A stretch of 44,937 nt of DNA from Candidatus Woesearchaeota archaeon (GTDB lineage Archaea > Nanobdellota > Nanobdellia > Woesearchaeales > GW2011-AR4): the NCBI GenBank assembly GCA_016185845.1, contig JACPMV010000022.1:1-44937 (forward strand). Direction: 5' to 3'. Made by a program: the position numbers and the translations under genes. This document shows positions 1 to 44,937 of the stretch, piece after piece (the first letter of the stretch is position 1; each line of letters begins with the position of its first letter). The notes below the pieces were generated by a model that had not been told where the DNA came from, did not search any database, and saw only the letters and a program-made list of their open reading frames with translations.

Positions 1-9
1 TCTGTCTTT

Positions 10-222
10 ATGGAAATTATATATACCTTGCATGCCAATGAGCAGATTAATGAACGAAAACTATCCAAGGTTTGGATTGAAGAAACAATTAAATCACCGG
101 ATGAAATAAGGCATAAAGGGCATAAGCACTATGCAACAAAGAAACTGAATGGAAATACGCTAAGGGTAGTGTATGTAAAAGAAAACTATATAAAGGTAAT
201 AACCTCTTATTTTATAAAATGA
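10..222 (+). CDS. DUF4258-like small protein (candidate toxin)
   Basis: 70-aa ORF with DUF4258-like pattern (HANEQINERKLS..VEETIKSPDE..KVITSYF); overlaps the downstream DUF2283-like ORF. Confidence 0.7.
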   Translation: MEIIYTLHANEQINERKLSKVWIEETIKSPDEIRHKGHKHYATKKLNGNTLRVVYVKENYIKVITSYFIK

Positions 223-425
223 AAATAAAATATGACTCAGATGCGGATGCCATGTACCTCACTCTAAAAAGAGATAAAGTGGCGAGTACAAAGGAGATAG
301 ATGAAAATACTATACTTGATTTTGATAAGAATGGCGAGGTTATAGGGGTTGAGATATTGTTTGTGAAAGAGAGAAATCCAAATATCTTGAAAGAATTACA
401 GATTGAGAATCTTATTTCTGTTTAA
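219..425 (+). CDS. DUF2283-like small protein (candidate antitoxin partner)
   Basis: 68-aa ORF with DUF2283 pattern (KIKYDSDADAMYLTL...E..ENTILDFDKNGEVIGVEIL); start overlaps the preceding stop. Confidence 0.75.
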   Translation: MKIKYDSDADAMYLTLKRDKVASTKEIDENTILDFDKNGEVIGVEILFVKERNPNILKELQIENLISV

Positions 426-634
426 ATTTAATTATTTTCCTTATTGAAATTAAATAAAAATAGGATATTTTTTAATATATTCTATATTGAAAATAATTTG
501 ATTAAGATAAAAATTCGCCAAACGAATGTTTGACGAACTTTACAATTTACTTTCAATTTTTTCCATATAGTAAAAAATCCCAATAAGCAAATCCAAAACT
601 TTAAATATCGCGCTCCAATGCTTTTATCAAAGGG

Positions 635-1207
635 GTGCACATGCTCAGGCTAGGCATTTTAGCGTCAACAAGAGGAACAGATATGCAGGCCGTAATTGAC
701 GCTATAAGCTTAAAAAAGCTTAACGCAGTTATTTCTGCAGTAATCTCAAACAAGCAGGATGCTTATGCTCTGGAAAGGGCAAAAAATCATAAAATCAGGG
801 CTGTTTTTATTGATACAAAAGCCAGGACAAGAGAAGAATACGACAAGGAAGTTTCAAAAATTCTGGATAAAAACAATGCTGACCTTATTTTATTGATAGG
901 CTACATGCGCATCTTAAGCCCGTGGTTTGTAAAAAGATACAAAAACAGGATAATTAACATTCATCCGAGCCTGCTCCCAAAATATCCCGAAGAAAAAATA
1001 ACAGGAGCAACTTTGCATTTCGTTGACGAGTCTGTAGATGGAGGCCCAATCATAATGCAAAAGGAAGTAAAAATAGAGCAAAATGAAACTCCTGACACCT
1101 TAAAGGCAAAAGTCCAGAAGGCAGAGCAGGAAATCATTGTGAAAGCCATAGATTTATACGAAAAGGGAATGATTAAAATAAAAGGGCATGAGGTTTTAAT
1201 AAAATGA
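635..1207 (+). CDS. purN: Phosphoribosylglycinamide formyltransferase
   Basis: GART motifs NIHPSLLPKY, TGATLHFVDESVDGGPIIMQKEV; purH follows. Confidence 0.88.
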   Translation: MHMLRLGILASTRGTDMQAVIDAISLKKLNAVISAVISNKQDAYALERAKNHKIRAVFIDTKARTREEYDKEVSKILDKNNADLILLIGYMRILSPWFVKRYKNRIINIHPSLLPKYPEEKITGATLHFVDESVDGGPIIMQKEVKIEQNETPDTLKAKVQKAEQEIIVKAIDLYEKGMIKIKGHEVLIK

Positions 1208-1626
1208 GGGAATATTTCATAGACCAGCCGGTGCAGTGGTATAAGGACAACAAGCTGATGATAGGGGTAGTACTTGTTGTGATAAGCTTCATACTCGGAT
1301 TTTGGGGAAAAGTGCTCATAGTGTCGGAATTATACAGGCCTGTTGAGCTGATGACTGGCATCTCAGTTTACGCTTTCAGCTGGATTTTGCTGTTCCTTGG
1401 CGCATTTATAGTTGGGTGGCGTACTGTCAGAAGAATACGGCAGAGGATAAACCATCATGTAAAAAAGACATACCATCATGCAAAAAGCCTTCCGGGAAAA
1501 GGATATGACCATGCAAAAAGGCTGCACAGGAAAGGCTACAATCATGCAAAAAATCTGCACAGAAAAAGCATGGACAGAATATCCACGGCATCAAAAACAA
1601 TTGCGGAAAAAATCAGGCAAAAATGA
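1204..1626 (+). CDS. Two-TM membrane protein with His/Lys-rich tandem C-terminal repeat
   Basis: Two hydrophobic segments followed by repeats HHAKSLPGKGYDHAKRLHRKGYNHAKNLHRKS; ATGA overlaps with purN and purH. Confidence 0.65.
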   Translation: MREYFIDQPVQWYKDNKLMIGVVLVVISFILGFWGKVLIVSELYRPVELMTGISVYAFSWILLFLGAFIVGWRTVRRIRQRINHHVKKTYHHAKSLPGKGYDHAKRLHRKGYNHAKNLHRKSMDRISTASKTIAEKIRQK

Positions 1627-3152
1627 TCAAAACGGCATTAATTTCAGTCTCTGATAAAAACGGAATAGTTGAATTTGCAAGGGGATTAGCCAAACTGGGA
1701 GTAAAAATAATTTCAACAGGCAACACCGCAATGCTGCTTGAAAAAAATAATATAAAAGCAGAGCATGTTTCTGAAATAACTAAATTTCCTGAGATGCTGG
1801 ACGGAAGGGTCAAGTCAATCCACCCTAACATTTTTGCCGGAATTCTTGCGGACAGGAAAAACAAGAAGCACATGAATGAATTAAAAAAGCACAATATCGG
1901 CCTGATTGACCTGGTTGTTGTAAATTTTTATCCTTTTGAGGAAACAATAAGAAAAACAAACAAGACAAAGGAAATAATAGAAAATATCGACATTGGCGGC
2001 CCTTCTTTGGCGAGGGCGGCTGCAAAAAACCACCAGAATGCCCTTGTCGTTGTTGACCCTAAGGATTACGGCAGCGTCATTGACAAAATTAAAAATAAAA
2101 AAATCAGTAATGAATATAGGCAAATTCTTGCTGCAAAGGCATTCTCGCTGATAGCCCATTATGATTCATTGATAAGCTGGTATTTCAACGGCTTGGGAAA
2201 AAATGATTATCCGCAATTATTAAATTTAACATTCAGGAAGATACAGGATTTGAGGTATGGCGAGAACCCGCACCAGTCAGCCGCATTCTACAGGGATATT
2301 TTTACCGAGCAAGGGTTCGTTTCAACTGCAAGGCAATTGCACGGAAAGGAATTGTCGTACAACAACATTCTTGACATTGACGCGGCATTTGAGCTTGTTA
2401 AGGAATTTGAGAAGCCAAGCGCAGCTGTCATAAAACATACAAATCCAAGCGGAGCTGCGTCAGCTGAAAAAATAGAGGATGCTTACATTAAGGCCCATGA
2501 GGCAGACCCGAAATCCGCTTTTGGCTGCATTGTAGCTTTGAACAGGAACTGCAATGCTGAGATTGCAAAATACATGAAGCCGCTGTTTATTGAAGCTGTA
2601 ATCTGCCCAAAATTTGAGAAAGGCGCTTTGGAAATTTTAAAAGAAAAGAAGAATTTGAGGCTATTGGAGACGGGCTCGATAAAAAAATTAAAGACAAGGT
2701 ATGATTTGAGGAAAGTTACAGGCGGCTTATTGGCGCAGATAGAGCCCTATACAGAATTGAATGAAAAAAATCTTAAATTTGTAACTAAAAGAAAGCCGAC
2801 AAGAGAGGAGATAAAATCACTGATTTTTGCATGGAAGGTCAACAAGCACGTAAAGTCAAATTCCGTTGTTTTTGTAAAAAATGATGTCACGGTCGGCATA
2901 GGCGCAGGCCAGATGTCAAGAGTCGATGCAGTAAATCTTGCCATAATGAAAAATAAGGACAAGATAAAAGGCTCGGTGATGTCATCAGACGCATTTTTTC
3001 CATTCAGGGACGGAGTTGACCAGGCGGCAAAAGCAGGAGTGACCGCAATAATCCAGCCCGGCGGCTCAATTCGGGACAAGGAAGTCATTCAGGCTGCAGA
3101 TGAGCATGATATTGCTATGGTGTTTACAGGGATTAGATTGTTTAAGCATTAA
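1623..3152 (+). CDS. purH: Bifunctional AICAR transformylase/IMP cyclohydrolase
   Basis: 509 aa; SVSDKNGIVEFARGL, DGRVKSIHPNIFAGIL, AAVIKHTNPSGAA, SDAFFPFRDGVDQAAKAGVTAIIQPGGSIRD. Confidence 0.93.
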   Translation: MIKTALISVSDKNGIVEFARGLAKLGVKIISTGNTAMLLEKNNIKAEHVSEITKFPEMLDGRVKSIHPNIFAGILADRKNKKHMNELKKHNIGLIDLVVVNFYPFEETIRKTNKTKEIIENIDIGGPSLARAAAKNHQNALVVVDPKDYGSVIDKIKNKKISNEYRQILAAKAFSLIAHYDSLISWYFNGLGKNDYPQLLNLTFRKIQDLRYGENPHQSAAFYRDIFTEQGFVSTARQLHGKELSYNNILDIDAAFELVKEFEKPSAAVIKHTNPSGAASAEKIEDAYIKAHEADPKSAFGCIVALNRNCNAEIAKYMKPLFIEAVICPKFEKGALEILKEKKNLRLLETGSIKKLKTRYDLRKVTGGLLAQIEPYTELNEKNLKFVTKRKPTREEIKSLIFAWKVNKHVKSNSVVFVKNDVTVGIGAGQMSRVDAVNLAIMKNKDKIKGSVMSSDAFFPFRDGVDQAAKAGVTAIIQPGGSIRDKEVIQAADEHDIAMVFTGIRLFKH

Positions 3153-3226
3153 AGAAATTTTGATAACTTAACAGTTACTATTTTTAACAATATTAGAGAA
3201 ATATTTAAATAGAAATATGTTTCCCC

Positions 3227-4507
3227 ATGCTTATGGCTGGATCTTTTTCAAGAGAGCGTAGGGATTTCTTAACCAAAAGTGTACTTGCTACAGCAGCACC
3301 TCTTGTTGGCGCTCAGGCAGCAGAAGCACAGGCAGTGAATTCTGGCAGCACAAGAGTTTATCGAAGCGGTGAAACCATTGATGACAGAGTGGCTAAAATC
3401 TCGGTAGCTGGTTGGGGAATAACATATGACTGGAACGAAACCCTTGATTATCTAGGAAGAACCGGCAGGAAAGTAGACGTTGTTTTTAAAGCCGAAAAAA
3501 CTGTACCAGCTTTAGGTGATTTATTTGTTGGAGAAACTGCTTATAGGGACGGGAAAAGGTACGAAACATTTAGGGCGTTGCCAACTACAATTAACGATCG
3601 TGCATATGTTCACATTTTTGAGAGTGAAGGAGATAAGAATGATCCTTTTGACAACGCCAAAAATCGGATAGTAGCGGAAAGGGTTTATCCAGTTGCACTA
3701 GATTTTCATACTTCTGGTGATCCATTCCGAAGAACACTAGGGGGCCATACACCTAATCGAAATCATATAGCGATTTTTTCTGAAATTCCGCTTGATCAGG
3801 GTCTTCTTGGGAAAGTTTTGGAGTTGCATTCGCTATTTTCTGAATTGGGTTTTGCCCCCCCTATTTACATTGAAAATGCAACAGATCAAGGTATATTTCC
3901 TTCTTCAAGGAGTGATGGAATAAGAATTGCTTCTGCAGTAATGACATACGAAAAAGAAGGACTTGCAAAACTTTATGCGGAATTATCACGGCAATTGCCC
4001 GAGCAATTATTATGGAAGGATATAGATCCAAGGGCAAACACTAGATTAAGGGATATACACTCTAATTTGATGCAATCTGCCCAATTTGATAATAGTAAAT
4101 ATCAGGGTTTTGTCAATCCAGCCAATCGCATGACTGAAGAGCAGTGGAGAGACTATAAAGAAAAAGTTGCAGGAACCCCAACAGTGAAAATTTTTGATCT
4201 TGATAGTTATATCAAAGGGGATATAAACTTTAGAGTGGATTCTAGGTATCAATCAAACAGCATGTATTTTAGAGAAAGGGATTTGTTTGCGTCAGCAATG
4301 GCAGTTTTTAGATACTATCCAGAAGAATTCTTAGATAGATTTAGGAAAATGAATCCAACAGAGAGAGTTATGGTTTTCAATGTTGGCAATGCGGTATTAG
4401 ATTATTTAGCATCATTTGCAGGTGAAGGGGTAAGAGATCAATTAAAACTAACTGGAGTACTACCCTACTATCATGTAATAAAACAAGAATTAAATAAACC
4501 CAACTAA
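3227..4507 (+). CDS. Secreted protein of unknown function with predicted twin-arginine signal
   Basis: N-terminus SRERRDFLTKSVLATAAPLVGAQAAEAQA matches the Tat motif pattern; AT-rich TATA-like region upstream (AAATATTTAAATAG). Confidence 0.65.
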   Translation: MLMAGSFSRERRDFLTKSVLATAAPLVGAQAAEAQAVNSGSTRVYRSGETIDDRVAKISVAGWGITYDWNETLDYLGRTGRKVDVVFKAEKTVPALGDLFVGETAYRDGKRYETFRALPTTINDRAYVHIFESEGDKNDPFDNAKNRIVAERVYPVALDFHTSGDPFRRTLGGHTPNRNHIAIFSEIPLDQGLLGKVLELHSLFSELGFAPPIYIENATDQGIFPSSRSDGIRIASAVMTYEKEGLAKLYAELSRQLPEQLLWKDIDPRANTRLRDIHSNLMQSAQFDNSKYQGFVNPANRMTEEQWRDYKEKVAGTPTVKIFDLDSYIKGDINFRVDSRYQSNSMYFRERDLFASAMAVFRYYPEEFLDRFRKMNPTERVMVFNVGNAVLDYLASFAGEGVRDQLKLTGVLPYYHVIKQELNKPN

Positions 4508-4517
4508 CTTTGATTAT

Positions 4518-4895
4518 TTATTTCTCCAACCTTATCCTATAAATCCCGACACTTTCATAAACATCATCAGAGCTTATGATTTTATCCTCGCCGCAAAAAG
4601 AAGCGTGAAATGCATCAAAAACATTCAAGTTATATTTTTCTATATACAATGCAGCCCTCATGCAAACCGAGTAAGTTTCGCCATCAACGTCAATAATTTC
4701 AAAAATATGCGCAAATGTATTCATCGTGTTTACTTTAAATTTTTTGCACATAAGCGCCATTTCAATCATGACGGAAACCGAAGTCCTTATTTTACCTTTA
4801 TTCTCTTTTAGTATATTTACGGCATTTTCCTTAAGCCAGTCAGTATCTTTTACTAAGGCAAGAATAAAGTCAGTATCGGCGAACATGCCCGGCAC
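4518..4895 (-). CDS. PIN-domain (VapC-like) protein
   Basis: FADTDFILALVKDTDWL...SVSVMIEMAL...FDAFHASFCGEDKIISSD acidic PIN residues; overlaps an AbrB-type gene. Confidence 0.75.
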   Translation of the reverse strand: MPGMFADTDFILALVKDTDWLKENAVNILKENKGKIRTSVSVMIEMALMCKKFKVNTMNTFAHIFEIIDVDGETYSVCMRAALYIEKYNLNVFDAFHASFCGEDKIISSDDVYESVGIYRIRLEK

Positions 4896-5142
4896 CGGAA
4901 AAAGCTTCCTTTTCAGCCTCGTCTCTTGCTATTTTCTTAAGCTCAGCTATTGTATATTTGTCAATTCCGGCTTCCCTGCCGATTTTTGTAAGTTCTGCAA
5001 CAGGGTCTTTTGCTACCGGAACCAGCACAATCTCTTTTGGCGTGCCGATTACAGCAAACTTCTTTCCGTATTTATGCAGGAATTTTGTTCCCAAGACAAT
5101 TCTCCCTCTTTCGTCAGCCAATGCAGTTTTCATCTTAATCAC
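4870..5142 (-). CDS. AbrB/SpoVT-type antitoxin-like protein
   Basis: MKTALADERGRIVLGTKFLHKYGKKFAVIGTPKEIVLVPV swapped-hairpin pattern; directly upstream of PIN gene. Confidence 0.7.
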   Translation of the reverse strand: MIKMKTALADERGRIVLGTKFLHKYGKKFAVIGTPKEIVLVPVAKDPVAELTKIGREAGIDKYTIAELKKIARDEAEKEAFSGAGHVRRY

Positions 5143-5237
5143 CTGTGGGAAAAATAGCTAATTTGCGGGTTTATAAATGTTTTGGTTATGGAAATCTTTA
5201 TAATATAGAAAAATATTGGCCTATTGAGGTGGATTTT

Positions 5238-5657
5238 ATGGCGCAGCCTGTAATAAACTATCTGGCAGTTTTGGCAGCGGCAGTTGCTTCTATTGTTTTG
5301 GGTTTTCTTTGGTACGGTCCGTTGTTTGGGAAAACATGGGCTCAATTGATGGGCTTTGACAAGAAGAAGATGGCAGAAGCCAAGAAAAAAGGCATGCCTC
5401 CGCAGACATGGGTAGTGATGGTTATAGGAACTTTGATTACCTCATACGTGCTTGCGCATTTTGTTGATTATCTTGATGCAGCAACTGTTGCAGGAGCTTT
5501 GCAGGCAGGATTCTGGCTCTGGCTCGGATTCATAGTGCCGGTGCAGCTTGGAATGGTGCTGTGGGAAGGAAAGCCGTGGAAATTATATTTCATTAATGTG
5601 GCTTATTACCTTGTGAATTTGTCTGTGATGGCGACAATACTTGTGCTGTGGGCTTAA
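5238..5657 (+). CDS. DUF1761-like membrane protein
   Basis: MAQPVINYLAVLAAAVASIVLGFLWYGPLFGKTWAQLMGFD; start re-chosen downstream of the ORF track start at 5145. Confidence 0.75.
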   Translation: MAQPVINYLAVLAAAVASIVLGFLWYGPLFGKTWAQLMGFDKKKMAEAKKKGMPPQTWVVMVIGTLITSYVLAHFVDYLDAATVAGALQAGFWLWLGFIVPVQLGMVLWEGKPWKLYFINVAYYLVNLSVMATILVLWA

Positions 5658-5663
5658 GAAAAT

Positions 5664-6467
5664 TTAAATTTTAGGTGTGTTCTGGGCAAGCCACTTATGC
5701 CACTCCCTAACAGGTATTTGAGCAACGACATAACCGCATGCCGGGCTGCCAAGATAGACATCAAATCCGTGATTCATTCCTTTTAGCTGTATAAATGACG
5801 CAGCCATCTGTCCACGCTGAGTGCCTCTTAAATAAGACTCTACTTCGCGTCTCCTGAAGAGGCCTATTCTTGTTTTGTCTGAATGATTGTAAGCCTGAAA
5901 GTCAGCATCAGGATAATTCAAGCCCTGTAAATGTGAGAACAGCAACATCTCAGCAACATTTGCTTGGCTGCCATCGCCCAGAATTTCAAAGAAATTGTAA
6001 TTGGTATTGTGTCCTGGAAGAGAAGTAGCTGTTGGGTATTCTAAAATTACAAATCTTGCGACTTCTGTACTCGAATCTCTCCTGCCCCTAATCCTTAATT
6101 TTTGTGATTCATCTGGTGACAGAACTTGAACATACCCATTTAGTATTTTGCTGATATTGCCGGTGTCAAACGGATTATTTGGCTGATTCATAATATAAAG
6201 AACTACATCTCCATCCTCTATAGCATAGGCTACTGCATTGCCCCCCAAGATGTCTTTTCCACGCAACCTATGCGGACCAATAATTTGAGGCTCAGTATCT
6301 CGTTCCATCAGCAGAAATCTTGAATTGCCATTCATTCTTGCAGCCTGAACTTCCGAAGTTGTCAATAGCCACCGCTTTTGCAGGCTCTGGACAACAGGGG
6401 CATTTTCACTGCTTACAACCACAAGCCTTGACTCCAAATTATTTGCTGCCATAACCCTGGAATTCAA
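5664..6467 (-). CDS. Hypothetical protein
   Basis: 267-aa ORF filling the space between neighbours; no family recognised. Confidence 0.6.
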   Translation of the reverse strand: MNSRVMAANNLESRLVVVSSENAPVVQSLQKRWLLTTSEVQAARMNGNSRFLLMERDTEPQIIGPHRLRGKDILGGNAVAYAIEDGDVVLYIMNQPNNPFDTGNISKILNGYVQVLSPDESQKLRIRGRRDSSTEVARFVILEYPTATSLPGHNTNYNFFEILGDGSQANVAEMLLFSHLQGLNYPDADFQAYNHSDKTRIGLFRRREVESYLRGTQRGQMAASFIQLKGMNHGFDVYLGSPACGYVVAQIPVREWHKWLAQNTPKI

Positions 6468-6530
6468 GCACCATTCTTAAATATTTCCCCAAAAACCAAC
6501 CCTTATAAATATCTAAAATATTCCCTTTCT

Positions 6531-8411
6531 ATGCTATCCGAAGAGCTTCAAAAAGAGATTTATTTTCCTTATTCTAAAGTCAGGGATATTCAGTCCAATA
6601 TGATTTCTGATGTCTATAATTCAATAAATAACAAAAAGCACATAATAATGCACGCTCCAACAGGCATTGGCAAGACAATTTCCGCTTTGGCACCTGCGCT
6701 GTCATTTGCTATTAAAAATAATCTAACTATTTTTTTCCTGACATCAAGGCAAACCCAGCATAAGATTGTAGTGGATACTTTGAAACAAATAAAAGAAAAA
6801 TTCAACATAAGCTTTGAAGTCGCTGACTTGATAGGTAAAAAAGGAATGTGCCTGCAGAATGAAGTAAAATCCATGGGAAACGGCTATTTTCATGAATTCT
6901 GCAAGTCGCTGAGGGACAAGGATGAATGTGAATTTTACCTGAAATCAAGGCAAAAGAACGGCACAGCAACTTTTGAGGCAAAGCTTGCTCTCGAAGTTCT
7001 TAACCAAAAAAGCCCATGCAATGTGCAGGAATTTATAGAAGCTGGAAAAAAGAATGCAATGTGCCCCTACGAGCTTGCCATGCTCAACGCTGTCAGGGCA
7101 AAAGTGATAATTGCAGATTATTATTATATGTTTAACCATACTATCAGGGAAGGTTTTCTCATGAAAATTAACAAGGATCTGAAAGATGTTATTCTGGTGG
7201 TTGACGAGGCCCACAACCTTCCGAGAAGGATAAGGGAATCTTTAAGCCAGGAGACTTCCAGCAGCATAATAGAATTCGCAAAAAAAGAAGCCATGCGGCT
7301 TGATTATAAGGAAACATTTGATAATCTTGAAATAATTGAAAATACATTATTTGAAATTTCCAGGGAGTTATTGGAGATGGAAGGGGTGATAAGCAAGAAC
7401 GCATTTGTCGAAGCTGTAAATAAATACAGGAATTACGATGATATTGTTGCAGAGCTTATTTTTATCGGGGAAGATATAAGGGAGAAGCAGAAGAAAAGCT
7501 TTGTCCTGGGCGTTGCAAAATTTCTGGAGGCATGGCTGGGTTCTGACATAGGCTATGGAAGGATTCTGACCAAAGAAATTGCCGATAAAAAGCTTAAAAT
7601 CAGCCTGTCTTACAGGTGCCTTGACCCTTCACTTGCTGCAAAAGAAGTGATTGAAAAAAGCTACTCAACAATTCTCATGTCAGGCACTCTGACTCCGACA
7701 TCAATGTACAGGGATATTCTTGGCTTTAAGGATAACGCTGTTGAGAAAGAGTACAAGAGCCCTTTCCCTAAGAAAAACAGGTTAAACCTAATCATACCAA
7801 AAACAACCACAAAATTTGTTGAAAGAAGCACGAGGCAATATGCCGATATTGCGAAAGTCTGCGGGGATATTGTTAATTTAGTTGAGGGGAATGTTGCTAT
7901 ATTTTTCCCAAGCTATGATTTAATGCATAACATTAAGGAATTTATTTCCAAAGAAACCTCCAAGCCTACTTTTGCCGAAAAATCAGCAATGTCAAAGAAT
8001 GAAAAAGAATCTTTATTGGCAAATTTCAGAAACAAGCAGAATGGCGCAATACTTTTAGGCACTTCAACAGGCTCTTTTGGAGAGGGCATTGACATGCCAG
8101 GAGTCTTGCAGGCTGTCATAATTGTCGGCCTGCCTTTGAACAAGCCGGACATTGAGGCTAGGCTATTGATAGAATATTATGACGACAAGTACGGCAAGGG
8201 CTTTGAGTACGGATATGTGCTGCCAGCAATAACAAAATGTCTGCAAAATGCGGGAAGATGCATACGTTCAGAGACCGATAAAGGCGCAATCATTTTCCTT
8301 GATGAAAGGTATGCATGGCAGAACTATTACCAGTGCTTTCCCGATGAATGGGATATGGAAGTTGAGATGGATTATTTGGGAGTGTTGAAGGAGTTTGTAG
8401 ACAAAAAATAA
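6531..8411 (+). CDS. DinG/XPD-like superfamily 2 DNA helicase
   Basis: APTGIGKT Walker A, VVDEAHNL (DEAH), spaced cysteines (C..C..C..C) of an Fe-S domain, GSFGEGIDMPG, NAGRCIRSETDKG. Confidence 0.88.
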   Translation: MLSEELQKEIYFPYSKVRDIQSNMISDVYNSINNKKHIIMHAPTGIGKTISALAPALSFAIKNNLTIFFLTSRQTQHKIVVDTLKQIKEKFNISFEVADLIGKKGMCLQNEVKSMGNGYFHEFCKSLRDKDECEFYLKSRQKNGTATFEAKLALEVLNQKSPCNVQEFIEAGKKNAMCPYELAMLNAVRAKVIIADYYYMFNHTIREGFLMKINKDLKDVILVVDEAHNLPRRIRESLSQETSSSIIEFAKKEAMRLDYKETFDNLEIIENTLFEISRELLEMEGVISKNAFVEAVNKYRNYDDIVAELIFIGEDIREKQKKSFVLGVAKFLEAWLGSDIGYGRILTKEIADKKLKISLSYRCLDPSLAAKEVIEKSYSTILMSGTLTPTSMYRDILGFKDNAVEKEYKSPFPKKNRLNLIIPKTTTKFVERSTRQYADIAKVCGDIVNLVEGNVAIFFPSYDLMHNIKEFISKETSKPTFAEKSAMSKNEKESLLANFRNKQNGAILLGTSTGSFGEGIDMPGVLQAVIIVGLPLNKPDIEARLLIEYYDDKYGKGFEYGYVLPAITKCLQNAGRCIRSETDKGAIIFLDERYAWQNYYQCFPDEWDMEVEMDYLGVLKEFVDKK

Positions 8412-8978
8412 TTATTTTAACCTTACCCTATCCCATACAAAATGATTTATAATTGGATAAGATTCTACCAACCTTTCAATGGCCCTATGGTGCATTGATG
8501 GCAGTTGTTGTTCTAGATCAACTTCAAATTCTCTCATTAATGGTACTAAATCTTGTGGCAAGGGGCATACAGGACAAGGTGGCATACTCTTCTCAACTCT
8601 GAAATCCCCTTCGAAATATTCTGCAACTACATGGCAATAAGATGTCCAAAAGGCGAAATCGTTAGTAACCATATAACCCTCAGCTAATTCATGAACCATT
8701 AAGGCAACATTGGATAGTCTATCCCTTTGTTCCCATCTTAATCTATGCAGGTATAAAACACTAAAATCTTCCTGTACAAGCGCTCCTGCATCTGTTTCTT
8801 CACCATTGATAAATAGCCTATCTTCGAAAAGAAGACTAATCCAATCGAGATAATCATCAAATGCGCCAAAGAATTTATGATCTCTATCAAACATATAAGG
8901 CCTAGAGCCCTTTAACCATCTAGCTGCTTCCACTGCTTCATCGATAGAGCCAACTTTCAAGTTTATAGATTCTTGCAT
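8412..8978 (-). CDS. Hypothetical protein
   Basis: 188-aa ORF between well supported genes; no recognised family. Confidence 0.6.
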   Translation of the reverse strand: MQESINLKVGSIDEAVEAARWLKGSRPYMFDRDHKFFGAFDDYLDWISLLFEDRLFINGEETDAGALVQEDFSVLYLHRLRWEQRDRLSNVALMVHELAEGYMVTNDFAFWTSYCHVVAEYFEGDFRVEKSMPPCPVCPLPQDLVPLMREFEVDLEQQLPSMHHRAIERLVESYPIINHFVWDRVRLK

Positions 8979-9097
8979 GTTACAAACTAATCATTATTAC
9001 ATTTAAAATCTATCTGTTCTCAATAATCAATATACCTTTCCCTATACTAGTATCTTAAATCGAAACATTTATATACTTGTTCTGATTCTTTATCTAA

Positions 9098-9508
9098 ATG
9101 GTTATCCTCTTTGACAGGTTTAACCTACCTGAAGATATATATGAAGTTGTTTTTGCGACAAAGCAGCAGATAATTGTTGCCAAACTGCTCATAGAGATGA
9201 TAAAGGACAATGGCGGCGAAATCGGGAAAACAGAGATGTCTTTGTTCGCGACCAAGCTTCATGAAGGCAGCTTAATAACTGATTTGATAGATGAACCTCC
9301 GTACAAGGGCAAGAAAGTCAAGGTTTCATACAACAAAAGGCAGTTTTACGACAGGATACTGACGCCAATGAAAAGCATGGGACTGATTGATTACGATCTT
9401 TACAAGAAGACCTACAAAATATCAGACAAGCTCAACAAGGACCTGCAGCATATAGGCCTGCTGTGGATAAGGGAGATGCGCAAGCCCCCCAAATCATTGG
9501 TAAGGTAA
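9098..9508 (+). CDS. Hypothetical winged-helix-like protein
   Basis: 136-aa ORF with helical pattern and YNKRQFYDRILTPMKSMGLIDYD reminiscent of a wHTH recognition region; TATA-like motif upstream. Confidence 0.5.
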   Translation: MVILFDRFNLPEDIYEVVFATKQQIIVAKLLIEMIKDNGGEIGKTEMSLFATKLHEGSLITDLIDEPPYKGKKVKVSYNKRQFYDRILTPMKSMGLIDYDLYKKTYKISDKLNKDLQHIGLLWIREMRKPPKSLVR

Positions 9509-9768
9509 ATTTAATATTAATGAATAATAGGCGAGCCCGAGTGTCTGGCAGACAACGAGGGCAAGCACAAAATATTGTGCCGAAGGCACAGATTGAATAA
9601 AAAAGACCCAATTATAAGTAATAAAACAAAGAGGTGCAAAAACTCAGTCTCTTCATTGGCCCCCTCACTAAGTTCTTCTCAAACCACCCCCACGTATAAA
9701 CCCAAAGAGCGGGGCCAACCCTTTTTCAAAAGGTTATTTGGGTTAAAATCAGTTTTGCTTTTTTTAAG

Positions 9769-10125
9769 ATGAATAAACACAACCTGTCCCACAAAGATCT
9801 TGTAAAGCTTGGATTGCATGAATCCTCCCATGGGCGTTCTTTGAGCCAGATTGAGGCAGATTTCCACAGAATGGGCATAGACAGGAATGATTCTATCAGG
9901 GCCCTTAATGATCTAGATTCTCTGAAGAAAATTGAAGAGAGGAAAGCTGCCAGTGAACATCATGCTAAACCTGATAATAAGGGTGAACATACAAAAGAAG
10001 CTGCCGGCAAAAATAAGTCCAGTTTCCTGTTTTGGATTTTAGTTTTGTTAATTCTGCTGGGAATCGGGTATCTGTTCTATGAAGGGATGCTGAGCCTTGA
10101 AATCCTCGGCATAAATCTTAAATAA
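9769..10125 (+). CDS. Small membrane protein with C-terminal TM segment
   Basis: 118 aa with hydrophobic FLFWILVLLILLGIGYLFYEGML near the C-terminus. Confidence 0.55.
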   Translation: MNKHNLSHKDLVKLGLHESSHGRSLSQIEADFHRMGIDRNDSIRALNDLDSLKKIEERKAASEHHAKPDNKGEHTKEAAGKNKSSFLFWILVLLILLGIGYLFYEGMLSLEILGINLK

Positions 10126-10177
10126 ATCAGGCTTTTGAATAACTTATTAAACATTCTTAGATTACTTGTTTCTTCTG

Positions 10178-10249
10178 GGGCCCATGGTCTAGTGGCTAGG
10201 ATACAACCTTCACAGGGTTGGGGTGGGAGTTCAATTCTCTCTGGGCCCA
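10178..10249 (+). tRNA. tRNA-Val (CAC)
   Basis: Acceptor GGGCCCA/TGGGCCC, anticodon arm CAACC-TTCACAG-GGTTG, T-arm GGGAG-TTCAATT-CTCTC, discriminator A; no intron. Confidence 0.92.
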
Positions 10250-10250
10250 T

Positions 10251-10508
10251 TTATTTTTCATATTTTATCTTAAGAAAAAGCTGATATAAAACTATAATCC
10301 CAAAAATAATATTCATCACCAAAACAGGACTGGATTTAATAAAATAACCATATATAATCCAAAAAATTGTTCCAATAAGAGTTGCAATAATCATCCACAA
10401 GGACAAATCTGCAACGCTTCTTGTTTTGTAAGATTTAATCACTTGAGGAACGAAGCTAATCATAATAAAAATCCCGCCAAGATAACCTATAATCTCCTGA
10501 ATCATCAA
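10251..10508 (-). CDS. SemiSWEET / PQ-loop family transporter
   Basis: 85 aa, three TM; GYLGGIFIMISFVPQVIKSYKTRSVADLSLWM. Confidence 0.85.
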   Translation of the reverse strand: MMIQEIIGYLGGIFIMISFVPQVIKSYKTRSVADLSLWMIIATLIGTIFWIIYGYFIKSSPVLVMNIIFGIIVLYQLFLKIKYEK

Positions 10509-10801
10509 ATCCCCAGCGCAATCCTCGCTTCCTCTGTCATCTTGTCAGGGCCCCATACAGGGCTGAAAGTAATTTCAACATCAACTTCAGAAACTCCGTC
10601 TATTGAAGAAACATGACGCCGTACATCGTCAAGCAAAGCAGGCCCGTAAGGGCACATCGGGCTTGTAAAAGTCATCAGAACTTTTACTTTATTCCCTTCA
10701 ATTTCAATATTATAGACAAGCCCTAAGCTCCATATGTCCAACTGTATCTCAGGATCATAAACTTTCTTCATTGTCTCTATAACTTCGTCTTTTGTTACCA
10801 T
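10505..10801 (-). CDS. MIP18/DUF59 family Fe-S assembly-like protein
   Basis: VYDPEIQLDIWSLGLVYNIEIEGNKVKVLMTFTSPMCPYGPALLDDV. Confidence 0.88.
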   Translation of the reverse strand: MVTKDEVIETMKKVYDPEIQLDIWSLGLVYNIEIEGNKVKVLMTFTSPMCPYGPALLDDVRRHVSSIDGVSEVDVEITFSPVWGPDKMTEEARIALGI

Positions 10802-10888
10802 AGCCTGGACTAAACCAATAAGATATAAAAATGTTTTTATAAAATACCAACAAAAAATTTAAGTATCTATTCACATTTATCTGTCAGA

Positions 10889-11530
10889 ATGATACAAAAA
10901 GCAGACTTGATGAATTTTTGGAAGGAGAATTTCGGCTTTAGAAGTGCAGAATTAAAATCTTTCAAAGAGGTGAACAGGGAAGACTTCATTCCTGAGAACC
11001 TAAAGCACGCGGCATATCATGATGTTCCATTGCCTTTGCTCAGAGGCAAGACCATATCACAGCCGACAACTGTGATGATAATGACCCATGCTTTGGAATT
11101 AAATCCGGGAGAAAAAGTTTTTGAAGTAGGGACTGGCTCCGGCTATCAGGCGGCAATAATCGCAAAAATTGTAGGTTCGAAAGGAAAAGTGATAACAACA
11201 GATGTTGTGCCTGAGCTTGTGCAGTTTGCAAGGCAAAATCTCAAAAAGGCTAAAATAGGCAATGCGATTATTCTTGAAGAAGACGGATCAAAAGGCATGC
11301 CAACTGAAGCGCCATTTGATAAAATCATAATAACTGCCGCATGCAGGGAATTTCCAAAAGAGCTTCTTGAGCAGCTAAAGCCAGAAGGCATAATAATAGG
11401 GCCAATCGGAAATGCCCAGGAGCAGGAGATGGTTCGCGGCAGAAAAGACAAAAAAGGGCATTTGGAACTGGAATTCTTCGGACCATTTCTCTTCACGCCA
11501 ATGTATGGGAAGTACGGGTTTGAGATTTAG
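10889..11530 (+). CDS. pcm: Protein-L-isoaspartate O-methyltransferase
   Basis: REDFIPENLKHAAYHDVPLPLLRGKTISQPTTVMIMT..FEVGTGSGYQAAIIAKIVG. Confidence 0.9.
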   Translation: MIQKADLMNFWKENFGFRSAELKSFKEVNREDFIPENLKHAAYHDVPLPLLRGKTISQPTTVMIMTHALELNPGEKVFEVGTGSGYQAAIIAKIVGSKGKVITTDVVPELVQFARQNLKKAKIGNAIILEEDGSKGMPTEAPFDKIIITAACREFPKELLEQLKPEGIIIGPIGNAQEQEMVRGRKDKKGHLELEFFGPFLFTPMYGKYGFEI

Positions 11531-11570
11531 GAAGATAAGTTTTAAATATTAGTTCGTTGATTGTTAGGTT

Positions 11571-12266
11571 ATGAGGAAATATTTTATTCTGAGTTCACTA
11601 TTGATATTAACTTTATTGATTGTTTCTTGCAGCAATGAGAAAAATAGTGGTCAGTTGCAATCGTACGAAAACAAAGATTTAGGAATTTCTTTTCAATATC
11701 CTGTAAATTTTAAGGTATATCAAAGCGATAAGAGTTCATTAACTATAGACAGCAGCTATGAAGACGCAGAACATCCTTTAGCAAGCATCCAGATTGGAAT
11801 TAAAAAGTACAGCCAGGATAGGGTAAGCCTGCAGGAGATTGAGTCAATAGTAAATCCGGATTTTTCGGGATTTATAAAAATTCTTGAAGCAGCTATAACA
11901 GAAGAAGGGCGTGAAGAGTTAAGAAGGCAAATAGAATTTACAAAAAGAACTAATCCAGAAGGATATAATCTTGCTTATGGAGATAAGAGTATAGATGAAG
12001 CGCTTGAAGAACAAGTAAAAACAATTCAAGAGCAAATTAAGGATATAAAGACAAAAAGAGCGTATAAAATTTTAAACAAAGTCAATTATGATATTATAGT
12101 TGTTGATTCTGCTGATAAGTATTATCCATACTACCTGCTAAGCGATAAAGGCACATTTATTGTGGACCATCTGCAGACATGGCAAAATGGGTTTGTTCCT
12201 GAGCAGGAATACAATTCGTACAAGGAAAAGTTTGATTCAATAGTAAACTCAATAAAAATTATTTAG
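11571..12266 (+). CDS. Putative lipoprotein of unknown function
   Basis: N-terminus MRKYFILSSLLILTLLIVSCSNEKNSG with bacterial-style lipobox (IVSC). Confidence 0.7.
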   Translation: MRKYFILSSLLILTLLIVSCSNEKNSGQLQSYENKDLGISFQYPVNFKVYQSDKSSLTIDSSYEDAEHPLASIQIGIKKYSQDRVSLQEIESIVNPDFSGFIKILEAAITEEGREELRRQIEFTKRTNPEGYNLAYGDKSIDEALEEQVKTIQEQIKDIKTKRAYKILNKVNYDIIVVDSADKYYPYYLLSDKGTFIVDHLQTWQNGFVPEQEYNSYKEKFDSIVNSIKII

Positions 12267-12310
12267 TTTAGTTAACTTTAAATACATCCTTTCCAAAGAT
12301 AACAAAAAAG

Positions 12311-14923
12311 ATGGTTAAGATAAAAAAATTTGTCTCTTTAATTTCTGTAGTTTTTCTTATCCTAAGCAATCTTGCTTTAGCCCAATCTGACCCAAGCTCT
12401 TACGAAGGCAGGCCAATAGACCCTTCAAGGGAAGGCATTGATTATTACAGGGAAGGCAATGTTATTGTCTATCCTGCTGAAATGGGCTCCGAAGAGCAAA
12501 GAATGATGGAGCGCTTCAGCAGGGGAGAACTATCAGAGGAAGAAATGAGAAAAATGGCCAGGGAAAAATTTGGCGATAAATTTGACGAGATGGAGTTCAA
12601 AAGATCAATGATGGAGTCCAAGGAAAGAATGGAGAGAAAAGACACCTTTTCCTATGAGAATGAAGGCTATCAGGGATATTATCAAAGCCCTTCTTATGAA
12701 GGATATTCCAAGGAAAACATGATTTTTGGCATGCTGTTTGAGCACATAGGGGGTGACATAGACCCAAGGGATATAAAGCAAAACTGCAATGAGCCTGACA
12801 AGATAGCTGATACTATATTAGCCAAGCTGAAAGAGAAAGTCGGGAATTTTCAGAGCATATGCAGCAGGGCCAGGGAGCAGGAATCAAAGTGTGAGGAACA
12901 GTCCAAAAAAGGCTGCTCTCAGATTGGCGCAGCTTTCGTAAGGGAAGGCGCCACAGAGATGGAAAAGCTTAATGCAGTTGCATATTCATGCCCTCCAAAC
13001 AAAGATGCTGTAGTCGAAGCCTGCAAAAAAAGAAATATGCTGCAGATGGAGCAAAGGCTCAGCAATCTTGACGAGGAGTGCAGAAAGAGGTTTGATTACG
13101 AAGGCGAAAGGCTTGCAAAAGAGTGCGACAGATTCAAACAAAACCAAATTTGCGACAAAGAAAAGTACATGGAAAGGTGCATGGGCGGAGTTAAAAAGGA
13201 AGAAAAGTCAATATGCCCCGCTTATCCAACTCCCCAATGCGAATCCGGCTCAGTTTTAAGAAGCAAGACAGACTCCAATGGATGCGCTTATCATTATTGC
13301 GAGACAGAGATAAAAGCATGTACTGCAGAGGCAAAGCAATGCCCTGACGGAAGTTATGTGTCAAGGACTGGGACTAATTGCGAGTTTGCGCCCTGCCCTG
13401 AAACAAAATGCCCGGAACCTACAAAGCCTGTATGCGCAGAAAGCCAGGCTCTAAAATCAAAAACCGACAGCAATGGCTGTGTTTATTATTTCTGTGAAAC
13501 TGCCGCAACAGCGTGCCCTGAGCCAGTAACTCCTGCATGCGCTACTGGAACTCACCTGGAAAAAAGCGCTGATGAAAGAGGATGTGTTTATTATTATTGC
13601 AAGCAAGATGAATGCGCTCAGGTTTCTAAGCCGGCTTGCGCTTCCGGAGAAAGGCTCGAATCATACTATGACAACAGAGGCTGTGTAACAGGCTACCAAT
13701 GCATTAAATACGAAACTGCCTGTCCTGATGTAACAAAGCCAGTTTGCTCTGAAGGCCAAAGCCTGACAGCAAAATATGATGATAAAGGATGCACCAGCTA
13801 TGAATGCGTTTCTGTGACTTCGACTACGGGCAATGCAATAACAGGCGCTGCGGTTCTTTCGACTTATGGTGACTATCTAAGACATTGCGAAAACTCGTGG
13901 AATGAGCAGCAAAGGATTTGCTCAAATACGCCCCAAGCCTGCGATAAGGAGGATTTTGTAGAGAAATGCAAGGAGCAGGAAAGGAAGCACAGCAGCGACT
14001 TGAATGCCCAAATCGAAAAGAACTGCCAGCATGCCACTGAATCAGAAATAAGGCATGCAGAGGAAAGATGCTCAAGGATAGACGATGAAAGAGCAAGATG
14101 CCTTGAGCATGGCACAAAAAGATGCGAGCAAATGAAAGGCAATGCGGAAAAATGCGTGGAACTGATGACCGAGGAGCGCGTAAGAAAATTCATAGCTGAT
14201 GAAGCCGCAAAAAGGTGCAAGTTCAAGGACATACTTGCTGACGAAGAGGATGTAAAGGGATCAGATAAAGCTGAGATTATCCTGGCCGTATTGAGCACTG
14301 CAACCGAAGGGGACATTGAAAAATTAAATCTTTTTATCGATGATCTAAAGGAGGACTTAAAGCTTCAGGACACGACAATCTACAAGGGAACAATAAATCC
14401 AAATAATTTTGGCGATGTAAAGCTGCTGCCATTTGTTGTCAACGCGAAGATAAGCGCAGCCAAAAGCTCTGAAAGGGCAAAAGATGTCAAGGAAAGTATT
14501 GTGGCAAGCAGCAAGGTTGAGGAAGCTGCCTCAAAGCTTGCTTCCCTGAGAGATTCTGATGTGCCTGCCGAATACCTGTACATAATTGAGGACAAGGCAA
14601 GCGAAGTTCTTGACGCTTCTGATGAACTGGAAGACGTTGAGAATAAAGAGGGGCAGAAAGGAATTGGCTATAAGATCAAGCTGTTCCTTGGCCTGGCAAA
14701 GGCGGCAGAGCAGGAAGAGATAAAGCAGCTGGAAGAAAGCAATTCCAAGTTGCAGAGTTCAATAGACACTTTGGCAAAACTGATTGATGAAGTGCCAAGC
14801 GATGTTGCAAAAGCGATTTTGAAAGAGCAGGTTGAAAACCTGAAGGAACAGCAGGCTGATACCAAAGTCCTTATCGAGTCAAAAGAGAAGAAAGCAAAAG
14901 GATGGTTTGGGGTTTTTGGGTAA
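12311..14923 (+). CDS. Large secreted Cys-rich protein with internal Cys repeats
   Basis: Signal peptide; repeated units of type CP..TKPVCAESQALKSKTDSNGCVYYFCE, then helical Cys-rich C-terminal region. Confidence 0.8.
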   Translation: MVKIKKFVSLISVVFLILSNLALAQSDPSSYEGRPIDPSREGIDYYREGNVIVYPAEMGSEEQRMMERFSRGELSEEEMRKMAREKFGDKFDEMEFKRSMMESKERMERKDTFSYENEGYQGYYQSPSYEGYSKENMIFGMLFEHIGGDIDPRDIKQNCNEPDKIADTILAKLKEKVGNFQSICSRAREQESKCEEQSKKGCSQIGAAFVREGATEMEKLNAVAYSCPPNKDAVVEACKKRNMLQMEQRLSNLDEECRKRFDYEGERLAKECDRFKQNQICDKEKYMERCMGGVKKEEKSICPAYPTPQCESGSVLRSKTDSNGCAYHYCETEIKACTAEAKQCPDGSYVSRTGTNCEFAPCPETKCPEPTKPVCAESQALKSKTDSNGCVYYFCETAATACPEPVTPACATGTHLEKSADERGCVYYYCKQDECAQVSKPACASGERLESYYDNRGCVTGYQCIKYETACPDVTKPVCSEGQSLTAKYDDKGCTSYECVSVTSTTGNAITGAAVLSTYGDYLRHCENSWNEQQRICSNTPQACDKEDFVEKCKEQERKHSSDLNAQIEKNCQHATESEIRHAEERCSRIDDERARCLEHGTKRCEQMKGNAEKCVELMTEERVRKFIADEAAKRCKFKDILADEEDVKGSDKAEIILAVLSTATEGDIEKLNLFIDDLKEDLKLQDTTIYKGTINPNNFGDVKLLPFVVNAKISAAKSSERAKDVKESIVASSKVEEAASKLASLRDSDVPAEYLYIIEDKASEVLDASDELEDVENKEGQKGIGYKIKLFLGLAKAAEQEEIKQLEESNSKLQSSIDTLAKLIDEVPSDVAKAILKEQVENLKEQQADTKVLIESKEKKAKGWFGVFG

Positions 14924-14977
14924 TTTAATCTCATAAACGCAGACTTTTTTCTGGTGTATTAATAGAAAGATTTAAAT

Positions 14978-14993
14978 ATAAGTATATACTTAT
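14978..14993. promoter_or_regulatory. 16-bp perfect palindrome ATAAGTATATACTTAT, candidate operator
   Basis: Perfect palindrome overlapping a TATA-like element upstream of the wHTH/RelE pair. Confidence 0.5.
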
Positions 14994-15026
14994 TAGATAT
15001 AAATATATATAAATTATACATATAAA

Positions 15027-15308
15027 ATGCCTCAAACAATTCATATTAAGGAAAGAGAAAAACTAGCGCATTCTCCTACTTTAAATACTATTCTCATGGT
15101 TGAGGAAGTATTAAAAAATGGCGATTTAATGACGTTGTCTGAATTAAAAATGAAGTTGCCAAAAAAGGTGATGCACCAAACTCTGCTTCAAATATTAGAT
15201 TACCTACAACTTAGCGGTAAAATAATTATTGGAACAAAAGGAATTCTATGGATATACGCAGAAAGAAAAGAATTGAATGAGTTAATTAGAAGAGGAACTG
15301 AGTTATGA
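15027..15308 (+). CDS. Winged-helix DNA-binding protein (candidate antitoxin)
   Basis: 93 aa, LSELKMKLPKKVMHQTLLQILDYLQLSGKIIIGTKGILWIY wHTH pattern; overlaps downstream RelE-like gene by ATGA. Confidence 0.65.
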   Translation: MPQTIHIKEREKLAHSPTLNTILMVEEVLKNGDLMTLSELKMKLPKKVMHQTLLQILDYLQLSGKIIIGTKGILWIYAERKELNELIRRGTEL

Positions 15309-15676
15309 ATAAACCAGTTAGAGTAATCTTTCTTGATGGGGCTGATTCTGAGTACAAGAAATTAAACGAGATAGTTGGACAGCAAATCAAAGAAAGCAAG
15401 GAAAACACAGAAGAAATGCAATTGCTCCGTTCAATAAGGCAGAAGATTGATTTTGTCAAAGCAAATCCGTTCTATGGAGATAATATTTCAAAAGCACTTA
15501 TCCCGAAAGAATACATTGTAAGATATGATGCAAAAAACTTATGGAGAGTTGAATTGACAAATTATTGGAAGATGTTATACACTATCAAAGGCGACCAAGT
15601 TGAAATAATTTGCTTTGTTCTTGATATAATCGACCATAAGGGGTATGATAAGAAGTTTGGGTATAGGAAGAGATAA
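15305..15676 (+). CDS. RelE/ParE-like toxin
   Basis: YIVRYDAKNLWRVELTNYWKMLYTIKGDQVEIICFVLDIIDHKGYDKKFGYRKR typical of the RelE fold family. Confidence 0.7.
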   Translation: MNKPVRVIFLDGADSEYKKLNEIVGQQIKESKENTEEMQLLRSIRQKIDFVKANPFYGDNISKALIPKEYIVRYDAKNLWRVELTNYWKMLYTIKGDQVEIICFVLDIIDHKGYDKKFGYRKR

Positions 15677-15733
15677 ATTGTTGGGATTTTTGAAGCAAAG
15701 TATTAAATAATAAAATATAAATTTATAATTAAA

Positions 15734-16015
15734 GTGAAAACTTTATCTACAAATCAGATATTTGGAATGCTTGTTTTATTGATGTATTCTTTTTTTGTTT
15801 TTATATTATTCAACAAGGTTGATGGAGACTCATTAGTAAGAGATGTAGCTATTACTCTCTTTATTTTGATTGGGTTAATTAATCATTACTTATATGCTAG
15901 ATATAGAAAAATATTTTGGGCTCTACTGATAATAGCAACAATTTATTTCATATTTTTAATGTACGGATTATACCAGTATTATTGTTGTTTTACATATGAA
16001 ATTGGAGAATTGTAA
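15734..16015 (+). CDS. Small multi-TM membrane protein
   Basis: Hydrophobic 93-aa ORF; the track start is an internal codon choice and the exact start is uncertain. Confidence 0.45.
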   Translation: MKTLSTNQIFGMLVLLMYSFFVFILFNKVDGDSLVRDVAITLFILIGLINHYLYARYRKIFWALLIIATIYFIFLMYGLYQYYCCFTYEIGEL

Positions 16016-16116
16016 AATCTCTCAATGAGTTGGCAATATAAAAATCCAATTAAATAGACAAATCTGTTTTTTGAGTGTGCCCCTTCTCGTAAAAGCCTCG
16101 AAAAAATTGAATATAA

Positions 16117-17493
16117 CTAGTTTCTCCCCTGATAGCTTCCCCTGTTCTGGCTCCTGTGACGGCTTTGCCCGTAACTGGGCCTGTCACCGCTGGAATATGA
16201 TTTTCTTTCTCCGGAATGGCTGCTTTGGCTTGAGCCTTGCGAACTGAATCTTCTGCCCCTGCTGGCGTATTGCACCCTGACTCCACCATGGCTTGGCCTG
16301 CGGCCATAGCCCTCTCCCGAACGCCCTCTTTGATGATGCGGCCTTCCGTGCCCAAAAGACTCCCTTTTTATGTAAGGCATGAAACCAACTCTCGGAAATT
16401 CCGGCACCGGCAGATGCTGTATTGTGATTGACCTGTCTTCAAGGACAGCCCTCATGTTTTCATGGTCTTCCTCTGAAAGTATTGAGATTACTTTTCCCTC
16501 TGCGCCTGCCCTTGCAGTCCTACCTATCCTGTGTATGTATTCCTTTGACGTCTTTGGAATGTCATAATTGAAAATGTGGCTTATGTTCTTTATGTCAAGC
16601 CCCCTTGCCGCGACATCGCTTGCAACAAGTATCTTTGAGCTTCCGCTGTGGAACATGTCTATAGCCCTTTTTCTCTGGTTCTGGCTCAAGCCTCCGTGGA
16701 TGGCAATTGCATTGATTCCGTTGGACTCCAGATTTTTGCTTACTATATCCACCCTTCTTCTCGTGGCGCAGAATATAATTGCAAGGCTTGGATTTTCATG
16801 CTTTAATATGTGGACCAGCAAAGAAAATTTGTCTCTTGAATTGATTGAATAATAAAACTGCGGCAGCATATGCTCCTCGACATAGGACTGCACTTTCACC
16901 TTTTCAGGATTTTTCATATAATGCCTGACTATCTCGTGCACCTGTGTTGACATTGTCGCGCTGAAAAGCAGGGTCTGCCTTTCTTTTGGAGTTTGTGAAA
17001 CTATTGTCCTTACGTCCTCGATGAATCCCATCTCAAACATCTTGTCTGCCTCGTCAAGAACAAGAATTGCAAGTTTTCTAAGATTCAGCGTTCCCCTCTG
17101 CAGGTGGTCGAGAATCCTTCCAGGAGTTCCTACAATGACATCTGCATTTCTAATCTGCTGGAACTGAGGGTTTATTGACACGCCGCCGTAGATTGCAGTT
17201 ATGTTCAATCTTTTGTATTTTGAGAATTTCCTGAGCTCTGACATGACCTGCTCGCACAGCTCCCTTGTTGGTACAAGGACAAGTGCCTGCAATCCGCCAT
17301 TATGGCTGATTTTTTCCAACAGCGGAAATCCGAAAGCTGCCGTCTTTCCCGAGCCTGTCATTGACTGGCCAATCACATCTTTTCCCTGCTGGATTAATGG
17401 TATTGCTTTCTGCTGTATCTCTGTCATCTCCTGGAATCCAAGCTCCAGAAATGCCTTCTTTAAATCCTCATGTAAATGTATTCCTGATATCAT
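16117..17493 (-). CDS. DEAD-box RNA helicase with Arg/Gly/Ser-rich C-terminal tail
   Basis: QSMTGSGKTAAF, PTRELCEQV, VLDEADKMFEMGF, SATM, DVAARGLDIKNISHIFNYD, HRIGRTARAG. Confidence 0.95.
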   Translation of the reverse strand: MISGIHLHEDLKKAFLELGFQEMTEIQQKAIPLIQQGKDVIGQSMTGSGKTAAFGFPLLEKISHNGGLQALVLVPTRELCEQVMSELRKFSKYKRLNITAIYGGVSINPQFQQIRNADVIVGTPGRILDHLQRGTLNLRKLAILVLDEADKMFEMGFIEDVRTIVSQTPKERQTLLFSATMSTQVHEIVRHYMKNPEKVKVQSYVEEHMLPQFYYSINSRDKFSLLVHILKHENPSLAIIFCATRRRVDIVSKNLESNGINAIAIHGGLSQNQRKRAIDMFHSGSSKILVASDVAARGLDIKNISHIFNYDIPKTSKEYIHRIGRTARAGAEGKVISILSEEDHENMRAVLEDRSITIQHLPVPEFPRVGFMPYIKRESFGHGRPHHQRGRSGEGYGRRPSHGGVRVQYASRGRRFSSQGSSQSSHSGERKSYSSGDRPSYGQSRHRSQNRGSYQGRN

Positions 17494-17695
17494 TTTAGTT
17501 TCCTCGCCTATTTTACGTCCAGTTGGTGCAATAATCTCAGAAATATCGCCTTAATTTTTGACCAAGGACTGATAGCCAAGGCATATTTCTGCTCTCTTTG
17601 CGCGAAAGACAAAACAACAACGCGCTTTCACAATTATTACTCTATTCTTCAGTATAACACTCCCTTTTTAAGGGTTTCTATCTGATTTAAAACAG

Positions 17696-18601
17696 TTAAT
17701 TTTCAATTAAGATGGTTTCTTTTCTTCTTTTAGGAGAAATTCTGCATTCCCCAGAGCAGCTTTTATTGTGCATTTCTTTGCAGTTTTCACAGCAGATAAA
17801 CAGCTTATCGCAGTCAAGATTGTGGCAGTTCATGTAATCGTCGCACTTCTTTTTGCACCAGGCGCATTCTTCCAATGGCCATGTATTGAATCTGTTTATT
17901 TGAATAGCCAGCCTGTCGTCAAAGACAAAGCATTTTCCTTCCCAGTAAGTGTCGGGAAATTCCTCGCCGTATTTCAGGATGCCGCCTTTGATTTGGCAAA
18001 CATCTTTGAACCCATTTTCATTAAGAAAGGCAGTTGCCTTCTCGCACCTTATCCCGCCTGTGCAGTATGCGACTATTTTCTTGTTTTTAAGGCTTTCAAT
18101 ATTTTTTACAGCTTTAGGCAAATCCCTAAAATTTTCAATGGGCAGGCTTATTGCATTCCTGAACCTGCCAATCCTGAACTCGTAGCCATTCCTCATGTCA
18201 ACCAAAGCAATGTCCTCATTTCTGTCAAGCATTTCTTTTAATTGTATAGGTGTCAGGAACTTGCCGGTGTTTTTTAAATCAACATCCAGTCCGGAGTAAA
18301 CTATCTCTTTTCTTACTCTTACAAACATCTTCCTGTAGGCAGGCTTTTCAGTATATGTGTCTTTAAACTCAATGTCTGAGAATAGGGAATTTTCCATTAA
18401 TCCGTTTTTATATTCTTCAATCTGTCCCTTTGTTCCGTAAACGCAGCCGTTTATGCCTTCTTCACCAACAAGAATCCTTCCTTTCAGGCCTAATAACAGG
18501 CAGAATTCAAGGTGCTTCTGCTGGAATTCCAGAGGATTGTGTATTTTGACGTACTTGTAGAATGAGGATACAATTTTTATCTCTGGAATATTATTTTGCA
18601 T
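17696..18601 (-). CDS. trhO: Rhodanese-domain tRNA uridine hydroxylase (TrhO/YceA-like)
   Basis: YCTGGIRCEKATAFLNENGFKDVCQIKGGILKYGEEFPDTYWEGKCFVFDDRLA and C-terminal Cys-rich region. Confidence 0.88.
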   Translation of the reverse strand: MQNNIPEIKIVSSFYKYVKIHNPLEFQQKHLEFCLLLGLKGRILVGEEGINGCVYGTKGQIEEYKNGLMENSLFSDIEFKDTYTEKPAYRKMFVRVRKEIVYSGLDVDLKNTGKFLTPIQLKEMLDRNEDIALVDMRNGYEFRIGRFRNAISLPIENFRDLPKAVKNIESLKNKKIVAYCTGGIRCEKATAFLNENGFKDVCQIKGGILKYGEEFPDTYWEGKCFVFDDRLAIQINRFNTWPLEECAWCKKKCDDYMNCHNLDCDKLFICCENCKEMHNKSCSGECRISPKRRKETILIEN

Positions 18602-18605
18602 AAGC

Positions 18606-20081
18606 CTACCCCAAAAATCCCCTTATGAAGCCTGCCCTTGTTATGTTCTCTGTCAATAGCCTGTGGTCTTTTTTCTTCAAATCATCAAGTATTATAGAGG
18701 TAACTTTTTTGTGTTTTGAATTCTCTTCGTATTCAATCATGCCTGCGACTTTTTCTATTTTCTTGGATATTTCACTGGGAAATATGTGCAGATTGTCCTT
18801 GTTAAGGTATTGCAATGAATCTTTTAAATCATTGTCAAAATTAGCGTATATATCCTTAATGTAATCAATTTCCCTTTCTTCCAGCGCATTCAGCCCTATA
18901 AGTTCAGGAGGCAGTCCATAAGAGTACAAGGCAGCGCAGAAGGTTATTGCCCTTGGCAGTTTTAAATCACCAATGCTTCTGGAATATCCATAAAGTCCTA
19001 TGTGCAGTTTTCTTTTTCTCCTGGATGGTATATAGGGGGAGATATTGTTTATGAAATCGGCAAGCAGCCTGATTTGCTTCCTGTACTCGTGCATTATCTT
19101 GTCAATTATTGAAATGCACTTTTTCTCATCAACCTGCACCGGCTTCCCGGGCCTTGACTCATTCAGGAACTCGACTGCATTTGTAACATCAGTTATGTTG
19201 TAATCATACTTGAATGCTGACTGCAGTGTATAGGTATGCACGCTCGGGTAGCCCTGTATGCAGTTTTTGATATTGGTCGGCTTGAAGTTCCCCCTGAAAG
19301 GCGCTGAGCCGCACCCGAGTATGGGCAGCAGGTCAACAGACATCTTTTCCTGCAGACCATGTATTTTCTGGAATGCAACCTTGAGCATCAGCACAGTGGC
19401 AAGATTCCCGTAGTTCAATGCAGGATCAGATCTTGCAAGCCATACTCTCTGATAGTCCTCAACTTTCTCTTCTTTCAGATAGCCTTCCACAATCTTGTCT
19501 GCATTCAGGATAGTATCTTTTTCTTCAATCAATGGAATTATCCTGAGGCTCTCAGGCTGGAATTTTCCAATCCATTGTGCTATGGTTACGTCATTCCCCA
19601 ATTTATGGTGCTGTTTTCCTACAACATGGTTCTTGTAGTAATTTGATATCCTGATCAGTTCCCTGTAGTCTGTAGTCATGGGAAGCGCAATCTCAAAGAT
19701 TGGGGCGATGTCATCATCATAGAACAGCTTGGCAGTGTCAAAATTCCTTGGTATGCTTTCCAAAGTCTCAAGCAGTATTTTAGCTTCATTTTTCTCCACA
19801 GAGGGGTTTGGCACCCTTAATGTAAGGAAAACATCCTTGCCAAGGACATGCTTCTTGAAATAAGGCTCATATTTTGTAAGTAATTTTTTGACGACAAAAT
19901 TATCGACTTCCTTTCCCTCGCAGTCCCACAGCTGCTCCTTGCAGCGGATATGCGAGTAAGTGTAGAATACTTCCTTTATTTCATCCTCTCCAGCAAGCTC
20001 TGCATTGTCCGAGAAAAAAGGATGGTTTACATTGTCAGGATGCTGCGTTGACATAGCTCTCGAGACGTTGTATTTTGGCAT
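18606..20081 (-). CDS. ppcA: Archaeal-type phosphoenolpyruvate carboxylase
   Basis: MPKYNVSRAMSTQHPDNVNHPFFSDN..EDEIKEVFYTYSHIRCKEQLWDCEGKEVDNFVV; 491 aa matches the archaeal-type family. Confidence 0.9.
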   Translation of the reverse strand: MPKYNVSRAMSTQHPDNVNHPFFSDNAELAGEDEIKEVFYTYSHIRCKEQLWDCEGKEVDNFVVKKLLTKYEPYFKKHVLGKDVFLTLRVPNPSVEKNEAKILLETLESIPRNFDTAKLFYDDDIAPIFEIALPMTTDYRELIRISNYYKNHVVGKQHHKLGNDVTIAQWIGKFQPESLRIIPLIEEKDTILNADKIVEGYLKEEKVEDYQRVWLARSDPALNYGNLATVLMLKVAFQKIHGLQEKMSVDLLPILGCGSAPFRGNFKPTNIKNCIQGYPSVHTYTLQSAFKYDYNITDVTNAVEFLNESRPGKPVQVDEKKCISIIDKIMHEYRKQIRLLADFINNISPYIPSRRKRKLHIGLYGYSRSIGDLKLPRAITFCAALYSYGLPPELIGLNALEEREIDYIKDIYANFDNDLKDSLQYLNKDNLHIFPSEISKKIEKVAGMIEYEENSKHKKVTSIILDDLKKKDHRLLTENITRAGFIRGFLG

Positions 20082-20125
20082 AAGCTGAAGTAGAAATAAG
20101 GGGTTTAAATAGGTTATGAATGGCT

Positions 20126-20833
20126 TCAGCGCCCTCCCAGATAGATGTGCTGTATTTTCTTTGTCTTCAGCAATGACTTATCTCCTCTCAGTGCCACCTT
20201 TCCGTCCTCCAGGACAAATATCTTGCCTGCTATCTGTGTTGCCTGCTTGGCATTCTGCTCTACTATCATTATAGCAACTCCTTCTTCATTTATTTCCTGT
20301 ATTTTCCTGAACAGTTCCTTCATTATTTTCGGCGCCAGCCCAAGCGACGGCTCGTCCAGCAGCAATAACTGGGGGTCCTGCATCAAAGCTCTTCCTATTG
20401 CGAGCATCTGCTGCTGGCCTCCTGATAAATTAAAAGCATAATCCTTTAGTTTTTTCCTCAAATCAGGAAAATGTTTTTCCAAAACTTCTTCCATCATTTT
20501 TTCTACCAAATCTTTTTCTTTTGTCAGAAAAGCGCCCATTTCAAGATTTTCCCTCACAGTTAAAGTCTGGAAAACCTGCCTTCCCTGGGGAACATAGCTT
20601 ATTCCCAGTTCTATTAATTCATGCGTCGGAATTTTTGTTATATCCTTGTTTTTGAACATGATTTTTCCCTTATAAACGTCAACCAGGTTGAAAATGCTTT
20701 TCAGCAATGTTGATTTTCCTGCCCCATTCGGCCCTATAATAACAGCAATATCCTTTGGCTTTACATTCAGGCTTATTCCGAACAAAATCTGCATCTTTCC
20801 GTATCCTGAATCTAGGTTTTTTATTTGTAACAT
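20126..20833 (-). CDS. livF: Branched-chain amino-acid type ABC transporter ATPase
   Basis: GPNGAGKST, LSGGQQQMLAIGRALM, LLLDEPSLGLAP; position in liv operon. Confidence 0.92.
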   Translation of the reverse strand: MLQIKNLDSGYGKMQILFGISLNVKPKDIAVIIGPNGAGKSTLLKSIFNLVDVYKGKIMFKNKDITKIPTHELIELGISYVPQGRQVFQTLTVRENLEMGAFLTKEKDLVEKMMEEVLEKHFPDLRKKLKDYAFNLSGGQQQMLAIGRALMQDPQLLLLDEPSLGLAPKIMKELFRKIQEINEEGVAIMIVEQNAKQATQIAGKIFVLEDGKVALRGDKSLLKTKKIQHIYLGGR

Positions 20834-20929
20834 TTTAAATTATTTTTTATTGATTTTTGATAATGTTATTTTATTTAATGTTTGTCGTTAATGCGTTTTC
20901 GTCATTGAATTAAATTTTTTAAAATATTC

Positions 20930-21697
20930 TCATTTCCCCAGATAAGCCTCCAAAACTCTTTTGTCCTTTACAATATCCTTTGGCCTGCCTTCCCGCAAAA
21001 CCCTGCCCTCGTTCAGGACAATAACCCTGTCGCTTATGTCCATAACAAATTCCATGTCGTGCTCTATCAGCAAAATAGTTTTTCCTTCCTTCCTTAAATT
21101 TTTCAGAATTGCCCTTAATTCCTGCCTTATCCTTGGATTAACGCCTGCAGTCGGCTCATCAAGCATCAAAAGCTTGTGCGGCATCAGCAATGCCCTTGCA
21201 ATTTCAAGCAGCCTTTGCTGCCCATAAGAAAGTTCAGATGCAATTGTATCGAGTGATTTCTCAAAATAAACTCCCTTTAGAACTTTTTTTATTTCTTCAT
21301 CATTAGTTTTCTTTGCAATTAGCATGTTATCCCTTACAGACAGATTTCTGAACACTTTTGTAAGCTGGAAAGTCCTGCTTATCCCGCTTTGCGCAATCCT
21401 ATAAGAAGGCATTCCGGCTATGTTTTTCTTTTCCAGCCTTATTGCTCCTGCATCTGGCTTTGCCAGTCCGCTTATTATGTTGAAGACTGTTGTCTTTCCA
21501 GCGCCGTTCGGTCCTATAAGAGATGTTATTGTATTTTCTTTTACTTCAAAACTGCATTTATTTACTGCTTTGACTCCTCCAAAGCTTTTTGAAATGTCGG
21601 AAATCGACAATATAGCATTTTTATTCTTCCGATTCGATTTCCGAGCATGCTCAAAAATGCGTTGCATTTTTGACACATTCCTTAGCAATAGCATCAT
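20930..21697 (-). CDS. livG: Branched-chain amino-acid type ABC transporter ATPase
   Basis: GPNGAGKTTVFNIISGL, LSYGQQRLLEIARALL, LMLDEPTAGVNP. Confidence 0.92.
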   Translation of the reverse strand: MMLLLRNVSKMQRIFEHARKSNRKNKNAILSISDISKSFGGVKAVNKCSFEVKENTITSLIGPNGAGKTTVFNIISGLAKPDAGAIRLEKKNIAGMPSYRIAQSGISRTFQLTKVFRNLSVRDNMLIAKKTNDEEIKKVLKGVYFEKSLDTIASELSYGQQRLLEIARALLMPHKLLMLDEPTAGVNPRIRQELRAILKNLRKEGKTILLIEHDMEFVMDISDRVIVLNEGRVLREGRPKDIVKDKRVLEAYLGK

Positions 21698-22548
21698 ACA
21701 TCAACCTTCCCAAACATTCCTCTTGGCCTGTAGATTAAAATTAAAAGAAGGATTAGCATTAAAAGCATCTGCCGCATCGCGCCTATCAATTCAGGGCTTA
21801 TATTTGTAAAAACAAAGCTTATTGCGCTTAGCAACAGGCTTATAACGGTTACACCCAATATTGAGCCGCTTATTGAAGCCAAACCGCCCACTATCAGCAT
21901 TGCCAGTATTATTACAAAAAATTCCAAGTCAAAAATGGTTGGATCTATAAAACTGATGTAATGCGCAAACAGGCTTCCCGCAATGCCTGCAAAAAAGGTG
22001 GATATTGTTATTGACAGGACCTTGTATAAATATGTGTTTTTGCCAAGAACAGCAGCCGCAGTTTCATCGTCTCTTATTGCCTGAAATATCTTTCCGGTTT
22101 CTGAATTGGTTAGCCAATACAGGAATACAACTGATAACAGGGCAACAGCAAATAAAAACAGCATGTAGTAGAAATTGTTTTTTATTATATCAGGAATTCC
22201 CGGCAATCCCAAAGCGCCTCTTGTCAGTGAAATCCAGTTTCTGGACACCGCAATAGCTATAAAAGCAAGCCCAAGAGCAACTATCTGGAAATAGTCGCCT
22301 TTAAGGCGCACAGTTATCGCAGCAATCACCGCGCCAAAACTGCCTGCAATTAAGCCCGATGCCGGCAGCGCAATATACCACGGGATTCCGTGCAAAGTCA
22401 GTAATGCCGAGGCATAAGCGCCCACTCCGAAAAATGCCATATGCCCCAAATTGACCAGGCCGGTAAAGCCAAAAGCCAGGTTGAGAGATACAACTAGTAT
22501 TATATAAATAAAGATGTAAGCAAACACTGCGATTAAATATTCATACAT
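21694..22548 (-). CDS. livM: Branched-chain amino-acid type ABC transporter permease
   Basis: NLAFGFTGLVNLGHMAFFGVGAYASALL, polytopic; overlaps livG start. Confidence 0.9.
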   Translation of the reverse strand: MYEYLIAVFAYIFIYIILVVSLNLAFGFTGLVNLGHMAFFGVGAYASALLTLHGIPWYIALPASGLIAGSFGAVIAAITVRLKGDYFQIVALGLAFIAIAVSRNWISLTRGALGLPGIPDIIKNNFYYMLFLFAVALLSVVFLYWLTNSETGKIFQAIRDDETAAAVLGKNTYLYKVLSITISTFFAGIAGSLFAHYISFIDPTIFDLEFFVIILAMLIVGGLASISGSILGVTVISLLLSAISFVFTNISPELIGAMRQMLLMLILLLILIYRPRGMFGKVDV

Positions 22549-23428
22549 TTCGCATCTTCACCCCTAAAATGCCCTGAGGCCTGAACAGCAGGAACAATAA
22601 TAAAACTGAAAAAGAAATAACATCCTTGTATCCGGTCGGCAAATACAAAACTCCAACGTTTTCCGCCAATCCTATAAACAAGCCGCCGATAATAGAGCCG
22701 GGAACAGAGCCAAGCCCGCCAACGACAGAGCTGATAAATCCCTTGATTATTATCGGCACGCCCATTCTGGGATACAGGTTTTGCTCAAGCCCCAGCAGAA
22801 TCCCCCCAAAAGCCCCAAGCACAGCTGCAATTATGAAAGTGTAATTATAGATTTTTTCCGGATTGATTCCAACAACCTGAGCCACGTCTTTGTTGTCCGC
22901 CAAAGCGCGCATTGACTTTCCAAGTTTTGTTTTTTTGAGGATGATCCACAGAAACAAAAATAGAATTAACGCCGAGACAATGATTGCAGTTTGTACCAAA
23001 GTTATAGTAAAAATGCCAAAATCAAAAGTTTTGTTGTGTTTTGCTAAAGATATTGCCTTTGTGCTTGAGCCGAAAAATGCAAGCATCAGGGATGATGAGA
23101 ATATGAGCAAAACAATAGATGCTATCAGTATTATTGCAGGGGTGGCCTTTCTTTTTCTTAATGGCAGATAAAGGAGCCAGTTAGACAGCAAGGTTGCAAT
23201 TACGCATCCAATAACTGTCAAAATCCCTGCCAGAATATAATTTAATCCCATAAGATTCATGAATGTAAAGAACAAGTATGCGCCTATGGACATTATGGCG
23301 CCATGCGAGAAATACTGGAATTTTACAACATAATAAATCAATGAGAAGCCGGAAGCAGCCAAAGCGTAGATAGAGCCTGCTATCAGTCCATTTACAATAA
23401 GCTGGGGCAATATGTCAAGTAATGGCAT
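22541..23428 (-). CDS. livH: Branched-chain amino-acid type ABC transporter permease
   Basis: NGLIAGSIYALAASGFSLIYYV...ALADNKDVAQVVGINPEKIYNYTFIIAAVLGAFGGILLG. Confidence 0.9.
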   Translation of the reverse strand: MPLLDILPQLIVNGLIAGSIYALAASGFSLIYYVVKFQYFSHGAIMSIGAYLFFTFMNLMGLNYILAGILTVIGCVIATLLSNWLLYLPLRKRKATPAIILIASIVLLIFSSSLMLAFFGSSTKAISLAKHNKTFDFGIFTITLVQTAIIVSALILFLFLWIILKKTKLGKSMRALADNKDVAQVVGINPEKIYNYTFIIAAVLGAFGGILLGLEQNLYPRMGVPIIIKGFISSVVGGLGSVPGSIIGGLFIGLAENVGVLYLPTGYKDVISFSVLLLFLLFRPQGILGVKMRNV

Positions 23429-23501
23429 TTTTAGCTGTCTTTGCTAAACTTTTATTTAAAACTTGTCAAAAACAAAAAATAAAGAAAAAAAGAATAAAAA
23501 A

Positions 23502-24662
23502 TCACTTCAAGATCACAAGTTCGCCGCTCTTCACCTGCTTGACACTGAAGTCCATGACAACATCGCCTTTCCCGTCTATTGTCACTTTGCCGCCTGCTCC
23601 TTCATAGCCGTCAACAGCGTAGAGGTAGTCTCTTATCTTTTCACCATCGTAGCCGTTTTTAGCTATGGCATCTGACACAAGGTAGACTGCATCATAGGCT
23701 GCAGACATATAGAACGGAAATGGCGCTTCCTCATTTGCCTGCTGCTTGTATTTGCCAAGCACTGCAGCAGCTTTTGGCGCTTTGTCGTCAAATTTCTGCT
23801 CGACCCCTATAAGCCCTTCCAAGTCAGCGGCATTCTCAGCTATTGTGTTCCTGCCAAGAAGAACTTCCGGCGTCAGCAATTGCTTTGTAACTCCTGCTTC
23901 CTTGACCTGCTTTACCAGCAAAATGCCTTTTGGAACAGTCTGTGGCACGAGGTATATTACATCAGGATTTGATGCCTTGGCTTTCGTGACTTGTGTCCTG
24001 AAATCAGTGTCTTCAGGATTAAATGTTTCATCAGCCACTATTTCGCCGCCCAGTTTTGCAAAGTTTTCCTTGAAAACCTTTCTCAATCCCTGCGCGTAAT
24101 CAGTTGTTTCTGAGATTACAGCGGCTTTTTTTGCCTTCAGGTCATTGAATGCGTAATTAGAGGCTACAACTCCTGCAAATGCATCGCTTGGCGCCAGCCT
24201 AAAAACAAAGTCGCCTGCATTTGTTATGTCCGGGTTTGTGGCGCTTGGCGATATCAGGACTACCTTTGCTGCTTCTGTTATTGGCGCTGCCCCTAAAGTT
24301 TCTCCGGAGCAAACTCCTCCAATTATTACCTTGACTTTGTCCAGATTAACAAGCTTTTGAGCTGCTGCATTCCCGTCTTTTGGGTTGCATTTGCTGTCCT
24401 CATAAATAACTTCAAGCTTTCTGCCGTTTACTCCGCCTTGCGCATTAATCTCATCAATTGCTATTTTTGTTGTTCTTTGTATAGGCAAGCCGTAAGCTGC
24501 GCCGTCTCCGGTTAAAGGATACATTACTCCGATCTTGTAAGTGCCTTGTGCTTGAGCTGGCTTGACTTCCCCGCCAGTCGGCTGCTGAGCCTGCTGCTGT
24601 ACTTGACAGGCAGACATAATTAAAATAAACAATGTCAGAATTGCTAATATAGTCTTTTTCAT
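23502..24662 (-). CDS. livK: ABC transporter substrate-binding lipoprotein (LivJ/K-like)
   Basis: Lipobox MSAC near N-terminus, then YKIGVMYPLTGDGAAYGLPIQRTTKIAIDEINAQGGVNGRKLEVIYEDSKC. Confidence 0.9.
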   Translation of the reverse strand: MKKTILAILTLFILIMSACQVQQQAQQPTGGEVKPAQAQGTYKIGVMYPLTGDGAAYGLPIQRTTKIAIDEINAQGGVNGRKLEVIYEDSKCNPKDGNAAAQKLVNLDKVKVIIGGVCSGETLGAAPITEAAKVVLISPSATNPDITNAGDFVFRLAPSDAFAGVVASNYAFNDLKAKKAAVISETTDYAQGLRKVFKENFAKLGGEIVADETFNPEDTDFRTQVTKAKASNPDVIYLVPQTVPKGILLVKQVKEAGVTKQLLTPEVLLGRNTIAENAADLEGLIGVEQKFDDKAPKAAAVLGKYKQQANEEAPFPFYMSAAYDAVYLVSDAIAKNGYDGEKIRDYLYAVDGYEGAGGKVTIDGKGDVVMDFSVKQVKSGELVILK

Positions 24663-24709
24663 AGATTACACCCCCTAATATTATTTCCATAGGGTATTAT
24701 AATCCATAT

Positions 24710-27418
24710 TTAAAGTTTTCGCCGAAAAAGTTGGGGTTTTGTGGGAAATATGTGATAAATCTTACCCCCCCATCTTCTCATCAACAAACTGTTAGAAACA
24801 ACAGAAACAGAGCTGAACGCCATCGCAGCTCCTGCAATTATCGGATTAAGCAGGAAGCCAAAAAAAGGGTACAAAATTCCTGCTGCTATCGGAATTCCAG
24901 CCGCATTGTAGAAGAAAGCCCAGAACAAGTTTTGCTTTATTTTTTTGATTGTGTAAGAGCTTAGCTTTATTGCCTTGACCACATCCCTTAAATCATTCTT
25001 AATCAAAACTATAGAGCCGGTTTCTATCGCAACATCAGTTCCTGCCCCTATTGCAATGCCGACATCTGCTGCAGCCAATGCAGGGGCATCGTTTATCCCG
25101 TCCCCGACCATTGCAACGACTTTTCCTTCGGACTTCAGTTTTTTTACTTCAAGTTCCTTGTCCTGCGGAAGGACATTTGCAATCACTTTTTCGATCCCGG
25201 CTTGCGCAGCTATTGATTTTGCGACTTTTTCATTGTCGCCGGTTATCATAACCGCTTCAATATTCATCTTTTTCAGTTCTGAAATCGCTTCTTTTGAGCT
25301 TTCTTTCAGGGTGTCAGCAACGCCTATGGCTCCGACAATAAGCCTGTCAAGCGCCACGGCCACAGTAGTATTTCCCTGCTCCTCAAGCTGCTGCATTTTG
25401 GCCCTGACGTCAGCGCTTATTTTCGCATTTTTTTCCTCAAGCAGCTTTTCATTGCCCACAATTATATTGTAGTTCCTGTATTTTGCAATTATTCCTTTTC
25501 CGCTGACAGCTTCAAAATGAGATGCGTCAGGAACATCAATCTTTTTTGATTTTGCATGGTTAAGTATTGCCTCGCCTATCGGATGCTCTGAGCCTTTTTC
25601 GGCAATCGCCGCAAACTTCAGAATATCCTCTTCATTGTATTTTCTGCTGAATACCTTGATATTTGTAACATCGGGCTTTCCTTTCGTCAGGGTTCCCGTC
25701 TTGTCAAAAATAATTGTCGTAAGCTTATGGGCTGTCTCAAGAGCCTCAGCATTCTTGATTAAAATCCCGTTTTCCGCGCCTTTTCCTGTGCCGACCATTA
25801 TTGCAGTCGGTGTTGCAAGCCCCAGGGCGCATGGGCAGGCAATTATCAGGACAGCGACAAAAACAGTAAACGAAAAGATGAAAGGCGAAGGAGTTAATGA
25901 AAGAAAATTTGGAGCAAGAAAATACCAGAACAAAAATGAAAGTATTGCTATTGCCATGACAATAGGCACGAATATGGATGAAACTTTGTCTGCCAGCCTT
26001 TGTATCGGCGCTTTTGAGCCCTGAGCCTCTTCAACTAGCTTTATTATCTGGGCAAGCATCGTGTCAGCTCCAATCTTGCTCGCTTTAATTTTCAGAAAGC
26101 CGTTCTTGTTTATGGTTGCCCCTATGACCTTGTCGCTAATCTTTTTTGAAACAGGAATGCTTTCTCCTGTAAGCATCGATTCATCGACATAAGAGCTTCC
26201 CTCTTCAACAATCCCGTCAGTCGCTATCTTCTCTCCGGGCTTTGCAATAAAAATATCGCCAATCTGCAATTCATCGATTTTAACTTCTCTTTCTTTTCCG
26301 TCTTTAATGACAATTGCTGTCTTTGGCTGCAGCCCAATAAGTTTTCTTATCGCTTCTGAAGCCTTTCCTTTTGTCAATGCCTCAAAATACTTGCCGAGCA
26401 AGATGAATGTTATGATTACAGCGGCAGTGTCATAATACATGCCTCCTGTAAATGCTTTTGGAAACAATGTTGCCAGCAAACTGTATATATAAGCCGCAGA
26501 TGTGCCTACAGCTATCAAAGTGTCCATGTTTGCTGTCCTGTTTCTCAAACCAATCCACGTTCCGGCGTAAAATCTGTACCCAAGATACAGCTGGACCGGA
26601 GTCGCAAGCGCAAGCAGGATGTAATTCTGGAATGGAACTGTTATTTTAAACCATTCCGGGAATGAAAGGATAAATATCGGAATGCTCAGGATAAATCCAA
26701 AAATAACTTCCCGCTTAAGCTTTGTTATCTCTTTTTGTCTTGCTATCTTCTCAGTGTCCTCTAAAGCGCCTGAAACCTCAATCAGCTCATATCCTGCATT
26801 CTTTATTGTTTTTTTTATCCTGTCAGCATTTGTAATCGCGGGGTCGTACTTTATGAAAGCGTTCTGGTTCACATACAGCTCTTTTGAAATTATTCCCTGA
26901 ATCGTGTTTAAGGCGCCTACGACAGTTCCGACGCAATGCGGATTGTCCATTCCGATGACTTTAAGCTTAATCTCTGCAATATTTCCGGAAGTCTTATGCC
27001 CCTCAGCAATCTTGTACCCGGTTTCCCTAATTATATTTTTTATTGAATCTTCATTTGTCTTATCCGTGTCAAATTCCACATTTGCCTTTTCCGAAGCGAA
27101 ATTAACATTTGCTTTTACAACACCATCAGCTTTAGAAATGGATTTCTCTATTGTCTGCGCGCATGTGGCGCAGTGCATGCCAGATATAGGCAAAATTATT
27201 TTTTGGATATTGTTTTGCTGGGTTATTTTTCCATTGATTTTTTTTATTGGTCCTATTTTTGGCGTTTTTTTAGTTAATGCATGGTTTTTGCTGCTTTTTT
27301 CCATAAACTTGTCATGGCAGCTTTTGCTGCAAAAATAGTATTTTTTACCATTCTTTACAGCACTGAATTTAGCTTTTTTCTCGTCAACTTCCATTCCGCA
27401 TACCGGGTCTTTTGGCAT
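24710..27418 (-). CDS. copA: Copper-transporting P1B-type ATPase with N-terminal YHS domain and two HMA-like domains
   Basis: DPVCGMEVDEKKAKF..YYFCSKSCHDKF (YHS), GMHCATCAQTIE (HMA), CPCALGLATP, DKTGTLTKGKP, MVGDGINDAPALA. Confidence 0.93.
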   Translation of the reverse strand: MPKDPVCGMEVDEKKAKFSAVKNGKKYYFCSKSCHDKFMEKSSKNHALTKKTPKIGPIKKINGKITQQNNIQKIILPISGMHCATCAQTIEKSISKADGVVKANVNFASEKANVEFDTDKTNEDSIKNIIRETGYKIAEGHKTSGNIAEIKLKVIGMDNPHCVGTVVGALNTIQGIISKELYVNQNAFIKYDPAITNADRIKKTIKNAGYELIEVSGALEDTEKIARQKEITKLKREVIFGFILSIPIFILSFPEWFKITVPFQNYILLALATPVQLYLGYRFYAGTWIGLRNRTANMDTLIAVGTSAAYIYSLLATLFPKAFTGGMYYDTAAVIITFILLGKYFEALTKGKASEAIRKLIGLQPKTAIVIKDGKEREVKIDELQIGDIFIAKPGEKIATDGIVEEGSSYVDESMLTGESIPVSKKISDKVIGATINKNGFLKIKASKIGADTMLAQIIKLVEEAQGSKAPIQRLADKVSSIFVPIVMAIAILSFLFWYFLAPNFLSLTPSPFIFSFTVFVAVLIIACPCALGLATPTAIMVGTGKGAENGILIKNAEALETAHKLTTIIFDKTGTLTKGKPDVTNIKVFSRKYNEEDILKFAAIAEKGSEHPIGEAILNHAKSKKIDVPDASHFEAVSGKGIIAKYRNYNIIVGNEKLLEEKNAKISADVRAKMQQLEEQGNTTVAVALDRLIVGAIGVADTLKESSKEAISELKKMNIEAVMITGDNEKVAKSIAAQAGIEKVIANVLPQDKELEVKKLKSEGKVVAMVGDGINDAPALAAADVGIAIGAGTDVAIETGSIVLIKNDLRDVVKAIKLSSYTIKKIKQNLFWAFFYNAAGIPIAAGILYPFFGFLLNPIIAGAAMAFSSVSVVSNSLLMRRWGGKIYHIFPTKPQLFRRKL

Positions 27419-27461
27419 TGATTGTTTATATGAAATGTTATGTTTATCTTATCTGTTACTT

Positions 27462-27662
27462 TTATTGATTTTTATTATCAATACCCAACAGGTTATGCAG
27501 CCAGCACCATCCGAAAAAGCTCTCGACTAGTGAAATCCAGCCCACAGCAAATATTGCCCAGTTTACCCATACAATGCTGTATTGCGGCGCCCAAGGGCCG
27601 AGCCACCAAAATGCCAGCGCAAACCTTAAAATTCTGTCCACTCTGCCTAAGTTTTGTTTCAT
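27462..27662 (-). CDS. DUF2892-like membrane protein
   Basis: KQNLGRVDRILRFALAFWWLG..GWISLVESFFGWCWLHNLLGI. Confidence 0.75.
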   Translation of the reverse strand: MKQNLGRVDRILRFALAFWWLGPWAPQYSIVWVNWAIFAVGWISLVESFFGWCWLHNLLGIDNKNQ

Positions 27663-27671
27663 TTTTCCGCC

Positions 27672-27818
27672 TCAGCTAACCAAGTCATGCACATATTTTT
27701 CAACCGATGTCTTTTTCCTGCAGATTGAGCATATATAAATTCCTCTAATTGGCCTCTTTAATGTGGTTCTTCCGCAAATTTGGCATTTTACTGATTCAAA
27801 ATTTTTTTCTTTTTTCAT
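27672..27818 (-). CDS. 48-aa zinc-ribbon microprotein
   Basis: Not in the ORF track (too short); translated by eye: MKKEKNFESVKCQICGRTTLKRPIRGIYICSICRKKTSVEKYVHDLVS with two CxxC knuckles. Confidence 0.6.
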   Translation of the reverse strand: MKKEKNFESVKCQICGRTTLKRPIRGIYICSICRKKTSVEKYVHDLVS

Positions 27819-27833
27819 CTTTTCCTTCTTGCT

Positions 27834-28358
27834 CTATCTTGATTTTTTAGATAAATCCCTCCACAATCTGAATATCCACAGATAAACAAGAATCACAAGG
27901 CCGATTGCCAGCAGAACCGCCAAAAAATTAAAAAAAGCGAAATAGCCATATCCATTCTGCCCCATCATTCCGTACCCAAAATTGTATGCCATCATGTTCA
28001 TCATTCCTCCATAGTTTGCTTTTCCGTAATTTCCCATCATGCCGTATCCAACAATGCCATAGTTAACGGCATCGTTCACGTCATTGCAGTACAGCCTTTT
28101 TGCCATAGAAATGTGCGTAAGCCTCAGGCTCTCGCTACCTTCGCCACCCATAATTTTGTCCATTGCTTCATGGGCTTCTCCTGGATGCATCTGCTCCATG
28201 AAGTAGTCCCCCAACGCTTCAAGCTGCGGCTCGCTTAATTTTGAGCATGGAGTCTTGGCGTCAATGATTTGTTTGGCTTCTGCAAAATCTTCGGTGTCGG
28301 CTGCAGCAATGCCAATAACTAAAATAAATATCGCCAGATACAAAATTTTCTTTTTCAT
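27834..28358 (-). CDS. Met/Gly/Tyr-rich secreted or membrane-anchored protein in copper cluster
   Basis: Signal peptide MKKKILYLAIFILVIGIAAADT, GYGMMGNYGKANYGGMMNMMAYNFGYGMMGQ, C-terminal TM; start trimmed to 28358. Confidence 0.65.
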   Translation of the reverse strand: MKKKILYLAIFILVIGIAAADTEDFAEAKQIIDAKTPCSKLSEPQLEALGDYFMEQMHPGEAHEAMDKIMGGEGSESLRLTHISMAKRLYCNDVNDAVNYGIVGYGMMGNYGKANYGGMMNMMAYNFGYGMMGQNGYGYFAFFNFLAVLLAIGLVILVYLWIFRLWRDLSKKSR

Positions 28359-28398
28359 TTTAACCGCCAGCAATTTTTATTTGGTAACTATATATCCA

Positions 28399-28466
28399 TT
28401 TTTGATATATTATACTGATAAGTATATAAACTTTTCTATTTATATCAAAATACGATATATCAAAAA
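28399..28466. promoter_or_regulatory. Inverted repeat TTTTTGATATAT / ATATATCAAAAA flanking divergent promoters
   Basis: 12-bp perfect arms at 28399-28410 and 28455-28466, plus an additional TATATCAAAA half-site at 28441, in the intergenic space between the copper cluster and the PadR gene. Confidence 0.5.
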
Positions 28467-28497
28467 AAGAAAGTTATTTATATAAGAATGCATTTCA

Positions 28498-28914
28498 ATG
28501 CCGAGCATGGCAGATGTTAAAATAAATAATATTGTTAAGTTCTATACTCTATGCCTTCTGGCTAATGAGCCAAAGCACGGGTACGATTTGATTCAAGAAT
28601 TAAAGGAAAAGCTAGAGAGAAAAATAAGCGCAAGCAATGTATACCCATTTTTGGATATTTTAAGAAAAAATAAGCTGATTAAATTTGACAAGATTGGGAA
28701 AAGGGATAAAAAAACATATTATCTGACGCAGGAGGGGGAAAAATTCACAAAGCAGATGTTCAGCAAGTTTGGGGATTTGATTAACCTGGCAATAGAGCCA
28801 AGAATAACAACATGCCCGTGCGGATGCAGGATTTATTCCGGCGGCCACACAAAAAAAGTCAGGGGAAAGGCTATGAAATTCTGTTGCCCTCATTGCGCAA
28901 AGATGTATAAATAA
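28498..28914 (+). CDS. PadR-family regulator with C-terminal Cys-rich metal-binding extension
   Basis: PadR wHTH (EPKHGYDLIQELKEKLERKISASNVYPFLDILRKNKLIKF) then CPCGCRIYSGGHTKKVRGKAMKFCCPHCAKMYK. Confidence 0.82.
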   Translation: MPSMADVKINNIVKFYTLCLLANEPKHGYDLIQELKEKLERKISASNVYPFLDILRKNKLIKFDKIGKRDKKTYYLTQEGEKFTKQMFSKFGDLINLAIEPRITTCPCGCRIYSGGHTKKVRGKAMKFCCPHCAKMYK

Positions 28915-28918
28915 AAAG

Positions 28919-29707
28919 CTATATCTTTCTTCTTAATCTGAACAACATATAGGTTCCAAATAAAAAAAGCGGAAAGCTCAGCAGCTGCCCCATAGTGAAA
29001 TAGTTTAGAATAAACCCAATCTGCTCATCCGGCTGCCTGAAAAACTCGGCAATTGTCCTCAGCAGGCCGTACATTGCCACAAAACTCCAGAACATGAAGC
29101 CTTTTGGAAGCTTTTTGCCTTTAATGAACCATAATGCGGCAAATATAAAAAAATTCTTCAGCGACTCGTAAATCTGCGAAGGGTGCCTGCATCCTTCTGG
29201 AACATCCTGTATAAATTGATTTTTAGAATAATCAATGCACCAGGAAAAATCAGTAATCCTTCCATACAATTCTCCGTTAATGAAATTCCCGATCCTGCCA
29301 AGGGCAAGCGCAAGCGCCACAGGCACTACTGTGATGTCTGCAATGTCATAAAATTCAATTTTCTTCTTCCTGCAAAACAGATATGCCGCGAATATTGCCC
29401 CCAAGAAGCCGCCATGGAAGCTTAGCCCTCCGTGCCATAGCTTAATGATCTCAGCAGGGCTGTTTAGATAAAATAGGGGATTATAAAAGATTATATAAGC
29501 CAGCCTGGCACCGAGAACAACACCTATCAGAAGGTATAATATAAAATCTGCTGCGTCGTCTTTGCTTAATTTTATGTTTTTTATTTTTGCAAGACTGGGA
29601 AGCATAAGATATGCTATAATGAACCCCAGGGCATAAAACAAGCCGTAATACCTTACTTCAAAAGGGCCAAATTCAAACAATGCCGGGTTTAAGTTATGAA
29701 AAAACAT
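28919..29707 (-). CDS. lgt: Prolipoprotein diacylglyceryl transferase
   Basis: FGPFEVRYYGLFYALGFI, WHGGLSFHGGFLGAI, LGRIGNFINGELYGRIT. Confidence 0.92.
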   Translation of the reverse strand: MFFHNLNPALFEFGPFEVRYYGLFYALGFIIAYLMLPSLAKIKNIKLSKDDAADFILYLLIGVVLGARLAYIIFYNPLFYLNSPAEIIKLWHGGLSFHGGFLGAIFAAYLFCRKKKIEFYDIADITVVPVALALALGRIGNFINGELYGRITDFSWCIDYSKNQFIQDVPEGCRHPSQIYESLKNFFIFAALWFIKGKKLPKGFMFWSFVAMYGLLRTIAEFFRQPDEQIGFILNYFTMGQLLSFPLFLFGTYMLFRLRRKI

Positions 29708-29708
29708 C

Positions 29709-30497
29709 TTATTTTGCTTCCCTCGCCGCAGAATAAAATAAAATCCGGTTTATTAAGATTATAAAATAAATCACTGCATTGACTATGATAATTGCTGACG
29801 TTTTGAAATAAGCGTATGCTTTCAGGTACAGCAAGTAATTTCCAGATGTAGAAACTCTGATTAGATATCCGGCAATTAAAAACAGTAACCCCAAAACAAG
29901 AAAAGCCAAAATAATAGCTCCAATAGTTTCCCTGTAGGATTTCATATTTCCAAAAGTTAATGAGAATGATTTTCTTAAGGAATTTTTCAGGGAATTTCCT
30001 TCATTAAAAAATGAATGGGCTAAACTCAGTATTGCATATAAAAAGAGGAAAATTGGAATTCCGGTTATTATAAAAAAATAAGGCCTGTAGGCTTCTTTTA
30101 TGCCGCCTAATACGAAATTAAACGTAATGAACAAGGGAAAAATTAGGATTATATTAAGCAGGTAAAACTGCCCAAGGCGCCTGAATGAAAATTCTGTTTT
30201 CTGGAACAGCGATTTTATGAAGTCCAAAACAGAATACTTGAAAAAAGAGTAAACAAATATCTGGAGCAGCCTGTAAATAAAATCAAATAAGAGGTAAGCA
30301 TAAATAAATGCCCCTGACTGCGGCCATAAGACAGCGCCTGCAGTGTAGCTCAAAAGCAACGGAAGAATGTAATAAAATGAGGCCAAAAAAGAGATATCAA
30401 ATAAAACCATCAGGCCTACTTTGCCGGGATTTGATTTCGCAAGGTTGAAGCTCTTTGCAAACAATGAATCTTTGATTAAATTTCTTATTTTCATCAA
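29709..30497 (-). CDS. Polytopic membrane protein of unknown function
   Basis: 262 aa with several hydrophobic segments. Confidence 0.65.
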   Translation of the reverse strand: MMKIRNLIKDSLFAKSFNLAKSNPGKVGLMVLFDISFLASFYYILPLLLSYTAGAVLWPQSGAFIYAYLLFDFIYRLLQIFVYSFFKYSVLDFIKSLFQKTEFSFRRLGQFYLLNIILIFPLFITFNFVLGGIKEAYRPYFFIITGIPIFLFLYAILSLAHSFFNEGNSLKNSLRKSFSLTFGNMKSYRETIGAIILAFLVLGLLFLIAGYLIRVSTSGNYLLYLKAYAYFKTSAIIIVNAVIYFIILINRILFYSAAREAK

Positions 30498-30544
30498 AAC
30501 CTGTTGGGTTCAGAATACTATATAAATGTTTCATTTTGCCAAAA

Positions 30545-31379
30545 CTATCCTTTATAATAATCTTTCAAATCCTGTTCAATCTTATAGACTTTTCTTGCAT
30601 CATTTACAATGCCTAAATCAACTTCTCTAATTAAAACTGATTCTCTGTTGTGATTTAAGATGCCTACAGTGCCATAGAATGGAAGGGCAATCTGGGTTTT
30701 CCCAAGCAAAATGTTCTTTGTCCCATTATAATTGAAAGTTCCCGCTGCATTTGCATAAACAAAAACTGTCTCGCTTTCAATAGCCCTTGCGGAAACAAGC
30801 TTTGTTACTTCATCCGGAATTTTATTCCTGAAATATTTGTAATTGTACACCTTGGAATATTGCGAGGATTTTGAGCACCAGAATGAAGGGCAGAAAACAA
30901 TATCAGCTTTTTTGAGCATCAGTTTTCTGGTTATCTCAGGATATAATAAATCCCTGCAAATCTCGAGTCCGATATTCCCTACCTTTGTCCTGAAAACATT
31001 GGCTTCGTTTCCTGCTTTGAGCCTTTTTGCCTCTGTATTTTGCACCAAGTGATTTTTCCTGTAATTTCCGATGATTTGCCCATTATTATCGAATAAATAT
31101 GAAACATTGTACAGCTTGCTGCCGATTTCGTCAGCAATGCTGCCCATAACCCCGAAAATCCCGTAATTCCTGCATAAGCTGGAAAAAACTCCCTTTGCCT
31201 GTTTTGGAATTTCCGGATTGTATTTTTTCCTGCTCATCCCCGCAGTTAAAAACACCTCCGGGAAGCAGATTATATCGCAGTTGTTTTTACCTGAAGAAAT
31301 TCTCCATTCTGGAAATATTTTTACTGAAATCATTGTAAACATTGCATTGCACCGCACATATCTTAATTTTTTTTGGCAT
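30545..31379 (-). pseudogene. Carbon-nitrogen hydrolase (nitrilase superfamily), frame-disrupted near N-terminus
   Basis: Main frame has FPEVFLTAG, YRKNHL and GLEICRDLLYPE; true N-terminus MPKKIKICAVQCNVYNDFSKNISRMENFFR lies in another frame, 31379-31287, ending at TAA. Confidence 0.65.
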
Positions 31380-31475
31380 ATCAGTTTATTTTTGCATTTC
31401 AATTTAAATAATTTGCCAAAACCGCAACATTTAAATACCATTATATTATAATCTAACAGTAAATATATAAAATAC

Positions 31476-31493
31476 TATAAAATATATTTTATA
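31476..31493. promoter_or_regulatory. 18-bp perfect palindrome TATAAAATATATTTTATA, candidate RHH operator
   Basis: Palindrome 10 bp upstream of the ribbon-helix-helix gene start; AT-rich so could be partly chance. Confidence 0.35.
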
Positions 31494-31503
31494 ATATATC
31501 AGC

Positions 31504-31644
31504 ATGAAAAAGCCAATAAGCGCTACAATTGACGAAGACCTCATTGATTGGATAGAAAAAGAGGTCAATGATAATAAAAAATACAGGAATAAGTCACATC
31601 TCATAGAATCTGCGCTTGAACTGATGAAATCAAATAAAAAATAG
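31504..31644 (+). CDS. 46-aa ribbon-helix-helix (CopG-like) DNA-binding protein
   Basis: Not in ORF track; translated by eye: MKKPISATIDEDLIDWIEKEVNDNKKYRNKSHLIESALELMKSNKK. Confidence 0.75.
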   Translation: MKKPISATIDEDLIDWIEKEVNDNKKYRNKSHLIESALELMKSNKK

Positions 31645-31669
31645 TGATAAGTCAAAAAAAGAGGTAAAC

Positions 31670-33972
31670 ATGGCATTATTCGGAGAGACCAAAAAACCCT
31701 TCACTTACGACATAGCGAAGGAAGGGGAAGAAACAATACTTCTGATAGACTTGGAGCAGTATCCTCATACTCCTTCCATTGAAGATGATCCTGTATGCAT
31801 GTCAAGGACAATAGACATTCTTTCAGAAGCTGGCACTGTGACCAAGATAGTATTCGCCCAAAAAGAAATTACGAATACGACTACAGCCAGACATCAATGA
31901 TTCAGGAGATTGCAAAGCTCTACTCACAGCTTACAAAAAAAAAGGGCCTGGCGAGCTATGCAAACCTTATTTCAGAGCCGAAGGCGGCAAAATGGGCTGC
32001 GCAGTGGTATGCGGACATGCAGAATATAATATCCAACATTCTTAAAAGGGACCCTATAGGGGCGTATGTCGAGCTGAAAAGGGCTGCAAGGGACGAAAGG
32101 ATAAGCATAGACAAGTCTTTTGACCAGGATTACATAAATGCAGCCAAGAAATACATAACAGTTCTGCAGTATCTGATGTCTTTGATTGAAAAAACAAAAC
32201 TGCTTAGCCTGGCAAAGCAGTTCCTGCCCGGCTATAAACTAAATGAGCGCTCCGTCTACAGGAGGATTTTCTCTCCTGACATAAGGCCGGACTTCATGTT
32301 CACAAAGATCATGTCCAGCTATCCGGCTGAAGGCGAGGAAATAGACAATTATTTCATAGACAAGAACACAGAAGTAACCATCTTCGAGCTGCCCGACAAC
32401 GTCCAGTATCTGTACCACCTGACGCCTCCTGAGTTCAAGCTAAGCGAGGAAAAATACGAGATTCTTGACACTGCAAGAAAAATAATGGCAGAGCACAAGC
32501 CGACAAGGCAGGAATTTATTGACCCTGAAAGGATGAGGCAGGTCTTCCATAACATAGGCTCTGACCTGATTGAGGAGCTGGTTCAGTATAGGAACCTGAA
32601 GCTGTCTTCCGACGAGATAGAGGAGATGGCAAAAATTCTTGTCAGATACACTGTTGGATTCGGGCTAATCGAGGTTTTGCTCCAGGACGAAAAAGTGCAG
32701 GACATAACGATAAATTCCCCAATGGGGGAAGTCCCGATGTTCATAGTCCATCAGGATTATGCAGACTGCAGGACAAACATAGTGCCGACTTCTCCTGAAG
32801 CAGAATCATGGGCATCTAAATTAAGGCTTATTTCAGGCAGGCCATTGGACGAAGCCAATCCTATTCTTGACACGGAGCTCAGCATTCCCGGCGCAAATGC
32901 AAGGATAGCAGTAATCTCTGCGCCGTTAAACCCAAGCGGGCTGGCGTTTGCTTTCAGAAGGCATCGTGACAAGCCATGGACTCTGCCCTTGTACATCCAA
33001 AACAAGATGATAACTCCAATGGCTGCAGGCATCCTAAGCTTTTTGATTGACGGCTCAAGATCACTATTGATTGCAGGAACAAGGAGCGCCGGAAAAACAA
33101 GCCTGCTCGGAGCTGTCTTGGTTGAGCTGATGAGAAAGTACAGGATAATTACCATAGAAGATACGCTCGAGCTTCCGACAAACTCCCTTAGAAAGCTGGG
33201 ATACAACATCCAGTCAATGAAAGTTGCCGCTGCACTGACAAAAGGATCATCAGAGGTGCCGGCAGATGAAGGCATAAGGACAACATTAAGAATGGGTGAT
33301 TCCGCATTGATAATCGGAGAGATAAGGAGCAAAGAGGCCCTGGCTTTATACGAAGCAATGAGGATTGGGGCATTGGCAAATGTAGTTGCAGGCACCATAC
33401 ACGGAGACTCCCCTTACGGGGTTTTTGACAGGGTTGTAAACGACTTGGGAGTGCCGAGGACAAGCTTAAAGGCAACAGACGTGGTTATTGTGGCAAATCC
33501 GATAAAAAGCGCAGACGGCCTGCACAGATGGAGAAGAGTCACCCAAATAACAGAGGTAAGGAAGCACTGGGAAAATGACCCGCTGACAGAAAATGGATTT
33601 GTAGATTTGATGAAGTATGATTCCAAAAAAGATGAGCTGGAGGCAAGCGAGGAGCTGATAAATGGAGACTCTGAAATTTTGAAGGCAATTGCCGGAAATG
33701 TCAAGGAGTGGGCTGGCAACTGGGATGCTGTATGGGATAATATACTGCTCAGGGCAAAAACAAAGGAAACACTTGTTGATTTTTCAAATAAGACAAACAA
33801 TCCGGATTTGCTTGAAGCGGAATTTGTAATACAAGCCAATGACCAGTTCCATAAGATATCGGAGAATGTCAGGGAGGAGATCGGGATTTTGGATTCAAAA
33901 AGGATATTTTTCGAGTGGGATGAATGGCTCAAGAGGCATGTGAAGAAGATGGATTTTCACAGCAAGCTATGA
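31670..33972 (+). CDS. Archaeal type II/IV secretion (pilus-type) ATPase, with apparent 1-nt frameshift near 31860
   Basis: N-terminal part in the 31670-31900 ORF, rest in the 31795-33972 ORF; LLIAGTRSAGKTSLLGAV, IITIEDTLELP, IIGEIRSKEALALYEAMRIGALANVVAGTIHGDSP. Confidence 0.85.
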
Positions 33973-34040
33973 TTAAAATTAAATAAAAATAATCAGGATA
34001 TATAAAACAAAAAAAGAGGTGAATGACTTTTCTATAAACC

Positions 34041-36215
34041 ATGCCATCTGAAATAGACAAGCAGAAATTACTGTCGTTGATGGAAGTCTACAAGAATCAC
34101 CTAGAGAAAGAACTGGGCGCCAAGATAGAAGACGTAAAATCGCAGCCTATAACAAGAGAATACCAGGAATTCAAGGCTGATTTTCTTCCAAAGCACATGA
34201 CTTGGTACGAGAAATTATGCAACCTGAGCGAAAAAACACTTAAGATAAAGCCCGATGCAAAAAGGGCAGCTGAAATCCAGGAAGCCATTGAAATAACCCA
34301 TTTAGGCATAACTCCTGCAGGCGCTGTATCTTTCTCTTATCTCATGCCGATAGTGGTTGCTGTATTCGGCTCGCTTTTTGCATTTGTTGTGTTCAACTCA
34401 ATGTTCTTTGTCTTTTTGTTTTTGATTGCATCCTTGCTGATGATAAAGCCGTTCGGCAGGCTGCCTGAGTTTATGGCAAACAACTGGCGATTAAAAGCAA
34501 GCAACCAGATGGTGCTTTCAGTTTTCTATACTGTAACTTACATGAGGCACACTTCCAATCTTGAAAAGGCAATAGAATTTGCGAGCCAGCATCTGGCTCC
34601 CCCATTGTCATTGGACCTGAAAAAAGTGCTTTGGGATGTTGAGACAGAAAAATATTCCTCTGTAAAAGAGTCTTTGGATATCTATCTTGAAACATGGAAG
34701 AAATGGAATATAGAGTTCATTGAGGCATTCCATCTTATTGAAAGCTCCTTGTATGAAGGAGACGAAGCGAGAAGGCTCAATGCGCTTGACAAGGCGCTTG
34801 ACGTGATTCTTGACGAGACATATGAAAAGATGCTGCACTATGCGCATAACCTGCAGAATCCGATTACAATGCTGCACATGCTGGGAATTATACTGCCAAT
34901 CCTTGGGCTTGTCATACTTCCATTGGTGGTCAGCTTCATGCAGGAGGCAAAGTGGTATCATCTTGCTGTAATATATAATCTTCTGCTCACTGTTACAGTG
35001 TATTATCTTGGCAAAAATATACTGTCAAGAAGGCCAACAGGATATGGGGACACAGATATCTCAGAGGAAAATCCAGAGCTGAAAAAATACAAGAACATAT
35101 TGGTAAAATTAGGAAATAAAGAAATCCAGATAACCCCGCTGATAATAAGCATTTTTGTCGGATCTTTGTTTCTCCTGATTGGCTTAAGCCCGCTATTATG
35201 GCATGTTGTTGGCCTGCCTGACTTCGGGATTGGAGGGGAAGACCTGACGACTTCATGCAGCCGGAGATTCTGCTTTTTGGAGTACAGGAGCGACAAGGCA
35301 GGAGGAGAGATCGGGCCTTACGGCTTAGGCGCTTCTTTGGCAAGCCTGTTCGTGCCGTTAAGCATAGGACTTGCTGTAGGAATTTATTACAGGATGAGGT
35401 CAAAAAATATCTACAAGATAAGGGAGAAGGCAAAACAGCTGGAGCTTGAGTTTGCAGCTGCCCTGTTCCAGCTCGGAAACAGGCTGGGAGACAATCTGCC
35501 TGTTGAGATTGCTGTCGGCAAGGTTGCAAGCGTAATGGAAGGCACAATATCAGGAAGTTTTTTTCAGCTGGTGAGCCTGAACATAAGAAGGCTTGGAATG
35601 AGCATTGAAAAAGCAATATTCGACCCTGCGCACGGCGCATTGGCTGCATTCCCAAGCAACCTGATTGAAAGCTCGATGAAAGTACTTACGCAGGCAATAA
35701 AAAAAGGCCCGTTGATTGCAGCCCAGGCGCTTACAAATGTATCAAGATACATAAAGGAAATACACAAGGTGAATGAAAGGCTGAAGGATTTGATGGCTGA
35801 TGTTATTTCTTCTATGCGCTCCCAGATCAAGTTTTTGACTCCTGCAATTGCAGGCATTGTGATAGGAATAACTTCGATGATAACTTCAATACTTGGAAAA
35901 TTAAGCCAGCAGATACCGCAGACAATTGGCGCAGGCGGCTCAGAAGGGACTTCCTCTGCCCTGCTGGATATATTCGGCGTTGGCATTCCTACATACTATT
36001 TCCAGGTCATAGTCGGAGTCTATGTTGTCCAGATAACTTACATATTGACTGTAATATCAAATGGAGTGGAGAACGGCGCTGACAAATTAACTGAGAAATA
36101 CCAGCTGGGCAGCAACATGATCAGGAGCACAGTTCTGTATATTGTTATATCCGCGATTGTCATGATAATGTTCAATTACATAGCCGGAGAGATTCTGACA
36201 AGGACAATAACTTGA
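34041..36215 (+). CDS. Type II secretion system F / TadC-like membrane protein (two-copy architecture)
   Basis: 724 aa with two blocks of TM segments; follows the ATPase gene in the same orientation. Confidence 0.8.
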   Translation: MPSEIDKQKLLSLMEVYKNHLEKELGAKIEDVKSQPITREYQEFKADFLPKHMTWYEKLCNLSEKTLKIKPDAKRAAEIQEAIEITHLGITPAGAVSFSYLMPIVVAVFGSLFAFVVFNSMFFVFLFLIASLLMIKPFGRLPEFMANNWRLKASNQMVLSVFYTVTYMRHTSNLEKAIEFASQHLAPPLSLDLKKVLWDVETEKYSSVKESLDIYLETWKKWNIEFIEAFHLIESSLYEGDEARRLNALDKALDVILDETYEKMLHYAHNLQNPITMLHMLGIILPILGLVILPLVVSFMQEAKWYHLAVIYNLLLTVTVYYLGKNILSRRPTGYGDTDISEENPELKKYKNILVKLGNKEIQITPLIISIFVGSLFLLIGLSPLLWHVVGLPDFGIGGEDLTTSCSRRFCFLEYRSDKAGGEIGPYGLGASLASLFVPLSIGLAVGIYYRMRSKNIYKIREKAKQLELEFAAALFQLGNRLGDNLPVEIAVGKVASVMEGTISGSFFQLVSLNIRRLGMSIEKAIFDPAHGALAAFPSNLIESSMKVLTQAIKKGPLIAAQALTNVSRYIKEIHKVNERLKDLMADVISSMRSQIKFLTPAIAGIVIGITSMITSILGKLSQQIPQTIGAGGSEGTSSALLDIFGVGIPTYYFQVIVGVYVVQITYILTVISNGVENGADKLTEKYQLGSNMIRSTVLYIVISAIVMIMFNYIAGEILTRTIT

Positions 36216-36223
36216 GAAAAAAG

Positions 36224-36391
36224 TGGGGCAGAGGAGATTTGAACTCCTGACACTACGGTATCAGACATTTCATTGCCTTTCGGCTCAAAATACCGACTTC
36301 AGCCGTCTAAGCCAACTTTTCAGTTGTATGCTCTTTCCTGATGGAAAGCTCGGCTAAGCCTGCTTTAATACCCAGGCTGAGCTACTGTTCT
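36224..36391 (-). tRNA. Aberrant or multi-intron tRNA gene, isotype unresolved
   Basis: T-arm AGGAG-TTCAAAT-CTCCT and 3' CTGCCCCA at one end; D-arm-like TAGCTCAGCCTGGGTA at the other; TATA-like CTATAAG about 20 nt upstream; about 90 nt extra between. Confidence 0.55.
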
Positions 36392-36439
36392 GGTTCTACA
36401 AACAAAAGCTTATAGAATCCCCATAATATACTCAGCCAA

Positions 36440-37228
36440 CTATGCGAGAATTAATGTTTTATTTATATGGTTTTCTGTTATAATTTTTAATCTTGCTCCC
36501 TTAGCAGAATCTTCTATACCTACAAAATCCCTGAATTTGATTAAAGAATCTTTATTCTTGATTTTTAGTCTTACAGGTCTTATCCTTATACCATCACGTC
36601 TAAGATTAAAGGTATTATCTAAAAATGGGTTTGTTGTCTTAATTTCAAAATATTCATTCAAATAAGATTTTATTTGAGTAAAAAAATTTAGTCCGTCTTC
36701 AATTAAATCCTCGGATTTATACATTTGGATTTCAATACACTTACTATACAAATCAATACTACCCTCACAACTAAATAATCTATTAACAAATCTGGCAAAT
36801 AAATATTTGTCCTTTAAAATCCATTCAGGAATAGAAAACTTAGTCAATACCTTAGCCCCTGCAGGTGCTCCAAGCAATCTCAAAATTCTTATGAGGGGTC
36901 TACAATTGACGCCATAATTCATTGTACCATAATTATTAGTAGTGCATTTTCTTATTTTTCCTCCAATCTTGAAAATATTGTAAACCTCCGCGCCAAATCT
37001 ATTAAGTTCTTCAGTAGATTTTGATGTATAATCCAACCTCATTCTAAGTGGGGTGTCTTGCACATGCCCATCCCCCATCAAATCTGCGATTATTCCAGCT
37101 AAATTTGGCGAAGCTACTAGTGGAAACCAGTAAGAATACCTCGAAAGTGCTTTTACTCCATGCCATCTAGAGTTATAAGTATTAACAACATCTTCAAAAT
37201 TTAACAAAATATTTTTATCAAATTCCAT
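36440..37228 (-). CDS. LAGLIDADG-family homing endonuclease-like protein
   Basis: Two LAGLIDADG-like helices: NLAGIIADLMGDGHVQ and LFARFVNRLFSCEGSI. Confidence 0.8.
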   Translation of the reverse strand: MEFDKNILLNFEDVVNTYNSRWHGVKALSRYSYWFPLVASPNLAGIIADLMGDGHVQDTPLRMRLDYTSKSTEELNRFGAEVYNIFKIGGKIRKCTTNNYGTMNYGVNCRPLIRILRLLGAPAGAKVLTKFSIPEWILKDKYLFARFVNRLFSCEGSIDLYSKCIEIQMYKSEDLIEDGLNFFTQIKSYLNEYFEIKTTNPFLDNTFNLRRDGIRIRPVRLKIKNKDSLIKFRDFVGIEDSAKGARLKIITENHINKTLILA

Positions 37229-37505
37229 TTTAAATCACCTATTTTTTTAAGGTTGAAACTATGTAAACGATTTAGTTTAAATACTCCACGTCGGTAAATG
37301 TCCAGTGGTTGTAGGATATATATTTTAGAAACCATAAATCATAATTTGGTAGTTGAAATATGTTTAATGTGATTTAAAGTGATAATAATTTGAGATATTA
37401 AATTTGAGTAAAGTTTTTATAAAACCAAATATACATTAAACTGATGAATAAAAAAAGTGAAAAACCCGCCAAAAGAACAAAACAATAATTTAAAAGGCTT
37501 TCTAT

Positions 37506-37928
37506 TTATATCTCCCCATCATCAGAATCAGCATCTTCAATATTCTCTTCTTCTACATTTATATCTTCGCCTGAATTATCCTTATCATATTTCTCCAACG
37601 GCATGTTTGTCCTTATGACAGAATCGCTGCCTGCTTCGGCTTTTCCGACAACTTCCATTTTTCCCATCCTTCCGGTTGTCAGCTGCATCTCTCCCTGCCA
37701 TTCGTTGACATAGCCGTTGGTTAAATGGATTTTGTCTCCTGCCTTCACTTTGTCAATGTCCTCATTCCACAAGGTTAGCTTTATGTCGCCTGTCTCGTCT
37801 TTTGCGATTGCTGTTGAAACTCTTCCGGGCTTTCCGAACTTGTTGAATTCCCTGACATCGCCTATGTCTACAACATCTACAATAACATCAACACTGCCCT
37901 GCTTTGGCTTTAAGTCTTTTATCTGCAT
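37506..37928 (-). CDS. OB-fold single-stranded DNA-binding protein (RPA-like)
   Basis: VDVIVDVVDIGDVREFNKFGKPGRVSTAIAKDETGDIKLTLWNEDIDKVKAGDKIHLTNGYV..., acidic C-terminal tail. Confidence 0.85.
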   Translation of the reverse strand: MQIKDLKPKQGSVDVIVDVVDIGDVREFNKFGKPGRVSTAIAKDETGDIKLTLWNEDIDKVKAGDKIHLTNGYVNEWQGEMQLTTGRMGKMEVVGKAEAGSDSVIRTNMPLEKYDKDNSGEDINVEEENIEDADSDDGEI

Positions 37929-38467
37929 TTTATATATGAATTATTGAGCATTATATTTAAATTTATTGATATGTTGGGCAATAAACAAAAAAAGAAATAA
38001 AAAAATTAATCTTAATTTATGCCTATGGAAATCAGCAGTTGCATCAATCTTCAGTTTGCTGCCCTTTTTTCTTCTTTGCCATTTCAGACACCTCGCTTGT
38101 TCAGTTTATTGCCGGCTCATCTGCCGATTGAAATTTAATTTATATGCTTTGCGAAAAAGCTCGTAAGGCTGCGTTTTTGTTGATATTGAAAGAAATCAGT
38201 TTATGAGTAATGGATTGCTATATGGAAAAGAATCACCACAACATTTAAATAATATGCAAACCTGCTTAATTTTAAGCGCATGCTCGCACCAAACATTGTG
38301 CAGAGAGTGTGCGTGGAATTTGCTGTTAAGGGAATTCTACGCTAGTAGCTAATTAATGATATCAATTGATGAAGTTAATGCAATGAAAAGAAATTCAATA
38401 CGAACTGATACATTACGAAAAAAATAATCATCAACTATTGTAATAAAAAACAGGAAGGAGGAACTAA

Positions 38468-38693
38468 ATGGAACAGAATTTTGAAAAGCCAAAGGATGTA
38501 AAAAAAGTAAGCGAAACTATCTGGGAAATACCAACCAGTTATAAGAAAGGTATGTTGGTACCAGCTAGGATTTATGCTACAAAAAAACTCCTTGATGGAA
38601 TGGATAATGGGGTTTTTAACCAGGTAACAAATGTTGCTTGCCTTCCAGGAATTCAAAAGTATAGTTTCTGCATGCCAGATGGGCACTGGGGAT
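38468..38693 (+). CDS. rtcB: RtcB RNA ligase, exon 1
   Basis: LPGIQKYSFCMPDGHWG; exon ends in phase 1 after CAC TGG GGA T. Confidence 0.85.
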
Positions 38694-38724
38694 TCTGAGT
38701 AAGTTAATTCTTATTCAGCCCTTG
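38694..38724 (+). other. Candidate 31-nt BHB-type intron in rtcB
   Basis: TCTGAGTAAGTTAATTCTTATTCAGCCCTTG; 9-bp hairpin CTGAGTAAG/CTTATTCAG, GGGG/CCCT helix, AUU and UGA(C) bulges; excision gives GHWGYGFPIGG. Confidence 0.8.
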
Positions 38725-40040
38725 ACGGTTTTCCCATCGGCGGAGTTGCTGCTTTTGATTCAGAAACAGGAGTTATTTCTCCGGGCGGAATCGGCTTCGA
38801 CATAAACTGCGGAATGCGATTAGTTACAACTAATTTAACTTTCAAGGAAGTCCAGCCAAAATTAAGGGAATTAGTTGACACAATGTTCAGGACAGTTCCT
38901 TCAGGCGTTGGCGCTAAAGGTTTTGTCCAGGCTACAAAGCCGCAATTCAAGGAAATAATGACAGACGGCTCAAGATGGTGCGTTGAAAACGGATTTGGAT
39001 GGAAGGAGGATTTGGAGAGAACAGAAGGATATGGGAAGATTGAATGGGCCGATCCTGAGAAAGTTTCATCAAAAGCATTGGACAGGGGCATAAATCAGCT
39101 CGGTACATTAGGCTCAGGAAACCATTATCTTGAAATCCAGGTCGCAAAAGCAGAAAATATTTTTGATGAAGAAATGGCAAAAAAATTTGGAATCCATACC
39201 CCTGAGCAGGTTGTCATAATGGTTCATTGCGGCTCAAGAGGGTTTGGCCACCAGATTGGCACGGATTATCTAAGGATTTTTGAAGAGAATACAATGAAAA
39301 AATATAACATTCATGTTTACGACAGGGAGCTTGCATGCGCGCCTTTCCAGAGCAACGAAGGCCAGGATTACTATAAGGCAATGGCGTGCGCCGCAAACAT
39401 GGCATTTGCAAACCGCCAAGTCATTTTGCACAGGATAAGGGAAGGATTTTCAAAAGTTTTCCATACAGATGCTGAAAAGCTTGAAATGCACATGATCTAT
39501 GATGTTGCGCATAATATCGCAAAACTGGAAGAGCACACTGTTGACGGAAAAAGAAAAAAGCTTGTTGTGCACAGAAAAGGAAGCACAAGGGCTTTTCCTC
39601 CAAAACATCCCGAGCTTGCGCCGATTTTCAAGGAAACAGGACAGCCAGTCATAATAGGAGGCTCGATGGAAACAGGAAGTTTTTTATTGGTTGGGACGCA
39701 AAAAGCAATGGACGAGACATTCGGCTCAACAGCCCACGGCTCAGGAAGGACAATGTCAAGAACTGCTGCAAAGCACCAGGTTCGCGGAGACCAACTGCAG
39801 AAAGACATGGAAAAAAGAGGGATATATGTCAAGGCAACTTCAATGTCGGGGCTTGCTGAGGAAGCCGGATTCGCATATAAGGATATAAATGATGTAGTTG
39901 ATGCTGTTTCAAAAGCAGGAATAAGCAAACCGGTCGTGTCGCTTTTCCCTCTGGGAAATATCAAAGGGACTGCTAACTTGAATATTATAAATCTGTTTTT
40001 TGCAGCAATATTGCTTTTATTTTTGATTTTAGTTCTTTAA
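38725..40040 (+). CDS. rtcB: RtcB RNA ligase, exon 2 (with hydrophobic C-terminal tail)
   Basis: GFPIGGVAAFDSETGVISPGGIGFDINCGMRL, GSGNHYLEIQ, HCGSRGFGHQ, HRKGSTRAFPP, STAHGSGRTMSR. Confidence 0.9.
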
Positions 40041-40043
40041 ACA

Positions 40044-40176
40044 TCAAAATTCCACTAGTCTATTTGACTAGTGGTTTGCTGTCACAAACCAAATTGAGTG
40101 GAATTTTGAGCGTGCTCAAAAACCACTGAATAACCATTGCGATAGCAGCATGCTACCAGTCTCTGACTAGTGGTTT
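40044..40176. repeat. Hairpin-rich intergenic segment with inverted and direct repeats
   Basis: 13-bp inverted repeat TCAAAATTCCACT (40044) / AGTGGAATTTTGA (40097); CCACTAGTC/GACTAGTGG hairpin; direct repeat GACTAGTGGTTT at 40066 and 40165. Confidence 0.65.
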
Positions 40177-40205
40177 TTGACATAACCAATAACTTTATAT
40201 ATTAC

Positions 40206-40235
40206 TTAATATTAAAAGATATATATTAATATTAA
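40206..40235. promoter_or_regulatory. Two TTAATATTAA palindromes 20 bp apart, candidate operator
   Basis: TTAATATTAA at 40206-40215 and 40226-40235, the second reaching the start codon of the DUF4258-like gene. Confidence 0.4.
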
Positions 40236-40465
40236 TGGATATTTCACAATATGATTTGGTGATTAAGAGGCATGTTTTTGAGCGCGCTATGCAGCGCGGA
40301 ATACATCCTGATATGATTGAAGATACTTTGTTAAAAGGAAAGATCAAGAGATTCGGAAAACACGGAATAAAATTCATCAATAAGGGTTCGAAAAGAACAA
40401 CAGTATGTGTTGGTGAATTGGTCGGGAACAGGCTAAAGATTTTAACAATTGAGGAGGGCAATTAA
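40235..40465 (+). CDS. DUF4258-like small protein (candidate toxin)
   Basis: IKRHVFERAMQRGIHPDMIEDTLLKGKIKRFGKHGIKFINKGSKRTTVCVGELVGNRLKILTIEEG. Confidence 0.7.
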   Translation: MDISQYDLVIKRHVFERAMQRGIHPDMIEDTLLKGKIKRFGKHGIKFINKGSKRTTVCVGELVGNRLKILTIEEGN

Positions 40466-40466
40466 A

Positions 40467-40769
40467 ATGAGAAAATGCACGGAATGCAGCGGGTCTATGC
40501 AGCAGCTAAAGGCAAAAACTCCTGAAGGAGTTGAGTATAGTTACTTTAAATGCCTAAAAGACGGAGAAGAAATAGTTGACATGAAACAATTGCATGAAGT
40601 TGCAGAACGCTATAGAACATTAAAAAAATATAATGTAAAACTCTCGAAATGGGGCTTGAGTCTCGGATTAAGGATTCCGAAAGAACTTGTTGAAAAATAC
40701 AAATTAAAAAATGAAAAGGAAGTCTCAATTGTTCCGGAAAAAACCGGACTGAGAATTATAACATCTTAA
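40467..40769 (+). CDS. YgiT-like zinc-finger plus AbrB/MazE-type DNA-binding protein (candidate antitoxin)
   Basis: MRKCTECSGSMQQL...YSYFKC then VKLSKWGLSLGLRIPKELVEKYKLKNEKEVSIVPEKTGLRII; start codon selected at 40467. Confidence 0.7.
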   Translation: MRKCTECSGSMQQLKAKTPEGVEYSYFKCLKDGEEIVDMKQLHEVAERYRTLKKYNVKLSKWGLSLGLRIPKELVEKYKLKNEKEVSIVPEKTGLRIITS

Positions 40770-40783
40770 GCACCATAATCAAA

Positions 40784-41456
40784 ATGCCAACAACACTATT
40801 ACTCATTTTGGCATCTGTGCTTATTGTCAGCCTTGTTTCTGTTCTAGGAATTTTAATATTCCTTAAGAAAAAGACTCTTAACAAGTTTCTGTTTTATCTT
40901 GTAAGCTTTGCCGCAGGGACTTTATTGGGAGCTGCATTTCTTGATTTGCTGCCAGAGGTCATTGAGGAAGGTTTCAATGGATTTATTCCGTTGCTTATTT
41001 TGGCAGGCATACTTTCGTTTTTCATTCTTGAGAAATTCCTGCACTGGCACCACCATCACACCGAGCATGAGCATGAAACCCACGCTTTTACTTATCTTAA
41101 TCTGGTTGGAGACGGCATACATAATTTCCTTGACGGCGCGGTGAGAGATCGCTGATTTCTCTGTCCTGATTTACGGCGGCTTTTCAAAAATGAAGGCTCT
41201 TGTCTATAATTTCCTTACAGCTCTGACAGCTATGATAGGCGCTCTTCTAACTTATTTCTTCTCGAGCGCGATTGAGGGCTCGCATACTTACATTGCTGCA
41301 TTCGCTATAGGCGGCTTTGTTTACATTGCAGGCACTGACCTGATTCCGGAGATACAAAAGGAAAAAAATGCCAGAAAATCCCTACTCCAGCTTCTGATGC
41401 TTGCCCTGGGCATAGCCTTGATATGGATTGTAGGAAAGGTTTTTGAAGGGCATTAG
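40784..41456 (+). pseudogene. ZIP-family metal transporter, internally deleted and frame-disrupted
   Basis: N-part FLDLLPEVIEEG...HWHHHHTEHEHE...NLVGDGIHNFLDGA and C-part EIADFSVLIYGGFSKMKALVYNFLTALTAMIGALLTYFF in another frame; central HEIPQE helix absent. Confidence 0.75.
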
Positions 41457-41471
41457 ATTATTCTTTTTAAC

Positions 41472-41900
41472 ATGGTTAAATACAAATTTCTTGAGGATAT
41501 TGCAATAGCGGATATAGCCTACGAGGCATACGGCAAAGACTTGAACGAATTGTTTGAGAATGCCGCTATGGCAATTTTCGAGCTGAGCGCGGACATCAAA
41601 ACAGTCGAAGCAAAAGAAAAAATTGAATTTGAGCTTGAAAATGAGAAACTGGATAATCTGCTTTATGACTTCCTGTCTGAAATCCTGTTTCTTAAGGATT
41701 CAAAATACATGGTGTTCAGGAAAGTAAAAGTGGATTTGGAAGAGGGAAATCCGAACAAACTGAAGGCAGTGATGCATGGCGATACCATCAATCCAAACAA
41801 GCAGCATCTTGAGAATGACATTAAGGCTGTGACAATGCACATGTTTGAGCTGAAAAAAGATAAAGGAGGGTATACTGCAAGGATTGTATTGGATATTTAA
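41472..41900 (+). CDS. Archease (RtcB cofactor protein)
   Basis: 142 aa; YKFLEDIAIADIAYEAYGKDLNELFENAAMAIFEL...LLYDFLSEILFLKDSKYMVFRKVKV...VKAVTMHMFEL-type pattern. Confidence 0.88.
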   Translation: MVKYKFLEDIAIADIAYEAYGKDLNELFENAAMAIFELSADIKTVEAKEKIEFELENEKLDNLLYDFLSEILFLKDSKYMVFRKVKVDLEEGNPNKLKAVMHGDTINPNKQHLENDIKAVTMHMFELKKDKGGYTARIVLDI

Positions 41901-42130
41901 AACAGCTTATTTCTGAAAAAATAAAATCCCATCTTTATGAAATAGTAATTCAGCTCATAAAACAGCCCAAAATACCAAAAAGACAGGGCTACGGCAACAA
42001 AATACTTTGTTTTACTGAGCATAATGGTTGTCCAGAATAAGTCATATTTAAATGTTACGTTTTTGTATATTGATATAGGAAAGAGTATATTTAATTAAAA
42101 ATTAAGCGAACTTTTGAAAGATTTGGCATT

Positions 42131-42784
42131 TCAAAGATTTGGAGAATGCGGAGATGTTGTAATGCCGGTTTGTTCTAATCTGCTCAATAATTCTTCCAAA
42201 GAAGCTGCTGGCTGTGCAGTTCCTCGATTATCTACCAATACAATCCCTGGAAAATCTGATTTTGCTATTTCTTGTTCTGTCCCAAAAAATAAAGGCGGTT
42301 GGTTTTCCATATATGCAAATCTTCCTCCACCAAACAAAGAATTCTGCAGACTGGCTGCTTCTGGCAAAAAATCAGAATTTGCCACATATTCTCCTTCTTC
42401 ATTTCTTGCTGTTAATAAAAAATAATTTCTATTAAATAACAAATTTGGGTTAAAATGAGGCTGAATTCCTTCAACTTTTATTGCATACTCTATCGCTAAT
42501 TTAACCGCTACAATTTGTTCAACAGCTTGAGGTGGTGTTAAGGTAAAATCATATGGACGAAAATGTAAAGTAGTATCGTCTGAAGTTTTAAATATTAAAT
42601 TTGTTCCTCCCAGAAAGGTTCTTTCTGGCACAACTAATCCGGAAGATTCAATATACTTCCTAAATGTAGATCCAAATAAATCTAGCGGGATACTTTCTTT
42701 TAAATCCAATGATATGGTGTAAATTCCTTTCATTTTTACATTAAGTAATTTAAGTAAAGAACTCTTTTTTAATATAGGGAACAA
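42131..42784 (-). CDS. Hypothetical protein
   Basis: 217-aa ORF; no family recognised. Confidence 0.55.
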   Translation of the reverse strand: MFPILKKSSLLKLLNVKMKGIYTISLDLKESIPLDLFGSTFRKYIESSGLVVPERTFLGGTNLIFKTSDDTTLHFRPYDFTLTPPQAVEQIVAVKLAIEYAIKVEGIQPHFNPNLLFNRNYFLLTARNEEGEYVANSDFLPEAASLQNSLFGGGRFAYMENQPPLFFGTEQEIAKSDFPGIVLVDNRGTAQPAASLEELLSRLEQTGITTSPHSPNL

Positions 42785-42803
42785 GTTTAGCTTAAAAATC
42801 TAT

Positions 42804-44444
42804 CTAAACCGGGCAAATCTCCTGCCCCAGCTTCTTAACTAACTCATAATTCTCGGAATAGTCAACAGGCACATCGATTATGCAGACTGTGTCCTGCTTC
42901 AATGCGTCTTTCAGCATTTTTGAAAAATCCTCGGCTTTTTGAACCTTATATCCCTTTGCCCCGAAACTCTCAGCATATTTTACGAAATCGGGATTCATGA
43001 AATCATTTCCAAAGCTTTTGTCGTGATGTATCCTCTGCTTCCACTCTATCATCCCGTATTTTGAGTCATTGAATATCACAATTACGAAGCTTAATCCAAG
43101 GCGCATTGCAGTCTCGATTTCCTGGCTGTTCATCAAAAAGCCGCCGTCTCCGCAGACAACAACAACCTTTTTGTCAGGATGCACCAGTTTTGCGGCTATT
43201 GCGCCGGGCAATGCAATCCCCATTGAGCAAAGCCCGTTGTCAATAAGGCAGGTATTCGGCTCATAAGTCTTGTACATCCTTGCTGTCCATATCTTGTGCA
43301 TTCCGACATCGGAAATCACAATGTCAGAATCTGCCAAAGATTTTCTTATATCATAGATTATCCTCTGCGGCTTTAACGGAAAAGAGCTGTCATTTATTTT
43401 TTCCTCGTGATCCTTGACAATAGCCTGCCTTAGCCTGAAAAAATACTCCGGATTCCCTTTTGGCTCATTTTTTAGCTTTTCCCTCAAAACCCACAGTGTG
43501 TTTGAAACATCCCCTATGACTTCCAGGTCAGGATTGTAATATTCGTCAACTTCGCTTGGCTTAAAGTCAATATGAATTATCTTCCTGTCTTTTCGCTTGT
43601 TCCAGTGGAAAGGCGCGAACTCAACTACATTATAGCCCAAAGTGATAATTAAGTCTGCCCTGTCAAAGCCGCAAACAAAATAATCCTTTGCATTTATTCC
43701 TGTTGTAAATAACGAGTATTTTGACTTGTCGCTTATTGCTCCCTTTCCCATCTGGGTATGGACAATTGGAATTCCTCTTTCCTCGACAAAAGCATTAAGC
43801 TGCTTGCTGACTCTTGTCCTTATGCAGCCGTTGCCGGCCAATATCAAAGGATTTTTTGCTGCTTTAATCATCTCAACTGCCTGGGCAACTGCCTTGTCAT
43901 CGGCGCTTGGCCTTCTTACTTTTATTATTTTTAGCGGCTCGGCTTCAATGTCTTTTTTTGCAATATCTTCAGGCAGCTCCAAATGGCATGGGCCTGGCCT
44001 TTCCATTTCAGCTGTTTTGAACGCCTTTCTTACTGCTTCAGGAATGATTGAGGGTATTGTAATCGATGCATTCCATTTTGTGATTGGGCGAAAAGCCCTT
44101 GCAACGTCAATGAACTGGAAATTTTCCTTGTGAAACCTGTGCAGTCCTGCCTGGCCTGTAATGGCAACAACCGGCATATTCCCGAGATGGGCATCAGCCA
44201 AGCCAGTTGTCAGGTTCATTGCTCCGGGGCCTAAAGTTGAGAGGCATACTCCGGCTTTTCCTGTTAATTTTCCGTATATAGCTGCCATGAAAGCAGCTCC
44301 CTGCTCATGCCTTGTGGGAATGAACTTGATTTTAGAATTAATTAAAGAAAGCATGATATCTTCATTTTCCTCGCCCGGAACGCCGAAGATGTACTCTACC
44401 TCTTCATTTTCAAGGCATTTTATGAATAATTCGCTTGCTTTCAT
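42804..44444 (-). CDS. Acetolactate synthase-like thiamine-diphosphate enzyme
   Basis: VEYIFGVPGEENEDIM, RHEQGAAFMAAIYGKLTGKAGVCLSTLGPGAMNLTTG, VVVCGDGGFLMNSQEIETAMRL. Confidence 0.9.
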   Translation of the reverse strand: MKASELFIKCLENEEVEYIFGVPGEENEDIMLSLINSKIKFIPTRHEQGAAFMAAIYGKLTGKAGVCLSTLGPGAMNLTTGLADAHLGNMPVVAITGQAGLHRFHKENFQFIDVARAFRPITKWNASITIPSIIPEAVRKAFKTAEMERPGPCHLELPEDIAKKDIEAEPLKIIKVRRPSADDKAVAQAVEMIKAAKNPLILAGNGCIRTRVSKQLNAFVEERGIPIVHTQMGKGAISDKSKYSLFTTGINAKDYFVCGFDRADLIITLGYNVVEFAPFHWNKRKDRKIIHIDFKPSEVDEYYNPDLEVIGDVSNTLWVLREKLKNEPKGNPEYFFRLRQAIVKDHEEKINDSSFPLKPQRIIYDIRKSLADSDIVISDVGMHKIWTARMYKTYEPNTCLIDNGLCSMGIALPGAIAAKLVHPDKKVVVVCGDGGFLMNSQEIETAMRLGLSFVIVIFNDSKYGMIEWKQRIHHDKSFGNDFMNPDFVKYAESFGAKGYKVQKAEDFSKMLKDALKQDTVCIIDVPVDYSENYELVKKLGQEICPV

Positions 44445-44453
44445 CTTTTACCC

Positions 44454-44936
44454 TTAATAAACATTAATCCCTTTCACATTGACAAACTCCCTTAATCCGT
44501 ATTTTGAAAGTTCCCTTCCGATTCCTGATTTCTTCACTCCGCCAAACGGCATTCTAGGGTCTGATTTTACGACAGAGTTTATGAAAACGCATCCTGCCTC
44601 TATTTTTCTTGCAATCTTCAATGCCTTGCCTTCATTCTTTGTAAATATGCTTGCGCCTAATCCGTATTCACTGCTGTTTGCAATCTCGACTGCTTCTTTC
44701 TCGTCATTGGCTAGGATTATTGGAGCAACAGGACCGAAAACCTCTTCTTTCACGACTTTCATGTTGATATTCACATCAGCCAAAACTGTAGGCATGTAAA
44801 AAAATCCTTTCCTGTCAAGCCTTTTTCCTCCAGTCAAGACTATTGCCCCTTTTTTAACCGAATCATTTACCTGCTCTTCAATCTGCTCAACCTGGTCTTC
44901 GTTGACCAAAGGGCCCACATCGGTTTCCATCAGCAT
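44454..44936 (-). CDS. Aldehyde dehydrogenase, truncated by window end
   Basis: GPLVNEDQVEQIEEQV, VKEEVFGPVAPIILANDEKEAVEIANSSEYGLGASIFT, SDPRMPFGGVKKSGIGRELSKYGLREFVNVK. Confidence 0.92.
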   Translation of the reverse strand: MLMETDVGPLVNEDQVEQIEEQVNDSVKKGAIVLTGGKRLDRKGFFYMPTVLADVNINMKVVKEEVFGPVAPIILANDEKEAVEIANSSEYGLGASIFTKNEGKALKIARKIEAGCVFINSVVKSDPRMPFGGVKKSGIGRELSKYGLREFVNVKGINVY

Positions 44937-44937
44937 A

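Follow-up and report, generated by a model that had tools for sequence, protein, structure and literature searches.

Known copper regulators of archaea include the Lrp-type proteins CopR and CopT of Pyrococcus, Thermococcus, Saccharolobus and the haloarchaea, which carry a C-terminal TRASH domain and whose gene is divergent from copA (PMC7830388). In Pyrococcus, a palindrome lies just upstream of the BRE between the divergent copR and copA genes; binding of CopR to DNA is weakened by copper and silver, less so when the TRASH domain is missing; and activation as well as repression is on record, the accounts differing (PMC7830388). The stretch of DNA analysed here (the window; 44,937 nucleotides, Candidatus Woesearchaeota archaeon, contig JACPMV010000022.1) encodes a regulator which resembles these proteins in its TRASH tail and in its divergence from copA, but, unlike the Lrp-type CopR, has PadR as its DNA-binding part. 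PadR proteins are best known as binders of drugs and phenolic acids. Rv3488 of Mycobacterium (5zi8, 7wh4) shares the PadR fold with the window protein and its structure reportedly has cadmium bound, with a link to metals proposed; to our knowledge this mycobacterial protein has no TRASH domain and no CopA operator arrangement.

We propose, with a probability of about three in four, that the PadR winged helix and the C-terminal TRASH domain together form a copper-responsive, Cu(I)-sensing regulator of the cop operon, which represses in the absence of copper. Among 5.4 million open papers no text was found in which PadR occurs together with a TRASH or YHS domain, which agrees with the original prediction that the combination might be little described. 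The literature likewise yielded no evident account of how Woesearchaeota regulate copper. The features of the locus are listed in Table 1.

Table 1. Coordinates of the regulator, its promoter region and the divergent cop cluster in the window
Feature	Position	Strand	Remarks
CopA, Cu+-type P1B ATPase	24710..27418	-	N-terminal YHS domain and two HMA domains; TIGR01511
YgaP-like transmembrane protein	27462..27662	-	PF11127; conserved in the cluster
Met-rich secreted or membrane-anchored protein	27834..28358	-	Opens the divergent cop operon; ATG at 28358
Operator O1 (putative), TATATCAAAAATGGATATA	28391..28409	-	Covers the predicted cop start site
TATA box of the cop operon, TTTATATA	28423..28430	-	BRE-like GAAAAG at 28431-28436
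Operator O2 (putative), TATATCAAAATACGATATATC	28441..28461	+	Exact core 28441-28459; directly upstream of the padR BRE/TATA
TATA box of padR-trash, TTTATATA	28477-28484	+	About 30 nt 5' of 28507; A/G-rich BRE-like stretch before the box
PadR-TRASH regulator	28507..28914	+	135 aa; probable true start ATG 28507 (4th codon)
PadR winged helix-turn-helix domain	28549..28749	+	PF03551; Foldseek matches to PadR structures
TRASH domain, CPCGC-x18-FCCPHCAKMYK	28813..28911	+	PF24273; invariant Cys; fold neighbours

The regulator and its cysteine-rich tail

The longest open reading frame of the regulator gene spans 28498-28914 on the plus strand and would specify 138 amino acids. Since M4 (28507) is the first residue conserved among the relatives and a TATA box lies at the appropriate distance from it, the protein probably starts there and the transcript is likely to be leaderless, beginning at 28507. 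A TATA-like element is found at about -31 to -28 in most relatives. The protein matched the Pfam PadR profile PF03551 with an E-value of 1.7e-13 (50.8 bits, cut-off 27), as did all 42 full-length members of its family, and Pfam gave no Lrp/AsnC-type match in it. The AlphaFold model of the whole chain has a mean pLDDT of 88.5 and a C-terminal helix at residues 75-99; its top PDB neighbours in a Foldseek search were mostly PadR proteins, which bears out the predicted winged-helix fold. The best sequence and fold matches were to the compact PadR structures (5zqh, 5h20, LmrR), in which a winged helix is likewise followed by a C-terminal helix. Unlike these, the window protein has a TRASH domain after the last helix and would probably bind a metal ion, not a drug or phenolic acid. 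Both sequence and fold place it among the PadR proteins, the TRASH sensor being an addition. The original prediction of a PadR winged helix followed by a Cys-rich tail was correct, and the motif quoted in it, CPCGCRIYSGGHTKKVRGKAMKFCCPHCAKMYK, is exact.

The tail, a CxCxC…FCCxHC domain C-terminal to the winged helix, matched the Pfam TRASH profile PF24273 over residues 107-137 (E 4.8e-4, 20.7 bits), which is under the 27-bit cut-off. Among the 42 full-length members, 32 matched the same profile at E<0.01; when genomes were searched in six frames, six members of the family scored above the cut-off and the window protein stayed under it. TRASH motifs have the spacing C-x(19-22)-C-x(3)-C, and the window protein fits this with C105-x20-C126-x3-C130 (numbering from M4). 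Conservation of the cysteines had been set beforehand as a test of the prediction. In an alignment of the 42 sequences, some of them only about 37% identical to the window protein, C103, C105, C126, C127 and C130 are invariant, and C107, F125 and A131 are conserved in at least 90%; the spacing between the two cysteine clusters differs slightly among relatives.

Structure prediction of the tail had also been proposed. Modelled alone, the last 37 residues gave a pLDDT of 82, and their best PDB neighbours were L24e ribosomal proteins and the MYM-type TRASH domain of ZMYM5 (TM 0.62-0.71), with E-values of about 0.8 to 2, weak because the 37-residue query is tiny. Both are known members of the TRASH/L24e-like fold. 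Judged by the Pfam matches in relatives and the predicted fold, the tail is a TRASH domain in preference to a generic YHS domain, which refines the TRASH/YHS-like metal site suggested originally. It shares with the N-terminal YHS domain (PF04945) of CopA from the same cluster a cysteine followed after about 20 residues by [FY]C-x3-C, and differs from it by the extra CxCxC and CC cysteines. Profile comparison of the two gave a weak similarity over the FCxxxC part (P 8e-4, probability 25%), in an alignment too short to carry much weight. Besides the YHS domain of CopA, no other TRASH protein was found in the window's genome, which is 81% complete. Small acidic proteins of about 80-110 amino acids with a C-terminal TRASH domain are widespread in Woesearchaeota (L141-L170, e.g. 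L142, L145 and L151); these are possible metallochaperones.

Relatives and the divergent cop cluster

Relatives were sought in 99 related genomes and in 371 genomes of the same phylum; the profile-level search covered this phylum, and the other archaeal phyla were covered by the close-relative scan alone. That scan, run on all genomes, returned eight Woesearchaeota records. The search for the PadR plus Cys-tail architecture, as advised with the original prediction, recovered 42 full-length members (PadR and the complete cysteine set, the window protein included) from Woesearchaeota and related families of the phylum, spread over numerous families and at least two orders of the class. PadR-TRASH was not found in plasmid and viral collections. 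Genome G003 contains a second copy (L054:12268-12678, plus strand), which has lost the FCCxxC half of the sensor and kept the upstream operator.

The claimed divergence from a copper cluster is borne out by the layout in Table 1, with CopA on the minus and the regulator on the plus strand. The window CopA scored 634.6 bits against TIGR01511 (cut-off 397). Three signatures were inspected, namely CPC, NxxxxxxYN and MxxSSxxVxxNSL: the first two are kept in every CopA copy with a complete ORF near padR-trash, and the last, as a strict pattern, in about two thirds of the complete copies. Association with metal genes in relatives was the other test set beforehand, and for 33 of the 42 full-length members a CopA gene is found no more than 5.3 kb away, mostly divergent. 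A Cu+-type ATPase over the family cut-off is present in 223 of the 371 genomes of the phylum, which have about a megabase of DNA each, so that we estimate chance linkage of padR-trash and copA at around 1% per genome. Independence of the loci cannot be assumed, since thirteen of the members belong to a single genus, but the copA link was seen in about nine families.

The nine members with no CopA match comprise the five of family f41 (L095, L096, L099, L105 and L110) and four others. L056 and L113 lie at contig ends; L102 has the Met-rich protein and a DUF411-like protein; and at L058 AhpC/TSA-like and DsbD-like genes follow, copA being elsewhere, beside an ArsR-like gene. There is likewise no copA near the closely related PadR proteins without TRASH (L115, L116) or the truncated relative L062. 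The f41 genes adjoin alaS and encode proteins with intact cysteines, so that the cysteines alone are no proof of copper. Four of the five f41 loci have a different upstream motif, CAGTTAGGTTTTTAAA, which in four genomes occurs only at the family's own gene, plus one one-mismatch site elsewhere in G341; we therefore rejected it as a copA-linked operator elsewhere. The copA genes examined in f41 genomes are without the TATATC operator. This branch may have changed its target or its signal.

Among the other genes recurring in the cop clusters are those for the Met-rich secreted protein (in about half of the loci; the window protein matched no Pfam family over the cut-off), YgaP-like, DUF411, OsmC, SDR, DsbD-like and AhpC/TSA proteins, and a membrane protein carrying a winged helix of the DUF7343 type. 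The last, represented by L051:12027-12533 (minus strand) and its relatives in about 11 cop clusters, has two transmembrane helices with Cys residues between them and a C-terminal DUF7343 domain, and looks like a membrane-bound one-component sensor. CsoR was not found in the window's genome (81% complete). The window also encodes a bacterial-type prolipoprotein diacylglyceryl transferase, Lgt (28919-29707, minus strand; PF01790, 253.7 bits), and a lipobox-bearing amino-acid-binding protein (23502-24662, minus strand). An Lgt of this type in a Woesearchaeon, accompanied by a lipobox-bearing protein, is unusual for archaea; in the genus the lgt gene is retained close to the cop cluster.

Putative operator sites and promoter layout

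The region between the two divergent genes revealed a palindrome, TATATC-N7/8-GATATA, which did not figure in the original prediction and is the probable operator of the PadR-TRASH regulator. Its two copies in the window lie 50 bp apart (47-53 bp in the genus). The minus-strand TATA box, which most members of the genus keep at about -82 relative to the padR start, places the predicted cop start site near 28400, inside O1. In relatives, the motif upstream of padR reads TATATC-N7-GATATATC (N8 in one branch) and ends about 36-48 nt before the start codon, just ahead of the BRE/TATA. Allowing two mismatches in 14 bases, it was found in 29 of 46 padR upstream regions compared with 1 of about 590 control genes; that lone control gene is the copA of locus L111, where copA is not divergent from padR and the operator still lies upstream of copA. 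The 12-base core, with both spacers and up to two mismatches, is present within 110 bp upstream of padR in 35 of the 42 full-length members. Across 690 kb of loci, 38 of the 44 near-matches (N7) fall within 350 bp of padR, and three at copA.

The exact core occurs in the window's genome (81% complete) only at 28391-28409 and 28441-28459, both in the intergenic region described here. The best-looking one-mismatch sites (L121, L126) lie inside or beside unrelated genes, so that the genome lends no support to a large or global regulon. In 20 congeneric genomes, 12 of the 14 exact sites are in the padR/cop intergenic region, and backward-read control patterns gave 6 sites in all; as such patterns are not rare in these AT-rich genomes, the position of the operator is more telling than the count. 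An exact copy outside the cop locus was observed in genome G014 (L139; C56:9655-9673), upstream of an operon for thioredoxin-like and CcdA-like proteins, which is possibly a second target.

As with CopR, the palindrome is directly upstream of the BRE/TATA between both genes, but its sequence, TATATC-N7/8-GATATA, differs from the TTNNCAWWWTGNNAA of the Lrp-type protein, and the regulon is apparently local, not global. Since the Lrp-type HTH is absent, PadR-TRASH is a functional counterpart of CopR and not a CopR.

Proposed mechanism and its meaning

The copA linkage and the cysteines support the original reading of a copper- or metal-sensing PadR protein. The domains, the conserved cysteines, the linkage to copA, the conserved operator sites and the promoter geometry are observations; we infer that the effector is Cu(I), that the protein binds the TATATC-N7-GATATA sites and that it represses rather than activates. 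A PadR-TRASH dimer would bind the palindrome at two sites between padR-trash and the cop operon, which comprises the genes for the Met-rich protein, the YgaP-like protein and CopA, with O1 covering the predicted cop start site and O2 abutting the BRE/TATA of padR-trash. Without copper, the metal-free protein would repress both promoters. Once Cu(I) sits on the TRASH cysteines, the dimer would change and either come off the DNA or cease blocking it, and the released cop promoter would allow the CopA pump to be made. Repression of both promoters with relief by Cu(I) fits the layout, since the cop start lies inside O1 and O2 abuts the padR BRE/TATA.

The sign of regulation is uncertain, because known CopR proteins activate as well as repress and the reports differ (PMC7830388). 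A serious rival, to which we give a minor share of the probability, is for this reason a regulator which activates the cop operon in response to Cu(I), or acts on it in both directions, and represses only its own gene, as reported for Pyrococcus CopR. Promoters activated by CopR are reported to have their site upstream of the BRE/TATA, which is where O2 stands with respect to both of these elements, and the loci outside the genus mostly have a single O2-like site; the second site over the predicted cop start, found in the window and most congeners, suits repression instead. PadR proteins, moreover, are mostly repressors.

A thiol, persulfide or redox sensor, whose cysteines would react with oxidants or sulfane sulfur and induce the cop cluster within a thiol-stress island, is improbable: the TRASH fold binds metal. 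Some room is left for a signal of the sulfur or redox kind, because the linked genes include those for OsmC, DsbD-like/CcdA, AhpC/TSA-thioredoxin, rhodanese-like and YgaP-like proteins, and in G014 the operator precedes the thioredoxin/CcdA operon. CopA is nevertheless the most constant partner while the thiol genes come and go, and several loci pair copA with padR with most thiol genes absent. Less probable still is a structural zinc in the TRASH tail that aids DNA binding or dimerisation of a regulator answering another ligand: L24e and the MYM finger, its closest neighbours of known structure, are both zinc folds and the copA-free family f41 keeps the cysteines, but CxCxC plus CCxxC is more than one zinc site needs, and the linkage to a Cu+ ATPase and the confinement of the operator to the cop locus also speak against it.

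The preferred reading, a copper-relieved repressor, is directly testable with one protein and one short DNA, thanks to an operator that is both short and specific and that the families share. We lean towards the view that DPANN-type archaea evolved a copper sensor independently of CopR by fusing the same TRASH domain to a winged helix of the unrelated PadR type, whose operator is its own and whose promoter layout resembles that of CopR; TRASH would then be a portable metal-sensing module. If the copper-sensing reading is right, the copper homeostasis of the uncultured Woesearchaeota gains a regulator together with its sensor domain and its DNA operator, and a PadR switch is able to take up a TRASH sensor.
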